A DNA stretch of 64,000 bases. Origin: Vulcanimicrobiota bacterium. GTDB lineage: Bacteria; Vulcanimicrobiota; JAJTBE01. Shown here in pieces: positions 1-64,000 of this stretch; within the stretch, counting starts at the first letter, position 1; each line of letters begins with the position of its first letter. A program made the position numbers and the translations under genes. Location: contig JAIORV010000201.1 of the NCBI GenBank assembly GCA_021107945.1, positions 1 to 64,000 of the forward strand, in the 5' to 3' direction. The notes below the pieces were generated by a model. The model worked only from the letters and a program-made list of their open reading frames with translations, had not been told where the DNA came from and made no database searches.

Positions 1-135
1 GTAGCGGAGGTTTTTAAACCTCCCATGAGATTAACCCCCGGATTTATCCGGGGGATAGAAGGAATCCCACTCCCCGTCTCTCTCACAAAACCTTGAGACG
101 CTTCAGCGTCTTCCCGAAAAGGAAAACAGATAATG
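1..135. repeat. Composite array of three different palindromes
   Basis: Three perfect or near-perfect palindromes follow one another: GGAGGTTTTTAAACCTCC (about 6-23), CCCCCGGATTTATCCGGGGG (35-54) and AGACGCTTCAGCGTCT (97-112). The same three modules occur in the opposite orientation at 50481-50581 and in decayed form at 3200-3275, so the array behaves as a composite repeat of the REP/BIME type. No gene is seen here. Confidence 0.75.
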
Positions 136-223
136 TGCAACGGAGGTCAGAGGTTGAAGAACGGATCCAATTTCCCGTTTCCCACCTCCCACTTCCCGTC
201 TCCCAAGATGTAGGAGGGAAAAC

Positions 224-631
224 ATGGTGACTTTTATAATAGCTTTAATTGCAATTATAATTATATTTATTATTATGTTTGCTATGATAACGTATTTCAT
301 GCCCATCTCCCTCTGGATAGAGGCATTGTCAGCGGGAGTCCCCGTACCTCTTGTTGCACTTTTTACAATGAGGTTACGTCGGGTGGATCCATATATAATA
401 ATCCGGAATTACATCAAGGCAAAGAAAGGAGGAGTGGATGTTTCTACGGATCAACTGGAAACTCATTATCTTGCAGGGGGAAATGTCTCCCGGGTTGTAA
501 ACGCAATGATTCGCGCAGACAGGGCAGGATATTACCTCACATTTGAGCGAGCCTGCGCAATTGATCTTGCCGGAGAGAGTGCGCTTTCAGACAAAGAGCG
601 AGGAATTTGGAAATATTTTGAAGAGGGATAA
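224..631 (+). CDS. Half-length flotillin-like FloA paralogue
   Basis: This 135-residue protein matches the N-terminal part of the full-length FloA encoded just downstream. It has a strongly hydrophobic membrane hairpin (residues about 2-25), then the shared stretch around MRLRRVDP, and a helical region ending in [12 protein letters not shown]. It stops where FloA would enter its SPFH/coiled-coil part. The start follows a strong Shine-Dalgarno, TAGGAGGG, at 211-218. FloA proteins are membrane scaffolds of functional membrane microdomains; this copy keeps the anchor but lacks the oligomerising coiled coil. It may be a dominant modulator of FloA or a degenerate duplicate. The intact reading frame and good ribosome site argue that it is translated, but function is inferred. 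Confidence 0.75.
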
Positions 632-831
632 AACCTGTAATATCTCTGCAGGCTATTGACTTTAACCAATTTTGGTCGAATAGTGGGGCAAAGGATTTTT
701 CATCATATTAGTGAAATAGTTTGATAAATAGTATTTGAAACAACCGGGGTTGAAATTCTCCGATTATATAAAATTGATTCCTGGTATTGTTTTATAATTC
801 AATATAAAAATATTTTTAAGGGAGGCAAATC

Positions 832-1803
832 ATGACTATAATGATTACCTTGGGAGCTATATTATTTGGCTTGATTATCGCTTATGCCATTATCTCCTAC
901 TTCATTCCGATTAATCTCTGGCTTCAGGCTCACTTTGCCGATGTTCATATTCCGATGACTTCACTTTTCGGCATGAGGTTAAGGCGTGTGGATCCAAATC
1001 TAATCGTGATCTCGATGATCACCGCTCACAAGGCCGGAATTTCACTGAAGGTGGACGATCTTGAAAGTCACTTCCTTGCAAAGGGAAATGTCGGGCGTGT
1101 TATCGAGGCGCTTGTTGCCGCGGATAGAGCGGGAATCGCTCTCACTTTTGAGCGTGCATGCGCGATTGACCTTGCGGGACGAGATGTCCTTCGAGAGGGT
1201 GTTCAACCCAGCGTTAACCCGGTGGTTATCAGCATCGATAACATCATCGGAACCGCTCTTGACGGAATTCAACTTATGGTCAAGGTCAAGGTTACTGTGA
1301 GAGCAAATATCGAACGCCTCGTCGGTGGAGCTACACAGGAGACCATTAAAGCCCGTGTTGGACAGGGAATCGTGGCGGAGATAGGCTCTGCGAAATCATA
1401 CAAGGATGTTCTCGAGAATCCTGATAGAATTTCAGCCCGTGTTCTGGATCTGGGACTTGACTCAGGAACCGCATACGAGATTCTCTCGATTGATGTTGCA
1501 GATATTGATGTGGGTAAGAACGTTGGTGCGCAATTGCAGGCATCCCAGGCTGAAGCTGATATGAGAACCGCAGAGGCGAAGGCGAGGGAGAAAAGAGCCA
1601 TGGCGGAAGCACGCCAAGAGGAAATGAAAGCTCTTGCAGAGGAAAAACGCGCATTGGTCATCGAGGCAGAGGCACAGGTGCCGATGGCGCTGGCAGACTC
1701 TCTGCGCTCCGGTAAAATGGGATTTATGGATTATTACAACCTGCAAAACATCAAGGCTGACACATCAATGAGGAAGTCAATTGGCAGCCCCAAGGCATCG
1801 TGA
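832..1803 (+). CDS. floA: Flotillin-like protein FloA (YqfA family)
   Basis: The 323-residue product has the length of the family (about 330 residues in Bacillus). An N-terminal membrane segment (residues about 3-24) is followed by the conserved MRLRRVDP region, an SPFH-like core ([20 protein letters not shown] onward, about 140-230) and an Ala/Glu-rich coiled coil (about 235-290). FloA forms membrane-associated oligomers that organise signalling and secretion complexes. A good ribosome site, AAGGGAGG (818-825), precedes the ATG. Another single-pass membrane protein gene lies downstream on the same strand, and a truncated paralogue lies directly upstream. Identification is firm; what this FloA organises here is unknown. 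Confidence 0.93.
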
Positions 1804-1886
1804 GGTATCTGATTTATTGAATTTATTCAGAATCTTTACTAAAAGGACAATGGAAAAAAAGAAATTTGACTAACGCCCAGGTTTAA

Positions 1887-1906
1887 GGCTGGTCAGGAGA
1901 CCAGCC
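1887..1906. repeat. Perfect hairpin, GGCTGGTC-AGGA-GACCAGCC
   Basis: An 8-bp perfect stem with a 4-nt loop, embedded in the phrase 'ctggtcaggagaccagcctcta'. A related, inverted copy with stem changes lies at 26757-26779. It lies between floA and the next gene and could serve as a transcription attenuator, but no U-tract follows. Confidence 0.55.
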
Positions 1907-2062
1907 TCTACCCAAGCTTTATGCAGGTTTAAGAATTGTCCAGAGTGTGAAATTCGATTTAAACTCTGCGCCTGCACTGAACTTTTTTCAGTGTTCTCCG
2001 CATTCTTTGCGGTGAATAGTTACAAAACAACCTCCATTTAAAATTAAGGGAGGGACTTTACA

Positions 2063-2926
2063 ATGGATATATTGAATGCCGCCGTGTCGGAATGCGGCCC
2101 GTTTTTTGTCATATTTATTATCATCATTGTTGTGGTTATTAATGTAGTCTCAAACATGCAAAAGATGAATAAAACGGGTGGAAGTAGCGGGAATATTCTG
2201 GGAAACTTCGGTGAAGCCCTCAAGAAGATGGGCGATACAACTACCTGGCAGGGCGGAGTTTCCAGCGGAATGATTAACTCGCAATCCCCCACATTGTTAC
2301 GTCAAAAGAAGAGACCGCCCATTAACTGGAACCTGATCAAGCTCAATATGACACCCGAAAGGATTCGGGAGTGTTTTGATATGGACGCCCTGAAATCGGG
2401 TGTTAAAAAAGAGGATCTGCCAAAATATGTACATACTGACAGGTTGAGGAATTATTTTTCAGAGCCACAGTTAAGGGATATGATTGACCTGGATTTCTTT
2501 GAGAAAGGCCACAAAAAACTCGAAGAATTTGTCCCCATATCACAATCTATAGGTTCTCTGGCTCCGATCGCTACCCATAAGAAGCCTGAATCGGCGCGAC
2601 CCAAACCGGCAATACATTGGGAAGTTGTGAAGGAAAGAATGCCTTTCAAGACCTCGTTTGAATCTGGAGTTACCGAGTCTATAAGCGACAGTTTTGCAAG
2701 AGAGTCAGTAAGCGATAAATTTGAAACGGAAAAAGTTTCGGAAAAGATGCACAGGGAGGATATGTTCGACTATAGTCGGGCGATTTCCGACCAGACACAG
2801 GAGCCTGCATTCAGCGTTGAAGAAATCCGCAGAGCGATGATGTGGAAAGAAATTTTATCTGATCCCCCGTCGGTCCGCGCATACAAGAGGCATCTATCAG
2901 GATCCGGGGGGCGCAGGAGAAGCTAG
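2063..2926 (+). CDS. Membrane-anchored protein of unknown function
   Basis: 287 residues. An N-terminal hydrophobic segment (about 10-30) anchors the protein; the rest is soluble and charged. Two weakly similar segments can be seen, INWNLIKLNMTPERIRE (about residue 90) and IHWEVVKERMPFKTSF (about 190), suggesting a degenerate internal repeat. The C-terminus is Ser/Glu-rich and ends in a basic GGRRRS. The start is fixed by AAGGGAGGG at 2046-2054. It may be co-expressed with floA, 260 bp upstream. I do not recognise the family. Confidence 0.75.
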   Translation: MDILNAAVSECGPFFVIFIIIIVVVINVVSNMQKMNKTGGSSGNILGNFGEALKKMGDTTTWQGGVSSGMINSQSPTLLRQKKRPPINWNLIKLNMTPERIRECFDMDALKSGVKKEDLPKYVHTDRLRNYFSEPQLRDMIDLDFFEKGHKKLEEFVPISQSIGSLAPIATHKKPESARPKPAIHWEVVKERMPFKTSFESGVTESISDSFARESVSDKFETEKVSEKMHREDMFDYSRAISDQTQEPAFSVEEIRRAMMWKEILSDPPSVRAYKRHLSGSGGRRRS

Positions 2927-2959
2927 GAAATAAGCATATATCCACCACTGTTCATCCAC

Positions 2960-2992
2960 AAAACTAGGGCGCTGTCCCTAGTTTTTTATTTA
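2960..2992 (+). terminator. Rho-independent terminator after the 2063-2926 gene
   Basis: Stem AACTAGGG / CCCTAGTT with a short CGCTGT loop, followed by a T-rich run, 35 bp after the stop codon. Confidence 0.85.
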
Positions 2993-3551
2993 TTGCGTAA
3001 TCTCTGTGTCCTCTGTGGTGAAAAAAAATCCGTTATCGGGACGGGGACGTCCCTCCTACAGATCTGACCTTCGTTCGCCCTGTAGTGTCTATTTATCAGG
3101 GTTGGGGGGCACCTCCTGCACATCTGTTCACTGAACGCCGTTCGCCGAACGCTTCGTTCATCATTCGCCACACGTCGTTCGCAGTTTTTCTTCCAGGTAA
3201 GAAGCTGAAGCGTCTGAAGTAGTGTGGGTTGTGTTCATTCTCTTTTTCCCCCGGATGAATCCGGGAATTGTTCTCGCAGGAAGTAACCCTATTGCCATCC
3301 CCTTTTCCGCCATTCACTCCTATGTCTTCATTAAACCTGTTGCAGTGTCCTTTGTGGTAAAAGTCAAATCCTCCGTCCACCATAAATCATCGGCTTGTCC
3401 GGGTAAAAAAACCTCTCCTGCATATCTGTTCACCGTACGCCGTTCGCCAACCTTTTTTTCTCTGGTGAAAAACAAATCCTTCATATAGGCTGCGTTATCC
3501 GATTTCATTATTTCCTTAGAAGTAAAAGGTAAAACTCCCGCTTTCCTCATC
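2993..3551. repeat. Gene-free repeat field
   Basis: This stretch holds no supportable gene. It contains a 'ctctgtgtcctctgtggtg' type repeat, the hairpin repeat family A at 3034-3060, degenerate copies of the CCCCCGGAT and CGCTTCAGCG palindromes (about 3200-3275), and many 'cgttcgccg' words. Open frames here are translations of repeats. Confidence 0.7.
3034..3060 (-). repeat. Hairpin repeat family A, copy 1
   Basis: Reverse orientation of the unit TGTAGGAGGGACGTCCCCGT...; the core GGGACG-TCCC-CGTCCC forms a 6-bp stem with a 4-nt loop. Confidence 0.8.
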
Positions 3552-4325
3552 TCATATTCGCTCCGGTTCGATTGGAGGCACCTCAAAAGTGGGTGAAGAT
3601 TCAGGTTTCGCCTCTACCGAGGGGGATTTTGACGGCAGGGAATCGGGGATTTCAGGAATATCTCCCTTTTCTTCCGGGGGAGCGAGGGTTTTCGTCGGTT
3701 TCGAGGTCGGGGTCTTTTTCTTCTTTTTCTTGTAATCTTTTGACATATCGAAAATGAACCAGTCTTTAAGGAATTTTTCGAAGTTGTGGGCTTTTTTCTG
3801 AATGACATACTGGGGATCGCCCTGAGGCTCAACAAACGGGAACTTACCCCCGATAGTCATCAGCATCACCGGGAATTCCAGGGCAATATCCAGAAGCTCT
3901 TGTGAATGTGATTTGGCAACCAATTTATGAGCGGCATCCCCGGATATTTTGAATTTAGATTTCCCCCGGTACTGGAGAACGACTTCTGTGAAAGTTCGCC
4001 CATTTTCTTCAACCGAGACAAGGTAATCAATAAAATACTTGAACGGCGCAATTTTCTGAGAATCTTCCGGCACTTTTTTTAAATTGAATATCAAAACATC
4101 GCTCTTTAAAAATTCGCCATATTTCACATCGACAACAATCCCCTTGAACAGGTCGTCGGAGGAAGAAACTTCCTGCATAGGCTTTCTCAGGCTGTAATAT
4201 GTAAATGTGTACCAGGAGACGCTCAAAACGATAACAATACAAGCTAAAAGAAGAATTGTATTTCGCACGTATGAAAATTGCACCGTTCCCGATGTTTTGT
4301 TTTTTGTCACTCCAATACACCTCAT
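3552..4325 (-). CDS. Membrane-anchored protein of unknown function
   Basis: From the ATG at 4325 the product is 257 residues; a TTG at 4361 would add 12 residues and overlap the upstream gene. It has a basic N-terminus, one membrane helix (NTILLLACIVIVLSVSWYTF), a folded domain of about 150 residues, then a Lys-rich segment and a Pro/Ser/Glu-rich tail ending PPIEPERI. The topology suggests a cytoplasmic N-terminus with the domain outside. It lies directly downstream of the EFR1 ferredoxin gene on the same strand, so an operon is likely. No family recognised. Confidence 0.65.
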   Translation of the reverse strand: MRCIGVTKNKTSGTVQFSYVRNTILLLACIVIVLSVSWYTFTYYSLRKPMQEVSSSDDLFKGIVVDVKYGEFLKSDVLIFNLKKVPEDSQKIAPFKYFIDYLVSVEENGRTFTEVVLQYRGKSKFKISGDAAHKLVAKSHSQELLDIALEFPVMLMTIGGKFPFVEPQGDPQYVIQKKAHNFEKFLKDWFIFDMSKDYKKKKKKTPTSKPTKTLAPPEEKGDIPEIPDSLPSKSPSVEAKPESSPTFEVPPIEPERI

Positions 4326-4347
4326 ATTTTTGTCTGTTTCCCTTTTA

Positions 4348-5169
4348 TTATCGATACTCAACAGGTTTTATATCCTTAGCGGGTCCTTTGTATCTTCTAT
4401 ACTTCTTATCATCAATGCTTACCTCACAGATTAACACTGCATTAACCGGGCATAGATTATAACATTTTACACATAACATACATTTATCACCGAAAACTTT
4501 ATCTCCATCTTCAGTTTCAGAAATATTCCCCGACGGACACATGCGGACACATAAACCACATTTAACACATCGTTCCTTAGATACTGAAAAATGAGATTTA
4601 TATCCATCTGCTATCCAATAGGTTTTTCTTTGAAGAGCTCCCGCCATTCTGTCAATTAAACCTTTCCCATCAAATTTTCGCTCTCCCTTTAAGATTGATG
4701 CACAAATTTCCTGAAGTTTTTTCTCTGCATCAGAAAGAATCTTATCCCGTTCAGTTTCCAGGGGGACTCTCTTCCAATAATTCTCAGGCTCATATGGTAA
4801 ATTAAAATTCGTAGGCATAATCAAGTGATCAGTAAAGAATACATCGTATCCTTTTTTATCCAAAATTTGTTTAAAGTAATACCCCGTATCTCCGTTCAGA
4901 GCGCAACAATCTCCAACCAAAAAAACTTTTTTGCCGTTGCCGGGCGGCATATTTTCGCGGTATTCCTTCATTGGATCCGGAGGATTGGAACCCCATACGG
5001 GATAGAAAAAGCCTGTCAAGTCGCATTCGTCCTTAGTAAATGCTTCTCCGTCTTTAATTATCTCATATAATTTTACTGTATGACCCTGTTTTTCCATTGT
5101 TTCCTTTGCCTTTAAACAAAGCCATAGGGTGTTTCCTGTTGATGTAAAATATGCAATATTAATACGCAT
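4348..5169 (-). CDS. EFR1-type flavodoxin/ferredoxin fusion protein
   Basis: 273 residues. The N-terminus has a flavodoxin-like FMN-binding start (IAYFTSTGNTLWL, about residues 5-17). The C-terminus carries two 4Fe-4S clusters: CVKCGLCVRMCPSG and CMLCVKCYNLCPVNA. This order is that of EFR1-family ferrodoxins, predicted electron carriers of anaerobes. A good ribosome site (GGGAGAT) precedes the ATG, and an unknown gene ends 17 bp upstream on the same strand. The electron partner is not evident from the neighbourhood. Family assignment is strong; the physiological role is inferred. Confidence 0.88.
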   Translation of the reverse strand: MRINIAYFTSTGNTLWLCLKAKETMEKQGHTVKLYEIIKDGEAFTKDECDLTGFFYPVWGSNPPDPMKEYRENMPPGNGKKVFLVGDCCALNGDTGYYFKQILDKKGYDVFFTDHLIMPTNFNLPYEPENYWKRVPLETERDKILSDAEKKLQEICASILKGERKFDGKGLIDRMAGALQRKTYWIADGYKSHFSVSKERCVKCGLCVRMCPSGNISETEDGDKVFGDKCMLCVKCYNLCPVNAVLICEVSIDDKKYRRYKGPAKDIKPVEYR

Positions 5170-5186
5170 GTATTATCTCCCTTCGT

Positions 5187-5636
5187 TTATAGTACCAGTT
5201 TATACACAAACTGCTCTCGCAGTTTAAATTCCGTTTCGTTTATTTGGTCTGCGTCAATCCAGACAATTGTCTGCCATGTATCGGTAGGCTCAACTTTTCT
5301 CCAGTTACCGGAAACGTTGATTGGAATATGTCCGTCTTCCATAATCTGCTCAAGGCGGCGGGTTACCACCGGAAGGGACGACTTATCCAAGCTTACCAGA
5401 AGGAGCGATCCTTCCTTGCAACTGGCAGAGAAAATACGGTCAACTTCTTCCTTTTCATCAATACTCGGATCGATAAAATGCGTTTTTCTCCCCGTGAAAG
5501 CTTTTTTTATTTCCCGGATAACAACAGGTTTCTTTTCTTTTGAAGTATATATCAACGCCGGAGCTTTCATTTTTTTTACGACGGCCAAGAATTCCCTTAT
5601 TCTCTCAACATTTTCTTTTGCACTTGCAGGTTTCAT
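5187..5636 (-). CDS. Small protein of unknown function
   Basis: 149 residues, soluble, no signal peptide. The pattern of alternating hydrophobic strands and helices (PALIYTSKEKKPVVI, SLLLVSLDKSS, TIVWIDADQ) resembles a Rossmann or P-loop-like fold, but there is no Walker A motif. It starts after a good AAAGGAG site and is first in a run of three minus-strand genes with the EFR1 ferredoxin. Function unknown. Confidence 0.7.
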   Translation of the reverse strand: MKPASAKENVERIREFLAVVKKMKAPALIYTSKEKKPVVIREIKKAFTGRKTHFIDPSIDEKEEVDRIFSASCKEGSLLLVSLDKSSLPVVTRRLEQIMEDGHIPINVSGNWRKVEPTDTWQTIVWIDADQINETEFKLREQFVYKLVL

Positions 5637-5673
5637 TTAATTGGCATCTCCTTTCTGATATCCGTTCTCAATT

Positions 5674-5700
5674 TATCGGGACGAGGACGTCCCTCCTACA
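5674..5700 (-). repeat. Hairpin repeat family A, copy 2
   Basis: Stem GGGACG / CGTCCC with a purine-rich loop (AGGA) on this strand. Confidence 0.8.
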
Positions 5701-5725
5701 TGACTGACATCCGTTATCTATTTTG

Positions 5726-5750
5726 TCGGGACGAGGACGTCCCTCCTACA
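5726..5750 (-). repeat. Hairpin repeat family A, copy 3
   Basis: Same core as copy 2, 25 bp away from it; the leading TTA is replaced by TTG. Confidence 0.8.
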
Positions 5751-5862
5751 GTCCGGGAAGGGGGAAATGAGAGGTGGGAAACGAGACCTGTCCTCCGCTC
5801 TCCGTCTTCCGGCCTCTGTCATCCGTTCTGCGTTCTGCGTTTTCCCTTTTCCGTTTTCCCTT

Positions 5863-5890
5863 TATCGGGACGAGGACGTCCCTCCTACAG
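5863..5890 (-). repeat. Hairpin repeat family A, copy 4
   Basis: Same core; followed by a partial tandem duplication of its right end. Confidence 0.8.
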
Positions 5891-6012
5891 TCCCTCCTAC
5901 AGTCCGTCCTCTGTTTTCCTTTATCTTCATCATCTCCGTATCTCCGTGTTCTTCGTGACTTCGTGGTTAATAAATACTTCCGACCTCCGTCATCCGATAT
6001 CCGTTATCCGTC

Positions 6013-6789
6013 TCAATCATTTATCGGGTTCGTTCCCGTGTCTTTTTTGTTATTATCCATTCTTTTATCGGGCGGTGTATGTTTTTCCTTGTTAAAGTCC
6101 TTGAAGCGTGTGCCTGATCTCGTGCCGGTACGGGTCCCGGTGATTCTTGAACCGGTTTTCGTGCCCGACACATATGTACCCGAATGATCCATATCAATAT
6201 CAATATCCAGGGTGATTTCTCCGCCGTCGGAGGCCGGCTCAAGCACAGGTCTCACACTGGAGCAGGTGAATACGAATTTCACTTCACCGAATGTTATTAC
6301 ATCCCCGTCTGTCAGGTACGACTCTTCTATTCGCTGGTTGTTAATAAATGTGCCGTTATTACTCTCAAGATCCCTCAGGATAAATCCGCCGGCAAGAGAG
6401 AGGATGTGTGCATGTTTCCTGGACATCGAGAGATCGTTAATAAGAATGTCGGCATTTACATCCCGTCCGATGATCATCATTTTTTTTGTGATGGGGTAGC
6501 CTGCTTTTGCCTCCGTTCCGTAGGGATTAAGCCATGCGTATGACCTGCCCTTGCTTTTTGTCATCTCTGAGGGTATGACAATATCTTCCTCTATTTCTCC
6601 TTCCTTTGGAATATTTTTACCTACCTTCAGAGCTATCAAGATAAATGCAATTATATATGCCAACATCACTAAGTTACTATATTCAGTTGAAAGATGGAAA
6701 ATTTTGCCGAAATAATCTATAGCGAAGATACCCACGCCTATGCCTATGATTAATACGGCGAAAAATATTCCCAGTCTTTTTATGATCAT
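6013..6789 (-). CDS. Membrane protein with a cytoplasmic FHA domain
   Basis: 258 residues. Two membrane helices (about 7-27 and 40-56) are followed by an FHA domain (about 105-175) with the expected GRD (108-110), SRKH (123-126) and NNGTFIN (144-150) motifs, which bind phosphothreonine peptides. A Gly/Thr-rich low-complexity tail follows (TKTGSRITGTRTGTRSGTR). Its start codon abuts the stop codon of the kinase gene, so the two are translationally coupled, and the FHA domain probably reads phosphorylation by that kinase. The tail may itself be a Thr phosphorylation target. Confidence 0.9.
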   Translation of the reverse strand: MIIKRLGIFFAVLIIGIGVGIFAIDYFGKIFHLSTEYSNLVMLAYIIAFILIALKVGKNIPKEGEIEEDIVIPSEMTKSKGRSYAWLNPYGTEAKAGYPITKKMMIIGRDVNADILINDLSMSRKHAHILSLAGGFILRDLESNNGTFINNQRIEESYLTDGDVITFGEVKFVFTCSSVRPVLEPASDGGEITLDIDIDMDHSGTYVSGTKTGSRITGTRTGTRSGTRFKDFNKEKHTPPDKRMDNNKKDTGTNPIND

Positions 6790-9189
6790 CTAATACTGAA
6801 AGCCTCCCGTTTCCTTCCATTTGCCATCCGATGATTCCAATACAGCCCACCACATGGGTCGTTTCCGGGCTTTTCCTCCGTAATTACCGGTAATTCCTGA
6901 ATAACCGTCCTGCGCTTCCAGGGAGGAGAGAAAAGCGAATATCTTTCGAGATTCAGGGAATGATTTTCTTGCGGCGTATGCCATCAAGTTTATTATATCA
7001 TATCCCCTTGCACTTTTTATTCCCGGCTCGTTATCGAAAGTCTCCTTGTACAAGCTTATAAAATAGTTTGACCTGTAATTATGCACTCCCCTGTAAAACG
7101 GGGACAGCGAGACCAGGTTTTCAGGTTTCACGCCCAATTCAGCAAGGAATTCGCCCGTCGCCATATCCGGAGGGAGAAACACCCTGTTTTCAAGCCTGTT
7201 TTTATGTATCGAGGATAGGGCATGAATTGCTGATCTCTTTGGCAAGAGAATAATCAATGCACCCTTACCCGATGATTTGATCTCGTCAATATGCCTGTCA
7301 AGGTCGGGTTTGTCGGTATTATAAACAAACTTTTTATTTATATTGATATTGGCCTTTAAAAGTTCTTCCTGAATAAAAGACATCTCCGGTTTGAAAGATT
7401 CTTTCTCATGTATAATATAGACACCGTCAGGGTTATAGATTCTTACCGTCTTCACAAGCGCGCCGCCCAAGCGTTTGCCGGTAATTCCCCAGGAGAGTAT
7501 TTTTGAAGCGGCAATTCCTCCCTGTGCTGATTTTATGGCAACCACGGGGATTTCCTTGCTCTTGACAATCTTGCTTATCTTCTTATTCCGGGTCTTGCCT
7601 GTGAAGTCTGCAACTGCTACAATCGATGAGTTGAGAAATGACGATAATATCTCATCATCTTTCTTCCTGTCACCTGTCAGTCGGCATATTTTCAAACCCA
7701 GACGCTTTCCACCGACTCCGCCTGCAAAATTGATCTCGCGCTGTGCAAGAGCCGCTCCGGACAGGTATTCATCTGTCTTGGCGGCGGGATTATCCTTTTT
7801 TTTACTGAAAGGAAGAATTATTCCGATATTTATTATCGGTTTGCCGGAGACTGCCGCGTAAGCTGAATTTAGATGCAAGAGTATTTCCGGATTGTCGGGG
7901 TCTTCTTTTCTAGCCTTCAAGAGGGCAATAACCGCCTCGCGATATTCGCCCTGCCTGTAACACTCGATTCCTCTTTCCAGCGCCGATCCGGGCTTTTCCG
8001 TTGCAGAGGGTGTCGGTGTTGAATAAGGTATGAATTTTTTTACATACTCCGGGTTTGTCACGGCAAAGTAAGCAAGTGCGGCAAGTCCTATTACAAGGAA
8101 AAGCAGGATAATCTTGCCCATAGCTCCTTTTTTCTTTTTCCCGTTTCCCGTTTCTCCTTTCCCGTTTCCTATTTGTGGTATTGAGGGGTTTTGCAGATCA
8201 ACTTGAACCGGCTCCGTTCTGCCTGTATCTCCTTCTCCCGGCATGAACTTTGTGGAAGGTGCCTCCTGCTCCGGTCCTGTTTGCGAAATGATGGATTGCG
8301 GCGGACCCGATGGAACCGTTTTGCTGATAGGTGAATGGGGAACCGTGGGGGCGGTTGTTGGAGAGGTCAGCACAGTTCTGCCGCCTCCGGCCAGTTCCCT
8401 GAGGTCATTTTTCAGGTCAAGCACCGTCGGGTATCTTTTATCGGGTTCAATCTGGGTGGCTTTTTCCACTATATAAACCATTTGAGGAGAAATATTTTTA
8501 TTGTATATTTTCATGGGGGGTAATTTGAACGGAGTCTGGGTTGTCGAAGGATCCTGAAGTGTCAGGAGGTGATGCATTGTAACTCCCATTGAATATATAT
8601 CGGATCGGGGATCGGTCTGACCGCTGTATTGCTCCGGCGGCGAATAACCTGGGGAGCCGATTCGCAGGGTATCACCTTTTTTTGCCGGGTTGAAATGTCT
8701 TGCGATTCCAAAATCAATAAGTTTCACCTGCCCCTGGCAGATCATTATGTTCGAAGGTTTTATATCCCTGAAAATAATTGGCGGTTTCTGGCAGTGGAGA
8801 TAATAGAGTACTGTTGCCGTCTGCATCATCCAGCCTGCAACTTTTTCCTCGTCCAGAGGTTTTTTCGATTTTTTCAGCATCACTCCCAGGTCCTCGCCCT
8901 TGAGGTACTGCATGATCAGATAATGCTTTCCGCCCTCGCTGAAATAATCCATAACCTTTGGCAGGTTGGGATGCTCCAGCGTGGCAAGCATATTTGCTTC
9001 CTGCTCGAAATGTTTTCTTGCCAGGCTCTGGTCGCGCGGATCCGTATATTGAGCCGTCATCTCCTTGCCGACCCAGCGTTTTCCTTTTAATCTTAAATCT
9101 TTAAGCAGGTAAACATTACTCTGTCCACCTTGCCCCAGGCATTTTATTACCTGGTACCTGCCGCCTAGCTTATGTCCGGGTTTTAACAC
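6790..9189 (-). CDS. Ser/Thr kinase fused to a periplasmic-binding-type sensor
   Basis: 799 residues from a GTG start. A Hanks-type kinase (about 10-270) has a Gly loop (GQGGQSNVY), the ATP lysine K42, FRDIKPSN (140-147) and DFG (159-161), so it should be active. Then come a Pro/Thr linker, one membrane helix (about 357-377), a TPR-like helical unit (about 400-445) and a Peripla_BP_6-like domain (about 450-785) of the amino-acid ABC receptor type. The outside domain probably binds a small ligand and controls the kinase. The linker GNGKGETGNGKKKKG is encoded by a run of the genome's gggaaac-type repeat. It is followed directly by an FHA gene. Confidence 0.88.
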   Translation of the reverse strand: MLKPGHKLGGRYQVIKCLGQGGQSNVYLLKDLRLKGKRWVGKEMTAQYTDPRDQSLARKHFEQEANMLATLEHPNLPKVMDYFSEGGKHYLIMQYLKGEDLGVMLKKSKKPLDEEKVAGWMMQTATVLYYLHCQKPPIIFRDIKPSNIMICQGQVKLIDFGIARHFNPAKKGDTLRIGSPGYSPPEQYSGQTDPRSDIYSMGVTMHHLLTLQDPSTTQTPFKLPPMKIYNKNISPQMVYIVEKATQIEPDKRYPTVLDLKNDLRELAGGGRTVLTSPTTAPTVPHSPISKTVPSGPPQSIISQTGPEQEAPSTKFMPGEGDTGRTEPVQVDLQNPSIPQIGNGKGETGNGKKKKGAMGKIILLFLVIGLAALAYFAVTNPEYVKKFIPYSTPTPSATEKPGSALERGIECYRQGEYREAVIALLKARKEDPDNPEILLHLNSAYAAVSGKPIINIGIILPFSKKKDNPAAKTDEYLSGAALAQREINFAGGVGGKRLGLKICRLTGDRKKDDEILSSFLNSSIVAVADFTGKTRNKKISKIVKSKEIPVVAIKSAQGGIAASKILSWGITGKRLGGALVKTVRIYNPDGVYIIHEKESFKPEMSFIQEELLKANININKKFVYNTDKPDLDRHIDEIKSSGKGALIILLPKRSAIHALSSIHKNRLENRVFLPPDMATGEFLAELGVKPENLVSLSPFYRGVHNYRSNYFISLYKETFDNEPGIKSARGYDIINLMAYAARKSFPESRKIFAFLSSLEAQDGYSGITGNYGGKARKRPMWWAVLESSDGKWKETGGFQY
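8137..8170. repeat. cccgtttcccgtttc low-complexity repeat inside the kinase gene
   Basis: The run of 'cccgtttccc' words here also occurs in intergenic DNA (about 165-205, 56460-56490). It encodes the Gly/Asn/Lys linker just before the kinase membrane helix. Confidence 0.6.
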
Positions 9190-9224
9190 TTATTCACACC
9201 AACCAATTGCTAAAAAATGCAAAG

Positions 9225-9300
9225 TTCAGTCCCACCTTTGCAGGAGTGACATCTTGCCATGAAAATCAAGGCTGTCAACTTCTCCTGCAGTCAGGGCCTG
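9225..9300 (-). repeat. Repeat family C, copy 1
   Basis: On the minus strand it reads TGCAGGAGAAG...GATTTTCATGGCAAGATG...CACTCCTGCA; the ends TGCAGGAG and CTCCTGCA are inverted repeats. Further copies at 40619-40676 and 45056-45120. Confidence 0.65.
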
Positions 9301-9306
9301 AATAAT

Positions 9307-10275
9307 TTAAAAAAACAATCTGTAAATCAAAAAGATAACTCCACCGGTTAGAAAGAATATGATAATAGCCGCTACGCAACTCCAGTAGGAAATTTTATTA
9401 TCTTCAAACCATGAGGTGGGTCCGGGATTAACTACCTGCATCTTCAGATCCGGACTTCTCAGAGCATGTTTCATATCACGTTTCATATCGGTCAGATTCT
9501 GATATCGCAGACGCGGCTCAATTTCCACCGCTTTTTCTATTATCTTCCGGGTTGCCACTGATACTTCAGGATTCAACTCCTGTATCGCAGGAAGATTAAA
9601 TAAGGATTGGGCGGGATTCTTCCCGGTTAATACATGATAAAGCAACGCGCCTAAATTGTAAACCAGTGTCCTGCGATCAAAAATCCCGTTCTCATCAAAT
9701 TGCTCCGGGGAGGCGTAATCCATCGCGCCCATAACCTTCAATTTACTTGGATCGGTCTCCGTCTGGAATACCCGTGCAAGCCCCAGGTCAATCAATGATA
9801 TGCTGCCTTCCGAATTAACAAGAATATTGGTAAGAGTCAACTCCCGAAAGAAAATAGCCGGGAATTTCTTGTTGAACAGAAAATTCAGAACTTCCGCCAA
9901 CTGCATCCCCCAGTTCAATACATCCTTCTCCCTCAATAGTCCGGCATTCTTCTTCATCAGTGTTTCTATATCGTATGCAGGTATAAATTCCCGAATTATA
10001 TAAAGATTTGCGCCCTCCACAAAAAAATCGATTACCCTGGCAAAGTTGGGATGAGATATCTCCGTCATCTTTATTACTTCCTGCTCAAATTGAGCGATGA
10101 TTTTCTGTCTCTCGAAGCTATCCATCGCAAGAAATTTCATTTCCTTGACAGCCCATAGATTCCCCCTCAAATGAGTATCATCAACAACATAAACATTGGT
10201 GAGTTTACTCTTATGGAGGATCTTTGCTACCCTGTATCTATTCTTTAATATACTGCCCACAGGAAGCGAATGCAT
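9307..10275 (-). CDS. Membrane-anchored Ser/Thr pseudokinase
   Basis: 322 residues with a kinase fold (about 10-272) and one C-terminal membrane helix (about 298-320). The ATP lysine (WAVKEM, K44), DLG (163-165) and SPEQ motifs are kept. The Gly loop is lost (ILHKSKLTNVY), and the catalytic loop reads FRELTLTN (143-150) in place of HRDLKPxN, so the catalytic Asp is Glu and the loop Lys is Thr. The protein is therefore probably inactive or barely active and may act as a partner or scaffold for the active kinase encoded 118 bp downstream. It starts after a strong AAGGAG site. Confidence 0.85.
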   Translation of the reverse strand: MHSLPVGSILKNRYRVAKILHKSKLTNVYVVDDTHLRGNLWAVKEMKFLAMDSFERQKIIAQFEQEVIKMTEISHPNFARVIDFFVEGANLYIIREFIPAYDIETLMKKNAGLLREKDVLNWGMQLAEVLNFLFNKKFPAIFFRELTLTNILVNSEGSISLIDLGLARVFQTETDPSKLKVMGAMDYASPEQFDENGIFDRRTLVYNLGALLYHVLTGKNPAQSLFNLPAIQELNPEVSVATRKIIEKAVEIEPRLRYQNLTDMKRDMKHALRSPDLKMQVVNPGPTSWFEDNKISYWSCVAAIIIFFLTGGVIFLIYRLFF

Positions 10276-10514
10276 AACCCATTCTCCTTACCCAATTCAT
10301 ACGTATGAGGAGTTTCTATTTATTATTGAATAATCCTGTTTTAGACCGTTACATGTAAATATCTTGACAGTTAAAAGCATTCTCTTTATGGAAAATGAAA
10401 AAGTATTCAACAAGGGAAATATATGCTTCTTGTAAAAATCTTCATAGATGTTAATCTATACTTTTATCTAAATATAGGATTGCCCAAAAAACATGTAAAC
10501 CCGAGGAGAATATT

Positions 10515-11708
10515 ATGTCTTTTAATAAACCGCCCCAAATTAATTCGATAATAATAATGGGTTATCGTCCCTTTAAAAATACCAGATTTGACTTTGAAAA
10601 TCCAGATATTATTGTGGGAGCAAACGGCTCGGGAAAATCAAGCCTTTTTGAGTTTTTTAAATTTTTAAGGGACTCCTGTTATCGTGATGAGATTCCATCT
10701 GAAATTATTCAGGGCTCATCGGGACAGGAAATTTTTCATAAGCCCGGACCGGAAAAATTCTGGTGGAGTGTTGAAATCGACCTGGGGAGAGGAGGAATCC
10801 CTCTCAGATTCCAGGGTGAGTTAATGGGGCCGCCCGGGAAAATACGGATTACATTTGAGCAAGTTGTCACAAAATCCCCAATCCACAATGGTTGCGATGA
10901 ACCCTACCTTTTCCTGAAATTCAGGGAGGGAAAGGGAATTGTAAGAGATCTCATAGATAAAGAAATGAAGAGAAAAGAATGGGATTTTAAAAAGCCAAAC
11001 AAGCTGGCTTTGAGTAGCATTACCGATCCCACGCTTGAAACATTATATGAGCTTCGAAATTATATCAGGAGCTGGAGATTCTATTCTTCATTTAACATTA
11101 ATAATGAAAAAATCAGAAAACCCGCATCAATCACTGAAGAACCGGTTTTAAGAGAGGATGCAGGGAACCTCAGTGCGGTATTATTTTATTTGATGACGGA
11201 GCATCCGATGATATTTCAGGAATTACAGTCAGATATCCACTCGGTTATACCGGGATTTAAAAGTCTTAATGTCAAGGCACGTGGCGGACCGGGGCAGGTT
11301 ATGGCTTTCTGGTCGGAAAAGGGATTCGAGGATGAGCTTACATTAGCCGATCTTTCCGACGGAACGCTGAGATACATATGCTGGGCTACACTATTTCTTC
11401 ACCCCAATCCTCCCACCTTGATATGTATTGATGAGCCTGATCAGGGTGTACATCCCCGTACGTTGCCAAAGATTGCCTCGTTAATCGAAGGTGCGGCGGA
11501 GAGAACTCAAATTATTACTGCCACACATTCCTCTTATTTCCTGATGCAATTTGATATTGAGAATATCTCCGTTATGAAGAAAATTATGGGAGAATGTCTA
11601 TATTTTAAACCCAAGAATAACAAGGCTCTTATATCAAACCTGGAGGAATTCGGCAAAAACGAATTGGAAATCATGCACAGGAATGATGAAATGGAGGCCT
11701 TGATGTGA
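10515..11708 (+). CDS. AAA/ABC-type ATPase (AAA_21 family)
   Basis: 397 residues. Walker A GANGSGKSS (35-43), a signature-like LSDGTLRYI (about 279-287), Walker B LICIDEPDQGVHP (about 301-313) and an H-loop TATHSS (about 334) mark an SMC/RecF-type ATPase without a long coiled coil. The next gene overlaps by GTGA and encodes a TOPRIM/DUF4276-like protein. Such ATPase plus TOPRIM/DUF4276 pairs resemble OLD-family and Gabija-like nuclease modules and are often found in defence islands. Here the pair stands alone, so a defence role is inference. Confidence 0.85.
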   Translation: MSFNKPPQINSIIIMGYRPFKNTRFDFENPDIIVGANGSGKSSLFEFFKFLRDSCYRDEIPSEIIQGSSGQEIFHKPGPEKFWWSVEIDLGRGGIPLRFQGELMGPPGKIRITFEQVVTKSPIHNGCDEPYLFLKFREGKGIVRDLIDKEMKRKEWDFKKPNKLALSSITDPTLETLYELRNYIRSWRFYSSFNINNEKIRKPASITEEPVLREDAGNLSAVLFYLMTEHPMIFQELQSDIHSVIPGFKSLNVKARGGPGQVMAFWSEKGFEDELTLADLSDGTLRYICWATLFLHPNPPTLICIDEPDQGVHPRTLPKIASLIEGAAERTQIITATHSSYFLMQFDIENISVMKKIMGECLYFKPKNNKALISNLEEFGKNELEIMHRNDEMEALM

Positions 11709-12367
11709 ACATTTCAAGGATTATGATTTATGTTGAAGGCCCGTCTGATAAACTCGTATTGGAGAGCATTTTAAGACCTGTCGTGGATGAAGCTGAGGAG
11801 AATTACACACTTATCACTTTTCATGAAAGAGGGGGGAAAGATGATCTTGTTACTAAAACAATGATAAAGTCAGCAAATATCCTTATGAATGATTTGAATG
11901 CTTTCATTTTTATTGTTCCTGATTTGTATCCATTAAACAAGGGAATTGTCCATAATAATTATCAGGAATTGAAAACAGAATTAATTAATAATTTCGAGAG
12001 AAAAATAATTCAATCAAGGTTTAGAAATGAAATAGAAAATATTAGAAAAAGGTTTTTTGTACATTGCTTTAAATATGAGCTTGAAACGCTAATCCTCGCC
12101 TCACCGAATAATTTGAAAAGATATCTTAGGACAGACAACCTGGAAATTACCTGGAAACATCCACCGGAAGATCAGAATGATATTAATCCCCCTTCAAAAA
12201 TCATCGAAAGAATATTTAGAGTTCGCAATAAGAAATATAAAAAAACAAAAGACGGGCCGGCAATATTACGAAATGTTGATTACCGGGAATTGGCTTCAAT
12301 ATGCAATCAGAACTTCAAGCCCTTTGTCGAGGATATAATCGGAATAATAAGAAAGCGGCAAGCATGA
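11705..12367 (+). CDS. TOPRIM/DUF4276-like partner of the AAA ATPase
   Basis: 220 residues from a GTG start that overlaps the ATPase stop codon. The N-terminus IMIYVEGPSDKLVLESIL holds the conserved Glu typical of TOPRIM/DUF4276 proteins, and a conserved-looking acidic strand follows (FIFIVPDLYP, about 78-87). The rest is helical and basic. TOPRIM domains bind metal and cut or nick nucleic acid in OLD-family systems. The strict coupling suggests a two-subunit complex. The exact subfamily is uncertain. Confidence 0.65.
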   Translation: MNISRIMIYVEGPSDKLVLESILRPVVDEAEENYTLITFHERGGKDDLVTKTMIKSANILMNDLNAFIFIVPDLYPLNKGIVHNNYQELKTELINNFERKIIQSRFRNEIENIRKRFFVHCFKYELETLILASPNNLKRYLRTDNLEITWKHPPEDQNDINPPSKIIERIFRVRNKKYKKTKDGPAILRNVDYRELASICNQNFKPFVEDIIGIIRKRQA

Positions 12368-12515
12368 TTCATAATTCTGCAATAGGGATTATCAAGATGA
12401 GCTTTTTCTTGCCGGGGGTGTTTTATCACCTTCAAATCAATCAATAATCACACTCAACCCGCAGTGGTAAAATAGATTTTTTATGGTAAAATGATTGTCA
12501 AGGGGGGAATATAAT

Positions 12516-14198
12516 ATGCAACCACAGATGCAGAATTACAAGCCTGTCAATAAACCCGATTTCGCCGGGTATATTTCACAAGAGGCAAAGAAGAAATTTA
12601 CCACAAGAGTAATAATCATCATCGCACTGTTTTTCATGCTCAGCAGGGGATTGCCCGAAGGTATGAGACCTTTCTTTGCAGCGAAGGTCGAAGCTATCAA
12701 ATATGCAGAAACATCAAGGGGTACATTCCAGAACGACCATATATGGTATGTGGAAAAGAACTTTGAGGGAAATCGGGCAGAAGATAGTGTATCATACCTC
12801 AAAAAGTTTTCTGTAAAGGGAGAGAATGAATCAGAGAAAATTGCAAAGATTGAGTTAAAAGATCCCTGGCTGCTGGCTGGAAAAGACAGGATATGGATAA
12901 TTTCAAAGAATGGGTGGCAGGAATATTTTGAGGGCAATCTGTCGGAAATATCCGGCGAAGATGATTTTGGGGGAATATCCAAGCCATTCTTATACAACGG
13001 ATCTCCCGCCGTCCTGGATAGAAGAGGCGAAGAAGTATATATATCAACGCTTGAGGACGGAAAATGGAAAAGAGATGTAAAGATTTCTTTAGTTGATGAA
13101 AGCGGATATGCTCCTTCCAAGATAAAAGAAGTTCAGGTTTTAATACATAACAATAATCTCATAGTATTTCACCGCAGGGAAGACAAGGTAAATTATGCCA
13201 CATGCCAAAAATCCGGCGACGGCTTCGAGTTATCAGGCAATTGGGAGAATATCTGCAAGGTTGGAGCCAACTGGTCTGCAATTCTTTACAATAGCAAACC
13301 TGCCGTTGTTGTGGCACAATTCAAGGAGTTCAAGGCATTAAAAAATAAAAACATGAAAACCCAAGATGTTTTTCTCAAATCGATGCAAGAGATCAAGAAG
13401 AATTTATCGGGGCAGGACATCGCCGGGTTCATAAAAAACGGCGATAAGTGGGAGAAGTTTGCGGGATTCAAGGAGAAGATAGTGGGGAGCATGGGGGTTT
13501 TTGCCGATAACGAATCAGGAAGCCTCATTGTATTTTCACAGTTGATCCCACCGTCACTTCGTCTTGTGATATTAGAAGACGGCAGGATGATAAAGGACAG
13601 AACTTTTGACAGGGCATTCAATCTGGGTTCCATAGGTTATATAATAATTGTGTTTATGATTATAATCACATCTATTCCGTTTATCGTTGTGTTTGTGATT
13701 TCAAAGTGGGCTGAGAATTACAGGGTAACGGAATTTTCCTGTGAAGCAGGAAATGCGCCCTATGCTTCGTTGTGGAAAAGGGGAATTGCCCGGTTTATAG
13801 ATACCTTGATATATTTTGCACCTGTAATAGTGGGACAATTTTTCTTCAGTGAAATTTATAAAAACCCGCTGAATATGATATCGCTTGAATTTATCCTCAA
13901 ATTTCTCTTCTTCTTTTTAGCCTGGCTTGTCTGGATGTTCTTTATGGCGATAATTATGTGTTTCCTTGAAGGCAAATATGGTCAGACCCCGGGCAAGATG
14001 ATACTTGGCATAAAGGTTATCGGGGCTGATGATATGATGCCCTGTGGATTCCTGCGTGCCGTTCTTCGATATTTCTGCCTGTATGTTGACGGGATATTCT
14101 CGTATATGGTCGGGATAACAGTTATCGCTTTTACTTTCAGGTGGCAGAGGGTCGGCGACCTTGCCGCGAAGACCGTGGTTGTGGATTTAAACAAATAG
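12516..14198 (+). CDS. RDD-family membrane protein with large extracytoplasmic domain
   Basis: 560 residues from ATG 12516, chosen because AGGGGGG (12501-12507) lies at the right distance; a TTG at 12495 is less likely. One membrane helix (about 28-46) leads to a beta-rich domain of about 320 residues with repeated 'IWYVE..', 'W.ll..kDr.Wi' strands, propeller-like. A membrane helix (about 378-400) and an RDD domain (about 415-550; RFIDTLIYF, GQTPGKMILGIKV, QRVGDLAAKTVVVD) follow. RDD proteins include transporters and accessory membrane proteins; the job of the outside domain is unknown. A paralogue starts 13 bp downstream. Confidence 0.85.
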   Translation: MQPQMQNYKPVNKPDFAGYISQEAKKKFTTRVIIIIALFFMLSRGLPEGMRPFFAAKVEAIKYAETSRGTFQNDHIWYVEKNFEGNRAEDSVSYLKKFSVKGENESEKIAKIELKDPWLLAGKDRIWIISKNGWQEYFEGNLSEISGEDDFGGISKPFLYNGSPAVLDRRGEEVYISTLEDGKWKRDVKISLVDESGYAPSKIKEVQVLIHNNNLIVFHRREDKVNYATCQKSGDGFELSGNWENICKVGANWSAILYNSKPAVVVAQFKEFKALKNKNMKTQDVFLKSMQEIKKNLSGQDIAGFIKNGDKWEKFAGFKEKIVGSMGVFADNESGSLIVFSQLIPPSLRLVILEDGRMIKDRTFDRAFNLGSIGYIIIVFMIIITSIPFIVVFVISKWAENYRVTEFSCEAGNAPYASLWKRGIARFIDTLIYFAPVIVGQFFFSEIYKNPLNMISLEFILKFLFFFLAWLVWMFFMAIIMCFLEGKYGQTPGKMILGIKVIGADDMMPCGFLRAVLRYFCLYVDGIFSYMVGITVIAFTFRWQRVGDLAAKTVVVDLNK

Positions 14199-14211
14199 GG
14201 AGGGGATAATA

Positions 14212-15891
14212 ATGCAACAGTATCATTATACTGAGCCAAAAGTTCCTGATGGCTACAAATCTGCGGACTCAAAGAACAAGTTTTTAACTTATGTCATAAC
14301 CCTTGTTGTGATCCTGTTTGTTGTTCAGATGGGACTTCCATTTGTTCTTATGATTTTTATGGGGCCGATGTTTATGTTTAGTACGATAACAGATATGCGT
14401 GTCGGGCAGATAGATCGGGGGGCATTTTACCGGGGATGTATATGGTACACGGAGACCAACCTGAGTGATGGGCCTAAACTTAAAAGGCTTCATGTTACGG
14501 GGGGTTCGAAGCCTGAAACCGTATGCGATATTCCTATGGGGGATGTCTGGTTGCTGAGCGATAAAGACAGGATGTGGATAGTATCCCGCAACGGTTTGCT
14601 CGAGTACAGGGACGGCAAGATATCAGAGGTATTCAGGAAGAAAATTAAAGCTGAAATATCCAGGCCGTTTTTCTATAAAGGACACCCCGCGATGGTCGTC
14701 GAGGCACAGAGTCATCTTTTCAGAATCCGTTATTTTGATAAGGGCCAATGGCAGGACGGTGAGGAATTCGAGTTGATTGACGAGAGCGAGAGCGGGTGTT
14801 ATTCCTCGGTCTCAAATATCCAGGTACTTAATTGTAATGATAAACTCTACCTTTTTCACAGGCAGGAGACCGGGCTTTACTGCTTCGAAGGCATTCCTAA
14901 TAAGGGCGATAATCTTTCAGGGAAATGGGAAAGTGTCGGAAAAATTTTTGGTGGGGATTGGACGACCACATGTTTTAAAGACAGTCCAACGGTAATAATG
15001 GGAGATTTCCCTGCTCCATTCCAGAGTCCCAAAATCAAAGCTGTCCGGAAGAATGGGGAGCAATGGGAAGAAATTTTTAAACACAAAGTTGGAATCGTTA
15101 CAAACATCGGAGTTTTTCACAGCGGCAAAGGGGATGACCTGTACCTCCTCGCAGGAGGATTTCCCGGAAGCTATCGACTTCTTTCGATTAAAGGAAACAA
15201 AATCATAAAAGATGACAGGTTTGGAAAGAGGGGATTTTCCCCGTTTCCCCCCATTATGGTTGGTATGATGATCTTCTTCAATATACTGATAGCAATAGTT
15301 TTTCCTCTTGCGATAATTATGTTTATTTCAAAATGGATAAAGCAATTCAGGATAATCGGATTCTCATTTAAAGAGAGACAAATACAATATGCCCCGCTAT
15401 GGAAAAGGGCGGTTGCAAAGATAATAGACAGCGCAATATTTTATGCGCCTGCGGTTATTGTTTACCTCTATTTCATACGAGCTTTTTTCAATTTCGAGAT
15501 ATTTTTCCCGTTCGAATTACCGAGTCATTTTTTCCTGATGATACTGGGAGTAATACTCTGGTCCGCGCTCATACTATTTGTATTCAGTTACATGGAGGGT
15601 AGCTCCGGCCAGACCCCTGGAAAACGCATTATGAAAATAAAAGTCCTGTCTGCGGACGACCTTGAGAATTGCGGATTCTTACGAGCATTGGGAAGAAATA
15701 TCGCTATGGTTGTTGACGGGATGTTTCATAGCCTCGTGGGAATCCTTATGATCGCATTTACCGGCAGATATCAGAGGTTGGGAGATATGCTGGGAAGTAC
15801 GATTGTCGTGGATTGTGAAGAACAGAAGTCGGATTACGGAGAACGAAGGACAGAGAACGAATCTGTTGGAGGGATGTCCTCATCCCGATAA
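14212..15891 (+). CDS. RDD-family membrane protein, paralogue with repeat-derived tail
   Basis: 559 residues, same architecture as its upstream neighbour: helix (about 25-45), beta-rich outside domain with the shared 'WLLSDKDRMWIVSRNGLLEY' strand pattern, helix, then RDD (RAVAKIIDSAIFY in the variant RAVAKI form, GQTPGKRIMKIKVLSADD, QRLGDMLGSTIVVD). The strong GAGGGG site fixes the start. The protein should end near VVD as the paralogue does, but it runs on for about 25 residues (EEQKSDYGERRTENESVGG...), encoded by intergenic-type repeat DNA including hairpin family A, which supplies the stop codon. Confidence 0.85.
   Translation: MQQYHYTEPKVPDGYKSADSKNKFLTYVITLVVILFVVQMGLPFVLMIFMGPMFMFSTITDMRVGQIDRGAFYRGCIWYTETNLSDGPKLKRLHVTGGSKPETVCDIPMGDVWLLSDKDRMWIVSRNGLLEYRDGKISEVFRKKIKAEISRPFFYKGHPAMVVEAQSHLFRIRYFDKGQWQDGEEFELIDESESGCYSSVSNIQVLNCNDKLYLFHRQETGLYCFEGIPNKGDNLSGKWESVGKIFGGDWTTTCFKDSPTVIMGDFPAPFQSPKIKAVRKNGEQWEEIFKHKVGIVTNIGVFHSGKGDDLYLLAGGFPGSYRLLSIKGNKIIKDDRFGKRGFSPFPPIMVGMMIFFNILIAIVFPLAIIMFISKWIKQFRIIGFSFKERQIQYAPLWKRAVAKIIDSAIFYAPAVIVYLYFIRAFFNFEIFFPFELPSHFFLMILGVILWSALILFVFSYMEGSSGQTPGKRIMKIKVLSADDLENCGFLRALGRNIAMVVDGMFHSLVGILMIAFTGRYQRLGDMLGSTIVVDCEEQKSDYGERRTENESVGGMSSSR
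15864..15891 (+). repeat. Hairpin repeat family A, copy 5 (forms gene 3' end)
   Basis: Stem variant GGGATG-TCCT-CATCCC. It encodes the last residues and the stop codon of the second RDD gene. Confidence 0.8.
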
Positions 15892-16165
15892 ACGGAGAAC
15901 GCAGGGCGAACGTTTTCACCACGAAGCCGCGAAGTTCGCGAAGTAAATGAATGATAGCGGAGATCGGAAGTTGGGTAGCGGAGGTTTTCAAACCTCCCTA
16001 ATAAACGGAGAACGCAGGGCGAACGTTTTGCCGCGAAGTTCGCGAAGCAAATGAATGATAGCGGAGATCGGAAGTTGGGTAGCGGAGGTTTTCAAACCTC
16101 CCAGGCAAACGGAGAACGCAGGGCGAACGTTTTCACCACGAAGCCACGAAGTTCACGAAGAATTC
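15892..16165. repeat. Tandem array of about 105-112 bp units
   Basis: Two and a half units begin 'aaacggagaacgcagggcgaacgttt' (about 15890, 16002, 16109) and contain 'cgaagttcgcgaag', 'aatgaatgatagcggagatc' and the GGAGGTTTTCAAACCTCC palindrome (15975-15998 and 16079-16102). The units differ by small deletions. No gene; the DNA between 16165 and 16446 adds 'ccgtgtcctccgtggcttcgtgg' words. Confidence 0.8.
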
Positions 16166-16446
16166 CATAATTAAACATCTCCGTGTCCTCCGTGGCTTCG
16201 TGGTTAAACTTCATGAACACTACACGAACTGTGCGAACTCTGCGAACTCCGTGTTAAACAAATATCATCTCTACAATATAATATAATCCCGGAAGGATTT
16301 CCCGTCATTTGCGCAAACTGAATGGGTAAAGATTGTATATTATATATAGAAAGCTTAATCAGATAACTATTCAAAAAATATATTCTCTAAACTTTTCAGT
16401 TTTACCGCTAATCCATCAAATTTCAAGAACAATTCAAGGAGGAATA

Positions 16447-17229
16447 ATGTCAAACGAGTTTATAGCGACGATCGACGATGATATTACAGAGGAAGAATTA
16501 CTGGAACAGGTAGATTTCGAAAGAATGCCCCGGCATGTATGCATAATAATGGACGGAAACCGGCGATGGGCAAAGGAAAAAGGTATGCCCGGGTTTTTAG
16601 GCCACAAGCAGGGTGTCGAGTCATTCAGAACTATTATGATAGCGGCGTGCGAGTTGGGAATCAAACATCTTACTATATATGCTTTTTCCATGGAGAACTG
16701 GAAGCGAACGTCAAAAGAAATTAGTGTTCTGATGAAGCTTTTTGAGGATTATTGCAATAACGAGAAACAGCTCATGAAGGAAATAGGGGTTCAGTTTCAT
16801 GTTCTTGGTGAGATATCTGCTCTTGCTCCGAATGTTTCCAGAGCAATGAAGGAAGCTGGGGAATATACAAAAGATGGAGACAGGATGAAGCTCAATATAT
16901 GTGTAAATTATGGCGGGCGTTACGAGATTCTGCGGGGAGCATTGAAACTGGCGGACGACATAAAGGAAGGAAGAGTTAACCCTGACGAAGTAACCGAGGA
17001 CGATTTTTCCAATTACCTCTATACGGTAGGTCAACCGGATCCGGATCTGATGATACGCACAAGCGGCGAGCTTCGAATAAGCAATTTCCTCCTTTGGCAA
17101 AATGCATATTCCGAGTTCTGGTTCACAAACAAGTACTGGCCTGACCTTGACAAAAAAGCTCTTCTTGCGGCGATAGTTGATTTCCAGAAAAGAGATCGTC
17201 GCTATGGCGGCGGCAAAACCAAGTTATAA
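16447..17229 (+). CDS. uppS: Isoprenyl (undecaprenyl) diphosphate synthase
   Basis: 260 residues from ATG 16447, preceded by AAGGAGG (16436-16442); longer forms from 16333 read through AT-rich upstream DNA. The cis-prenyltransferase signature is clear: HVCIIMDGNRRWAKEKG with the catalytic Asp, and near the end the conserved block DLMIRTSGELRISNFLLWQ. It adds isopentenyl units to make the C55 lipid carrier for wall and polysaccharide synthesis. It overlaps cdsA by 26 bp, the usual uppS-cdsA order, but dxr and rseP do not follow. Confidence 0.96.
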   Translation: MSNEFIATIDDDITEEELLEQVDFERMPRHVCIIMDGNRRWAKEKGMPGFLGHKQGVESFRTIMIAACELGIKHLTIYAFSMENWKRTSKEISVLMKLFEDYCNNEKQLMKEIGVQFHVLGEISALAPNVSRAMKEAGEYTKDGDRMKLNICVNYGGRYEILRGALKLADDIKEGRVNPDEVTEDDFSNYLYTVGQPDPDLMIRTSGELRISNFLLWQNAYSEFWFTNKYWPDLDKKALLAAIVDFQKRDRRYGGGKTKL

Positions 17230-18088
17230 AAGGCATGCGGGTGACAAAAAAGTGTTCAAGAGAATAATAACAGGGATACTCCTTGCAATTACAGCAATAG
17301 GACTTATTCTCTGGGGTGTCATACCTCTTGCTGTTTTTATTCTGATACTTGCTTTGATTGGCATCAATGAATTTATTGACCTTGCCATGAAGCATAAGAT
17401 CAGGCCATCCAGGACGATGGCCGTCTTTGGTGTTGTAGTGCTTATAGGCTTTTCCTGCTGGGGCAAGGAAGAATACATGACCCCTCTTGTAATTGGAATC
17501 GCTCTGATCACGATGCTGTTTTATATCTTTAGAAAAGGTCTTCATGTTTCGTCTTTCATGGATGTGAGTGTTGATATAATGGGGATAGTCTATCTGGGGT
17601 GGTTCTTTTGCTTTATGATTTTTATGCGAAAGCTCAACATCCCCGATACTCAGGGGTTTTTCAGGTTCTTCGGTATGAAAATTGATCAGGGAGCGGGGTT
17701 TGTTCTTATCCTTGTTTTCTCAACCGCCCTGTCCGATACCGGCGCATATTTCATAGGAAAATTCCTGGGCAGACATAAACTCTGCCCCAACATAAGTCCC
17801 GGTAAGACCATTGAGGGATCAATCGGGGGGATACTGGGAGCGCTCGCCGGAGCTTTCTTTGTGGGACTTCAGCTTCCATTGGCTGTAACAGACATTGTCA
17901 CAATTGGTCTTTTATGTGGGATATTCGCCCAATTGGGAGACATCTGGGAGTCGATACTCAAAAGAGATGTTCGCGCCAAGGATTCCGGGAGTATTCTGGC
18001 GGGACATGGCGGAGTCCTTGATAGAATTGACTCTTACCTTTTCACCATACCCATAGTCTATTATTATATAAAATACTTTATGTTGTGA
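17204..18088 (+). CDS. cdsA: Phosphatidate cytidylyltransferase
   Basis: 294 residues from ATG 17204, inside the end of uppS; an upstream start at 17177 is possible. Multiple membrane helices lead to the CTP-transferase signature, here SILKRDVRAKDSGSIL followed by AGHGGVLDRIDS. It makes CDP-diacylglycerol, the precursor of acidic and amine phospholipids. Overlap with uppS implies translational coupling. Confidence 0.95.
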   Translation: MAAAKPSYKRHAGDKKVFKRIITGILLAITAIGLILWGVIPLAVFILILALIGINEFIDLAMKHKIRPSRTMAVFGVVVLIGFSCWGKEEYMTPLVIGIALITMLFYIFRKGLHVSSFMDVSVDIMGIVYLGWFFCFMIFMRKLNIPDTQGFFRFFGMKIDQGAGFVLILVFSTALSDTGAYFIGKFLGRHKLCPNISPGKTIEGSIGGILGALAGAFFVGLQLPLAVTDIVTIGLLCGIFAQLGDIWESILKRDVRAKDSGSILAGHGGVLDRIDSYLFTIPIVYYYIKYFML

Positions 18089-18528
18089 TTGCTATGCTTT
18101 TTGATTTTCGAGATTTTACAATGTGTTAATACGAATTGCCTGCCATCCTTACATGCCAACTTCAAATCTCTCTGTCAGGGAAGGAAATAATAGAGATCTG
18201 TATAAACTTCAAGTATATTAGTTGTATTTGATGTCTTCCACGGCGAAGGACCTCGTCAAACCAATCCAGGGCGCGTGGAGATCCTTCGCTATGTGAATCA
18301 AGAATATTCCGTGTTTCTATAAGTGATTGGAATAAGGTTATCCTTTCCTAATATTTGTGCTGAATCCCGGCCTTCGCCGAGGCGGGTTTGTTTTAGAATG
18401 ACAATCGCATAGATTCTATCATATAAAAGCTTGAGCATAGAATACGATGCGTTTTCAAATGGAATACAACGTGTTTTTTAAATGTAAAACACCATAGATG
18501 AAATTAAATATCATAAGGAGGTTTTATT
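18089..18528. repeat. Intergenic region with decayed MITE-like element (about 18226-18410)
   Basis: The middle holds 'gatgtcttccacggcgaagga', 'gagatccttcgctatgtgaatc' and 'agaatgacaat', shared with the elements at 44696-44976 and 60849-61122, but its terminal repeats are lost. The end of the region is AT-rich and holds AAGGAGG before the next start codon. No gene. Confidence 0.6.
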
Positions 18529-19809
18529 ATGAACAGGAAAGTATTAACAGTTTTCCTGGTGGGACTGGCAGTGCTGGGACTTTTCTTTATGGTTGCTTGT
18601 TCGACACAGGCTCCACAAGAAGATCAACCTGTACCACCGCCCCCGGGTAAAGGTACGGCTCCTCCACCTGGCAAGGTTGAGCCTGGAACGCCACCGCCGC
18701 CGGTGAAAGGTGAACCTGGAACACCGCCGGTAAAGGGAGCACCGCCAGAGAAAGGCGAACCCGGAGCAAAGGTTCCGGAAGGAACCAAACCTCCCGGAAA
18801 ACCGCCTGTAATGCCAGGGGAAGCCGAAACTGCACCGCCTCTAAGAGCCGTTCCAACTGAGTCTAAGGTGCCGGGAAAACCCATATCAGGCAAGGTTAAA
18901 ATAGGCCTACTTCTTATCCATGAGGATCCCGCTGGAGTCCATACGACTCTGAAGGAAATGCAGAAAAACGGTAAAGTTGAAATCGTTTATGAAAAGTTCA
19001 GTAACGATCCCAAGCAATATGTAAAGCAGGCCAAGAAGGTCATGGCGAAGGGAGTTCATGGATTGATTCTTACTCCCGGGGACGGCCTCTATGCCGAGAA
19101 AGTCGTCGAACTTGCCGACAAGAAGGGTACACCGGTTTTCATGCTCGAATCAATAGTAATGTGTGGAGATGTTGTGTCACAGATAGCGATTGACTATGAC
19201 AAGATCGGAGAAAAGTCCGCCAAATTTATGGGCAAGGAACTGGGAAAGAAGGGCAAAGTACTGGTACTTTCAACCAAGACATCACTCGATCTGGAAAACA
19301 TGGGGAAAGCTTTCAAAAAAGAAGCTGAGAAATCAGGAATGAAAGTGGAAATTGAAACCGTAATGAGTGATAAGCTTAAAGCTGACAAGGGAATTGCACA
19401 GGCTCTGAGCAAACACAAAAACGTACAGGGAGTCTTTGCAGTTGATACGGACATTGCCCTGAAAGCCGCCAAGAAAATGAGCGCGAAGAAAATGAACGCC
19501 GCACTTATTGGATATGGTTTCAATCCCGATGTGGAGAAGGCAATAATGAAATATAAATTCTACAAGGGAAATACAATGCCTGACAGAAGCACAATGGGTG
19601 CAAAAACTGTTGAAATGGTAATGAAATACCTGAAAGAAGGTAAGAAAGTCCCGCGGAGAATATCACCCGATGTCGTGGTGCTTGACGCCAAGACAATCAA
19701 GAAAGGGGCAAAAATCCCTGAACCGCCCAAGGGAGCCAAACCGGTAATGCCCAGCGACAAGAGTAAAAAAGCTCCTCCTGAAAAAGAGGCAAAGCCACCG
19801 AAAAAGTAA
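18529..19809 (+). CDS. Lipoprotein with sugar-type periplasmic binding domain
   Basis: 426 residues. A lipoprotein signal ends in the lipobox MVAC (Cys about 24). A Pro/Gly/Lys-rich low-complexity linker (about 30-120, units such as PPPVKGEPGTPP) precedes a Peripla_BP_4-like domain (about 124-395; GKVKIGLLLIHEDPAG, GVHGLILTPGDG, VQGVFAVDTDIALKA), the fold of ribose/galactose receptors. A Lys/Pro tail follows. No ABC permease or ATPase is nearby, so it may feed a distant transporter or act as a sensor. A strong ribosome site and a canonical terminator make it a single-gene unit. Confidence 0.85.
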   Translation: MNRKVLTVFLVGLAVLGLFFMVACSTQAPQEDQPVPPPPGKGTAPPPGKVEPGTPPPPVKGEPGTPPVKGAPPEKGEPGAKVPEGTKPPGKPPVMPGEAETAPPLRAVPTESKVPGKPISGKVKIGLLLIHEDPAGVHTTLKEMQKNGKVEIVYEKFSNDPKQYVKQAKKVMAKGVHGLILTPGDGLYAEKVVELADKKGTPVFMLESIVMCGDVVSQIAIDYDKIGEKSAKFMGKELGKKGKVLVLSTKTSLDLENMGKAFKKEAEKSGMKVEIETVMSDKLKADKGIAQALSKHKNVQGVFAVDTDIALKAAKKMSAKKMNAALIGYGFNPDVEKAIMKYKFYKGNTMPDRSTMGAKTVEMVMKYLKEGKKVPRRISPDVVVLDAKTIKKGAKIPEPPKGAKPVMPSDKSKKAPPEKEAKPPKK

Positions 19810-19829
19810 ATAATATGTTTTAATAAACG

Positions 19830-19867
19830 TGAAAAAAGCGGCAAAATATCGAGCCGCTTTTTTTTAT
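19830..19867 (+). terminator. Rho-independent terminator after the binding-protein gene
   Basis: Stem AAGCGGC / GCCGCTT with loop AAAATATCGA and eight T residues, 20 bp after the stop codon. Confidence 0.92.
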
Positions 19868-20101
19868 TGTAACTGTCCGGCCTGGTTATTTTTTCACCGC
19901 AAAGGACGCAGAGAGCGCTGAGAATCAGAAAATTTATTAATCACGCTCTCCACAGTTTGTCCAGCGACCAGGGCAAATTGAATATGTTTCGCAAACAGAT
20001 TCGAGAAGTCTTGATCCTGATGCAGGATAAACATTCATAGCTCATAGTCGTTTTCATCTCCGCGTTCTCCGCGAACTCGGCGGTGTATAGTTACCTTATT
20101 T

Positions 20102-21940
20102 TTAATCTTGCCTGAATTGTACCAGATACATTTTTATCCCACCGGGTCTCTCCCATTCATAAACAATTCTCTCACAACCGGGATAATGGCGGGAAATACC
20201 CTCCAGGACAGACTCCAATTTTTCTCGTGATTTCTCTGTCACAATAATATAATCGCCGACAAAAAGATCCCTCTGCCTCGGGTTGATGCCCTCTTTTTGC
20301 CTCCTGAGGAGATCCTCAAGGCGTGAGAATTCGAATATGAGAAATCTTTTCTTCTGCAGTATCCCCTCGTTCCAGAAATCTTCACCGGTGACAGGAAAAT
20401 GAGAGCTTGGCGTTCTAAGATCCATCAGCAGGAATACGGGCTTTTCCTTATCCATATTTCTTTCCGTTTCAATGCAGCTTATAGCAATTGATGCGTCAAA
20501 AATATTTCGGACCGGCGGATTCGTGCGAAGAATTTTGAACGTGGTCAATTTTTCCGCCAAAACTTGCTCGGGCACTCCAAAATCAACATTTTGAAATATT
20601 CCCGAATATCCCGGAACGGCGAACCATCCCAATAGCGAGATGATGGATATTGTTACTATCAAAACGGCGACAGGTTTCCTCAACTTCCCTGCATATCCCA
20701 CCCAATAACCGCCCAATGCTGCCGTAAAAACCAGGAATGAAAGTATATAGCGCATGAAAGGGAAGCCTATCTTTGCCATAAGGAAAAATGAGAAAATGAG
20801 TCCCACCGGCAGAACAAGCTTTCTATAAATATCCTTACGAAAAACGAAAATAAACACAAGACCGATAAATATGAGTATTGTGGAAAATGAATACTGATAT
20901 TTTATTGCATAAATATAATAATCCAGGGTATCCCTGAAGACCCTGTGCCATGCTACGTCCCCGGCAAATTTATTCATTATAGAGCGAGCACTCCAGAAAA
21001 GCCAGGGACCTACTATTATCAACGGGAGAGTAGCGACACGACTGAAATTGAGTATATTTCCCACACCCGATTCAGGGAATTTCTCATCTTTTTCAAGTTT
21101 CCGTTCAAGAAGAACCGTTCCAATAAGAAAGGCGGACACGGGAAGGAAAAGATTTACAAAATAAGCCCTCGGCCAAAATACCTTCCAATGATCGGCCTGT
21201 TGAAGCGACATATAATAGGAATGCAACCTCCACCCGACAAATGCCTGCAGTGCAAGTGTCCCGCCAAGAACGGCGGGGCATTTCCAATTTTTAAATATAT
21301 ACGGGATAATAAACCAGACAAGAGGTACAAGAATAAAAAACAATGTTGACCATTTTGTAAATACCGCGAGTCCCAGTACAACACCAAGGATCCAGGAGAA
21401 TTTCCTGTCCCTGTATCCCTTTGTAAGAAGAAGCATGTAAAACGCCAGGGCTGTCATTGCGGTCTGAGGAAAATCAATATAATACCTGTGTGCGAAGCTT
21501 ATTATATGTGGCGAAGACGCGGCAATGGCGCTGACACATATCCCGCCGATCCTGCCTCCGAATTCCTTCCCGATACCGTACATTGAGAGGATAAATATGA
21601 TGCTGAAAATAAAGAGACTCATCCTGGCCACAACAGGAGAATACCCGAGTATCACATAATAAGCTGAGCTTACAAGATAAACCAGGGGAGGATATTTCAT
21701 ATCGAGCATCCCGAAATGGGAGTGGTTTTTGAGTACGTAAAAAAACTTCCAGCTTCTGAATGTCTGCATATCACAGAAAATAGATGCTCCGTCCCATTTT
21801 ATATAACAGTAATTCTGGTAAAGAAAAAGTGAAACCAGGAATACCAGATATAGTACTATGATATACTTGTTATCTATCAGATTCCGTGTGAGAATGTTTT
21901 CTTTTTCTTTTGATTTCGAATCGGGAGAGTTCTTGTTCAT
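20102..21940 (-). CDS. PMT/ArnT-type membrane glycosyltransferase
   Basis: 612 residues with about 11-12 membrane helices and a soluble C-terminal domain of about 170 residues. The first outside loop holds acidic residues (SIFCDMQTFRSWKF) and a KYPPLVYLVSS motif, as in GT39/GT83 enzymes that use polyprenyl-phosphate sugars. It probably adds sugar to a protein, lipid or glycan outside the membrane. The acceptor is unknown. A second enzyme of this type lies at 28880-30754. Confidence 0.8.
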   Translation of the reverse strand: MNKNSPDSKSKEKENILTRNLIDNKYIIVLYLVFLVSLFLYQNYCYIKWDGASIFCDMQTFRSWKFFYVLKNHSHFGMLDMKYPPLVYLVSSAYYVILGYSPVVARMSLFIFSIIFILSMYGIGKEFGGRIGGICVSAIAASSPHIISFAHRYYIDFPQTAMTALAFYMLLLTKGYRDRKFSWILGVVLGLAVFTKWSTLFFILVPLVWFIIPYIFKNWKCPAVLGGTLALQAFVGWRLHSYYMSLQQADHWKVFWPRAYFVNLFLPVSAFLIGTVLLERKLEKDEKFPESGVGNILNFSRVATLPLIIVGPWLFWSARSIMNKFAGDVAWHRVFRDTLDYYIYAIKYQYSFSTILIFIGLVFIFVFRKDIYRKLVLPVGLIFSFFLMAKIGFPFMRYILSFLVFTAALGGYWVGYAGKLRKPVAVLIVTISIISLLGWFAVPGYSGIFQNVDFGVPEQVLAEKLTTFKILRTNPPVRNIFDASIAISCIETERNMDKEKPVFLLMDLRTPSSHFPVTGEDFWNEGILQKKRFLIFEFSRLEDLLRRQKEGINPRQRDLFVGDYIIVTEKSREKLESVLEGISRHYPGCERIVYEWERPGGIKMYLVQFRQD

Positions 21941-22110
21941 CTTTGCATTCCATTCATCATCGAATTACCCATCTCCTTCAGCTTCCTCTCTGCTCGCCCT
22001 TTGGAGTCATTTTTTCAATGCTTCACCATATATTTATTAGATTTCTTTGCGGACTCCTTATCTCCCGTCAATAAACAAGCTATTTCTAATAAGCATTATC
22101 CTTTTTGATC

Positions 22111-22171
22111 TGCGGCGAAACGCCGCAGCTACCGATATTGTTATAATGGTGGGGGTGGCGTCCCGCCGCCC
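22111..22171 (-). repeat. Double-hairpin repeat family F, copy 1
   Basis: Contains GCGGCGAAACGCCGC, then 'taccgatattgttataatggtggg', then GGGTGGCGTCCCGCCGCC. An inverted copy lies at 36866-36927. The surrounding gap 21941-22290 holds nothing else recognisable. Confidence 0.75.
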
Positions 22172-22290
22172 CAATGACAAAAATACAAAGACAGGAAGGG
22201 AACTGCCTGATCGGAGAACAATTCAAATATAGAAGAAATTGGATCGGTCATTAATAATGAATTATGGGAATAATGGAGTGTGATTAACAT

Positions 22291-23373
22291 ATGCAAAGGT
22301 CTTCAGAGGAATTAAACAAGAAGGATCCGGGGTCCAAAAGGAGCGGAGATTCGAGAAAGTCATTAATTTTATTTTTAGCTATCTTTTTAGTTGCCGGCGT
22401 AATTTTATTCGTTTTTCCTTTTGAAAAGAAAATAAACAAAATAGATCCAAAAGATCGGGTAAAATCTAAAAAAGAGAAAGACTATGAGCTTTTCACTCCT
22501 TCTTCTTGCACACATAAATGTGAAGGTAAAGAGAATAAAAATGTGCCAAAAACAAGAAGAGATCCCCATGGCCCGTACTATCATAAAATCTATACCGCAA
22601 CTTCAAAAGATGGATTGAATTGGAAAACACAGAAAAAAATGGTTTTTAATCATTCGTCTGTACCGGGAGCGATAATCAGAGACGGAGTGATATATGTCTA
22701 TTTCGTAGATGCGAATTATTCAGAATTTCAATTATCCATTGCAATAAGCAAGGATCTGGGAAAAACTTACAAAAAATACAAGACAAATGTTTACGGGGTC
22801 GATCCCAATCCGGTAGTTACCGACGACGGAAAGATCAAGCTCTATTGTCTTAGTCGGTTAACAAGAGTATATTCTGCCGTTTCCGATGACGGGATAAATT
22901 TCACCAATCCAAAAATCATTATGGAGACCCAACATGAGATAAAGTTAAATGATAAGACTTTAAAAAAACGGCTTACTGACCCCGATGTCTTTAAAACCGA
23001 TAGAGACTGGAGAATGTTCCTCTCGGAGGGAGCGGGGCTTCGCCTCTTTGTTTCTGATGACGGCGGCGATACATTTAGCCTTGTGAAGGACTTTTTCTGG
23101 GGACACGGCGGAGTATCATGCACATACAATTTTCACGGGACCTACATGATATTTTTTGGCACAATGAAGGGAATAGAAATCGCAAAAATGGGTAAGATGG
23201 GGATGAAAATCGAACCTGGCGCGGGGATAAAAAACGGAGAAGACGGCCCTGTTTCCAGTCCATCGGTGATTCAATTGCCCGACGGCACATATATGATGTA
23301 CTATCATGTGGACATAAGTCGGAAACCTCTAAAACATTTTCCCACTAAAAGGGGTTCTATGCAAAGGTTTTAA
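22291..23373 (+). CDS. Membrane-anchored sialidase-fold beta-propeller protein
   Basis: 360 residues. One N-terminal membrane helix (about 26-44) is followed by a repeated beta-propeller with Asp-box-like motifs (SKDGLNW, SKDLGKTY, SDDGGDTF) typical of sialidases and related glycosidase folds. Catalytic residues cannot be assigned by eye. The neighbours are sugar genes (PMT glycosyltransferase, epimerase), which suggests a role in surface glycan handling or binding. Confidence 0.7.
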   Translation: MQRSSEELNKKDPGSKRSGDSRKSLILFLAIFLVAGVILFVFPFEKKINKIDPKDRVKSKKEKDYELFTPSSCTHKCEGKENKNVPKTRRDPHGPYYHKIYTATSKDGLNWKTQKKMVFNHSSVPGAIIRDGVIYVYFVDANYSEFQLSIAISKDLGKTYKKYKTNVYGVDPNPVVTDDGKIKLYCLSRLTRVYSAVSDDGINFTNPKIIMETQHEIKLNDKTLKKRLTDPDVFKTDRDWRMFLSEGAGLRLFVSDDGGDTFSLVKDFFWGHGGVSCTYNFHGTYMIFFGTMKGIEIAKMGKMGMKIEPGAGIKNGEDGPVSSPSVIQLPDGTYMMYYHVDISRKPLKHFPTKRGSMQRF

Positions 23374-23412
23374 TATGAAAAACGAAATATCTGAAGAAAT
23401 TTATCGGACAAA

Positions 23413-24411
23413 TCAGGATGTTTCAGATTCCTTGTACCACCTGACGAAAAGTTTTATGCCGTCTTCAATATCAGTTTTTGGATTATACCCCAGCACCTCT
23501 TTTGCCCTTGATATATCCGCGTATGTTATTGCCATATCCCCAGGTTGACCGGGCTTCCTGACCATGTTCGCCTTTTTCCCCAATTCCTTTTCAATAAGCT
23601 TGATGAGGTATGAAAGCTCAACTGTCCTGGATTCGCCCAAATTATATATCTCAAAAGCCGGCCGGTCATTCTCCAGCCTCACGACCGCCTTTCTTGTGCC
23701 ATCAATAATATCGTCGATGTAGGTATAATCGCGCCTGGAAGATCCGTCGCCAAATACTGTTATAGGCCGACCCTTCGAAAGAAGATCCGTGAACCGGTAG
23801 ATCGCCAGGTCGGGCCTCTGCCTCGCTCCATATACAGTAAAATATCTCAGGCATATCACACTTATATCATACAGGTTTGAATATGTATGACACATCAACT
23901 CGCCGGCTTTCTTTGTGGCGGCATAGACGGAAATGGGATTCTCGGCGGGATCGTCTTCGGAGAATGGAGCTTTCTTGTTGTTTCCATAAACGGAAGATGA
24001 CGAAGCGAAAAGAAACCTTTTCAGTCCGAATTCCCTGCATATCTCAAGCATGTTGAGAGTACCGTTAATATTGACATCCACATAAAGCGCGGGATTCTCG
24101 AGAGAAGGCCTTACTCCGGGCATCGCGGCAATGTGAATAACGGTTAAATCTTCACTTTTCACCTGTGTTTTCAGAATATCCCCGAGAGTTTTTTTAAGAA
24201 AACTTGAATCTCGTATATCACCCTCATATAATCGAAAAAGATCGTCCCTACCGGATGATTTTCCGATTATTTCTATATTTTTCCGCTTTTTATCCAGACT
24301 GTAAAAATCGCAGAAATTATCAATAGCAAAGACTCTATTTCCATCTTTCAACAAGTTTACGGCAAGATGAGAGCCAATAAATCCCGCCGCACCGGTAAGT
24401 AAATAATTCAT
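23413..24411 (-). CDS. NAD-dependent nucleotide-sugar epimerase/dehydratase
   Basis: 332 residues, an extended short-chain dehydrogenase. TGAAGFIGSH (about 7-16) binds NAD; the active site shows SSSSVYG and YAATK (YxxxK). The pattern FDNFCDFYSLDKKRKN-like start and RPDLAIYRF fit UDP-glucuronate or UDP-glucose 4-epimerases. It probably supplies activated sugars to the glycosyltransferases around it. The exact substrate is not decidable from sequence. Confidence 0.88.
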   Translation of the reverse strand: MNYLLTGAAGFIGSHLAVNLLKDGNRVFAIDNFCDFYSLDKKRKNIEIIGKSSGRDDLFRLYEGDIRDSSFLKKTLGDILKTQVKSEDLTVIHIAAMPGVRPSLENPALYVDVNINGTLNMLEICREFGLKRFLFASSSSVYGNNKKAPFSEDDPAENPISVYAATKKAGELMCHTYSNLYDISVICLRYFTVYGARQRPDLAIYRFTDLLSKGRPITVFGDGSSRRDYTYIDDIIDGTRKAVVRLENDRPAFEIYNLGESRTVELSYLIKLIEKELGKKANMVRKPGQPGDMAITYADISRAKEVLGYNPKTDIEDGIKLFVRWYKESETS

Positions 24412-24459
24412 GAAAAGTTATTTCCCTTAATAATAAAAATTCTCCTGCAGATTATGATG

Positions 24460-25773
24460 TTATATCCCCTGTCGTCCCCTCACGCCCGCTCTTTCTCTCT
24501 TCTGCAGCATACTACTTGACGCAAATTCCCTGAATATCCACAAGAGTCCCTCCTGCAGTTTCTCCGGAGTCATATGCATGGGCTGAAAATTGACATGCGT
24601 CCAGGTATAATGAGACCAGTTTTCAGATATAATCCTGCCCTCGCTCTTCAAGCGTGTGTAAAGCTCGGATCCCGGAATGGGTGTGAGTATGGCGAAGTCC
24701 ATGTCATAAAGCCCGACATCGCTGATGAAATCGCAAATATTTCTAAAAACGGAAGTATCATCGCCGTCAAATCCCAGTATGAAAAGCCCGGTGACGGGAA
24801 GTTTGTATGACTGGATTTTCCTTATATCCTCCTTATACTTTTTCAACTTCCTGTATTTCCAGGGATCGATTTTCTCCATTATCTCCGGGTTTACCGTCTC
24901 AAGCCCGATGAGGAGATCCCGGCAACCGGAGTTCTCCAAAAGAGAAAGAAGCTCATCATCCTCGGCAATACCGATGTCACAAAAGCACTCCCAGGGGACA
25001 TTCAGCGGCTTTATCGCCCTTACCAGTTCTTTTGAAAACTCCCTGTCACAGAAAAGGTTCTCATCACAGAAATGGATATATGGCTCCCGGTGAATCTCTA
25101 TTATTTTCCCTATATCCGTTAAAACCTGTTGAACCGTCTTATGCCTGTATTTCCTGCCGTAAAGATTGGGAAAACAGCAGAAATCGCAATTCCGGGGGCA
25201 TCCTCTTGTGGCAAAAACAGGCATCTTGTTATAGCGCCCGGGATTTTTGATCAGATCATACCTTGCAGGTGGAATTTTCGTAAGATCAGCGGGAGTTACA
25301 GAACGATAAATTTCTTTTGGATTTCCATTAAGAAAATCATCCATAAAAATCGGCAGAATTTCCTCGCCCTCGCCAACCACTACAGTATCAGCATGGAGCA
25401 ACGCTTCCTCCGGCAGGGCAGAGGCATGAAGCCCGCCAATGACAACATATACGCCCATCTCCCTGTACCTGTCGGCGATTTCATATCCTCTGGGCGCGGT
25501 ATAATTGACAATGCTGATAAGAGCAAGGTCAAAATCCTGTTGGAACAGCATTTCTTCAACCCGCTCTTCCGGCACGTAGTCTTCCTCGATGAACTGAAGA
25601 TCCCATGAGGGATCCAGGTATGACGCCAAGGTAAGAAGGGCAAGGTTGGGGATGAACTCGATATCATCCATCATCAGGGCGAGGTGTCCTTCCATCTCCT
25701 CGTATATGTCAAATATAATATCGTTTTGTTGATTTCTCTCCGCTCCGCGGGGACTGACAAGTGAAATTTTCAT
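24460..25773 (-). CDS. B12-binding radical SAM protein
   Basis: 437 residues. An N-terminal B12-binding-like domain (about 1-150) is followed by a radical SAM core with CPRNCDFC (CxxxCxxC, about residue 193) and a C-terminal part ending in FQPMHMTPEKLQEGLLWIF, as in DUF4070-type enzymes related to hopanoid methylases. It is paralogous to the enzyme at 32688-34085: both start KI(S/A)L(V/I)S(P/A)RGAER and share FLAL/IGLET and WEC(F/Y)CDI blocks. Predicted to methylate or rearrange an unactivated carbon. Substrate unknown. Confidence 0.88.
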   Translation of the reverse strand: MKISLVSPRGAERNQQNDIIFDIYEEMEGHLALMMDDIEFIPNLALLTLASYLDPSWDLQFIEEDYVPEERVEEMLFQQDFDLALISIVNYTAPRGYEIADRYREMGVYVVIGGLHASALPEEALLHADTVVVGEGEEILPIFMDDFLNGNPKEIYRSVTPADLTKIPPARYDLIKNPGRYNKMPVFATRGCPRNCDFCCFPNLYGRKYRHKTVQQVLTDIGKIIEIHREPYIHFCDENLFCDREFSKELVRAIKPLNVPWECFCDIGIAEDDELLSLLENSGCRDLLIGLETVNPEIMEKIDPWKYRKLKKYKEDIRKIQSYKLPVTGLFILGFDGDDTSVFRNICDFISDVGLYDMDFAILTPIPGSELYTRLKSEGRIISENWSHYTWTHVNFQPMHMTPEKLQEGLLWIFREFASSSMLQKRERAGVRGRQGI

Positions 25774-25878
25774 AACCAGACAATTATATCAGATGTAAAT
25801 ACATTTTCCAAATGGAGAAGGAAGCTTTGTAAAAACACAGAAATCAAATTTGCTAAACTAACGAAAGAGGGTAAGGAA

Positions 25879-26400
25879 ATGGATTTGGAAAAGTTAAGAG
25901 AAAGATGGATAGATTATAACAAGAGCGTAATTAACAAATTTTTCGAACATCTCTCAACCGAGAGCAAAATCTCAAATAAAAAGGAAGAAAATTATAGAGA
26001 GAAAATTGATTTCTTTGCAACTCAATACCTGATAGACTTTGAATCGGAAATGGACGAGGACCCCGAGAATGAGGACGGCGGAATAATCACAATTGACACT
26101 GTTACCGCAGGCTATATCGACAGTTTCCTGGGGCGTTGGCTTATGCAGAAAACCGACAAGGCCTCGGAGAAGACAATAAAAGACTACCTTGAAGTTCTGG
26201 GCAAATTTTATGAATATCTGAAAACCAACAAACTTTATAAGGAAAAAGCCGCTCAGTACAACAAGCTTAAAAGAAGACTCGCCAACAAGAAAAAATACCT
26301 CAAGAGACTGAAAGACTATGAAGAAATCCAGCAACAAAAAGATGACGAGGAAAAGTATCTGGATTTGATGAGAGAATGGGAATATGAGGATCTTTATTGA
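25879..26400 (+). CDS. Charged protein, integrase-like SAM helical region
   Basis: 173 residues, rich in Lys, Glu and Tyr, no membrane segment. The middle (YIDSFLGRWLMQKTDKASEK, then TIKDYLEVLGKFYEYLKTN, about 80-120) resembles the N-terminal helical SAM-like domain of tyrosine recombinases, but no catalytic domain follows. A coiled-coil end (KYLKRLKDYEEIQQQ) completes it. The ribosome site GAGGGTAAGGA fixes the start. It is divergent from the radical SAM gene. It may be a DNA-binding adaptor; this is a weak inference. Confidence 0.6.
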   Translation: MDLEKLRERWIDYNKSVINKFFEHLSTESKISNKKEENYREKIDFFATQYLIDFESEMDEDPENEDGGIITIDTVTAGYIDSFLGRWLMQKTDKASEKTIKDYLEVLGKFYEYLKTNKLYKEKAAQYNKLKRRLANKKKYLKRLKDYEEIQQQKDDEEKYLDLMREWEYEDLY

Positions 26401-26853
26401 TAATTGAGGTTATTATTCACCACAGAGCTCGCGGAGAGCGCGGAATCTTACTTAAATGAAGTTCTCACATTTCGCACATGTGAATTTGTTGAGAAGTAAT
26501 AGAATTAATTTCAAGCACCTTAAGGTGATAACAGGTGCATTAAGGTAATAACAGGTGTTTTAAGGTATTTAAGACAACACCACAATTTATTGTGGTGAAT
26601 TGAGCGTAATCCCCACCACTACAACGTCCCAACCACTTCAGTGGTTTATCTCATAAAGAAACCGTTGAAACGGTTAAATTGGAGGGGGAGGTAGGTTTTA
26701 TAGGCTTCTAACCACCCGATTAAAATCGGGTGCTGTCTTAAAAACTCGAAAAGGTAGAGGCCGGTCTCCTGACCAGTCTAAAACGTTGTGAAATCAAGAT
26801 TTAAGAATCACCAATAAAAAGGGACTGAATAAACGCAAAAAGATAGCCAAACT
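26401..26853. repeat. Intergenic region with 20-bp tandem repeat and small hairpins
   Basis: A tandem 'ttaaggtgataacaggtgca' unit is present 2.7 times (about 26519-26573). Hairpins follow: CCACTTCAGTGG, AACCGTTGAAACGGTT, ACCCGATTAAAATCGGGT and a variant of the 1887-1906 hairpin (26757-26779). No gene. Confidence 0.7.
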
Positions 26854-27237
26854 ATGATATTCAATGAGCTGAAAAAACTGGATAAGGAAATTCGAGAGAG
26901 CAACGTTCAAGGTTGCGTTATGACCAATATCGCGGCGAATGTAAGGAGCTGCGGCTGCCGTCTTTTAACGCTTAATTTCGATGGACTTATTCTTGAGACA
27001 TGGAATAAAAATAATGAAAAATTCCTGAATATAATTGACAAGACAAGCTTTGACTGGAATATTATTTATCTCAACTCGTTTCCAGGCACTGACATAATAA
27101 ACAGAATCACGTTCAGGAAACTTTGCGACCATTGCCTCGAAAACTTCAAACTCGACGGAGTGATGGGGATGGGGTCCATTGTGTTTAAGGAAAGCAGGAA
27201 TTTACCTCTAAGGAAATTAGGAAATCAGGAGAATTGA
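26854..27237 (+). CDS. Small protein of unknown function
   Basis: 127 residues with five Cys (C21, CGC near 38-40, CDHC near 93-96), a spacing that could bind metal. No signal peptide or membrane helix. The ribosome site is weak (AAAAGATAG), so the exact start is uncertain. No family recognised. Confidence 0.55.
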   Translation: MIFNELKKLDKEIRESNVQGCVMTNIAANVRSCGCRLLTLNFDGLILETWNKNNEKFLNIIDKTSFDWNIIYLNSFPGTDIINRITFRKLCDHCLENFKLDGVMGMGSIVFKESRNLPLRKLGNQEN

Positions 27238-27287
27238 GAACGGATTGCGGATTACAGAGGCCGGATAACGGATGTCGGAGACCTGAA

Positions 27288-27321
27288 CTGTAGGAGGGAT
27301 GTCCCCATCCCGATAAACGGA
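27288..27321 (+). repeat. Hairpin repeat family A, copy 6
   Basis: Stem variant GGGATG-TCCC-CATCCC, flanked by 'ggataacggatgtcggag' words. A further palindrome AAGCCGCTGAAGCGGCT is at 27373-27389. Confidence 0.8.
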
Positions 27322-27488
27322 TGACGGATAACGGATAACGGAGGATGGAGGCTGGATCCCGTTTCCCACGTTAAGCCGCTGAAGCGGCTCAAGGTTGAGA
27401 ACTTTCTTTCAAGAGGGTTCCCACAAAAAAATATAACTGGCATTTTAGGTTATGCAGTCTCTGTGGTGAATAGATACCTGGAGATAGT

Positions 27489-28913
27489 CTATTTTATCTT
27501 ATACAAATACTTATCCATCGAACCCACATAAACCGCTCTGTCTGCGGATATTGCCGGAGAAGAATATACCGCGCCGCCGGTCTCGATTTTCCATAATAGA
27601 TTCCCTTTCCCTGAAAGTCCGTAAACGTGGCGGTCATGGGAGCCTATATATATATTGCCTTTTGAATCTATGGCGGGAGAAGATTCAACCTTGAACCCTG
27701 TTTTGTATTTCCAATAAAGCTTTCCCACTCTGGATACTGCATAAACATTGCCGTCGGACGAGCCGAATACAATCTTGCCGTCTTTCCCAATGGCGGGAGA
27801 CGAAACGATCTCTCCCCCGGTTTTGAAACGCCATTTTAGATTTCCATTCTTTTTTACGGCATATAGATAACCGTCCCGGGATCCTGTGTATATCGTGCCG
27901 TCCCTGTCTATCGCAGGAGAGGAAATGATTCCACCTTCGGTTTTGTATTTCCATATAAGCTTTCCATTATTTGATATGGCATATATATTCCCGTCGCCGC
28001 ATGTGGCGATAACAACGTCGTTGTTGCCGGATTCTCCACCTGTTTGGAATCCTCCGCCGCCCCATATTGCAGGTGTTCCTATAACCTCGCCCCCGGTTTT
28101 GTATTTCCATAGGCATTTCCCCGCCGGATTAAGACAATAGATAAAACCGTCCTCACCGCCAAAAATGATGTTTCCTTTTTTATCTATGGAGCATCCGGAT
28201 GAGATGTAGTAGCCGGTTTTATATCGCCATTTCAGTTTTCCTTTTCGGTTAATTGCGTAAAGATGCTGATCGTCACTGCCGATATAGACAGTACCGTCGG
28301 AAGATACAGCGGGAGACGCGCTCACATAATAATCCGCACGGTATTTCCATTTCAGCTTCCCTTTTTTTGTAATTGCGTATATATTTGAGTCATCACAGCC
28401 GAATATAACAAGTCCTTCCCCCGTAACTACAGGCGATGAAAATATCTCGTGCCCGGCCTTGAATTTCCAGGCGACCTTTGCCCCTTTTCCGGGTCCTTTG
28501 AATGGGAAGTGGGAAATGGGAGGCGAGAGGGGAGAAAAGATGACCGCCCTCCGTAATCCGACATCCGTTATCGGGACGGGGACGTCCCTCCTACAGATCC
28601 GACCTCCGACCTCCGACTTCTGTCCTCCGTTCTCCGTTCTCTCATAGATCCACACTCTTATCTTTCTGTAATCTTGCCCGGAATTGTCTTTCTCATAGTA
28701 TTTCAATTTTTCTATCTCTCCCTTTTCTCTCAAAATCAAGAAAAGGTGATCTATCGACTGTTGCTTTCCCTCTTTTTGCGACAGGTTATCCAGAATTATA
28801 TAATCGGGTATATCTTGTTTAAACGCTTTTTCAAATTCTTGATAATTATATATAGGTGGAATCCTAATCCATCTTGCTCCTAACATAAATGCATCCCTGG
28901 GGTGGCGGCACAT
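27489..28913 (-). CDS. PQQ-type beta-propeller joined to a glycosyltransferase tail
   Basis: 474 residues in three parts. Residues 1-90 (MCRHPRDAFMLGARWI...) look like the missing soluble end of the adjacent PMT glycosyltransferase, in another frame. Residues about 91-137 are translated repeat DNA, including ICRRDVPVPITD from hairpin family A. Residues about 140-474 form a beta-propeller of eight or so blades with the repeat 'GKL.WKYKTG..I.SSPAI..DG.IY.GS.D..LYA'. No signal peptide is seen. The propeller itself is well conserved; as a separate protein it has no obvious start, so it may be a true fusion or a remnant joined by repeat insertion. Confidence 0.75.
   Translation of the reverse strand: MCRHPRDAFMLGARWIRIPPIYNYQEFEKAFKQDIPDYIILDNLSQKEGKQQSIDHLFLILREKGEIEKLKYYEKDNSGQDYRKIRVWIYERTENGGQKSEVGGRICRRDVPVPITDVGLRRAVIFSPLSPPISHFPFKGPGKGAKVAWKFKAGHEIFSSPVVTGEGLVIFGCDDSNIYAITKKGKLKWKYRADYYVSASPAVSSDGTVYIGSDDQHLYAINRKGKLKWRYKTGYYISSGCSIDKKGNIIFGGEDGFIYCLNPAGKCLWKYKTGGEVIGTPAIWGGGGFQTGGESGNNDVVIATCGDGNIYAISNNGKLIWKYKTEGGIISSPAIDRDGTIYTGSRDGYLYAVKKNGNLKWRFKTGGEIVSSPAIGKDGKIVFGSSDGNVYAVSRVGKLYWKYKTGFKVESSPAIDSKGNIYIGSHDRHVYGLSGKGNLLWKIETGGAVYSSPAISADRAVYVGSMDKYLYKIK
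28500..28645 (-). repeat. Repeat insertion inside a coding frame, with family A copy 7
   Basis: The insert comprises a 'gggaagtgggaaatgggagg' type word, hairpin A at 28568-28596 (stem GGGACG / CGTCCC) and 'gacctccgacttctgtcctccg' words, all of intergenic type, yet the frame stays open across it. Confidence 0.8.
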
Positions 28914-30754
28914 GACGGAAAGTCCGGATTCTTTTTGCTTTCTTTCACCACTTTCATCGCTATCGGGTGATAATTCCTGTACCTATAAGCGGTTCGCTCC
29001 TGATTTATTACAACAATGTTTTGAATATTTATTATAAACAGTACACAAAGCGAAAAAGCAAACAAGGCCTTTTGATACCTCGCTGGGTTTCTGAATATCC
29101 GTTGTAAATATGCAATTCCCTCGTAAAACAAGCCCAGGGCGATAAGCCACAGTATTATTGATCTTACGGAATAATAAAAATGACCTGTCAGGAAATTCGA
29201 GAGTTGAACCGGGTTTGCCGGTTTACCGGTGATGAGCCCTGCGGTGAGGAGAAGGAGTCCCAGTCCTGCCGTGGGTATTACAAGGAACCGGAATATTCTT
29301 TTCCAAATTATTGCAAGTAAGATTGTAAGGATACCGACTCCAATAAAAAGGAAGAGAAGAATCACCAAAGATCTGTGGATCGCAGTTCCGATCAGATGTA
29401 AATTAAGATGGAACCATCCGGGCATGAGGGCTTCCGACAGGTAAAAATACCAGGAGACAAATAATGATATCGGGATCAGGATCCATGAGAGTCTGAATCT
29501 CCACCGGGGATTATTCACCAGGATACCCCGTTCGTCCTCAAATATCATCTTCAATGCTCCGCCGGATAAAATTGCTACTATGGGGATCAGGAAGCCATAA
29601 TATCTTGGATCCGGCGCCCAGAAGCTTAGAAGAATTACTGGTATTGCGATGATGGAATACATTATAACGACGGTTGTCCTGGGATCTCTCCTGTGGGTTC
29701 TCACAAAGGGTATTGTCAACAGAATTAATAAGAGAAACAAGTTGAAATTCCGGATCAATGTCCATATATTTACCGGTATAGCCATGAAAATAGCCGGGAC
29801 AAAAATTTTCAAATTCTCTTTAAATATCTGTTCCGGTTTTTTGGGAATAAGCTTGCTCAACTTGTGATAACTGTATTCCCCGGGGGAGCCGAAATAATAA
29901 TTGAGTGTGCTATATGAGCCCTCTTTCCCGGATATAATCCAGTGAGCTTCATTCATATCGTAAAGTTCTTTTGTGGGAGAAGTTAAATGAATGCTGCCTG
30001 ATGTTTTATATAGAATAACCAGGTAGGGCGACATTATTAACGCTAAAGTGATAACAAAAGTGGCAAGTTTTTGAAGGGAGACTTTCATATTTTCTTTTCG
30101 TCTTCTCCCCAGCATCCTGACAAATAAAAGAAAAAATGTCGCTCCTGCCGCCGCAATCGCCTCAAAACGGGTCATATACGAGAGTCCCCAGAATATTGCA
30201 CAAAGGAAATAATCACGCCATTTCCCCGCTTCAAAAGCAATAACCGAGAAATACACGGCGGTTGTAAATAATAAAAGGTAGAGGGATTCGGTAAGACCTC
30301 CGGTTGAGATGATAATTAAAAGGGGAAATGAAATGATAATAATGGCAGACAACTCGCCGGCGGGATCCCCCCATATCCGGCGCGCAAGCAGAAAGACCGG
30401 GACAACGAGGAGGCATCCGCAAATGAGCGAGACAAGCACTAGAGAAAGCTCCACGTTACCTGTAATTATATAGAAAAGCGTTGATACAAGAGCAAAAAGC
30501 GGAGAACGAAACTCTATGCCATAGTAGTGATCATTGTCAACGGGAAATGAAAATATATTTCCTGTAAATATGTTGCTTTTTATATCCCTTACAAGGTTCC
30601 CATAATAATGGGTATCCAACTCCATTGTTAGTTGCTGTAAGAAAATCAGTCTGAATAAAAGCGCAACAATTATCAGAAAAAGCAAGCGTTTTTTAAAATC
30701 AATATTAAGGTACTTTTTGTAAGTATCGGTCAATTTATGCTTAATGTTCATCAT
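28880..30754 (-). CDS. PMT/ArnT-type membrane glycosyltransferase, frameshifted end
   Basis: 624 residues, about 12 membrane helices; the first outside loop contains the acidic motif MELDTHYYGNLVRDI expected of GT39/GT83 enzymes. The last residues (NPDFPSCAATPGMHLC) are probably out of frame: the other frame at the same place gives MCRHPRDAFMLGARWI and a soluble domain like those that end this family, continuing to about 28640. So a one-base indel seems to have split the gene, unless the two frames are joined by programmed slippage or a sequencing error. Acceptor unknown. Confidence 0.8.
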   Translation of the reverse strand: MMNIKHKLTDTYKKYLNIDFKKRLLFLIIVALLFRLIFLQQLTMELDTHYYGNLVRDIKSNIFTGNIFSFPVDNDHYYGIEFRSPLFALVSTLFYIITGNVELSLVLVSLICGCLLVVPVFLLARRIWGDPAGELSAIIIISFPLLIIISTGGLTESLYLLLFTTAVYFSVIAFEAGKWRDYFLCAIFWGLSYMTRFEAIAAAGATFFLLFVRMLGRRRKENMKVSLQKLATFVITLALIMSPYLVILYKTSGSIHLTSPTKELYDMNEAHWIISGKEGSYSTLNYYFGSPGEYSYHKLSKLIPKKPEQIFKENLKIFVPAIFMAIPVNIWTLIRNFNLFLLLILLTIPFVRTHRRDPRTTVVIMYSIIAIPVILLSFWAPDPRYYGFLIPIVAILSGGALKMIFEDERGILVNNPRWRFRLSWILIPISLFVSWYFYLSEALMPGWFHLNLHLIGTAIHRSLVILLFLFIGVGILTILLAIIWKRIFRFLVIPTAGLGLLLLTAGLITGKPANPVQLSNFLTGHFYYSVRSIILWLIALGLFYEGIAYLQRIFRNPARYQKALFAFSLCVLFIINIQNIVVINQERTAYRYRNYHPIAMKVVKESKKNPDFPSCAATPGMHLC

Positions 30755-31322
30755 TCAAATCAAAAATCAACTTATGGTTCTATTGTATCTATTCACCGCA
30801 AAGATCTCAAAAAACTACAAAGTCCACAAAGTTTAGAAACTGTATTTGTAGATTTGCGGTTTATCACTTTTTTTACAGTCATATAATGACAAACATTCAA
30901 GTGACTGAGTAGTAAACTTTTTTGTTTATTATTTCGATGTATATTTAATAATTTACTAATAAAAATAAATGCCCTTTATTTTCCCGGATTTCCCGGTTAT
31001 AATATAATTAGTTAACGAATGCGGAAGTCGGAGGTCAGATGTCGGAAGCCAGGTGTCAGAACTGTAGGAGGGACGTCCCCGTCCCGATAGACGGATAACG
31101 GATAGTGGATAATGGAAAGCGGATTTCGTTTCCCATTTCTCGATTCCCATTTCTTATTTCCCAATCACCACAGAAGAAACAGGGGGAAATGGGATAAGGA
31201 AAATGGAATACTGATGACAGAGAACGGATCCATTTTCCAATTTCTTTTCTCTTTTATCCTTTTTGTGGATTTGTTGTGCAAAACCCATCCCTCTTGCAGA
31301 TTTATCCTCAGCGATCTGTATA
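30755..31322. repeat. Intergenic region with repeats
   Basis: Contains a 'ttcaccgcaaagatctcaaaaaac' word (about 30790), an AT-rich stretch (30890-31015), hairpin family A copy 8 (31064-31089) and 'cccatttctcgattcccatttc' words. No supportable gene. Confidence 0.65.
31064..31089 (+). repeat. Hairpin repeat family A, copy 8
   Basis: Stem GGGACG-TCCC-CGTCCC, in a context of 'gaggtcagatgtcggaag' words. Confidence 0.8.
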
Positions 31323-32693
31323 ATGAAAAATATAATCGGAGTGAGCAAGACGAAAAAGAAGCATCATGTGGCTATAATTGGCGGAGGTTTCACAGGAATA
31401 GCCGCCGCGTACGAACTTGCATCAAAGGGTATCCGCGTGACCGTCCTGGAGAAAGAGAAGGAAATAGGCGGTCTTTCGTCGGGATTTCTTCTAAACGGGA
31501 CTCCCCTTGAAAAGTTCTATCATTTCTGGTTTACCGGAGACCGGCACATTCTGAACCTTGCGCAGGAGCTTGATATCCGTGACAAGATTACAGGCAGCCG
31601 GGGACGCACGGGGATTTATTATGACGGAAATATTTACAGGTTCAGCTCGCCGCTCGATCTCCTCAAGTTCACCCCGTTGAATTTCCTTGATCGGGTAAAA
31701 TTGGGTGTTCAGGTTCTGAAATCCCATGTAATTAATAGCTGGGAAGAACTGGACCCTGTAACGATAAAGGAGTGGTTTTCCCGGATTGGAGGGGATGAAA
31801 TATATCGGGTGGTCTGGAGTCCTCTCCTGGAAGGAAAATTCGGCAAATTCGCCCCGGAAATATCCGCCGCCTGGTTATGGAATAAGTTCGAAAGAAGGGG
31901 TAAAAGCAGAAACGGCGGCGGCGTTGAGAAATACTTTTATTATGAGGGGGGATTTCCCGCATTCCTGGATGAAGTTGCCGCAAAAATCAAGAAATATGGA
32001 GGAGAAATAAGAACCGGGAGTCCGGTAATTTCAATAGAGGTTGAAGACGGTGAGGTGTCAAGTGTCAGGACACAAAATGATCTCATTAAAACCGACGCCG
32101 TTATAATGACAGCCGCCCTGCCGATAATTGCGAACATTGTAGAGCCGCATGTAAGATCTGAATATGTGGAATCTCTTCGAAGAATCAAGTTTCTTGCAAA
32201 CATCTGCCTCATACTGGAGCTTGAGAAAAACCTGTCCGATATTTTTTGGCTTAATATAAACGACCCAGGATACAACTTCGTGGGAGTGATTGAGCATACA
32301 AATTTCATTTCCCCGGAGATTTACGGTGGGAGGCACATTGTATATCTCACGAAATACCTCGATGAAACCGACAGGTTTTACAAGATGGAAGATATTGAGA
32401 TCAAAGAAATATTTATCTCGGATTTAAAAAAGATATTTAAAGATTTAAGGGACGAGATGATACTGAATAGCTATGTGTTTCGTTCCAGGTATGCCCAACC
32501 CGTTGCGGTACGTAATTACAGCAAAATGATCCCCTCGATAAGAACTCCCATAAAAGGACTTTATATATCCACAATGGCGCAGATTTACCCTGAGGACAGA
32601 GGCACGAACAGCCCGGTACGTGATGGGAGAAAAGTGGCAAGGGAAGTCATATCCGACCTGATAAACGGCAATAAAACTTCTCCCCTTTTATGA
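31323..32693 (+). CDS. FAD-dependent oxidoreductase (amine oxidase/desaturase-like)
   Basis: 456 residues from ATG 31323; an earlier frame from 31263 lacks a ribosome site too. The dinucleotide fold starts HVAIIGGGFTGIAAAYELAS and continues EKEKEIGGLSSGF, as in amine oxidases, phytoene desaturases and UDP-galactopyranose mutase-like enzymes. The C-terminal FAD motif is present near GLYISTMAQIYPEDRGTN. It sits among sugar genes, so a role in sugar or polyprenyl modification is plausible but not shown. Its stop overlaps that of the convergent radical SAM gene by a few bases. Confidence 0.83.
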   Translation: MKNIIGVSKTKKKHHVAIIGGGFTGIAAAYELASKGIRVTVLEKEKEIGGLSSGFLLNGTPLEKFYHFWFTGDRHILNLAQELDIRDKITGSRGRTGIYYDGNIYRFSSPLDLLKFTPLNFLDRVKLGVQVLKSHVINSWEELDPVTIKEWFSRIGGDEIYRVVWSPLLEGKFGKFAPEISAAWLWNKFERRGKSRNGGGVEKYFYYEGGFPAFLDEVAAKIKKYGGEIRTGSPVISIEVEDGEVSSVRTQNDLIKTDAVIMTAALPIIANIVEPHVRSEYVESLRRIKFLANICLILELEKNLSDIFWLNINDPGYNFVGVIEHTNFISPEIYGGRHIVYLTKYLDETDRFYKMEDIEIKEIFISDLKKIFKDLRDEMILNSYVFRSRYAQPVAVRNYSKMIPSIRTPIKGLYISTMAQIYPEDRGTNSPVRDGRKVAREVISDLINGNKTSPLL

Positions 32694-34085
32694 ACTGAGA
32701 AACGTGGGCTTACCCTCTCTTGTGATTTCTTTACCATATAATCTCCCGGCAACTGACCTGAAATATTTTTTCATATATATCAACCTGTCTATCCTTACCA
32801 TTTCTTTGAAAAGCCAGAAAAGTCCCCGCATAATCTCATCAGGAGTCATCTTTTTGGGTTGGAAATTCATATGAATCCATGTGAATTTCTCCCAATCGCG
32901 GGTCAATATTCGTCCCTCTCTCTCCATTCTGTCGTAAAACCTTGTGCCGGGAAACGGGCAAAGAGCGGAGACCTCCGTATCAACAAGATTCGTCTCGTAT
33001 GCGAAATCCCTTATTTGTCTGAAAACAGATATATCATCGTCATCAAAACCCACGATAAAAAGGCCTGATACACCCACTCCATGAGATTGAATAACATCTA
33101 TCGCCTGCCTGTAGTCCTTGATCTTGCTGTGTTTCCAGGGATTATGCCCCTCAAGATTTTTCGGGTTTATTGTTTCAAGCCCTATAAGCAACAGGGCGCA
33201 ATGGGATTGATAGAGGAGATCAAGCAATTCCTTGTCTTTCGCAACTGCGATATCGCAATAACATTCCCAGAGAATATTAAGGGGAATGAGTGACCGGATC
33301 AACTCCTTTGAATATTCCACATCAATAAACATATTCTCATCGGTAAACGAGATAAAAGGCTGTTCAACCATCGATTTTACCGTTTTTATCTCGTTCACAA
33401 CCTGTTGAACGGTCTTGTGCCTGTGAACCGCGCCATATATATGGGGAAGAAAACAGAAATCGCATTTCCGGGGGCAACCCCTTGTTGCCTGGATGGGGAA
33501 ACGGTTGTATTTTTCGATATAGTTAAATTGATTGAGAAGATCAAACCTCGGAGGTGGGAGTAAGGTCAGGTCAACCAGTTTTTTGGAACGATATACTTGT
33601 TTGGCATTGCCTTTTTGAAAGTCGTCAAGAAATTCCCTGAATGTATCCTCCGCTTCCCCGACAAAGATGAAGTCCGCATGCTCTCCGGCCTCCTCCGGCA
33701 GGGCTGTCGGGTGTATGCCTCCCATTGCCACGGGGATCCCTCTATCTCTATATATATCAGCCATCTGATAACTTCTTTTATACTGAGTGTTTATCACCGA
33801 GAGGCATACCAGGTCGAAGTCTTCTTCGTGAACGATGCGGTCCATGGTCTCCTTCAACAGGTATTCCTCATCCACATATAACAAGTCATGAGATGGATCA
33901 ATCACCCCTGCAAGGGTAATAAGCCCCAGGTTGGGCATCCATTCCATATCTTCCATGAGGAAAATAATCTCACGATGGAGTATTTTTTCCAATTCTTCAA
34001 AAATGCTGTCGGCATAGAATCTTTCCGCACCTCGTGCGCTGATAAGAGCAATTTTCAATTTCAAAAAATCCTTTCTTCTTTTCAT
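32688..34085 (-). CDS. B12-binding radical SAM protein next to a RiPP-like precursor
   Basis: 465 residues from ATG 34085; alignment with its paralogue at 24460-25773 would favour a TTG near 34058-34064, behind AAAGGA. A B12-binding-like domain (about 10-160) precedes the radical SAM core with CPRKCDFC (about residue 205) and the FQPKKMTPDEIMRGLFWLF end of DUF4070-type enzymes. It is divergent from a strongly expressed 40-codon peptide gene 140 bp away, and may modify that peptide, for instance by C-methylation. This last point is inference. Confidence 0.87.
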   Translation of the reverse strand: MKRRKDFLKLKIALISARGAERFYADSIFEELEKILHREIIFLMEDMEWMPNLGLITLAGVIDPSHDLLYVDEEYLLKETMDRIVHEEDFDLVCLSVINTQYKRSYQMADIYRDRGIPVAMGGIHPTALPEEAGEHADFIFVGEAEDTFREFLDDFQKGNAKQVYRSKKLVDLTLLPPPRFDLLNQFNYIEKYNRFPIQATRGCPRKCDFCFLPHIYGAVHRHKTVQQVVNEIKTVKSMVEQPFISFTDENMFIDVEYSKELIRSLIPLNILWECYCDIAVAKDKELLDLLYQSHCALLLIGLETINPKNLEGHNPWKHSKIKDYRQAIDVIQSHGVGVSGLFIVGFDDDDISVFRQIRDFAYETNLVDTEVSALCPFPGTRFYDRMEREGRILTRDWEKFTWIHMNFQPKKMTPDEIMRGLFWLFKEMVRIDRLIYMKKYFRSVAGRLYGKEITREGKPTFLSS

Positions 34086-34150
34086 TTATTTATTATAGCA
34101 TTATTTTTTTCTTTACCGGAAGTAAATCATGGCGATATATTACTTTACCA

Positions 34151-34179
34151 TTGAACAATTCGAAAAATTATGCTATAAT
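34151..34179 (+). promoter_or_regulatory. Near-consensus sigma-70 promoter of the small peptide gene
   Basis: -35 TTGAAC (34151-34156), exactly 17 bp spacer, -10 TATAAT (34174-34179), 46 bp before the start codon. It is the best housekeeping promoter I could find in the window. Confidence 0.8.
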
Positions 34180-34225
34180 ATTGGTTCGAGAGGCTAACAG
34201 GCCGACCGAGGGAGGGTAAATAACT

Positions 34226-34348
34226 ATGAAGAAGAAATACGAAAAACCCTCAATTACGACTTTCGAGGAGAGGACAGTAGTGGAGAACCTGGACGATGTT
34301 AAAGTGTCCGGGCCACCTCCTTCCGCCTGGAGTTGCGTGAGAGGATGA
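34226..34348 (+). CDS. Candidate RiPP precursor peptide, 40 residues
   Basis: The peptide begins MKKKYEKPSITTFEERTV and ends SGPPPSAWSCVRG. The YxKPxI segment is typical of leader peptides of several modified-peptide classes; an acidic middle (EERTVVENLDD) leads to a Pro-rich tail with one Trp and one Cys, a plausible core. A near-consensus promoter and an excellent ribosome site (GAGGGAGGG, 34208-34216) make this a real gene. The divergent neighbour is a B12 radical SAM enzyme, and a methyltransferase lies about 0.8 kb downstream. No RRE/PqqD domain, protease or exporter is seen nearby. Class undetermined. Confidence 0.7.
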   Translation: MKKKYEKPSITTFEERTVVENLDDVKVSGPPPSAWSCVRG

Positions 34349-34720
34349 TTTACATCCATCTCTTATGACCTTTATGCTTCACCAAAGGCGGGTACCTGCA
34401 AATCGAAACTTGGGATTGATCACCCCGATAGATATATTCGGAAAAATTCAGGTCCGGGACAACAGGGAAATTTTTAGAGGAGGAGTAAGTCTTTACTTAC
34501 TTTGTCTTTTGGGAATTCCTTTTTTGTTTTTGGAGAAAAAGATCCTTGCCGCTCTATGACTATTTATCGAGAAAAGCATCTGTATATTCTGAGCATGGAA
34601 TTATACAGGGCAGTACCTGAGAATTGTTGTTCCTCATTTTCAGCAAATCTTTATATTTTATTAATTCTCTGCGATCTCCGCGTCCTCTGCGGTGAATTAA
34701 AAAGCATCATCCGAGTTAAT
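34349..34720. other. Intergenic region after the peptide gene
   Basis: An inverted repeat AGTAAGT-CTTT-ACTTACT (34484-34501) followed by TTGTCTTTT may be a weak terminator. A frame at 34365-34559 would give a 64-residue product with a hydrophobic end (VSLYLLCLLGIPFLFLEKK) but has no ribosome site. A 'ctgcgatctccgcgtcctctgcgg' word lies at about 34668. Confidence 0.5.
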
Positions 34721-35107
34721 TCAACTTGCGAAATCATCAACATGGTATATGGGGTTTGTCTTCATCCTGCCGGAAAAATCTTCCCTCACCTGTGGAGGGA
34801 GCGAATCTATCGCACCCTTGAAATGCGGACTTGCAACCTTTGCAAACTCTCCCTTTACGCCGTCGGGATTGATCAGGCGATATAACACAAGGTTTCTCTC
34901 CACCCATTTCACCTCTATATTCGCCTTGTAATCATCACCGTCCTGAATGTCAATCCAAAACCATACGTGGTCGGGGTTAAACATCAACTCCGCAGTTATT
35001 GTCGAATATCCATAAGCGGTTACATCTCTGGGAGAATAATGATCACCCTCCACCACTACTCTTGTCGTCCCGCTAAAGTTTCTTATAAACACCTGGATCG
35101 TGGGCAT
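34721..35107 (-). CDS. Small beta-rich protein of unknown function
   Basis: 128 residues, no signal or membrane helix. The sequence alternates aromatic and charged strands (IQVFIRNFSGTTRVVVEG, HVWFWIDIQDGDDYKANI), suggesting a beta-sandwich. A good AAAGGAG site lies before the ATG. It is last in an operon with a TPR protein and a methyltransferase (15 bp gap). Family not recognised. Confidence 0.7.
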   Translation of the reverse strand: MPTIQVFIRNFSGTTRVVVEGDHYSPRDVTAYGYSTITAELMFNPDHVWFWIDIQDGDDYKANIEVKWVERNLVLYRLINPDGVKGEFAKVASPHFKGAIDSLPPQVREDFSGRMKTNPIYHVDDFAS

Positions 35108-35122
35108 ATAGATTCTCCTTTC

Positions 35123-35983
35123 TTATTCTCTCTCCCCTGTCACCATAAGTCCACCTGCGCCAAGAAAACGAGGATCGTTACAGTGTTTCATCTCAAGATC
35201 AATTACAATTTGCTCCCATCTTTTTGTATCTGTGCCCGTGCGAATCGAATCATCGGGAGTAAATATACATTCCGACAGGACTCTTATATTACAAAAACCG
35301 GCGGCAGAGGCATCTTTTTCAAGCTCTTCCGGAAGCATACTTACAATTCCTGAATGCTGACTGTTATTTACGGCGGCTTTCTCAAGCGATTCAAGATCGC
35401 CATTTATTGCAAACAAGTGCATTGCCCCCAGGGTATTGTGAATCCCGTCGGCTATCATCTTTCCCCCGGGCTTTAATATGCGTGCCATTTCCTTTAAAGC
35501 TCTTCCAGGATTCCCACAATACACAACCGCTCCGCCCATTGAAAACACATGGTCGAAGGAGTTGTCGGGGAAGTCGGACATGTCCAGTATATCTCCCTTC
35601 ACAATCTTCAGCCTGTCAGATACACCCGCAGATTCCGCCTTCTCCTCCGCCAGGCGAAGCCAACCCTCCGCATGGTCGAGAACGGTGATATTATTGAAAC
35701 CCTCCCTTGCAAGGGGAATCGCCTTCCTGCCCGTGCCTCCACCGGCATCAAGAATCCTTGCATTTTTCGAAACACCTCCCAACTCACGCCTGAGATGCTC
35801 CAACCCAATCAGGTTATAAAGCCTGAATGCGACAATAATCCGGTCTCTATATTCTTCGAGCCTTGCAAATTCATAACTGATCATCGGCATAACTTTCTTC
35901 CAGTCCCAGTCCGTCCAATGATCTGCAGTATCAATATCAAGGTCATCTATAAGGTATTGATAATCCGACTCCCATATACTCAT
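35123..35983 (-). CDS. Class I SAM-dependent methyltransferase
   Basis: 286 residues. SAM-binding motif I ARILDAGGGTGRKAIPLA, then VLDHAEGWLRLAEEKA (motif II region) and SFDHVFSMGGAVVYC, followed by RILKPGGKMIADGI. This is the small-molecule Methyltransf_11/25 type. Its ATG overlaps the stop codon of the TPR gene, so translation is coupled. It lies in the same neighbourhood as a radical SAM enzyme and a RiPP-like precursor on the other strand; the acceptor is unknown. Confidence 0.9.
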   Translation of the reverse strand: MSIWESDYQYLIDDLDIDTADHWTDWDWKKVMPMISYEFARLEEYRDRIIVAFRLYNLIGLEHLRRELGGVSKNARILDAGGGTGRKAIPLAREGFNNITVLDHAEGWLRLAEEKAESAGVSDRLKIVKGDILDMSDFPDNSFDHVFSMGGAVVYCGNPGRALKEMARILKPGGKMIADGIHNTLGAMHLFAINGDLESLEKAAVNNSQHSGIVSMLPEELEKDASAAGFCNIRVLSECIFTPDDSIRTGTDTKRWEQIVIDLEMKHCNDPRFLGAGGLMVTGERE

Positions 35984-36810
35984 CTTTTAATACCCCGCGG
36001 TGAATAATTACACCGCGCGTATGCAATATCCCTGCCATAGAAGCTTACACGAAAGCGGGGGTGGATCTTTAGGGATTTATTGACGTCCGCCAGCCCTTTT
36101 TTTTCTTCGCCCTTTAAATGGTATGTCAAGCCCCTGTTGTTGTATGCCATCCAGGATTTGGGATCCAGCTTTATCGCTATGTTGAAATCCTCAATTGCCT
36201 TCTTATACTTCTTTCCATCGCAATATGCAAGCCCGCGGTTTATATATGCTTTTACAAACTTCCGGTTCAAGCTTATCGCCCTGTCAAAATCTTCTGTAGC
36301 TTTGCCATATTTTGTCATGAGATAATATGCAATACCTCTGTTATTATAAGCTTCGACAAGCTCGGGATCAATCTTTAACGCCCGGTTGAAATCCCTTATG
36401 GCTTTATCATACTTTCTCTTATGCAGGTAGGCCAGCCCCCTGTTACAATATGCCGGCGAATTTTCCGGGTAAATCCTGATTGCCCCTGTAAATTTCTCTA
36501 TTGCCTCATCATATTTTCTGTCGGAGATGCTCTTTAACCCCATTTTATTGAGTTCTATAGATTTGTTTATCGATAAATTCTTGCTCTTCATTTTCTCACC
36601 TGCCATTGTGATCCCGGTGTTTTGAAACAGAAGCATAAGCAGGACAACAGCGACGGAAAAAATGATTTTTACCATTTTCCAGAGTCGGCTTGATCCATTT
36701 AATATTCTCCTGTCATATGTAACCCGAATCACTTTTTTTGAATAAGGGTCTTGTCTCAGATGGACTATTTCAACATTCTCCTCGTGCTCTTCTCTCTTAA
36801 CAGCGTTCAT
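35980..36810 (-). CDS. TPR-repeat membrane protein
   Basis: 276 residues from ATG 36810, which has a GGTGAT site; a longer frame to 36891 merely translates repeat family F. One membrane helix (about 45-63) is followed by five or six tetratricopeptide repeats of the form 'AIEDFNRAIKLDPK..AYNNRGLAY', a protein-interaction scaffold. It is first in an operon with the methyltransferase and a small unknown protein. Confidence 0.87.
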   Translation of the reverse strand: MNAVKREEHEENVEIVHLRQDPYSKKVIRVTYDRRILNGSSRLWKMVKIIFSVAVVLLMLLFQNTGITMAGEKMKSKNLSINKSIELNKMGLKSISDRKYDEAIEKFTGAIRIYPENSPAYCNRGLAYLHKRKYDKAIRDFNRALKIDPELVEAYNNRGIAYYLMTKYGKATEDFDRAISLNRKFVKAYINRGLAYCDGKKYKKAIEDFNIAIKLDPKSWMAYNNRGLTYHLKGEEKKGLADVNKSLKIHPRFRVSFYGRDIAYARCNYSPRGIKR

Positions 36811-36865
36811 TGTTATCACCTTCCCATATAAGATACCGGGGAGATGCATAATTATTCCGTTATTC

Positions 36866-36927
36866 GGGCGGCGGGACGCCACCCCCACCATTATAACAAT
36901 GTCGGTAGCTGTGGCGGGACGCCGCAG
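36866..36927 (+). repeat. Double-hairpin repeat family F, copy 2
   Basis: Inverted copy of 22111-22171: GGCGGCGGGACGCCACCC, then 'accattataacaatgtcgg', then GTGGCGGGACGCCGCAG. Confidence 0.75.
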
Positions 36928-37066
36928 AAGATGACAAATAATATTCTTCTGGAATACCTGGTTTCTTGCAGGGAATAATTATGCCGATATTAAAGAATGT
37001 AGATAAAAGGCAGGCAACAATTATGGATATCATTCCAGCAAAATCGACAAGAAAAGATGATTTGAC

Positions 37067-38764
37067 ATGAACATAAAGCTTATTGTTTTCAGCCTCCTGG
37101 GCGGTCTTGCCCTGTTCCTGTTCGGCATGAAAGTCTTAAGCACGGGACTCCAGATGGCATTTGGAAACAAGATTAAGATCCTCATGGAAAAACTTACCGA
37201 CAACAAACTTGCCGGCGTTGGAATCGGAGCGTTGGTCACTGCTATCATTCAAAGCTCCAGCATTACAACGGTAACGCTTGTGGGACTTATCAACGCCGGG
37301 CTTATCACGCTTGCCCAATCCATTCCCATGATCATGGGAGCGAATATAGGAACCACTGTAACCGCACAGCTAATCGCATTCAAGGTCGGAAAATATTCTC
37401 TTCCTATCATTGCCATAGGATTCGTCCTGTATTCTCTTGAGAGATACAGGATCCCGTTTTTAGAAAAGTACCTGGCAAAGAAAGACGAGGGGAATTCCAA
37501 CAAGGACATGGACAGGAACAGAGGAAAAAATAACACTTTAAAATATGTAGGGCAGATTATCCTGGGCTTCGGTATTCTCTTCCTGGGTATGACCCTCATG
37601 TCATCGGAATCAAAGCAACTCGTGGAGAATCCCGGTGTGGTAAAATTCCTTGCTGAGATGGGAAAAGTCCCTATACTTGGAATAATAGCCGGGGCGTTGT
37701 TCACCAGTATCATCCAGAGTAGTTCCGCCACATCAGGACTGGTGATCTCTATGGGCATGGGGGCAAAAAACCTGATCAGCCTGAAATCGGCGGTTACGAT
37801 TATCATGGGAGCTAACCTGGGCACCTGCATCACGGTTATCCTTGCATCAATCGGCTCCACTCTCTCAAGTAGAAGAGCGGCGCTGTCTCATGTACTTTTC
37901 AATGTTATCGGAATATTGTTATTCGTTCCTTTTATAGGTTTGTTTGTCGGTCTTATTCAGAAGACATCCCCCGACATGGCAAGACAGATTGCAAACGCCC
38001 ACCTTTGTTTTAATATTATAACCACACTCGTACTTCTTCCCCTGTCCGGTGTTTTACTGTTTGTTGTGAAGAAACTTATGCCGGGAGAGGACGTCAGGGT
38101 TGAGAGCGGGGCGAAGTACCTTGACGACCTCACTCTTGAGACTCCTGCCGTAGCACTTTCGATGGCGGAAAAAGAGACGGTGAGAATGGCAAAAATCACT
38201 CTCACAATGATAGAAGCGAGCAGAATGGCGCTTTTCGAGAAAAGCAAGAAGCATATTGAGATAGTAACAGGAAAAGAAAAAGTTGTTGATGAACTGGATG
38301 ATAAAATAGAGGTATTTCTGAAAAAAATAGACAACGAAGCTCTATCTGACAGGCAAAAGACAAACCTGGCGATACTAAACCATATTATATCGGACATAGA
38401 AAGAATCGCCGACCATGCAAATAATATGTGTGAACTTGCCGAACGTCGGATGAGCGATAAGATCAGGTTTTCCGACGAAGCGTTCGCTGAGTTGAAGGAC
38501 GTATTTGACAAGGCCGACGAATCGGTTGAGCTTTCTATAACAGCGATAACAAAATATGATGAAAAATCCATTAATAGGATAATGGAAATAGAAAAAGATG
38601 TTGACACAATGGTCGAACAGATGGAAGAAAATCATTTTGAGCGGTTGGCGCAAGAGTTATGCAGCGCCGAGGCAGGACCCCTTTATGTCGATGTTTTGAG
38701 GAACCTGGAAAGAATTACCGACCACACTCATAACATTGCATGCGCAAGAAGCTTCGGCTTTTGA
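37067..38764 (+). CDS. Na/phosphate cotransporter with PhoU-like domain, copy 1
   Basis: 565 residues. Eight or so membrane helices contain two inverted repeats with the QSSS motif (AIIQSSSITTVT and SIIQSSSATSGLV), the hallmark of Na/Pi cotransporter II (NptA/YjbB) proteins. The cytoplasmic end (about 365-560) is a PhoU-like helical bundle. It is followed by a second copy whose upstream DNA also matches, showing a recent tandem duplication of about 1.84 kb. The PhoU-like end may gate uptake in response to phosphate. Confidence 0.93.
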   Translation: MNIKLIVFSLLGGLALFLFGMKVLSTGLQMAFGNKIKILMEKLTDNKLAGVGIGALVTAIIQSSSITTVTLVGLINAGLITLAQSIPMIMGANIGTTVTAQLIAFKVGKYSLPIIAIGFVLYSLERYRIPFLEKYLAKKDEGNSNKDMDRNRGKNNTLKYVGQIILGFGILFLGMTLMSSESKQLVENPGVVKFLAEMGKVPILGIIAGALFTSIIQSSSATSGLVISMGMGAKNLISLKSAVTIIMGANLGTCITVILASIGSTLSSRRAALSHVLFNVIGILLFVPFIGLFVGLIQKTSPDMARQIANAHLCFNIITTLVLLPLSGVLLFVVKKLMPGEDVRVESGAKYLDDLTLETPAVALSMAEKETVRMAKITLTMIEASRMALFEKSKKHIEIVTGKEKVVDELDDKIEVFLKKIDNEALSDRQKTNLAILNHIISDIERIADHANNMCELAERRMSDKIRFSDEAFAELKDVFDKADESVELSITAITKYDEKSINRIMEIEKDVDTMVEQMEENHFERLAQELCSAEAGPLYVDVLRNLERITDHTHNIACARSFGF

Positions 38765-38905
38765 TAAAACTTATGCCAATGCCAGGGTATTACCGTTTCC
38801 GGATTTTTGCAGGGAATAATAATGTAAATATAAAATATAGAAATAAAATCAAGCAATAATTGTTGACAATATTCCAGCAAAATCGACAAGGAAAGATAAT
38901 TTGAC

Positions 38906-40591
38906 ATGAACATAAAGCTTATTGTTTTCAGTCTCATAGGCGGGCTTGCTCTGTTCTTGTTCGGCATGAAAATCTTGAGCACAGGGCTCCAGATGGCATT
39001 TGGAAACAAGATTAAGACCCTCATGGAGAAACTCACTAACAATAAGCTTGCCGGTGTTGGAATTGGAGCATTGGTTACAGCTATCATTCAAAGCTCCAGC
39101 ATTACAACGGTAACACTTGTGGGACTTATCAACGCCGGGCTTATCACGCTTGCCCAATCCATTCCCATAATTATGGGAGCGAATATAGGAACCACCATAA
39201 CCGCACAGCTAGTCGCATTCAAGGTTGGAAAATATTCTCTTCCTATCATTGCCATAGGATTTGTCCTGTATTCTCTTGAGAGATACAGGATCCCGTTTTT
39301 AGAAAAGTACCTGATAAAGAAAGGCAAGGAAGATTCCGACAAGGCCAGGGGAAAGAAAAATACTTTAAAATATGTGGGGCAGATTATCCTGGGTTTTGGT
39401 ATTCTTTTCCTGGGCATGACCCTCATGTCATCGGAGTCGAAGCAACTCGTGGGGGATCCCAGGGTGGTAAACTTTATTGCTGAAATGGGAAAAGTCCCCT
39501 TGCTTGGAATAATTACCGGGGCATTATTCACCGGTATCATACAGAGTAGTTCCGCCACATCGGGATTGGTGATCTCTATGGGCATGGGAGCGAAAAAGCT
39601 TATCGACCTGAAATCGGCATTTACAATTATCATGGGAGCAAATATCGGTACCTGCATCACGGTCGTTCTGGCGTCAATCGGCTCCACTCTGTCCAGTAAA
39701 AGAGCGGCACTCTCTCATGTGCTCTTTAATGTTGTCGGAGTATTATTATTCCTCCCCTTTATAGGCTTGTTTGTCGGTCTTATTCAAAAGACATCCCCCG
39801 ATCTGGGAAGACAGATTGCAAACGCTCACCTTTGTTTTAAAGTTGTAACCACACTCATACTTCTTCCCCTGTCCGGTGTTTTACTATTTGTTGTGACGAA
39901 ACTTATACCGGGAGAGGAAATCAAGGTCAGAGGCGGAGCCTTATACCTTGACGACCATACCCTTGAGACTCCGGCGATAGCACTTTCGATGGCGAAAAAA
40001 GAGACAGTGAGAATGGCAAGAATCACTCTCACAATGATAGAAGCAAGCAGGATGGCACTTTTTGAGAAAAGCCCGAAGCATATTGAGGTTGTAAAGGGAA
40101 AAGAAAAAGTTGTTGATGAACTGGATGATAAAATAGAGATATTTCTGGAGAAAATTGACAACGAAGCTCTATCTGACCAGCAAAAAACAAATCTGGCAAT
40201 ATTAAAACATATTATATCGGACATTGAAAGAATCGCCGACCATGCAAATAATATATGTGAGCTTGCCGAACGTCGAATAAGCGATAAAATCAGGTTTTCC
40301 GACGAAGCGTTCGCTGAGTTGAAGGAAGTATTTGACAAAGCCGATGAATCAGTAGAGCTTTCCATAGCAGCGATAACAAAATATGATGAAAAATCCATCA
40401 ATAAGATAATGGAATTAGAAAAAGATGTTGACAAGATGGTCGAACAGATGGAAGAGAATCATTTTGAGCGGTTGACGCAAGAGTTATGCAGTGCCGAGGC
40501 AGGTCCCCTCTATGTCGATGTTTTGAGGAACCTGGAAAGAATTACCGACCACACTCATAACATTGCATGCGCCAGAAGCTTCGGCTTTTAA
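38906..40591 (+). CDS. Na/phosphate cotransporter with PhoU-like domain, copy 2
   Basis: 561 residues, closely similar to copy 1 along the whole length, with both QSSS motifs (AIIQSSSITTVT, GIIQSSSATSGLV) and the PhoU-like end. The main difference is a shortened, charged loop near residues 140-155, where copy 1 has extra Asn/Lys/Asp residues. The first 30 codons and the 100 bp upstream ('gcagggaataataatg', 'ttccagcaaaatcgacaagg') are shared with copy 1. Both frames are intact, so both are probably used. Confidence 0.93.
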   Translation: MNIKLIVFSLIGGLALFLFGMKILSTGLQMAFGNKIKTLMEKLTNNKLAGVGIGALVTAIIQSSSITTVTLVGLINAGLITLAQSIPIIMGANIGTTITAQLVAFKVGKYSLPIIAIGFVLYSLERYRIPFLEKYLIKKGKEDSDKARGKKNTLKYVGQIILGFGILFLGMTLMSSESKQLVGDPRVVNFIAEMGKVPLLGIITGALFTGIIQSSSATSGLVISMGMGAKKLIDLKSAFTIIMGANIGTCITVVLASIGSTLSSKRAALSHVLFNVVGVLLFLPFIGLFVGLIQKTSPDLGRQIANAHLCFKVVTTLILLPLSGVLLFVVTKLIPGEEIKVRGGALYLDDHTLETPAIALSMAKKETVRMARITLTMIEASRMALFEKSPKHIEVVKGKEKVVDELDDKIEIFLEKIDNEALSDQQKTNLAILKHIISDIERIADHANNICELAERRISDKIRFSDEAFAELKEVFDKADESVELSIAAITKYDEKSINKIMELEKDVDKMVEQMEENHFERLTQELCSAEAGPLYVDVLRNLERITDHTHNIACARSFGF

Positions 40592-40618
40592 TAATGTTTA
40601 TATATTTATTCAAACTCC

Positions 40619-40676
40619 ACTGCAGGAGAGGCTTCCAGTCTCGATTTTCGTGGCAGGATGCCACTCCTACAGGGTT
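40619..40676 (+). repeat. Repeat family C, copy 2
   Basis: TGCAGGAG at the left, 'ctcgattttcgtggcaggatg' in the middle, ACTCCTACAG at the right. Confidence 0.65.
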
Positions 40677-40694
40677 GGACTAATGTTTACAAAT

Positions 40695-41342
40695 TTACTT
40701 CTTCTTCTGCTGCTTTATGCGCTCCGCCATCCAGTTTAGCGGGATATTTACATTAAAATAAACATCAAATGTCTTTCCCGTTTTTTTGCTTCTTACGCTC
40801 ATTTTATCGTAATCGTTACCGTTTTTCCGGATCAATTTCTGTTTTAGCACACTTAGGCTCAGAGAACCCAATACTGCATACTCTTCCTTAATGGAAATTA
40901 CCTTATATGCCGATGCCGGAGTTTTACCGCTTCCGGATTTCAATATGGAGGCTACAATTCCATTCAGCATATAATTATGAAAGCTGGCGTTCTTTTTATC
41001 TTTCAAGCCTCTATAAGCGTAAAAGCATATGAGATGGGCATCGGGATTTAAAAAATTCTTTTTCAATAAAGAGTTTGCAAGTGCTATGGATTTCTTATAC
41101 TGCTTGGCTTTTAGGGCGGCCATCATTTCGTCCTTCGTTTTCTTCTGAGAGTTATCATATGGATTATAATACGAAGTTCTCGCATAAGCTAACCTGAGCT
41201 TTTCGAAATCGAGTGATTTATCAAATTTCAAAGCTTTTCCAAGAAGTTGTTTGTATGTTTTGTTGTCATATTTTTCTTTAGCCAGACAACTACCACATAA
41301 AACCACCATTAATAATACAACTATAATATACTTTTTGAACAT
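40695..41342 (-). CDS. Secreted DUF4919-like protein
   Basis: 215 residues. A signal peptide (MFKKYIIVVLLMVVLCGSCLA) is followed by the pattern FEKLRLAYARTSYYNPY that marks DUF4919 proteins, then a helical region with TPR-like periodicity. The ribosome site GGAGG fixes the start. The role of the family is unknown. Confidence 0.75.
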   Translation of the reverse strand: MFKKYIIVVLLMVVLCGSCLAKEKYDNKTYKQLLGKALKFDKSLDFEKLRLAYARTSYYNPYDNSQKKTKDEMMAALKAKQYKKSIALANSLLKKNFLNPDAHLICFYAYRGLKDKKNASFHNYMLNGIVASILKSGSGKTPASAYKVISIKEEYAVLGSLSLSVLKQKLIRKNGNDYDKMSVRSKKTGKTFDVYFNVNIPLNWMAERIKQQKKK

Positions 41343-41872
41343 AAAATACCTCCAACACCAAAATTATGACACAAATGAATTCTCTAATTCCTATCAATAC
41401 AACGAAGCCTGGAAATTATCCTTTATAAAGATTAGATAATATACTCATCACTATTAACCCGGATAATGCTTTTAAATTCAACGCAGAGATCGCGGAGGTC
41501 GCAGAGAACTTATTATATGGAGGGTTCACTGTTAATTTATCGCATCATTTTTCAGGCATTCTCCGATATAATTTTATATTGGCGAGAAATGGATTCTTTC
41601 ACCGGTAAAAGGCTACAATACGGTAATTGTAAGATTCCAAATGCATTATTAGGGTTAATATCGTCTAATATTGCCTGAGCTGAACTTGTTTCAGTATGAC
41701 AATTGCGTAAGTCCTGATACAAATCTTTTTCTAATAAAAATCTCTTCTTCAAACCCCATCTTCAAAAAACTTTATACTGCTTATAAATAAGGAACATACC
41801 TTATTTTATAAAGGAATGTTCCATTATCTGTTTTAGCTATCTGTTTTAGCCTGAGGCAAATGCTCCCGGCTT
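41343..41872. repeat. Intergenic region with repeat fragments
   Basis: Contains 'cgcagagatcgcggaggtcgcag' (about 41482) and a fragment of the MITE-like element end, 'atgacaattgcgtaagtcctga' (about 41696-41718). The leuS terminator lies at 41791-41822. No gene. Confidence 0.6.
41791..41822 (-). terminator. Probable terminator of leuS
   Basis: On the minus strand GGAACATTCCTT pairs with AAGGTATGTTCC (one mismatch) around TATAAAAT, then TTATTTAT follows; 50 bp after the leuS stop. Confidence 0.55.
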
Positions 41873-44314
41873 TTAATTCGCTACAATATTCAATATTTTA
41901 CCGGGTATATATATTATTTTCCTGATGGTTTTCCCTTTTATTGCCGACATTACCTTTTCCGATTCATTCGCTGTTTTCTCTACGAATTTCTGATTGCTCT
42001 CGACAGGAACCGTGAGTCTGTCCCTCAACTTTCCGTTTACCTGAACAACAATCAGCATTGTGTCCTCCTTGACAAAGTCGGAATTGAACTCGGGCCACTT
42101 CTCGTTGAAAATGCTGTCAATATTGCCCAGATGATGCCATAATTCCTCGGCAAGATGGGGAGTCACCGGCGACATTAATCTCAGGTATTCCTCGACGGAT
42201 TCCTTATAGAAGCGGCCGGGATGTTTCCTGTTGAAATCCTGCAGATTGTTAAAACACTCCATCAGGCTTGATATTACTGTATTTAAATGGAATCTCTCGA
42301 TATCTTCCGTAACTTTCTGGATGGTTGTGTGAATATAACGCCTGACCTCCCTGGACATCTCCCTTCCCTCCAGGAATTTAGTGTCCATCACAAAATTGAA
42401 CACACGTCTTAACCAACGATAGACACCCTCGATGCCGGAGTCGTCCCATTCGGAATCCTGCTCCGGCGGACCGATGAACAGCTCATATGCTCTTAAAGAG
42501 TCGGTTCCATATCTCTCCACCAGACCATCGGGATTGACGATATTTCCTTTGCTCTTGGACATTTTCTCTAATCTGCCGGAAGTCTCACTCCTGCGACATA
42601 TCATTCCCTGGTTGAAGAGCCTGACGAATGGCTCCTGGAAATCTACATAACCGGCATCACACAGCACCATTGTTATAAACCTTGAATAGAGCAAATGTAA
42701 TATGGCGTGCTCTACACCGCCCACGTACAAGTCAACGGGAAGCCATATCTTGACTTTTTCCTCATCAAACGGTACCGCGTCCTCGTGTGGTGATACATAT
42801 CGCAAGAAATACCACGACGAGCATACCCACTGTGATATTGTGTCCGTCTCTCTCTTTGCATCGCAACCGCAGTTGGGACATTTAACTTTAACAAATTCAG
42901 GGATTGCCGCCAGGGGTGATTCACCCGTTCCTGTCGGCTCATAATTTTCAATATACGGTAGTAAAACAGGCAGGTCACTCTCGGGGACGGGAACTATCCC
43001 ACAATTGCTGCAATAAATCATGGGAATCGGTGCTCCCCAGTATCTCTGGCGGGAAATGAGCCAATCTCTGAGCTTGTAGTTCACCTGTCTCCTTGTCAGA
43101 TTTTTCTCTGCCAGCCAATCAACAACTTGCTCGAACCCACCTCTTGACGACAGTCCGTCGAAGTCGCCCGAATTCATCATTGTACCTTCGCCCGTATATG
43201 CCGATTCGAGATTATTATTCCCATCAGGAGGCAGGATTACCTGACGAATGAGCAGGTCGAATTTTTTTGCAAACTCCCAATCCCTCTCGTCATGCGCCGG
43301 CACAGACATGATCGCCCCCGTGCCGTATGACATGAGGACATAATCTGATATCCATATAGGAACTTCCTCATTATTCACCGGGTTTACGGCATACGCTCCG
43401 GTAAATACACCGGTCTTCTCCTTGTCCTCGCTCAACCTGTCCAACTCGGTTATTGATTGTACTTTTCGAACATACTCATCAACCTGTTCCCTGCATTCAT
43501 CGGTTGTTAATGTTTTTACCAGAGGATGCTCCGGGGCAAGAACCATATAAGTAGCACCGAATAAAGTGTCGGGGCGGGTAGTAAATATGGGTAATTCCTC
43601 ATCACACTCCTTTACCTTGAAGATAACCTCCGCTCCGTAGGATTTGCCTATCCAATTTGCCTGCATGGTCAGCACACGCGAAGGCCATTCCAGGTCTTCA
43701 AGGTTTCTCAGCAATCTGTCGGCATAATCGGTTATCTTGAAAAACCACTGGTTCAGGTTTTTTTTGGTTATCTCCGTTCCACATCTCTCACATTTGCCCT
43801 GAATGACTTCCTCGTCCGCCAGTCCTGTACGACACGAGGGACACCAGTTTATGGGAGCTTCGTGCTTGTATGCAAGTCCTCTCTCGTACAATTTCAGAAA
43901 AAGCCATTGTGTCCATTTATAATAGCTGGGTGAAGATGAGTTGATCTCCCTGCTCCAGTCATACATCGTGCCCATTTCGACTAACTGGCGATTCATATTC
44001 TTTATATTCATCATCGTGCCTTCGGCGGGATGAACTTTCTTTTTTATGGCGGCGTTTTCCGCAGGAAGTCCGAATGCATCCCATCCTATGGGATGTAAAA
44101 CCTCATATCCCTTCATTTTCATATGGCGACACCAGACATCGCTAAGGACATAACCCCTCCAGTGTCCCACGTGAAGTCCCTCGCCGCTGGGATATGGGAA
44201 CATGTCCAGGCAGTAATGCCGGGGCTTGGGTGTGTCATCATTTGTCCTGTGCATATCTGTCTCTTCCCAGATTCTGCGCCATTTTTTCTCGATTTCGATG
44301 TGCTCGTAATGCAT
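41873..44314 (-). CDS. leuS: Leucyl-tRNA synthetase
   Basis: 813 residues, the usual bacterial length. The class I signature is seen as the HIGH variant HVGH (PYPSGEGLHVGHWRGY) and KMSKS (EKMSKSKGNIVNPDG). A zinc-type motif CPSCRTGLADEEVIQGKCERC and the CP1 editing domain with TTRPDTLFGATYMVLAP are present. It charges tRNA-Leu and edits mischarged products. No T-box leader is seen upstream. Identification is secure. Confidence 0.98.
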   Translation of the reverse strand: MHYEHIEIEKKWRRIWEETDMHRTNDDTPKPRHYCLDMFPYPSGEGLHVGHWRGYVLSDVWCRHMKMKGYEVLHPIGWDAFGLPAENAAIKKKVHPAEGTMMNIKNMNRQLVEMGTMYDWSREINSSSPSYYKWTQWLFLKLYERGLAYKHEAPINWCPSCRTGLADEEVIQGKCERCGTEITKKNLNQWFFKITDYADRLLRNLEDLEWPSRVLTMQANWIGKSYGAEVIFKVKECDEELPIFTTRPDTLFGATYMVLAPEHPLVKTLTTDECREQVDEYVRKVQSITELDRLSEDKEKTGVFTGAYAVNPVNNEEVPIWISDYVLMSYGTGAIMSVPAHDERDWEFAKKFDLLIRQVILPPDGNNNLESAYTGEGTMMNSGDFDGLSSRGGFEQVVDWLAEKNLTRRQVNYKLRDWLISRQRYWGAPIPMIYCSNCGIVPVPESDLPVLLPYIENYEPTGTGESPLAAIPEFVKVKCPNCGCDAKRETDTISQWVCSSWYFLRYVSPHEDAVPFDEEKVKIWLPVDLYVGGVEHAILHLLYSRFITMVLCDAGYVDFQEPFVRLFNQGMICRRSETSGRLEKMSKSKGNIVNPDGLVERYGTDSLRAYELFIGPPEQDSEWDDSGIEGVYRWLRRVFNFVMDTKFLEGREMSREVRRYIHTTIQKVTEDIERFHLNTVISSLMECFNNLQDFNRKHPGRFYKESVEEYLRLMSPVTPHLAEELWHHLGNIDSIFNEKWPEFNSDFVKEDTMLIVVQVNGKLRDRLTVPVESNQKFVEKTANESEKVMSAIKGKTIRKIIYIPGKILNIVAN

Positions 44315-44695
44315 AAGGGCCTCCTATTTGTAGATGTTGGAATATGGAAAATGGAGAATGGATCTGTAATCCGCTATTCATTATTGATATTCACCGCAAA
44401 TCCTCTGTGATCCCGGCGAACCCTGAAACAAGTTCCCTGAAATTAATTCAGGGCAGGTTGGGCAGGCTTCTGCGGTGGCAATACGCTTCTTCCACATCCT
44501 TATGTTGTTAGATAGATACCAGCTTTGGAAAATTCCTCCTGCAAGCGATATTTCATGAAGTATTGTCCAAACTTACCACCCCAATCCCTCCCGCAAGCGG
44601 CGGAGGTAATTTCCTCCCTCTTTGAGAAGGGATGAAGGGGGGAGGCAAAAAGACAATATTCTCTGTAAAAGGCTTATAATAATTTATTAATTGTA

Positions 44696-44976
44696 CTTAC
44701 GCATACCCAGGAAAAAAAGCTAATGAAACTGTCATCCTGAGCGGAATACGATTTTTACCTTTCCTGAATGAACCTTGGCAAGAACGGGTTTTACTTACCT
44801 CCGATGTCTTCCACAGCGAAGGATCTCTACCCACGACAAATTATCTCCTACAGGCAATTATTCAAGAGATTCTTCGCTATGTAAATCTCCGTAGATCAAG
44901 GAAATACCGTCTTTGAGAAAGTCATCGGATTAAAGCAAGCCTTTCGTGATCCGCTCAGAATTACAATTGCGTAAGT
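44696..44976. mobile_element. MITE-like element with terminal inverted repeats, copy 1
   Basis: 281 bp, bounded by ACTTACGCA and TGCGTAAGT. Inside the ends, 'gtcatcctgagcgg' is answered by 'ccgctcagaattac', and 'cagcgaaggatctc' by 'gagattcttcgctatg', so the whole element can fold. No protein is encoded. A homologue is at 60849-61122. Confidence 0.7.
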
Positions 44977-45055
44977 CCTGCAATAACTACAAGGGCATTC
45001 ATCCTTCATCGATATTTCCCCTCAATACATGATTGAAAAAAAGTATTTATTCAGA

Positions 45056-45120
45056 CCCCTGCCTGCAGGAAGACTGTCTGTCTCGATTTTCGTGGCAAGA
45101 TACCACTCCTGCAAGGAAGG
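45056..45120 (+). repeat. Repeat family C, copy 3
   Basis: CTGCAGGAAG at the left, 'tctcgattttcgtggcaaga' in the middle, CACTCCTGCA at the right. Confidence 0.65.
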
Positions 45121-45320
45121 ACTGGATAATTATTGATAAACGTAAAAAATAAAAGCTATTGCTTTACAATTAACTGATTATATAATTTTTTATTAAAATT
45201 TGCAAGAAAATATATACTTTGTTAACAATGAGAGATTTATTCACGAAATACAAAGATCAGATCCTATAAGGAACCTTCTGCCGAGGTCCAAAAGAAACAG
45301 GCGGGATATATCAAATTAGC

Positions 45321-46841
45321 TTATAATTCACCCGGTTCATATGAGTTACGTTTTTTATAGAACTCCGAGAGGTCATTAAAAAGCTTTTTCCTTGATGGCA
45401 TATGCACATACATCATATGCCCGGCCTCGTAACAATCATATGTAACGTTTTCCTTGAGCCTGGGGTCGAGCCCCATGTGTGCGATTGTGTATTTATGCAG
45501 GAAGTATGAAGTGCACAGGTCAAAATAGCCACAGGCGAAGAATACATTAAGATACCTGTTATAATTCATAGCTTCAACAAGCTTTTCAGTGACGCTAACA
45601 TACCCCATGCCGCCATCTATTCCTGAAGCCCAGTCCCAGTTCTTGCTTACATCCCTTGAAAGGGGCTTATATGGCAAATCGTTTTCATATTTCAATTCAT
45701 TTCTGAGGAAGTCGTGCAAACAACCTATGCAAGAGCCATATATGTTGAACAAACTGGGGTCTGTTTTCAACTTGTCTGACATCGGGTCGATATCCGGAGC
45801 TTTCAGTCTGCTGTCATAAAGTCCAACTACCTCTTTTGTATCTTTGAGAATTTGCTTCATAAACCTGTGAGGTTTTACCCTCAGATTACTGTCGTCAATA
45901 TATTCCTTTGATAGTCCTGTATATTGTGACATCTGTCCGATGATCCTGTCTCTTTCCTCATCGGACAACAGGTCTCCCTTAATAAGAGCTTGTGAATATT
46001 CACTCAGAGCCCAGTCTTCGACGACTTCAAGGGTTTTTTTAAGGTCAGCTCTGAGTTCTTCGGGGAGTTTTTTATGGTACCATGCAGTTGCCGTATATGC
46101 AGGCAGGAAAAGGAGATATGGCAGATCATTTCCCGGGCTGAAATCGAAATAGAGATAATCCAGAGCTGATGAGATAAAGACAACGCCGTTAAAATCCATG
46201 GCATATTTTTCCTGGAGGGTCGCTATAAGTCCGGCGGCTCGATATGTGCCATAGCTCTCGCCGGCGATAAACTTTGGAGATAGCCAGCGATTATTGCGGG
46301 AAATATAGATCCTTATGAACTCGCCTACCCATTTTATATCCTCCTCAACCCCATAGAACTGCCCGGAATCCTCATCTTCACCGGGAGAGCTGTATCCTGT
46401 CCCGATGGGATCCACAAATACAAGATCCGTGAATTCGAGCCAGGAATATTCATTATTGACAAACTCGTATGGGGGTGGACAGACTTTTCCTTCCTCCGTG
46501 AACTTAACTCTTTTTGGACCCATCGCCCCGAAATGCACCCATGCGGACGCCGCTCCGGGACCACCGTTAAACGCAAATGTTACGGCTCTTTTTGTTCTGT
46601 CTTTCAATCCTTCTTTTTCGTAACTGATATAGAACACCCGGGTTTTTATTTTCTGTTTTTCGTCTTTTATTTTCAGGTACCCGGCCGTTGCCTTATACCT
46701 GAGAGGCTTTCCGTTTATTTGCGCTACATGGTGTGTTATGGATTCTTTATCGCCGGGAAATTCTTTTTTCTTTTCTCTTTCACTTTCCAACTCAAGTTTC
46801 AGTTCTTTTTGGGCAAGAAGTTGTAATAAATCTCTTTTCAT
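45321..46841 (-). CDS. Serine carboxypeptidase (peptidase S10 family)
   Basis: 506 residues. The oxyanion region (FNGGPGAASAWVHFGAMGP), the nucleophile motif GESYG, an Asp in FACGYFDLCT and the His in YEAGHMMYVH complete the S10 catalytic triad. The N-terminus is charged, Gln/Glu/Lys-rich and lacks a clear signal peptide, so the location is uncertain. S10 enzymes remove C-terminal residues; bacterial members are uncommon and often acid-active. Confidence 0.9.
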   Translation of the reverse strand: MKRDLLQLLAQKELKLELESEREKKKEFPGDKESITHHVAQINGKPLRYKATAGYLKIKDEKQKIKTRVFYISYEKEGLKDRTKRAVTFAFNGGPGAASAWVHFGAMGPKRVKFTEEGKVCPPPYEFVNNEYSWLEFTDLVFVDPIGTGYSSPGEDEDSGQFYGVEEDIKWVGEFIRIYISRNNRWLSPKFIAGESYGTYRAAGLIATLQEKYAMDFNGVVFISSALDYLYFDFSPGNDLPYLLFLPAYTATAWYHKKLPEELRADLKKTLEVVEDWALSEYSQALIKGDLLSDEERDRIIGQMSQYTGLSKEYIDDSNLRVKPHRFMKQILKDTKEVVGLYDSRLKAPDIDPMSDKLKTDPSLFNIYGSCIGCLHDFLRNELKYENDLPYKPLSRDVSKNWDWASGIDGGMGYVSVTEKLVEAMNYNRYLNVFFACGYFDLCTSYFLHKYTIAHMGLDPRLKENVTYDCYEAGHMMYVHMPSRKKLFNDLSEFYKKRNSYEPGEL

Positions 46842-46978
46842 GAATTATCACCTTTCATACGAAAAATAGTAACCCGACCTCCGACTTGCCGGGAGGCGGG
46901 AAACGGGAAATAACAGGGATTTTGAGATTTTTCGATACCCTCGCCTCTAACCTCTTACCTCCGGCGTCCGTTTTCTGT

Positions 46979-47007
46979 TAATCGGGACGGGGACGTCCCT
47001 CCTACAG
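46979..47007 (-). repeat. Hairpin repeat family A, copy 9
   Basis: Stem GGGACG / CGTCCC; flanked by 'cgttatccgttatccg' words right up to the next gene. Confidence 0.8.
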
Positions 47008-47078
47008 TTCCAACATCCGGTGTCCGTTTTCCGCCTTCGACATCCGGCCTCCGTTATCCGTTATCCGTTATCCGACCT

Positions 47079-48440
47079 CTATCTCAGATATGTGTTAAAG
47101 AAATTGACTGACTTGTTGAAGATATCCTCCCAACCTGACGCTGAATAGCTGTGTCCTTCTCCGGGGACGATATAAATTTGGGCAGGTTGTCCACTGACGA
47201 GAAGATCGTCGTACATTTTCTGAGTATCCGCAGGTGAGGCCAATGTGTCATTTTCACCGGTTATGAAATAAACGGGATTGGGCATATCCGTTTTAAGATC
47301 GACATTATTTTCTGGTGCAAGGAGACCATTCAACTCCACAACTGCGGAGGCTTTCTTGGTTTTTGCCGCAATTTCCAATGACATCGCTCCGCCCCAGGAA
47401 TGTCCTGTGACGCCGACCTTGTTAGTACATTCCGACTGTGCTTTCATGGTGTCGATTATATCGCCTGAAACAGTCGTGCTTACAGGCTCGCCTGTTACCA
47501 CGTAAAATCCCTTGCCGGCGAGGTCGTTGGCGCTCAATCCGTTAAGGACAAACACACCGGGGAATGCGCCCGCCGCATCTGGTCTGTAAACCGTAAGCGT
47601 ATATGTCTGACCTCCGCTTTGCACGGAGAGAGTTCCCTGTACGGTTGCATAATTGCCTGTGGGAGCGGGGGTAGGTGTTATTGTCGGGCTGGATGTTGGC
47701 GATGTTGTTGGTGATGTAGTTGGCGATGTGGTGGGAGAAGTTGTAGGTGATGTTGTAGGCGATGTTGTGGGTGTTGTTGTGGGAGATGTAGTTGGGGTAA
47801 GGTTGAAAATCTGGAGAAATGTCTCCCCCGTAGTTACCGTAACGGAAGTAGAGTCATCGTTATAACCCGATTTTGTTACGCTGATAGTATGGGTTCCTTC
47901 TTCGACATATGGGATTGTATATTTGCCCGACGAGTTGGTTGATGTACTCAGGGTAAGATTCCAATTATCCACCTTAATCGAAACCTTGGCTCCCAACAAC
48001 GGGGCGTCTGTGCTGGCGTTATAGACATATCCTTTAACGCCTCCCACCGGTTCGACATTCATATTTGCCGTGACACTGGAATTGGTCTCGACAATAACCT
48101 GTGTTGAAACGGCATAGTCATCTTTTACCGCCGTGATAATTTGCTGACCTGTGGGGACACCTGTCAGAGTGTAGCTTCCGCTGGAGTCTGTTGATGTTGA
48201 TTTACCGGCATCTTTGCCCTTGTTAAGATCCCACGCCACAGTGGCATCTTCCAGGGGACTTCCGTTCTGATCATATACGACTCCTGTCACCGTCCCGCTT
48301 TCTGTGGGAGTGCCGGTGGGCATGATGACTCCATCGCCTCTGCCTCCGCCACTACATCCTGCATAGACAACGAATGAAAGAGCTATTAAACCTGTAGCAA
48401 TTAAAAATATTGCTATCCTGAGATTATTATTTTTTTTCAT
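47079..48440 (-). CDS. Lipoprotein with two Ig-like domains and an alpha/beta hydrolase
   Basis: 453 residues from ATG 48440, which follows AAGGAGG. The lipobox is VYAGC (Cys about 29). Two carboxypeptidase-regulatory-like domains (about 45-115 and 120-190) precede a linker of repeated TTSP units (about 195-240). The C-terminal alpha/beta hydrolase has nucleophile motif GHSWGG, Asp in GENDTLASP and His in GEGHSYS. This resembles dienelactone hydrolase or polyester hydrolase-like enzymes tethered to the cell surface. Substrate unknown. Confidence 0.85.
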   Translation of the reverse strand: MKKNNNLRIAIFLIATGLIALSFVVYAGCSGGGRGDGVIMPTGTPTESGTVTGVVYDQNGSPLEDATVAWDLNKGKDAGKSTSTDSSGSYTLTGVPTGQQIITAVKDDYAVSTQVIVETNSSVTANMNVEPVGGVKGYVYNASTDAPLLGAKVSIKVDNWNLTLSTSTNSSGKYTIPYVEEGTHTISVTKSGYNDDSTSVTVTTGETFLQIFNLTPTTSPTTTPTTSPTTSPTTSPTTSPTTSPTTSPTSSPTITPTPAPTGNYATVQGTLSVQSGGQTYTLTVYRPDAAGAFPGVFVLNGLSANDLAGKGFYVVTGEPVSTTVSGDIIDTMKAQSECTNKVGVTGHSWGGAMSLEIAAKTKKASAVVELNGLLAPENNVDLKTDMPNPVYFITGENDTLASPADTQKMYDDLLVSGQPAQIYIVPGEGHSYSASGWEDIFNKSVNFFNTYLR

Positions 48441-48652
48441 GATAATGGCCTCCTTGATAAAATAGTCAATGAACGAGATAAATTCGCCCATTTATGTACC
48501 TATTCAGAATATGGCGGTTATTCCATCAGCATTTTCCCGTTGTAATTAATGCTGAATACTTACAAATAGATATTTAATATAGATATTCAATGTTAGAATT
48601 TTGAATCCTTTTGTTTTTATAATCCTACTTTCAAAATGCCTTTTCGACACCC

Positions 48653-49531
48653 TCATCTCCGGCATCCGGCATTCGATTTGATATACGCATAATTCTCAAC
48701 CGGGGATCCTTCCTGTTCTCTTGCAAGTTCAACCCCTCTTTTCAACGACCTGACGGCCTGCCTTACAAAATCAACCGATCTCTCACGACCTGCAATCTTG
48801 AAATTCTTTATGCCGGAACGGATAAAAAGTGGAAGAATCGGAGACAGATCAATCACAGGATAACACATCAGCCTGCCCCTGTTTATAATATTACCCTCAC
48901 CGTCTGTTAAGCTGAGCCTGAGCTGGCAGAATGTGCTTTCGCGCGAATAGAGGTGAGAACCGGGAGGCGAGAGGCGGGATCCGTGGGGAAGGTTGCACCT
49001 GTGATTGTCGTTGAAACATATACCGCCATACGCAATTATTTCATACTCCATATCGGGAACGGCGCAAGTTATCGCTTCGATCTCGTCTATAAAAATACTC
49101 GTGTTAAGAATAATCCTGGAAAATCCCAGAGATTTCACGAAACGAACCCCGGAAGGGTTGTATATCCCCATAAATGTGCTTGCGTGGAGGGGAAGATCAA
49201 TCCCCATTTCCCTGATAAGCTCATAAACACAAAATGATCCCACGATTAACGCGTCAGGCTCTATCTTTGCCATATCCGACAGGAGTTTTTTCCATACATC
49301 CTCTTTACCGATGGGTATGGAGCGGTTTATCGCCGCATAGAGCTTCACACCCGCTTCTCTTGTTATTTTGCGGGAGGTTCTGACATCCTCTATATCCATC
49401 TCGGCATACCCGGAACGGCCGCTCATCATCCTGGGACCCACATACACGGCATGCGCTCCCTCTTCAACCGCCGCCCTCACATGCTCCGGGCTTCCCCCGG
49501 GAGCGAGGATTTCTATTTTGTTTTTATTCAT
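48653..49531 (-). CDS. Peptidase U32-family protein, repeat insert in a loop
   Basis: 292 residues from ATG 49531; a TTG at 49561 would add ten. The U32 start IEILAPGGSPEHVRAAVEEG and the YAAINRSIP strand are typical TIM-barrel features of this family, and Cys residues (CFNDNHRC, then FCQLRLSL) could hold an Fe-S cluster. Between them the run SRLSPPGSHLYSRES is encoded by repeat-type DNA (about 48948-48985) inserted in frame. U32 members modify RNA or ubiquinone precursors with prephenate-derived or oxygen-independent chemistry; the substrate here is unknown. Confidence 0.83.
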   Translation of the reverse strand: MNKNKIEILAPGGSPEHVRAAVEEGAHAVYVGPRMMSGRSGYAEMDIEDVRTSRKITREAGVKLYAAINRSIPIGKEDVWKKLLSDMAKIEPDALIVGSFCVYELIREMGIDLPLHASTFMGIYNPSGVRFVKSLGFSRIILNTSIFIDEIEAITCAVPDMEYEIIAYGGICFNDNHRCNLPHGSRLSPPGSHLYSRESTFCQLRLSLTDGEGNIINRGRLMCYPVIDLSPILPLFIRSGIKNFKIAGRERSVDFVRQAVRSLKRGVELAREQEGSPVENYAYIKSNAGCRR

Positions 49532-49595
49532 TGTTTCATTACTCTCTACAAAGGGTGACAAGATGAGTGATAAAAATAATTAAGACAGTCCGAGA

Positions 49596-50150
49596 CTAAT
49601 CAATACTTTTTAGAATCTCATCAAATCTCATTGAAAAATCCTCGCACAATTCATCGTCAAATTTCTCAAGCCAGTGTTTCACGTGTTCAATATCAAAGGT
49701 AGGATTTTTCAGAATTATAGACCTTGCATCTTCAATATCTCTTGCCCTGCCTGAAAAAACCTTGTGGATTATCAAATCCTCAACGGCTGCAAACCTGATT
49801 TTACCGGCATTTGTACTTACCTCCACCGCTCTTTTGACAGCGGATCTTTCGAAATCGGTGAAAGAGAATATAAAATCAACCCTCATCCCCGTGTCGCCGT
49901 CAATCACGGGAAGCACCATTGTTGTTTCCACAAATTCACCGGGATTTTCCACAAGGATTCTCAGTTTTAGATCATCTAAAAGGCAGTATATAACATCCAA
50001 TTCTTTAATTCCAATTCCCAGGGTTATATCAATATCCCTTGTAAACCTTGGCTCCCCATGGAACAGGACAGCTTGCCCCCCTATCACCATATACGGAATA
50101 CCATTGTCATCGAGCTTATTTGCAATTTTTCCCATGAGTTCAAGGAACAC
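49596..50150 (-). CDS. MNT/AbiEii-like nucleotidyltransferase
   Basis: 184 residues from GTG 50150, preceded by GAGGGTG. The motif GGQAVLFHGEPRFTRDID (GG followed by DxD) is that of minimal nucleotidyltransferases; a further acidic strand, MRVDFIFS, supplies the third Asp. The start overlaps the stop of a 66-residue partner gene. Such pairs are often toxin-antitoxin modules in which the enzyme adds nucleotides to tRNA or to its partner. Role inferred from architecture. Confidence 0.8.
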   Translation of the reverse strand: MFLELMGKIANKLDDNGIPYMVIGGQAVLFHGEPRFTRDIDITLGIGIKELDVIYCLLDDLKLRILVENPGEFVETTMVLPVIDGDTGMRVDFIFSFTDFERSAVKRAVEVSTNAGKIRFAAVEDLIIHKVFSGRARDIEDARSIILKNPTFDIEHVKHWLEKFDDELCEDFSMRFDEILKSID

Positions 50151-50340
50151 TGTTTATCACCCTCGCCAATTTTATTTTAACGTCAATCCCCTCGAGAGGG
50201 TTTTCAGGAGGAAACACTCCGAGGGCGATCGCCTCATCATACATCGCGTCAAGGATACGATATTTTTCTTCAAGATCCATTTTTTCCTGTCGTTTAAAAT
50301 TGTCCTCAAATTTTTTCAGGATTTTTTCGTTTTTTATCAT
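50140..50340 (-). CDS. Small partner of the nucleotidyltransferase
   Basis: 66 residues, helical and charged (KKFEDNFKRQEKMDLEEKYR), ending with NPLEGIDVKIKLARVIN. It starts after GGGGGAAAG and overlaps the nucleotidyltransferase gene by 11 bp. Position and size fit an antitoxin or regulatory subunit, although no DNA-binding motif is visible. Confidence 0.65.
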   Translation of the reverse strand: MIKNEKILKKFEDNFKRQEKMDLEEKYRILDAMYDEAIALGVFPPENPLEGIDVKIKLARVINSVP

Positions 50341-50823
50341 TACAATCTTTCCCCCATTTTGGGATGTGAGAAACGGGAAGCGGGATCCGTTCGCCGTTCG
50401 CCGTTCGCCGAATTATGTTCGCCAAACCTCTCTGTGTCCTCTGTGATGAAAAAACATATCTGTCACCTTCTTTACCGGGAAGACGCTGAAGCGTCTGAAA
50501 CAGCGAGGGTTGTGTGTATTCCCATCTTCCCCGGATGAATCCGGGGGTTATTCTCATGGGAGGTTTAAAAACCTCCGCTACCCAGCATCCGGACTTCGCC
50601 ACCAATCCTTTCCTTCGTGATCTCCGTGACTTCTCTGAAACAAGTTCAGTGCAAATTGTTGTAAAAAAACACATCCGGCATCCGAATTCCGTTCGCCGTA
50701 TTATCGCGGCACGGGAGACGGGACCCGCACATCGTTCACCCCTCTCGTTCGCCGCATTCCGTTCGCCGTTCGCCTTATTTCTTTATTTCCTGATTTCCTT
50801 AGCGGTAAAATTCCTTCATTTCC
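50341..50823. repeat. Gene-free repeat field
   Basis: Holds many 'cgttcgccg' words, AGACGCTGAAGCGTCT (50481-50496), CCCCGGATGAATCCGGGG (50529-50546) and GGAGGTTTAAAAACCTCC (about 50559-50576). The last three are the inverted version of the array at 1-112. No gene. Confidence 0.75.
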
Positions 50824-52254
50824 TTATCCCTTATTCCTTATTTCCATGCTGGCGATTGCTGACCTGTATTTCTGATACGTATCCGCTATTTTGGCGGCAA
50901 TAAGCGCCATTATGAAGCTTAGAATTACAGTGCCCAGCATGTACCATCTGAGAATTGGCTTGCTATACATATCCGGAGCGGAGGCTTCGTCCAGGATCTG
51001 GATTTCGTTTGGATTCTTGTATTCCTCGCTCCTTGCTTTTTCCACCTCAAGCTCCAGATATCCCAGCAGTTTTTCTTTAATAAGCACATCCCTGTTGAGG
51101 CGGCGGTATGAGTATGCGAGATCGGGGATCTCCTCGAATCTGTTATCCAATTCCGCTACAACCCCGTCCAGCGCCTGGCTTTTCGCTTTCTGGGAGATTG
51201 TCTCGGCATACGATTCAATCAATAACGGGGTAAGGTCGGAACGGACTGTTGCAAGGTGAGCTTTGACTTTGTTTTTCAAAAGACCGCTCAATTCGTTGAT
51301 CTCACCCTGGATCTTCATCACCGTGGGGTTCTCTTCCGTCTTTGTCTGAAGCTCCTTTGCAAGCTCAACCTCTTTTAATATAAGCTGCTGATAAAGTTTC
51401 GATATTGCCTCGTTCCCCAGGAGTTGCGAATAATCAAGTTCACTGCTTGATTTTTCCGCCTGTTGGGTAAACTTCTTCCTGAGAGCGGACAGCCTGCTGT
51501 TCATCTGACTATAACTGACGCTTGAAACAACGCTCATAGCTTTTATGTTGGCATAATATTCAAGCATCGCCTGAAGTTCCGCGGGGGGATCAACCACTTT
51601 TTCCCTGTTTTGGAAAGCAAGCAGTTTATTCTCCAACCCGTAAAGCTCCTTCTTTACCTTATCCCTTTGCTTCTCCATATTGATACGATGCAATTCTGCA
51701 AGGGTCATGTTGGAAGATTTCGAAAACCTTTTATATTCCTCGACATAGTAATTCGCCACCCATGCCGATAGTTTCGGATTCCTTGTCTCCACGGTTATTT
51801 CAACGACTTTGGCTTCCTCGAGTTTAATTTTCACATAGCGGGGAAGTAATTTTAGAAGCTCAACTCTTGGCTTTTTGATATCCTTACCGAATATTTGCGA
51901 TCCAAATTTATCTATAACATTATTTGAAACCGTATTTCCCTCAAGGATTGAAACGGCATATGTGCTCAGGTCGCCAGATGCGCTTATAAGACCGGACAAC
52001 CCAAGGGAATCGAGTATTCCTCCACCGGGTGAGGTAAGAGGGAAGAAAAAGCTCGCCTTTGCTTCGTAATATTTTGGGGAGAGAAATGTATAAAACGTTC
52101 CGGCAGCAAGGAACAGCACAAATGTAACAGCAACGACAACGCAATGTCTTCTTAAATATAAAAGCCAGCGGACAAATGAGTCCCCGACTTCGCTGGATTT
52201 GCCGTTTTTATCGCTCCGGCTTGAATTGTTCTTATTGTTTTCGTATTCTGACAT
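50824..52254 (-). CDS. Wzz-type polysaccharide chain-length/co-polymerase protein
   Basis: 476 residues. An N-terminal membrane helix (about 35-53) and a C-terminal one (PILRWYMLGTVILSFIMAL) frame a long periplasmic coiled-coil region with the GNVR-like pattern (LEGNTVSNNVIDKFG, then helices about 170-350). No tyrosine kinase domain follows. Wzz proteins set the length of surface polysaccharide. It lies beside six small membrane-protein genes and a GT4 glycosyltransferase, which suggests an exopolysaccharide context. Confidence 0.88.
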   Translation of the reverse strand: MSEYENNKNNSSRSDKNGKSSEVGDSFVRWLLYLRRHCVVVAVTFVLFLAAGTFYTFLSPKYYEAKASFFFPLTSPGGGILDSLGLSGLISASGDLSTYAVSILEGNTVSNNVIDKFGSQIFGKDIKKPRVELLKLLPRYVKIKLEEAKVVEITVETRNPKLSAWVANYYVEEYKRFSKSSNMTLAELHRINMEKQRDKVKKELYGLENKLLAFQNREKVVDPPAELQAMLEYYANIKAMSVVSSVSYSQMNSRLSALRKKFTQQAEKSSSELDYSQLLGNEAISKLYQQLILKEVELAKELQTKTEENPTVMKIQGEINELSGLLKNKVKAHLATVRSDLTPLLIESYAETISQKAKSQALDGVVAELDNRFEEIPDLAYSYRRLNRDVLIKEKLLGYLELEVEKARSEEYKNPNEIQILDEASAPDMYSKPILRWYMLGTVILSFIMALIAAKIADTYQKYRSAIASMEIRNKG

Positions 52255-52332
52255 ATTCAGGGATAATTTATATTAATACAGTTAAAACCCTTTCTTTACC
52301 CCGTTAATATTGGCAACAACAACTAATTAATA

Positions 52333-52878
52333 TTAGTCAGGCAACGACAGATACAGGGCGCTCAGTCCAATTGTAACTACTCCTCCAACCCCGATAGTGG
52401 CAATAGTGCTTAAGCCAAAAACCATAGCAAACATGGAGGACATTGCCCCCATCCCTCCGCAGTAAACCAATGTCTCCGGGGCATTAACAATAAGGTTTCT
52501 TAACTTTGAATGCCCTGATTTTTTACCCAATTTTGCAACATCTGACTCCAATTTGAGGGTATCTTTTTCCAACCGGGCTTTTTGGGATTCAAGGTCATTC
52601 ACTTTCCCTTTGCCTCCTATGGCCGCTCCTACCAGGAAACCCATTCCACCGCTTACAGCGGCTGTACTTTTGGGATTCTTCTTTGCAAAATTCATACACG
52701 CCTTTAATTCACTGCGTATTTTTCCCCATAATTTTTCATCCTTCCTGTCTTCCGTTCCTGTCAATGTGACTTTATCTTCAGAGATGGATAAAGATTGCTC
52801 TGCTTGATTGCCTCGATTATTAGTGCATTTTGTTTTATTGTTTTCAATTAATTTGCAATTATTATTGGTAACATTCAC
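52333..52878 (-). CDS. ElaB/DUF883-like membrane protein, block member 6
   Basis: 181 residues from GTG 52878, 6 bp after AGGTGG; a GTG at 52887 is an alternative. The N-terminus is polar and carries DKVTLTG, like its relatives' DSVHITG and DSVKLG. Then follow FAKKNPKSTAAVSGGMGFLVG (about 65-85), the 'x-x-P plus Gly-rich helix' motif, a coiled coil, and two more hydrophobic stretches near the end. It is co-transcribed with the gene upstream (40 bp gap). Confidence 0.72.
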   Translation of the reverse strand: MNVTNNNCKLIENNKTKCTNNRGNQAEQSLSISEDKVTLTGTEDRKDEKLWGKIRSELKACMNFAKKNPKSTAAVSGGMGFLVGAAIGGKGKVNDLESQKARLEKDTLKLESDVAKLGKKSGHSKLRNLIVNAPETLVYCGGMGAMSSMFAMVFGLSTIATIGVGGVVTIGLSALYLSLPD

Positions 52879-52917
52879 TTTATCCACCTCATCTCACATT
52901 AATATAAATTTCCTGCC

Positions 52918-53433
52918 TTATAGTTTTCTGCCAACATGCTTTCCAATTTTGGCTGCGGCAAGAGTGGTAACGCCCACAAAACCGATTCCTGCAATAAGCC
53001 CGGCAGGTCCGCCTGCCACTCCGGCTACGATAGGAATAACCGCTCCTGAAAGATGGATTCCCGCCGCCAGTCCGAATACTCCTCCGACAACCTTGCCGAC
53101 AGTTCCCTTGATTCCTGTTTTAATATCGGCAACTGTCTTCGCTCCCTTTTCGAGAATGCCACCACTATGACGGGAAACACCATACCCTACAGCCATAGAT
53201 GTGCCGAATATTCCCGCCTGGGTCGCTACGGGATGTTCTTTTGCAAATTTACCGAGCTTATCTGCCGCTGATTCCACATGCTTCCCAACAGATGTGAATT
53301 TATCGGTAATGTTTCCATGTCCATTGCTCTCATCCACTGTGGGCTTACTATTTAATTCATTTTTCAGCATATCCACTTGATTTCTCAGATCCGATATTTG
53401 TGTTGATTTATCATTTGTTGCTACTGCGTTCAT
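52918..53433 (-). CDS. ElaB/DUF883-like membrane protein, block member 5
   Basis: 171 residues from ATG 53433, behind AGGGAG; longer frames translate the promoter. It has an N-terminal coiled coil (ISDLRNQVDMLKNELN), an ElaB-like unit FAKEHPVATQAGIFGTSMAVG (about 72-92) and a long Gly/Ala-rich hydrophobic end (AAGIHLSGAVIPIVAGVAGG onward) likely to insert in the membrane. Its promoter element is at 53483-53530. Function unknown. Confidence 0.72.
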   Translation of the reverse strand: MNAVATNDKSTQISDLRNQVDMLKNELNSKPTVDESNGHGNITDKFTSVGKHVESAADKLGKFAKEHPVATQAGIFGTSMAVGYGVSRHSGGILEKGAKTVADIKTGIKGTVGKVVGGVFGLAAGIHLSGAVIPIVAGVAGGPAGLIAGIGFVGVTTLAAAKIGKHVGRKL

Positions 53434-53482
53434 TTTCATCTTCTCCCTGTTTTTAGAATTTTTCATCTTCGTTCTATATGTT

Positions 53483-53530
53483 ATGATAGCATTACCCGAT
53501 GTCGCATGTAAGTTCCAGTCATGTTCCAAA
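53483..53530 (-). promoter_or_regulatory. Shared promoter element, copy 3
   Basis: On the minus strand: TGGAAC-N5-TGGAAC (53512-53528), directly followed by -35 TTACAT (53506-53511), 17 bp, -10 TATCAT (53483-53488). The start codon is 50 bp away. GCGACAT in the spacer is also shared with the other copies. Confidence 0.78.
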
Positions 53531-53587
53531 TTCTCGTATTATTCAGACCCCTTGTGAACTTTTGTTAAACATTTATTTAAATAAATA

Positions 53588-53614
53588 AACGGGAGATTAT
53601 TGTCATCTCCCGCT
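53588..53614 (-). terminator. Rho-independent terminator of the 53636-54205 gene
   Basis: CGGGAGAT pairs with ATCTCCCG around a 7-nt loop, then TTTATTTATTT follows on the minus strand. Confidence 0.85.
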
Positions 53615-53635
53615 TGTATGTTAACTTCAACTTTC

Positions 53636-54205
53636 CTATGCCACTTTCATCTTTTCCATTCTCCGCTTGACAACTGCATCAACGACTACAGCCGTTGTTC
53701 CCAGTCTCAAGCCTTCCTTAACAATTGTACTTACAACCGGGTGTTTTTTAGGAAAATTCTTGATTTCTCTTTTTGAATTCCTTACAGTGCCGGCTACCTT
53801 ATCATTAACTTTTCCCATAACATCAGTCTTTTCAATGGCAATTCCCGCCAGAATCCCGGCGCCTGCGGTAATCAGAGTTGTCATTTTGGGATTTTCAGTT
53901 ACAAATTCTTCACACTTATCTGATGCGGATTGTGCGCCTTCCCTGACTGTCTGCCCTGCTGTTTTCGCATACTCCTTACCCCTGGCAAGGTAATCACCCG
54001 ATGTGCTCAGAAGATTTGATTTTCCCATCTGGGATTTCAACTCGGCAATTTCTCTTTTCAGTGTCTCAATCTCGTTTTCTCCGCCCTGTCCCAATTTCAC
54101 ACTGTCTCCCTTTGTCGGGACATTTGTTTCAGTTTTATTTTCAACAGTTTTCGCCTTATAAGCGGCTCCGGTTTCATTCTTCATTCCTGCATTTATTGTA
54201 TTCAT
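53636..54205 (-). CDS. ElaB/YqjD/DUF883-like membrane protein, block member 4
   Basis: 189 residues. Polar N-terminus with DSVKLGQG (about 34-41), a coiled coil (IETLKREIAELKSQMG), a helical linker rich in Ala/Lys (YAKTAGQTVREGAQSASDKC), then EFVTENPKMTTLITAGAGIL (about 96-115), which closely matches the C-terminal anchor of ElaB/YqjD proteins. A second hydrophobic stretch and a basic end (KRRMEKMKVA) follow. ElaB-type proteins are tail-anchored inner membrane proteins that bind ribosomes in stationary phase. It is a single-gene unit with its own promoter and terminator. Confidence 0.78.
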   Translation of the reverse strand: MNTINAGMKNETGAAYKAKTVENKTETNVPTKGDSVKLGQGGENEIETLKREIAELKSQMGKSNLLSTSGDYLARGKEYAKTAGQTVREGAQSASDKCEEFVTENPKMTTLITAGAGILAGIAIEKTDVMGKVNDKVAGTVRNSKREIKNFPKKHPVVSTIVKEGLRLGTTAVVVDAVVKRRMEKMKVA

Positions 54206-54244
54206 TTTAATTTCCTCCTCAGTTCTTTTGTGTTTTCTATTGTT

Positions 54245-54292
54245 ATATTATCACTGCCTGATGTCGCATGTAAGTTCCAGCCATGTTCCAAA
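54245..54292 (-). promoter_or_regulatory. Shared promoter element, copy 2
   Basis: Minus strand: TGGAAC-N5-TGGAAC (54274-54290), -35 TTACAT (54268-54273), 17 bp, -10 TAATAT (54245-54250); start codon 40 bp away. Confidence 0.78.
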
Positions 54293-54311
54293 TTGTTTTG
54301 AATTTATATAT

Positions 54312-54923
54312 TTACCAGGTTGTCAATTCCGTTTCACCGGATATTTCCTTGTTCTTTGGATTTACTTTCGTATGAACGATGTCGATCAGGCTATACATCG
54401 GATCGTTTTCCAACTCCTTGAGATTGAGACTGATATAACCGCCATAGACATCGGTAACCGGGTCATAAAGCATCATGCCGAAAGTGTCCTTTTGGCTGTC
54501 ATATTGGGATACCTCGCCCTTGAGATAATACATCCCTATGCTAAGCGCAATCGGGTCTTTTGGTCTGGGTTCGGTCCGCAGGTAGTCGATCATCACCGGG
54601 TAAAGCTGTTTGGTTCTGCAGTCTTTCGGTTTTACATATTTGTCGCTCCAGTGATAGGCGACAAAATCATCTTTAAATTTGTCGGCAACTGTCAGACCTT
54701 CAGGGAATCCATGAGTCTTATATTTCTTCTGTGGAGTGGAATTCCTGAACATATTCAAAAGGATCTTCCCCGCGTCGATCTCCCGGGGCATCGCCTTGCT
54801 TACCGTATCTCCTGAGAATGTGTCTCCCACCGCCTGTTTATGAACCGTATAACCCGGTTTCCTTGCGGTGATTACATTATTAATATCCCTTGCGTTTATA
54901 TTTGCATTTTGAATTATCATCAT
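54312..54923 (-). CDS. Soluble protein of unknown function, block member 3
   Basis: 203 residues, no membrane helix. The N-terminus (MMIIQNANINARDINN) resembles those of the block's other products in its Asn/Ile content, and GDTFSG recalls their DSV-type motif. The rest is a globular domain with conserved-looking aromatic and acidic strands (FVAYHWSDKYV, DVYGGYISLNLKELEN). AGGAGG precedes the ATG. It is the last gene of a three-gene unit (12 bp gap). Family not recognised. Confidence 0.7.
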   Translation of the reverse strand: MMIIQNANINARDINNVITARKPGYTVHKQAVGDTFSGDTVSKAMPREIDAGKILLNMFRNSTPQKKYKTHGFPEGLTVADKFKDDFVAYHWSDKYVKPKDCRTKQLYPVMIDYLRTEPRPKDPIALSIGMYYLKGEVSQYDSQKDTFGMMLYDPVTDVYGGYISLNLKELENDPMYSLIDIVHTKVNPKNKEISGETELTTW

Positions 54924-54935
54924 GCTTCCTCCTTG

Positions 54936-55475
54936 TTAAACCATATCTCTAAGTGAATATGTCGCCCCGAAACCCACGCCGAGAGCCATGCTTATTCCTA
55001 TAATTCCCCATGCTATAGGACCTCCTGCAATACCTCCGGCCAGTGGGACGCCGATTACCATACCCAACCCGGATCCCATGAGCATGTCCATACACAGAGT
55101 GCCAGGTTTTACAGGTCTCCTGAAGAGCTTGTTCTTTTTAGCTTTTTTCAACTCCGCCTTTTTCTCCAGCATTTCCTGTTTCTTTTCATTAAGGCGTTCA
55201 ATATCCAACGCTATTTCCCGTGCCTTTTGTTGCTTTTCCAGACTATACCCGGCAAGAAACCCCGCTGTGCCGCTCACAGTTGATGAAGCGGCGGGATGTT
55301 CTCCGGCAAATTCCCGGAGAGCCTCTATATTGTCGGTTTCCTCATTGCCACTTCCGGTTATATGAACGGAATCGGTTTGGTTAAGGGCGGAAGACTTATT
55401 ATCGGTCATATTTCCACCAACAGAAGGGGTTTTTCCGATTCCGCATTTATCTTTTATTAAGTTAAGTATTTTCAT
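54936..55475 (-). CDS. ElaB/DUF883-like membrane protein, block member 2
   Basis: 179 residues from ATG 55475 (GGGAGAT 8 bp before); a GTG at 55502 would overlap the upstream stop. It has QTDSVHITGSG (about 33-43), EFAGEHPAASSTVSGTAGFL (about 56-75) as the E-x-P/Gly-rich unit, a coiled coil (KQQKAREIALDIERLNEKKQ) and two closely spaced hydrophobic Gly-rich helices near the end (MLMGSGLGMVIGVPLAGGIA and GIIGISMALGVGFGA). Same architecture as member 6. Confidence 0.74.
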   Translation of the reverse strand: MKILNLIKDKCGIGKTPSVGGNMTDNKSSALNQTDSVHITGSGNEETDNIEALREFAGEHPAASSTVSGTAGFLAGYSLEKQQKAREIALDIERLNEKKQEMLEKKAELKKAKKNKLFRRPVKPGTLCMDMLMGSGLGMVIGVPLAGGIAGGPIAWGIIGISMALGVGFGATYSLRDMV

Positions 55476-55498
55476 AATTGGCCATCTCCCGATGTATT

Positions 55499-56335
55499 TC
55501 ACTTGATTAATTTGCCTGTAATATATTTTCCTAATTTAATCATAGTTTTGTCCGTGAAACTGCTATTTTTCTGAGAATCGGACGAATCGGACGAAATACC
55601 ATTATTTGATTTTGCCTGATTCTCTTTATTATTTTCCACTTTTTCAGCGATAACAGTTTCCCCGGCAATCTTCTCACCATTTGCTTCATTTAATTCATTC
55701 GCCGGTATATTGTTTTCCGAATCAGGCACTTGCTCGCCGTTTGCCAGGGTATGAAGAGTCTGATATATTTGTGAAGCAAATTCATTGTCGGAATTTTTCA
55801 ACTCAGGGTTTTTATCCATAATATTTACAGCAAAGCCCGCGACTCCCGGTATTAAATCCATCAGGTCATCACTGCCGGACGATTTACCGCCTTTCTGAGA
55901 GGGAGACTCCATACCAAGTTCATTTTTGAGCGAGCCTACTTCTTCTTTCAATTTTTTCAGCTCCACCATCTTTTTCAGCTCTTTAAATTCTTTTGTAAGG
56001 ACCGCCAATTCTTCGTCGGGAGACAGGGGTTTGTTTTTTTTCGCCTTCATTTTATTCAATTCCTGAGACTCTTTTTTCAATTTAGCGATTTCTTCATCCA
56101 GGGTCATCGGACGATTTTCTTCCTGTCCTTGCTGACTCGCCGTCATTTCCGCTTTCATCTGTTTGAGTGCTTCCAACTCTTCCCTCAGCACCGTCGCTTC
56201 ACTATCCGCCTTAGTGGGCGCAAAGCTGTCCGCGGTATTGGTTGTCGCCTCGTTTTGCTCTCCGATATTTGCGGAATGCAATCCCGTAGATTGAAGCCGA
56301 TTTTGGCCGCTTGCTATATTGTCAATGTTATTCAT
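55499..56335 (-). CDS. Coiled-coil protein, block member 1
   Basis: 278 residues from ATG 56335, behind GGGAGG. A polar N-terminus with ADSFAPTKADSE is followed by long charged coiled coils (LREELEALKQMKAEM; EEIAKLKKESQELNKMK; about 55-150), a short hydrophobic helix (LMDLIPGVAGFAVNIM) and an Asn/Glu/Ser-rich low-complexity stretch, ending in a basic amphipathic helix (MIKLGKYITGKLIK). It lacks the ElaB-like unit. It leads the three-gene unit and could be the scaffold of the group. Confidence 0.7.
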   Translation of the reverse strand: MNNIDNIASGQNRLQSTGLHSANIGEQNEATTNTADSFAPTKADSEATVLREELEALKQMKAEMTASQQGQEENRPMTLDEEIAKLKKESQELNKMKAKKNKPLSPDEELAVLTKEFKELKKMVELKKLKEEVGSLKNELGMESPSQKGGKSSGSDDLMDLIPGVAGFAVNIMDKNPELKNSDNEFASQIYQTLHTLANGEQVPDSENNIPANELNEANGEKIAGETVIAEKVENNKENQAKSNNGISSDSSDSQKNSSFTDKTMIKLGKYITGKLIK

Positions 56336-56726
56336 TTCAATTCCTCCCACCTTATTCGGACAATCACAATATCTTATATTAATACAATAACGTTATTCAT
56401 TGTCGCAAGTAAGTTCCATGAGTGTTCCAACTTGTTTTCTTTAAACATCAAAGTCTCTATATTTTCCCGTTTCCCGTTTCCCACTTCCCATTCACCGCAG
56501 AGGTAATACCATTTTTCCTTACCCATCCTCTGTATATTCTGCGTGTTTTGCGGTGAAAAACAATGATACCGAACAGTTACCTTGACTTTTAAAGCTTTTT
56601 TGGTATCCTTATATTAATATCGTCAGGTTTTCGTCTCAAATCCAAAATCTATCGAGGATTCATAGGGTGTATTGGAGAATTATATAATTAATACTATTAT
56701 TCCAATTGATAAAGAACTTAAAAACT
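56336..56726. other. Intergenic region between the small-gene block and a GT4 gene
   Basis: Contains the block's first promoter element (56384-56431), a 'cccgtttcccgtttcccac' word (about 56465), a 'tgcgtgttttgcggtg' word, and AT-rich DNA up to the GT4 start. No other gene. Confidence 0.6.
56384..56431 (-). promoter_or_regulatory. Shared promoter element, copy 1
   Basis: Minus strand: TGGAAC-N5-TGGAAC (56413-56429), -35 TTACTT (56407-56412), 17 bp, -10 TATTGT (56384-56389); start codon 49 bp away. An alternative -10, TATTAATATAA, lies slightly downstream. Confidence 0.75.
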
Positions 56727-57860
56727 ATGAAAAAACTTATCTTCACAATTAACGCTCTTGGCGGAGGTGGCGCCGAAAGGGCCGCTTCCATCCTTCTTGG
56801 AAGTGAAATCTTCCGCAGGGAGTTTGAAACACATCTTATTCTTCTGGAGAATAAGATAAAGTATGAATTGCCTGACGGAATATTTATCCACATAGCTACA
56901 AAGCTTGGAGAATCGGCCGGTAGCGCAGACAAGGCCGCATTATTGCCCAAGATGGTTGCATTCGTCCGCAGAATGAAGCTTGCCATTCAGCCTGATATAT
57001 CCCTTTCATTTCTGACACGCTCCAATATCCTCAATATCCTTACAAAAACCGGGCAAGAGCGAATTGTTATCAGCGAGAGAAACAACCCTGAAAGAACATA
57101 TAGTGGAAGTTTGCTGAAAAGCTTTATTCACAAGAAATTGCTCTCGCGCCTCTATCCGCGGGCGGATAAGATCATCACCGTGTCCGGCGGTGTGAGAGAC
57201 GCCCTGCTGTCGTATGTTAAGCTTGACCCGGACAGAGTTGTAACGGTTCATAATCCTTATGATATAGATAAAATCCGGTCTCTTGCAAATGAAGAGATCG
57301 ATGATGATATGAAATCTCTCTTTTCCGATTCTCCCGTGATTATATCCGTGGGCAGACTCATTGAGCAGAAGGGACAGGACACACTCATATCCGCAATGCC
57401 GTCTGTTTTAAAAAATCACAAAGTCAACCTGGTTATTATCGGCGAGGGTGAGAAGAATAATTCCCTTAAAAAAATGGCAGAGGATCTGAAAATCGCTGAC
57501 AGGGTTCATTTTATTGGCTGGAAAAAGAATCCGTTCAAGTATATAAGTCATTCTTCATTATTTGTGCTTCCATCCCGATGGGAAGGTTTCCCAAACGCTC
57601 TTGTGGAAGCAATGGCATGCGGCTGCCCCGTAATTGCATCTGATTGCGCAAGCGGCCCCTCCGAGATACTTGAAGACAATAGATATGGTATTCTCTCGGA
57701 AGTGGATAATCCGGAGGATCTTGCCGCAAAGATTTCAGAAATGCTTGGAAATGAGGACAACCTGAAAAAATTCTCGGAACTGGCAAAAAAGAGAGCGGAC
57801 GATTTCCAAAAAGATAAAATAGCGGATAAGATGTTTGAAGAGTTGGTTGGTATAGGTTGA
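56727..57860 (+). CDS. GT4-family glycosyltransferase
   Basis: 377 residues from ATG 56727; a TTG at 56706 would add seven residues. Two Rossmann domains: the first begins LIFTINALGGGGAERAAS, the second holds ISVGRLIEQKGQDTL and the donor-site motif SRWEGFPNALVEAMACG with the EX7E-like end, as in GT4 enzymes such as those acting in polysaccharide synthesis. It probably adds a sugar from a nucleotide-sugar donor in the cytoplasm. It faces the small-gene block and Wzz. Confidence 0.92.
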   Translation: MKKLIFTINALGGGGAERAASILLGSEIFRREFETHLILLENKIKYELPDGIFIHIATKLGESAGSADKAALLPKMVAFVRRMKLAIQPDISLSFLTRSNILNILTKTGQERIVISERNNPERTYSGSLLKSFIHKKLLSRLYPRADKIITVSGGVRDALLSYVKLDPDRVVTVHNPYDIDKIRSLANEEIDDDMKSLFSDSPVIISVGRLIEQKGQDTLISAMPSVLKNHKVNLVIIGEGEKNNSLKKMAEDLKIADRVHFIGWKKNPFKYISHSSLFVLPSRWEGFPNALVEAMACGCPVIASDCASGPSEILEDNRYGILSEVDNPEDLAAKISEMLGNEDNLKKFSELAKKRADDFQKDKIADKMFEELVGIG

Positions 57861-58011
57861 GGAGAGGAAATATTCAGGATAGCTCTGAGATTTAACTCCC
57901 GATATAGTGGTAATAAGCCGCTGAAGCGGCTTAATGGGGGATAGCTCAAGCCGCTTCAGCGGCTTAACAGGGAATCACCGGAATCTGTAATGTTGTATGG
58001 GAAGTGGGAAG
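57861..58011. repeat. Two AAGCCGCTGAAGCGGCTT-type hairpins
   Basis: Perfect palindromes at 57915-57932 and 57948-57965, in a spacer between two genes, could act as a terminator for the GT4 gene although no U-tract follows. A 'gggaagtgggaag' word at 57999-58011 provides the ribosome-site-like sequence for the next small frame. Confidence 0.65.
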
Positions 58012-58107
58012 ATGAGAACAATAAAAATTGATATAGCTGATGAAATTATAGGTGTTTGTGGTTCTGAAGAAACACTCTCCGACGTTTCATCGGATCTGTT
58101 TTCATGA
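58012..58107 (+). CDS. Small peptide gene coupled to a radical SAM gene
   Basis: A 31-codon frame, MRTIKIDIADEIIG followed by VCGSEETLSDVSSDLFS, whose TGA overlaps the ATG of the radical SAM gene in ATGA. An ATG five codons upstream is also possible. The ribosome-site-like GTGGGAAG comes from a genome repeat word. It could be a peptide substrate, a leader that couples translation, or chance. Evidence rests on the overlap alone. Confidence 0.4.
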   Translation: MRTIKIDIADEIIGVCGSEETLSDVSSDLFS

Positions 58108-59714
58108 ATACCGACGTAGTCCTTGTGAATCCGCCGATTCTTGATCGTCGCAGTATCGAGATCCCTACCCGCGCGCATAACCCGTTCGAGCATATAGGTC
58201 TCGGGTATATCGCCTCATACCTGCGAAAATATGGTTATGAAGTAAAAATAATTGATTCTTATATTGTAAATAGAACGATAGCCGAGACCGTAAGCTTGAT
58301 TGAGAAAGAATCCCCCCGCCTTGTGGGTATGTCGGCGACACACGAGTTTCTCACCGCCGCAGTTGATATCGCCGGATGTTTGAGGGAAGACGGATATGAC
58401 GGTCACATCACCCTTGGGGGGTACCTCTCCACATTCCTCCATGACAAAATTATAGCGGAATACCCTTGCTTCGATTCTATTGTAAGGGGCGAGGGCGAGA
58501 TAACAATAGTCGAATTGATGAAAAACCTCTCCGCCCCGTCAGAATGGAATTCCATCGCCGGTCTGACATACAGGGACAACGGGGAGATCAGGGTGAATCC
58601 GCCAAGGGATCTCATACCGGATCTTGATGTACTTCCACATCCCGCGAGGGATACACTTCCCGATCTTGCCAGGATGTACGATTACAGCGCAATATCGTCG
58701 TCACGGGGATGTCCGATGAACTGCTCGTTTTGCAGCATTCATAAATTCTATCGGCAGTCAAAGGGAGCTTGCTGGAGAGCGAGATCGCCGCAAAACATCG
58801 CTGACGAGATCGAAATTCTCACCAAAAAACACAATGTGCAACAGGTCGCATTCACCGATGACAACTTTTTCGGAATACCGGGAGCAGGCAAGAACAGGGC
58901 GTTGAAAATTGCACGGGCAATCCTGAGCAGGGGAGTAAAAGTTGAGTTCTCCGTTCTTTGCAGGGTTAACGACCTGGAAGAGGGATTGCTTCGCCTGTTG
59001 AAGATATCCGGTTTGCGTTCCCTCTTTGTGGGGTTCGAGTCAGGATGCAACAGGGCGTTAAAAACGTTCAACAAGAAGATTACCGTGGAGCAGAATCGCA
59101 AGGCCGTTGATCTCATAAAAAAAGTTGGAATAAAATGTTTCCCGGGATTCATCATGTTCGACCCATACACGACACTTGAAGAGATAAAGAAAAACATAGA
59201 ATTTGTCGATTATGTCGAGAAAGACTCGGATTTGATCAAGATAGACGACCTGTTGGGAAGCCTCCAGCCTTTTACGGGAACTTCCATAAGGGAGAAGCTT
59301 GAAAGAGAGGGAAGGATCATATATCCCGATTCCCCGCTTCTCCGGATGGATGTTATTCCCACATACGAAATAGAGGATCCCCGTGTCGAAACCCTCAAGA
59401 GAGCAATGAAAAATAACCGCAACAGCCTGTCAAGACCCCTGTTCGACGATTTCAACCGGTTGAAGAGAAATACTCCCGATGATAAACGGAGTGAATTCAA
59501 ACTGGTTGCCGATAAATTCAACAACCTCGTGCAGAGGATGAGGGATTTTGAGAAGGCATTTTTCAGGGAATGCATAGCTTTCATCGAAAAAAATCCCAGG
59601 ATACAGCCTGAGGAATCATACAGACTTGAAGAAATGGCCGTGCCTGAAGTAAAAAGCTTGAACCGGGAGATTGAGGAGATTAATCGGGAGATCGAGTTTG
59701 AAAGACAAGAATAA
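58104..59714 (+). CDS. B12-binding radical SAM protein
   Basis: 536 residues. The B12-binding-like domain (about 1-150: VVLVNPPILDRRSIE, HIGLGYIASYLRKYGYEVKI, HITLGGYLST) is followed by a radical SAM core with CPMNCSFC (about residue 200) and a C-terminal coiled coil (FNRLKRNTPDDKRSEFKLVA onward). It is more distant from the other two B12 enzymes here. Three U32-family genes follow on the same strand, so a shared modification pathway is likely. Substrate unknown. Confidence 0.87.
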   Translation: MNTDVVLVNPPILDRRSIEIPTRAHNPFEHIGLGYIASYLRKYGYEVKIIDSYIVNRTIAETVSLIEKESPRLVGMSATHEFLTAAVDIAGCLREDGYDGHITLGGYLSTFLHDKIIAEYPCFDSIVRGEGEITIVELMKNLSAPSEWNSIAGLTYRDNGEIRVNPPRDLIPDLDVLPHPARDTLPDLARMYDYSAISSSRGCPMNCSFCSIHKFYRQSKGACWRARSPQNIADEIEILTKKHNVQQVAFTDDNFFGIPGAGKNRALKIARAILSRGVKVEFSVLCRVNDLEEGLLRLLKISGLRSLFVGFESGCNRALKTFNKKITVEQNRKAVDLIKKVGIKCFPGFIMFDPYTTLEEIKKNIEFVDYVEKDSDLIKIDDLLGSLQPFTGTSIREKLEREGRIIYPDSPLLRMDVIPTYEIEDPRVETLKRAMKNNRNSLSRPLFDDFNRLKRNTPDDKRSEFKLVADKFNNLVQRMRDFEKAFFRECIAFIEKNPRIQPEESYRLEEMAVPEVKSLNREIEEINREIEFERQE

Positions 59715-59784
59715 AAAAGAATATTTACTTGCTTAAATCCTTTGTGGTCTTTGTGGCCTTTGCGGTAAATAGAGAATAAAACCT

Positions 59785-60759
59785 ATGCATATAATCGCCC
59801 CTGCAAGATCAATAACGATGCTGTCCCGGGTCATCAAGGCCGGGGCTGATATGGTTTATGTCGGCTTAAAGGGATATTGCAGGAAAGAAAAAGAGTCCAT
59901 AGACCTCGATACTTTAACTACATTCTGCAAGATTGCAGAAGATAACAATGTCAGGGTGATTGTTGCGTTCAATAAGCTTCCCCGGATCGGATTAACCTGG
60001 AAATTTATCAGAGGCGTTGAAAAAGCTTTGTCGGCCGGGGCGAACGGGATTATATTAAACGACACCGGACTTATCAACCTCATTCGCAAAAAATACCCCC
60101 ATCTTTACATTATGGCAAGCATAGGCATGTCACCGTTGAACTGGAGAGAGGTCAGGTTCATTGCCGACTCCGGAGCAAGCACGGTTCTTTTGTCCGAGTT
60201 CCTTGAGTTGGATGAGATCAGAGAAATCAAAGATAAATGTGATGTCGGACTTGAGCTTTTTGCAATGGGATTGCGGGAATTCGGATATACGGGAAAATGT
60301 ATCCTCAGCAGTTACCATCGGCAGATATATCGTGATAATTTGATTGTCGGCAGTGCGAAAAGAGGCGGCACATGCTCGGATATTTGCAGGACAGGATTCA
60401 GGTTATATGGAAGACGGAAGACGGAAGTCGGAGGTCAGAGGTCAGAGGTCAGAGGTCAGATCTGTAGGAGGGATGTCCTCATCCCGATAAACGGAGGACG
60501 GATGCCGGAGGACGGAGATCGGATAACGGATACAGACTCCCGTCAAGACTCAAATGAAATCAATCTTCGTTTCCAACCATTCTCTGTATTGGAACGGGAT
60601 CTTAATCTCACAGGGGAAACGCAATTTTTTCACACAAATGATAAATTAAGAGACCTGCTTCCATATATAGACATATTCAAAATATGGCAGGGATTTTTGA
60701 AAGATGAAGAGCTTTACGGTATAATTGAAGCGATGAGAGAAATGAGAAACGGAAAGTGA
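59785..60759 (+). CDS. Peptidase U32-family protein with repeat insertion
   Basis: 324 residues. U32 TIM-barrel start (HIIAPARSITMLSRVIKAGADMVYVG), then YTGKCILSSYH and GTCSDICRTGF, Cys residues that probably hold an Fe-S cluster. From about residue 208 to 253 the frame passes through intergenic-type repeat DNA, giving RRKTEVGGQRSEVRGQ and ICRRDVLIPING, before the family's end resumes (FFHTNDKLRDLLPYIDIFKI). Either the protein tolerates the insert in a surface loop, or the gene is decaying. The ribosome site is weak. Confidence 0.8.
   Translation: MHIIAPARSITMLSRVIKAGADMVYVGLKGYCRKEKESIDLDTLTTFCKIAEDNNVRVIVAFNKLPRIGLTWKFIRGVEKALSAGANGIILNDTGLINLIRKKYPHLYIMASIGMSPLNWREVRFIADSGASTVLLSEFLELDEIREIKDKCDVGLELFAMGLREFGYTGKCILSSYHRQIYRDNLIVGSAKRGGTCSDICRTGFRLYGRRKTEVGGQRSEVRGQICRRDVLIPINGGRMPEDGDRITDTDSRQDSNEINLRFQPFSVLERDLNLTGETQFFHTNDKLRDLLPYIDIFKIWQGFLKDEELYGIIEAMREMRNGK
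60412..60545 (+). repeat. Repeat insertion inside a coding frame, with family A copy 10
   Basis: 'gaggtcagaggtcagaggtc' words, hairpin A (60464-60490; stem variant GGGATG-TCCT-CATCCC) and 'ggacggatgccggaggacgg' words, without any stop codon in the frame of the U32 gene. Confidence 0.85.
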
Positions 60760-61185
60760 GACTGTCGAAAAAGCGGTTTGAAGCGGTGTGAGTCAAGTAT
60801 TAATATACCACAAAGTCACGGAGAACACGGAGTTTTACTTTTATCAGGACTTACGCATTTTGTCATCCTGAGCGGAAAACGATCAATTTACTTTAATAGG
60901 CATACCTTTCTCAGGAACGGGGCTTGCATACCTCCGATGTATTAATCAGCGAAGGATCTCTATCCATGAATAGCGATCTCTCAGGACAACATTCAGGAGA
61001 TTCTTCGCTATGTGAATCCCCGTACATCAAGGAAATCCCGTCCTTCAGAAAATCATCGGATTAAAGTAACTCTCTCGTGTATCGCTCAGAATGACAGGGC
61101 TAACTCCTCATTTTGCGTAAGTCATATTTTATATTCTTCGTGAGCTTCGTGTCTTCGTGGTGAAAATTTACAAGGGATTTATATC
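60760..61185. other. Intergenic region with MITE-like element
   Basis: A 'ccacaaagtcacggagaacacgg' word (about 60808), the MITE-like element (60849-61122) and 'cttcgtgtcttcgtggtg' just before the next gene. No gene. Confidence 0.7.
60849..61122. mobile_element. MITE-like element with terminal inverted repeats, copy 2
   Basis: 274 bp, bounded by ACTTACGCA and TGCGTAAGT (11-12 bp with flanks). 'gtcatcctgagcggaaaacg' near the left end is answered by 'cgctcagaatgac' near the right end; 'cagcgaaggatctc' by 'gagattcttcgctatg'. It encodes nothing and lies between two U32 genes. Confidence 0.72.
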
Positions 61186-62238
61186 ATGAACAAACCTAAA
61201 ATACTTGCTCCCGTCAGCAGCCTGGAAATGGCGAGAACTGTTCTTGAAAACGGAGCGGATATTGTTTACGCGGGAGTGAAGGGATGGTCTCTTCGTCCCA
61301 ATATGTTCGAGGTGAAAAACGATGAGATGGGGGAGATCATTAAACTTGTAAAATCTTATAATAAAAAAATCTTCCTTGCCATGAACTGTTTTTACCGCTC
61401 AACGGAGATCCCCAAAGCCATCGGCATTATCAAGCATTTTTACTCCGCCGGAATTGACGGTGTTATCACAAGCGAATACGGGCTTATATCCCTTATCAGG
61501 AAGAAATTCCCCGATTTGCAGGTTCATGTCAGCGTTCAGACTTCCGCGTCAAGCTCGATAGATATGGCATTCTACAAAAAAATGGGGGTTACATCGCTCG
61601 TCCTGCCAAGAGATATGCTGGATCTTTCAATAGACAACATCAGGGAACTGGCAGGGAAGGGTGTTACAATCGAGGTCTTCGCCGTCGGCGATGATTCCTC
61701 GCATTACGACGGCAGGTGCATGCTCAGCGCATATCTTTTTCAGAAAGCTCTGCCCGACGACTCAACGGGAAGAGAAGAGCTTATCGTGGGAAATGCCAAC
61801 AGATGCGGATATTGCTACCTTGCCTGCAAAAGAAAATGCTCGATTGAGAGCAAAACAGGCAAGCTTTTAAAAAGGGGAGATTTATCCCTTCATCGAAGGA
61901 TACCTGAGCTTATAAAGGCGGGAGTTGGAGTTTTTAAGGTGCAGGGAAGAGAATTCCCCCTTCATCTTGTCGGAAAGCTTATTGCAGCATTCAGGGGACT
62001 GCTTGACAACATCGACGACCCGGACAAGCGCTCCGGATATATCTCCGTTCTGGACGATCTTGTAGAGCTGAAGCAGATTATCGCTTCAAATCATCTCTGG
62101 CTCCTTGCTAAAAGCCAATCTCCAACCTGGAAGAAGCTGAGAAAATATATCGAGAAACCCTGGGACAACCTGACAACGGGTCTGTGGTTGAAAGGAAAGG
62201 GCAAAACTCTCATTAGAAAAATAGGACGGATGATTTAA
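61186..62238 (+). CDS. Peptidase U32-family protein
   Basis: 350 residues. U32 start PKILAPVSSLEMARTVLENG, then the Cys set CMLSAYL, ANRCGYCYLACKRKC, a classic four-Cys pattern for an Fe-S cluster as in UbiU/UbiV, TrhP and RlhA. The C-terminus (FKVQGREFPLHLVGKLIAAF) matches the barrel end. AAGGGAT precedes the ATG. The next U32 gene starts 5 bp after its stop. U32 proteins act in oxygen-independent hydroxylation and tRNA/rRNA modification; which one applies is unknown. Confidence 0.87.
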   Translation: MNKPKILAPVSSLEMARTVLENGADIVYAGVKGWSLRPNMFEVKNDEMGEIIKLVKSYNKKIFLAMNCFYRSTEIPKAIGIIKHFYSAGIDGVITSEYGLISLIRKKFPDLQVHVSVQTSASSSIDMAFYKKMGVTSLVLPRDMLDLSIDNIRELAGKGVTIEVFAVGDDSSHYDGRCMLSAYLFQKALPDDSTGREELIVGNANRCGYCYLACKRKCSIESKTGKLLKRGDLSLHRRIPELIKAGVGVFKVQGREFPLHLVGKLIAAFRGLLDNIDDPDKRSGYISVLDDLVELKQIIASNHLWLLAKSQSPTWKKLRKYIEKPWDNLTTGLWLKGKGKTLIRKIGRMI

Positions 62239-62243
62239 TTAGT

Positions 62244-63209
62244 ATGGATAACGAGAATAAAAAATACAAGGTTTCCCTGGCGATCTCGGAAGCTGAGGGA
62301 CTTCCCCGGGTTGACTTTGACAAAATAGACCTTCTCATCCTGGGAAATCCTTTTTGCAAAATGACTCCGGGCAATCCCCTGGGCAGTCTTGAGTTAATGG
62401 AAAAATCGATTAACCTTATCGGATCTCACCTTGACAAAACTATTGTTTCTCTCCCTTTATGTCCTCTTGAAAATGAATTGAGCTATATTCAGGATGTCCT
62501 GTCATTATTATCGGACATGGGAGTCCATGGCGTGGAGGTACACAGTCCCGGTATGGCGATGAGGGTTGAGACCCGCTTCCCGAAGCTTAAAATTTATTTT
62601 GGAAGCTTTGCAAATGTCTATACCGTTCACTGCGTGGAGATAATGCAGGAGATGGGAGTGATAGGGGGCACGCTTCCATACGAGTTGAACATAGATGAAA
62701 TCGAATTTATTCATAAAAACATCGACTTTCAAATCTGGCTTCCCATATTCGGTCCGTTCCCCATTGCCTTCAGTCAGTATTGCTTTTTCCACCCGGGTCA
62801 GGTACGATACCCGTTTAAATGCGATCACGAATGCTCGGAAGAAGTACTGGTTGACTATGGCGCGGGCAAAAAAGTTCTTCACAAGGGACGTGCCATTTTT
62901 TCGCATAGATGTCTCAACATGCTCAAACACCTGCCCATGCTCCTGAACAAGGGATTCAGTCATTTCCGTATCGAAGGGCTGATTCTGGATGTTGGCTCCC
63001 TGAATGAGATTGTTGATATTTTCCACGAGCATATTAATAAAATCATAGAAACAGGTGATAAAACCACACCTGAAATACCTGCTCCCGATTCCAGGTTGTC
63101 AAAATTCTCTCCCCGTGGATTCTGCAACGGCTTCTATTTCACACGAAGGGGTATGGATTACGTTGAGAGCGTAATGGATTGGGACGGCAGACTTAGATAT
63201 AAATACTAA
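62244..63209 (+). CDS. Peptidase U32-family protein, UbiV-like
   Basis: 321 residues, more divergent than its neighbours. A barrel with LILGNPFCKMTPG and VHGVEVHSPGMAMRVETRFP strands, then Cys at FSQYCFFHP, FKCDHECSEE and FSHRCLN, a spacing like the Fe-S ligands of UbiU/UbiV. It starts 5 bp after the previous stop, so the pair resembles the obligate UbiU-UbiV heterodimer, although no ubiquinone gene is nearby. The pair may form one enzyme. Confidence 0.78.
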   Translation: MDNENKKYKVSLAISEAEGLPRVDFDKIDLLILGNPFCKMTPGNPLGSLELMEKSINLIGSHLDKTIVSLPLCPLENELSYIQDVLSLLSDMGVHGVEVHSPGMAMRVETRFPKLKIYFGSFANVYTVHCVEIMQEMGVIGGTLPYELNIDEIEFIHKNIDFQIWLPIFGPFPIAFSQYCFFHPGQVRYPFKCDHECSEEVLVDYGAGKKVLHKGRAIFSHRCLNMLKHLPMLLNKGFSHFRIEGLILDVGSLNEIVDIFHEHINKIIETGDKTTPEIPAPDSRLSKFSPRGFCNGFYFTRRGMDYVESVMDWDGRLRYKY

Positions 63210-63230
63210 TTAAAACGAGGGGCAGTCATA

Positions 63231-63674
63231 ATGGAAGTAAAAATCGAAGAGCTGGAGAGATACCTTGAAAAATGGAAAGAGATCCTGAGATTGAGGGATT
63301 GGGATATACTTATAGAGATAGTTGAGACAAAATGGAGAAAATCCGGGGATATCAAGGTGGATATTGAGAACAGGAAGGCAATACTGCTTATCAACAGGCA
63401 TCCGAAATGTGAGAATATCGAGGAGTTGATTGTCCATGAGCTTATCCACGTCAAGCTTTATAAAATGGATATGATGATTGAAGATCTCCTTACAAGCATA
63501 TATGGTAACGATGAAAACGATCCCAAATTTTCCTTCGCACAGACACAATTCATGACAACCCTGGAATCAACAGTTGAAGACCTCACGAAGGGCTATCTTG
63601 CGCTTGCAAATGCAGAGCCTTTATCATTCGGCAGCTTGCGGAATGAGGTTGAGGAGGAGATTGGTGGAAAATAA
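63231..63674 (+). CDS. HExxH metalloprotease-like protein
   Basis: 147 residues. VHELIHVKLY (HELIH at 69-73) is a zinc-metalloprotease motif; a possible third ligand Glu lies in TTLESTVEDL about 40 residues later. An N-terminal helix pair (VKIEELERYLEKWKEILRLR) may bind a partner. No signal peptide. It is last in the U32 run (21 bp gap, GAGGGG site). The family resembles small cytoplasmic WLM/SprT-like proteases, but I cannot place it exactly. Confidence 0.72.
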   Translation: MEVKIEELERYLEKWKEILRLRDWDILIEIVETKWRKSGDIKVDIENRKAILLINRHPKCENIEELIVHELIHVKLYKMDMMIEDLLTSIYGNDENDPKFSFAQTQFMTTLESTVEDLTKGYLALANAEPLSFGSLRNEVEEEIGGK

Positions 63675-63675
63675 A

Positions 63676-63730
63676 TCTCAAACCACGTAGCTCAAACCTC
63701 GTAGCTCAAACCTTTAGGTTTGCCATCAAA
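63676..63730. repeat. Tandem 'gtagctcaaacc' words and CAAACCTTTAGGTTTG palindrome
   Basis: Three spaced 'cgtagctcaaacc' units end in a palindrome that lies next to the transposase gene. REP-associated transposases usually sit beside such palindromes. Confidence 0.6.
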
Positions 63731-63732
63731 AT

Positions 63733-64000
63733 TCAAATAACCGAATCCCCATCTTTCAACTCAAAATATTTACACCATGAAAACGGATAATCCCGATAAT
63801 CTTCCACAATCCCTTTTCTCACCGGGTTTTCAAGAATATACTTGCCAATATCGTATGTCTCCTCCTCATCCCGGAGAATATGGTCATAGAAACTCCTTTG
63901 CCATAATTTGCGCCCGGTCTTTTGCTTGAAGGCATAACCGGTTTTCTGTTTGAAATTTTTGATGAAGCCTTTCATGTCCGAGGATTCGTTGAGTCCGCTG
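63733..64000 (-). CDS. REP-associated tyrosine transposase (RAYT), cut by window edge
   Basis: The last 89 or so residues of a Y1/IS200-like transposase. LWQRSFYDHILRDEEETYDI and YILENPVRKGIVEDYRDYPFS match the C-terminal helix and tail of TnpA-REP proteins. The frame is open through 64000, so the catalytic Tyr/His part lies outside. These enzymes move or maintain REP palindromes. A duplicated GYAFKQKTG / KNFKQKTG segment is odd. It may explain some of the palindromes in this window. Confidence 0.8.
   Translation of the reverse strand, partial: SGLNESSDMKGFIKNFKQKTGYAFKQKTGRKLWQRSFYDHILRDEEETYDIGKYILENPVRKGIVEDYRDYPFSWCKYFELKDGDSVI

Follow-up and report, generated by a model that had tools for sequence, protein, structure and literature searches.

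The protein described here (A) has a kinase fold and a predicted tail anchor. From the residues that it has lost, it is probably dead as a catalyst or nearly so, and at what we judge an even chance it acts as a membrane docking platform for a neighbouring FHA protein (C), regulated by a sensor kinase (B) where the latter is present. In the window (i.e., the whole stretch of 64,000 nucleotides analysed) the three genes follow one another on the same strand in the order A, B, C, with 117 bp between A and B, 0 bp between B and C, and no terminator-like site listed by a pattern scan in the A-B gap (Table 1). The first-pass annotation had placed a kinase-sensor fusion and an FHA protein directly after A, and this arrangement is confirmed. 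AAGGAG stands eight bases 5′ of the ATG of A.

Table 1. Features of the window discussed in the text
Feature	Positions	Strand	Remarks
A, pseudokinase, predicted tail anchor, 322 aa	9307..10275	(-)	ATG start; kinase fold residues ~4-280; C-terminal membrane helix ~299-317
FRELTLTN codons (A residues 143-150), replacing [HF]RDxKPxN	9826..9849	(-)	
B, Ser/Thr kinase + sensor, 799 aa	6790..9189	(-)	GTG start; FRDIKPSN, DFG, activation-loop Thr174; membrane helix ~360-378
C, FHA protein, 258 aa	6013..6789	(-)	N-terminal membrane helices ~6-24 and ~39-57; FHA 106-168; Thr-rich tail
RDD-family membrane protein, first of a tandem	12495..14198	(+)	large N-terminal part without Pfam match
RDD-family membrane protein, second of the tandem	14212..15891	(+)	large N-terminal part without Pfam match

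The window's A matches the Pfam kinase model (Pkinase, PF00069) with 91.2 bits against a cut-off of 31.7, the same model was matched in all 18 A proteins scanned with Pfam, and only kinase models match. Its structure model (pLDDT 85.2 from 18 sequences, with the activation segment at low confidence) is a kinase fold, closest among the matches listed to Stk1 (Z 25.9, rmsd 3.6, 256 aligned) and PknB (Z 25.1, rmsd 2.6, 245 aligned), the closest solved structure by sequence profile being StkP (2.1e-44); no MviN or EssB chain is among the best 50 structure matches listed for the model, which has no bearing on relation. A single hydrophobic helix (299-317) is followed by just five residues to the C-terminus, and a C-terminal hydrophobic helix is present in all the 26 A proteins of the family described below.

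In place of the Gly loop the window's A reads ILHKSKLTNVY, with zero glycine, and FRELTLTN occupies the site of HRDLKPxN, both as originally noticed, while Lys44, Glu66, Asn150 and Asp163 (of DLG) are kept. All three features of catalytic competence considered (Gly loop, catalytic Asp and the Lys of KPxN) are absent. Read from the sequence, the losses that count in FRELTLTN are Asp to Glu, Lys to Thr and Pro to Leu, to which those of the Gly loop and of the alphaF Asp are to be added. The Phe of FRE, counted earlier as part of the degeneration, does not belong to it, because 21 of 21 neighbouring B kinases read FRD at the same place.

A was searched for in 58 genomes and then, with an 18-row profile, in 149 genomes of the phylum (Eremiobacterota, called Vulcanimicrobiota at NCBI), which are draft assemblies, some of them 61-72% complete. 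It was found in 26 of the 149, one of these being ambiguous. In 25 genomes it scores from 467 down to 271 bits, followed by B and other paralogues at no more than 265.5 bits, whereas the 26th (locus L050 of genome G002) scores 244 bits, under its own B (260), and was included, with uncertainty, by tree and position. None of the remaining 123 genomes of the phylum gave a score of at least 270 bits with the A profile, and the best of them (L165 in G003, 247.8 bits) is canonical in its Gly loop and reads FRDLKLSN and DFG. Outside the phylum, five named genomes contained no A-like protein by profile A1 (best 147.5 bits), and 244 genomes of the phylum of Phormidium gave matches of up to 249.6 bits in 17 genomes, the two best of which (L169 and L170) are canonical kinases and not A. 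A scan of named genomes with P0001 alone returned nothing; with profile A1 it returned 22 loci, 17 of them presumably already counted and five weak.

Degeneration runs through the whole family. None of the 26 A proteins has kept the alphaF Asp (24 have Leu there), and the Gly loop is gone from all 25 that cover it (23 without any glycine and two with one), L046 starting after the loop and so leaving a gap there. The Pro of KPxN is lost in 25 of 26 and its Lys kept in only four. The catalytic Asp is missing from 18, where Glu (15), Asn (two) or Arg (one) takes its position. Asn150 (24 of 26), the Asp of DFG (Asp163, 25 of 26) and the alphaC Glu (Glu66 in 23, with Asp in two and Thr in one) persist. 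The previous statement that the ATP-binding Lys remains holds for the window's A and not for the family, where 11 proteins have Lys at the beta3 position and 15 have Arg. The B kinases, on the other hand, are canonical in 21 of 21 at the catalytic sites tallied, save for a single row with a substitution at one Gly-loop position (a B-like protein of the window's own genome, L056, was excluded from this count). The pseudokinase assignment is well supported by the residues of A, while its neighbour is canonical. At position 95, which we take to be the gatekeeper, 25 of 26 A proteins have Arg and all 21 B have Met. Four catalytically complete paralogues of the genome also have Arg95, so this residue is no proof of a blocked pocket, and the idea that it blocks one was dropped.

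Orthologues with a canonical HRD had been proposed as the sign of a recent or local mutation. Such orthologues do exist in part, as eight of the 26 A proteins keep the Asp and three of them (L036, L037 and L040) read HRD, yet these three are without Gly loop, alphaF Asp and the KP of KPxN, and L048, where YRDFKPQN is whole, has the beta3 Arg and no Gly loop. In five species pairs dN/dS of A is 0.048, 0.062, 0.064, 0.070 and 0.114, ratios that are rough since dS approaches or exceeds 1 for three of the five; A is under purifying selection. For B, three pairs give 0.06-0.15 and L036/L040 gives 0.49, the B frame of L036 being short (641 aa). With the whole family degenerate and purifying selection acting on it, a local or recent mutation of A is ruled out. 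In a tree of 116 kinases, all 26 A form one clade against the 90 others, with a local support of 0.68 that becomes 0.98 for the 25 without L050. The B clade is separate, though its outer nodes are weakly supported (0.93 for the inner 20, then 0.71 and 0.27 at the two nodes further out), which rules out that A is a recent duplicate of B.

The company of A is conserved. Two of the 26 loci, L037 and L044, are truncated by a contig end; in 23 of the other 24 an FHA gene comes after A, directly or past B, the exception being L050, with A and B and no FHA gene within 13 kb. B adjoins A in 21 of 26 loci and is absent in L033, L035, L041 and L042 (family f8) and in L048 (f5). In the five genomes without B the best match to B spans just its first 300 residues (i.e., the kinase part), and the best-matching kinases, one to four per genome, place outside the B clade (clade support 0.54; the coverage filter may have dropped some kinase rows from this test), which speaks against B having merely moved elsewhere. 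As the A tree puts f8 beside B-bearing lineages, B was probably lost in f8. With the FHA gene in 23 of 24 loci and B missing in five of 26, the constant pair is A and the FHA protein. The trio noticed in the window is conserved, and the allosteric signalling suggested for it is possible without being the whole function, because five genomes from two families keep A and the FHA gene with no B.

Other genes recur around A. Nine neighbour families, of which one or two members each were scanned with Pfam, comprise ABC transporter parts, UvrD, LigA, MgsA, YfhO and one without match. Four genes lie upstream of A and divergent from it in L034, L038, L043, L044, L049, L052 and L053 (in L034 an ABC ATPase, an ABC-2 permease, ABC_transp_aux and DUF4340), and a UvrD-like gene is found in such a place in L029 and others. 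A family of ~340 aa comes after the FHA gene in f8 and f12 (L029, L033, L035, L041 and L042); its L033 member has no Pfam match, and it could be a further partner. The locus was also considered as a defence system and rejected as such, since its PADLOC hits (PD-T4-6 and mad6) look like generic kinase matches.

The window's C matches FHA in Pfam, most C rows have two N-terminal membrane helices, and residues G108, R109, S123, H126, N145 and N150 of the FHA domain are invariant in the 22 C proteins aligned (out of 23). These (GR, SxxH, N) are presumably the residues that bind phosphothreonine, and their conservation favours a docking that depends on phosphorylation. The tail of C varies in its Thr motifs by lineage, with T[EQ]xW in 11 of 22 (0.1 in shuffled tails) and TGT in five, the window's included. 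Acid-flanked Thr occurs in 17 of 22 tails, against a shuffled mean of 11.0 and with 17 reached in two of 1000 shuffles, although the kinship of the C rows makes these tests lenient. In GarA-like FHA proteins the FHA domain binds the protein's own tail; as T[EQ]xW is found in only half of the C tails, self-binding of this kind is equally possible for C. The window's B matches Pkinase and Peripla_BP_6 in Pfam, the latter being found in three of 19 B proteins, and a low-confidence model of the B sensor (16 sequences, pLDDT 69) finds its match among the periplasmic binding proteins of type I (3hut, E 2.7e-14, TM 0.64, rmsd 6.9). All 21 B kinases keep the activation-loop Thr, whereas only 11 of 26 A have a Thr in the matching segment.

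A gene set kept in so many families of a phylum that has been little studied makes a regulated docking platform a likelier fate for this dead kinase than a broken gene, and the constancy of the A and FHA pair points to FHA recruitment. If such interpretation is correct, A would hold C at the membrane through a putative A-C contact, whilst the binding-protein domain of B would read a small-molecule signal in the periplasm. B might then phosphorylate the juxtamembrane stretch of A, the Thr-bearing tail of C, or both, and the A-C complex would be turned on or off by this phosphorylation. In genomes that have lost B, another of their kinases, or none, could stand in its role. A Thr is available in the juxtamembrane stretch or the activation segment of all 26 A proteins; however, the juxtamembrane stretch contains no conserved Thr motif (three of 26 have no Thr there at all), and this counts against a common phospho-docking site on A.

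It is the lack of a conserved phosphosite in A, together with an A-C linkage that persists without B, that would fit a scaffold in the manner of YukC/EssB, where A binds C constitutively as a structural hub, independently of phosphorylation, and B only senses. A precedent comes from the YukC pseudokinase domain, which copurifies with the FHA region of YukB in a contact that, in the portions of PMC9600267 available, appears independent of phosphorylation and forms in E. coli, where its authors know of no typical Hanks kinase. The same portions, however, describe the FHA domains of YukB and EssC as devoid of the residues that bind phosphothreonine, which 22 of 22 C proteins keep, and we consider the constitutive scaffold quite unlikely. 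An allosteric partnership, in which A would activate or restrain the kinase domain of B through a back-to-back N-lobe face of the PknB type, draws on the adjacency of the two genes in most loci and on A residues that align with the PknB dimer face and are well kept (Arg13 in all 25 proteins aligned there and Asp83 in 25 of 26). One structure alignment with PknB starts by placing model residue 13 on PknB residue 10, PDB titles name the mutants L33D and D76A, and we take PknB residues 10, 33 and 76 to form the dimer face. Yet Arg13 and Asp83 are common in the other kinases of the genome (53 and 52 of 68, respectively), so they are no mark of an A-B contact, and they persist in the A proteins of the five genomes with A and C and no B. 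As these genomes retain A and the FHA protein all the same, allosteric control of B is not the whole function of A, and as its main function we hold it unlikely, even though the back-to-back PknB dimer has been proposed, in the text available of PMC6333020, to act allosterically in autophosphorylation.

More doubtful still is that A remains an enzyme or a nucleotide switch, holding Mg-ATP by Lys/Arg44, Glu66, Asn150 and Asp163 for a weak or atypical transfer, or signalling its nucleotide state. The positions concerned are largely preserved (Lys or Arg at 44 in 26 of 26, Glu or Asp at 66 in 25, and Asn150 and Asp163 as given above), the HRD Asp survives in eight proteins, and RDFKPQN is intact in L048. 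Pseudokinases substituted at such sites can still bind nucleotide, and the replacement of the beta3 Lys by Arg is, in the sections available of PMC12599244, compatible with ATP binding in some of them. Against this stand the loss of the Gly loop and of the alphaF Asp throughout, the near absence of KPxN (Lys in four of 26, Pro in one) and the Arg at the gatekeeper position, the last weakened by the four complete paralogues that share it. The docking platform, with C as its constant partner, is the explanation that we prefer.

A is not the only kinase of its genome to have decayed. Of its 71 Pkinase domains, 18 (A included) are without at least one of the beta3 Lys, the HRD Asp and the DFG Asp (L091 and L111 may be alignment slips), making this kinome rich in pseudokinases. 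Contig C50 (L171:1202-4619) carries an active kinase and, after it, a fusion of zinc-ribbon, degenerate kinase and PP2C phosphatase. Contig C140 (L172:804-3990) has another pseudokinase/kinase tandem, in which 94 bp separate a zinc-ribbon pseudokinase (HRNIKPSK, lacking DFG) from the active kinase with a beta-propeller that comes next. L169 and L170, from the phylum of Phormidium, likewise have an active kinase and then a degenerate one; the degenerate kinase of L169 has an end that looks PP2C-like by eye, and the degenerate kinase of L170 can be aligned to the C50 protein across 403 columns. The three are possibly one kinase/pseudokinase-phosphatase pair found across phyla, and no title to the point on pseudokinase-PP2C fusions was among those listed in a literature search.

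Two known systems resemble the one described here. In mycobacteria PknB phosphorylates the tail of the MviN pseudokinase and FhaA is recruited there (available parts of PMC12599244 and PMC11898655), so that MviN (Rv3910, of the ActPs3 family), PknB and FhaA parallel A, B and C as a membrane-linked pseudokinase, an active receptor Ser/Thr kinase and an FHA protein. MviN, however, is a large membrane protein described as a lipid II flippase (in the part available of PMC11898655), unlike the small, tail-anchored A with its kinase matches only; its pseudokinase has lost the ATP Lys, HRD and DFG according to Table 1 of PMC12599244, whereas A keeps Lys/Arg44 and the Asp of DFG; and the sensor of B is modelled as a periplasmic-binding-protein fold and not as the PASTA of the PknB system. 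In type VII secretion, EssB/YukC combines, like A, a cytosolic pseudokinase and a membrane helix, and it binds an FHA-bearing partner, EssC/YukB (PMC9600267, as available), as is proposed for A and C. It differs in having an extracytoplasmic C-terminal domain, for which the window's A has no room past its helix, and in its FHA partner, since C retains the phosphothreonine-binding residues; and the recurring neighbours of A identified, from one or two members scanned per family, include no secretion genes. The best reading, by analogy, is that the A system would work like MviN-FhaA or YukC/EssB whilst being a member of neither.

Single kinases and pseudokinases offer further comparison. The PASTA kinases StkP, Stk1 and PknB are the closest among the solved structures listed, but A has no PASTA match in Pfam and its catalytic motifs are lost. 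YabT of Bacillus subtilis shares with A a layout that lacks a receptor domain, its kinase domain being joined to a membrane helix at the C-terminus; YabT autophosphorylates, however (with FGD and DVG), and, in the accounts available, has no FHA partner described. The bacterial pseudokinases ActPs1-3, GLW, CP1, DYD and DLHK, several with a C-terminal membrane helix, include two, ActPs2 and DYD, that share the beta3 Arg with A (available sections of PMC12599244, as for the rest of these families). ActPs2 departs from A in having HRN, mostly a deletion of DFG and, in about 90%, a loop insert of 250 residues, and DYD in lacking the alphaC Glu that 23 of 26 A retain. Sections 4, 6-8, 10 and 12-14 of that review describe no family with Glu at HRD and both DFG and the alphaC Glu kept, a full-text literature search for pseudokinases in Eremiobacterota found no paper, and a pseudokinase/kinase/FHA trio as found here does not appear in the titles and abstract openings listed.

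On these grounds we tentatively propose, while leaning slightly to the side of doubt, that A represents an undescribed family of bacterial pseudokinases, set apart from the reviewed ones by their descriptions (no Gly loop, mostly HRE, alphaF Leu, gatekeeper Arg and tail anchor), with a membrane FHA protein as its core partner and the sensor kinase as an optional one, and that it would be a third separate case of a pseudokinase paired with FHA beside MviN-FhaA and EssB-EssC. If so, FHA docking might be a task for which bacteria generally use dead kinases, a matter of some weight given that, according to the available sections of the 2025 review (PMC12599244), very little is known in molecular detail about what bacterial pseudokinases do. 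With its natural variants, which keep or lose the HRD Asp, the beta3 Lys and the neighbouring kinase, the family offers a compact system in which to ask what dead bacterial kinases do, and whether the docking of FHA proteins, as in MviN-FhaA and EssB-EssC, is their common task.

Follow-up and report, generated by a model that had tools for sequence, protein, structure and literature searches.

A probable RiPP precursor with an invariant tail, and its predicted PqqD, radical SAM and Sec11-type protease machinery, in Vulcanimicrobiota

Introduction

A constant leader followed by a core that changes is the mark by which most RiPP families are identified; cofactor-type RiPPs, as exemplified by PQQ and mycofactocin, have fixed cores. 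B12-radical SAM enzymes also operate in RiPP pathways, where they can cross-link aromatic residues, as established for PbsB (PMC12257519), and the biphenomycin clusters contain an MNIO enzyme together with an FHAFRF core (PMC12257519). Our literature searches on DUF4070 with RiPP, and on PqqD with signal peptidase and TPR, recovered no description of a system of the type considered here.

Here we analyse a 64,000-nucleotide stretch of a Vulcanimicrobiota genome (contig JAIORV010000201.1, positions 1 to 64,000; hereafter the window), in which an initial annotation had proposed a short RiPP-like precursor. Comparison across the phylum supports this interpretation through a gene cluster in a second genome, where an S26 protease accompanies a PqqD-type RRE and radical SAM enzymes of the SPASM and B12 types. 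We estimate the probability that positions 34226-34348 encode a RiPP precursor served by PqqD, radical SAM and S26-TPR machinery at roughly 0.72, while our confidence in any particular chemistry of tail modification is low.

Results

The gene is located at 34226-34348 (+), with an ATG at 34226 and a stop codon ending at 34348, and as read directly from the DNA it encodes MKKKYEKPSITTFEERTVVENLDDVKVSGPPPSAWSCVRG, a peptide of 40 residues which, judging from the translation and its homologue, comprises a leader with YEKPSI and the tail PPPSAWSCVRG. It is preceded by a sigma-70-like promoter with an extended -10 element (34151-34179, +), where TTGAAC starts at 34151, a 17-nt spacer follows, TATAAT ends at 34179 and TG is found ahead of the -10, together matching the consensus at 10 of 12 positions. 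A strong ribosome binding site, GGGAGGG (34210-34216, +), is placed 9 nt before the ATG. The near-consensus promoter, ribosome site and 40-residue ORF of the initial annotation were hence all recovered in place. The precursor is covered by no Pfam or NCBIfam model, Rfam yielded no match within the window, and a search of the window's genome revealed no second copy of the peptide.

Searches of 98 relatives, and then of 149 genomes of the phylum, identified a single real homologue, MGYEKPVVMSFEAEKMEKEATLDKKVSNPPPSAWSCVRG, in a genome of another family (G004), and this copy was also the sole one confirmed by exact peptide words across 84,980 species (record JAMCWD010000001.1), a scan that members with a changed tail would escape. 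No homologue was detected in viral contigs and plasmids. A second match (L004, E 0.016) is located antisense within an ORF resembling lipoyl synthase and was rejected as chance, and the remaining sub-threshold matches, mainly to the tail half and mostly within longer reading frames, were likewise taken as chance. The short length of the window ORF, and the antisense ORF that overlaps it, could in principle indicate a spurious frame with fortuitous similarity. This explanation is already contradicted, and we consider its probability negligible, as the G004 copy matches over 36 residues (tblastn, E 2e-8) at an intergenic site, promoter and ribosome site are in place, and the changes in the tail are synonymous only. 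The window ORF is thus a real gene, since a match of this kind, located between genes in the genome of a different family, is more than chance would give. The G004 gene is similarly equipped, with a promoter TTGACT-N17-TATATT (10/12, extended -10 with TG), the strong ribosome site GGGAGGTGA and a terminator-like hairpin 3' of the gene.

The two peptides differ strikingly in how their halves are conserved. The tail PPPSAWSCVRG is identical at 11 of 11 positions despite five synonymous codon differences, and, as judged from this one pair of genomes, on which both conservation and co-occurrence are based as two family members are known, it is under strong purifying selection. The leader agrees at 12 of 27 aligned residues, with YEKPx[IV] kept. 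A conserved tail accompanied by a non-conserved leader had been named beforehand as refuting the proposal; the tail is indeed the most conserved part. Similarly, the suggested search for homologues beside DUF4070-type genes, with variable tail and conserved leader, returned one homologue, next to another kind of B12-radical SAM gene and with a fixed tail. Such fixation argues against a variable bacteriocin-like family and not against a RiPP, because the cores of cofactor-type RiPPs are fixed as well.

The surroundings of the G004 gene are more informative than those of the window. Divergent from the peptide, a compact cluster, several genes of which have overlapping ends, encodes in order a B12-binding radical SAM enzyme, a 91-residue PqqD protein, a PqqD-radical SAM-SPASM protein, an S26-type protease with TPRs and a PMT-type glycosyltransferase. 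Among solved structures, OxsB is the only strong relative of the B12 enzyme, and the lasso RRE TbiB1 is the nearest to the PqqD pair. For PqqD_rel_X (HPr-rel-A PqqD system) the scores are 34.7 and 32.9 bits, a narrow miss of the cut-off of 35. The SPASM enzyme carries its PqqD domain at the N-terminus, and the protease matches human SEC11A across the catalytic region, where the SM and HRV motifs line up. Judged by its components, as annotated from sequence, this locus qualifies as a RiPP gene cluster.

The corresponding enzymes of the window's genome are scattered, at a distance of 24 kb and on a different contig. The B12-binding radical SAM enzyme at 58104-59714 (+), 24 kb from the precursor, is orthologous to the B12 enzyme encoded divergently from the G004 precursor (47% over 488 aa, E 3e-166), and is likely a dedicated maturase. 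The initial annotation had instead paired the peptide with the adjacent, divergent gene at 32688-34085 (-), which is indeed present with both Pfam domains (B12-binding and Radical_SAM) and matches DUF4070 just under the cut-off (21.7 vs 22 bits). As stated, this pairing is not supported: the G004 B12 enzyme shares 24% identity with 32688-34085, compared with 47% for 58104-59714, and the DUF4070-like family is multicopy, with seven members in the window's genome and eight in G004, none of the eight in the peptide cluster. The methyltransferase reported within 1 kb also exists (35123-35983, -), although no evidence supporting its relevance emerged.

The gene at 32688-34085 may nevertheless have a role, because the window's genome encodes a paralogue (45% identity) together with PqqD and S26-TPR on contig C17, where a U32-like protein, PqqD, the DUF4070-like B12 enzyme and S26-TPR follow in close succession, putatively as one operon. 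The C17 proteins are related to those of the G004 cluster, with 34% identity over 405 aa for S26-TPR and 33% over 61 aa for PqqD. One may therefore conceive that the peptide is a RiPP precursor matured by its divergent neighbour, with 58104-59714 serving something else, as the adjacency in the window and the paralogue in the C17 operon would suggest. We regard this as unlikely, considering that the G004 peptide adjoins a different enzyme family, orthologous to 58104-59714, and that the family copies in the two genomes include none in the G004 peptide cluster. No leader-motif precursor candidate was found in the vicinity of the C17 operon, nor around the other DUF4070-like genes, leaving the window peptide as the natural candidate substrate of the C17 operon. 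For the PqqD-SPASM fusion no orthologue was found in the window's genome, the best SPASM match being without the PqqD part.

Two further window genes may be connected. The PMT_2 glycosyltransferase at 28880-30754 (-) is the sole window match of the G004 cluster's PMT (27% over 547 aa, E 4e-34) and is tentatively assigned to the pathway. More speculatively, a U32/UbiV-like protein 3' of the 58104 enzyme (62244-63209, +; UbiV-like match below cut-off) is related to a member of the C17 PqqD operon (L052 10104-11045; 24.5% over 314 aa, E 7e-33), and could be involved.

Several further features of the window deserve mention. Three U32/UbiV-like genes are located 3' of the B12-radical SAM gene (58104-63209, +), and the relative of the last one in the C17 PqqD operon hints at an oxygen-independent hydroxylation step. 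The PMT gene seems to run on, in another frame, into the start of a beta-propeller ORF at 27489-28913 (27489-30754, -), as might result if a fused gene carried a frameshift or a sequencing error. A tandem duplicate at 37067-40591 (+) encodes two membrane proteins of 561-565 aa, 88% identical and Na/phosphate-cotransporter-like by inspection, and the protein at 26854-27237 (+) exceeds the Pfam DUF5402 cut-off (40.4 vs 25 bits), a family of unknown function.

We then profiled the 149 genomes of the phylum, with the window's genome as G000. G000 and G004, and no other genome of the set, combine the precursor with high-scoring members of the 58104-type B12-radical SAM family (1090 bits, vs 282 for the next genome) and of the S26-TPR protease (about 300 vs 50 bits). 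By LeuRS identity, G001 (66%), G002 (63%), G004 (64%) and G028 (62%) are about equally close to the window's genome, and the nearly complete G002 and G028 are devoid of the precursor, the B12-radical SAM enzyme and the S26-TPR protease. With two positives in the profile, this co-occurrence is suggestive and falls short of proof.

The start of the leader recurs at PqqD loci elsewhere in the phylum. In 395 kb around PqqD genes we detected 10 distinct short peptides with a ribosome site and a [Y/W]xxPx[IV] start, as compared to one in 477 kb of control loci (binomial p 0.002, or 0.005 without the G004 homologue). They include MVYERPIIASKEDYGVFFCCVDSEEKSC (G002) and MIYKKPEIVNLKDIAYAIGVPALCFGG... 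(G003), the second of which adjoins PqqD, SPASM-type radical SAM and S26-like proteins (the radical SAM and S26 assignments being by inspection). Following from this enrichment, the window peptide conforms to a rule of its phylum, with a tail of its own.

Other peptides of this kind were encountered along the way. In G002, the 28-residue peptides MVYERPIIASKEDYGVFFCCVDSEEKSC and MAYERPKVASKEDYGVFFCCCDSNEKSC are arranged in tandem downstream of a PqqD-containing ORF (L145 2077-2299, +), apparently forming another RiPP precursor family. The G003 locus (L150 8634-12500) looks like a related cluster with a different core: it combines PqqD and an S26-like protease with SPASM-type radical SAM proteins, and its YKKPEI peptide, 78 residues long, is rich in Gly, Cys and Pro. 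On contig C94 of the window's genome, a PqqD gene adjoins an ATP-grasp-like protein and an FslC/LysA-like PLP decarboxylase (L053 8145-9518, -, and 10560-10796, -), and the N-terminus of the decarboxylase, MKYETPVIQKCQTGLMNKFG..., resembles a RiPP leader fused to an enzyme.

Discussion

Could the peptide function without any modification, as a small protein or signalling peptide with a C-terminus active as such, the radical SAM neighbourhood being coincidental? The strong selection on the tail, the appearance of both genes as strong single-gene transcription units and the dispersal of the enzymes in the window's genome are all congruent with such a role. We nonetheless find it rather improbable, as it leaves aside the YEKPx[IV] start common to other peptides at PqqD loci, the compact peptide-modification cluster at the sole homologue and the co-occurrence with B12-radical SAM and S26-TPR.

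We instead favor the RiPP precursor, for which the following route can be envisaged. The YEKPSI segment of the leader would dock on a PqqD-type RRE protein, the C17 PqqD being the best candidate in the window's genome and the adjacent PqqD that in G004. Radical SAM enzymes would then modify the tail PPPSAWSCVRG, with Trp35 and Cys37 as the likeliest sites; these would be a cobalamin-dependent enzyme (58104-59714) and, in G004, a PqqD-SPASM enzyme. Finally, the leader may be removed by a cytosolic S26 protease of the Sec11 type that carries fused TPRs. For the 58104-type B12 enzyme, methylation, cross-linking and other chemistry would all be compatible with the data.

Considering the invariant tail, the pathway probably yields a single, unchanging molecule that resembles a cofactor or a signal, and not a diversifying antibiotic. 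A bolder proposal, which we deem improbable yet worth stating, is that the tail gives rise to a new ribosomal cofactor, or a metal or redox carrier built on Trp and Cys, via paired B12- and SPASM-radical SAM enzymes and release by the Sec11-type TPR protease, in the manner of PQQ and mycofactocin but of separate origin. That the core has stayed the same between genomes whose corresponding enzymes share 33-47% identity points towards a conserved biochemical role. Furthermore, the findings add an undescribed precursor family, accompanied by an unusual enzyme set (B12-radical SAM, RRE-SPASM and a Sec11-type protease with TPRs), from a bacterial phylum about which little is known, and illustrate that testing the enzyme encoded next door, however obvious, can mean testing the wrong partner.

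Several described systems resemble the locus in part. Lasso peptides with a stand-alone PqqD-type RRE (TbiB1) share the YxxPx[LIV] leader motif, here YEKPSI, and the RRE sequence similarity, which might suggest a lasso precursor. This assignment is however already contradicted by SGPPPSAWSCVRG, which is devoid of an Asp/Glu ring acceptor to close a macrolactam, and appears very improbable. Among the five scanned G004 cluster proteins there are radical SAM enzymes in place of a cyclase, and none of the five matches a lasso cyclase or B2 leader peptidase family. Sactipeptides and ranthipeptides with RRE-fused SPASM maturases of the StsB type are approached by the G004 SPASM enzyme with its N-terminal PqqD, for which StsB is the best NCBIfam match; the score is nevertheless 115 bits against a cut-off of 625, the tail holds one Cys, and the fusion is confined to G004 of the two genomes as far as our search of the window's genome extends. 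Biphenomycin-type (PMC12257519) and ApyD-type (NF050148) systems likewise combine an RRE and B12-radical SAM with a short precursor, but among the cluster proteins scanned here there is neither an MNIO enzyme nor an FHAFRF core, and the ApyD match reaches 138 bits relative to a cut-off of 750.

Mycofactocin and PQQ offer a parallel in overall design, with a short precursor, an invariant C-terminus, a PqqD-type RRE and a SPASM radical SAM enzyme, and the G004 cluster also has a protease and a glycosyltransferase. They differ in that PPPSAWSCVRG is without mycofactocin or PQQ core residues, and in the B12-radical SAM and Sec11-type protease added here. Specifically, the G004 SPASM enzyme scores 111 bits against the MftC-type cut-off of 265 and the tail differs from the known MftA C-terminus, while the Glu/Tyr core of PqqA is absent, with no Tyr in the tail, and PqqE yields 74.7 bits versus a cut-off of 381. 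Because lasso peptides, mycofactocin, PQQ and StsB-type sactipeptides are each set apart from it by at least one test, we refer to the system as a probable RiPP of an undescribed type, one with two general hallmarks of the class: a 40-aa precursor with a conserved YEKPx[IV] start and an invariant tail, and a recognition element and modifying enzymes that accompany it, adjacent in G004 and dispersed in the window's genome.
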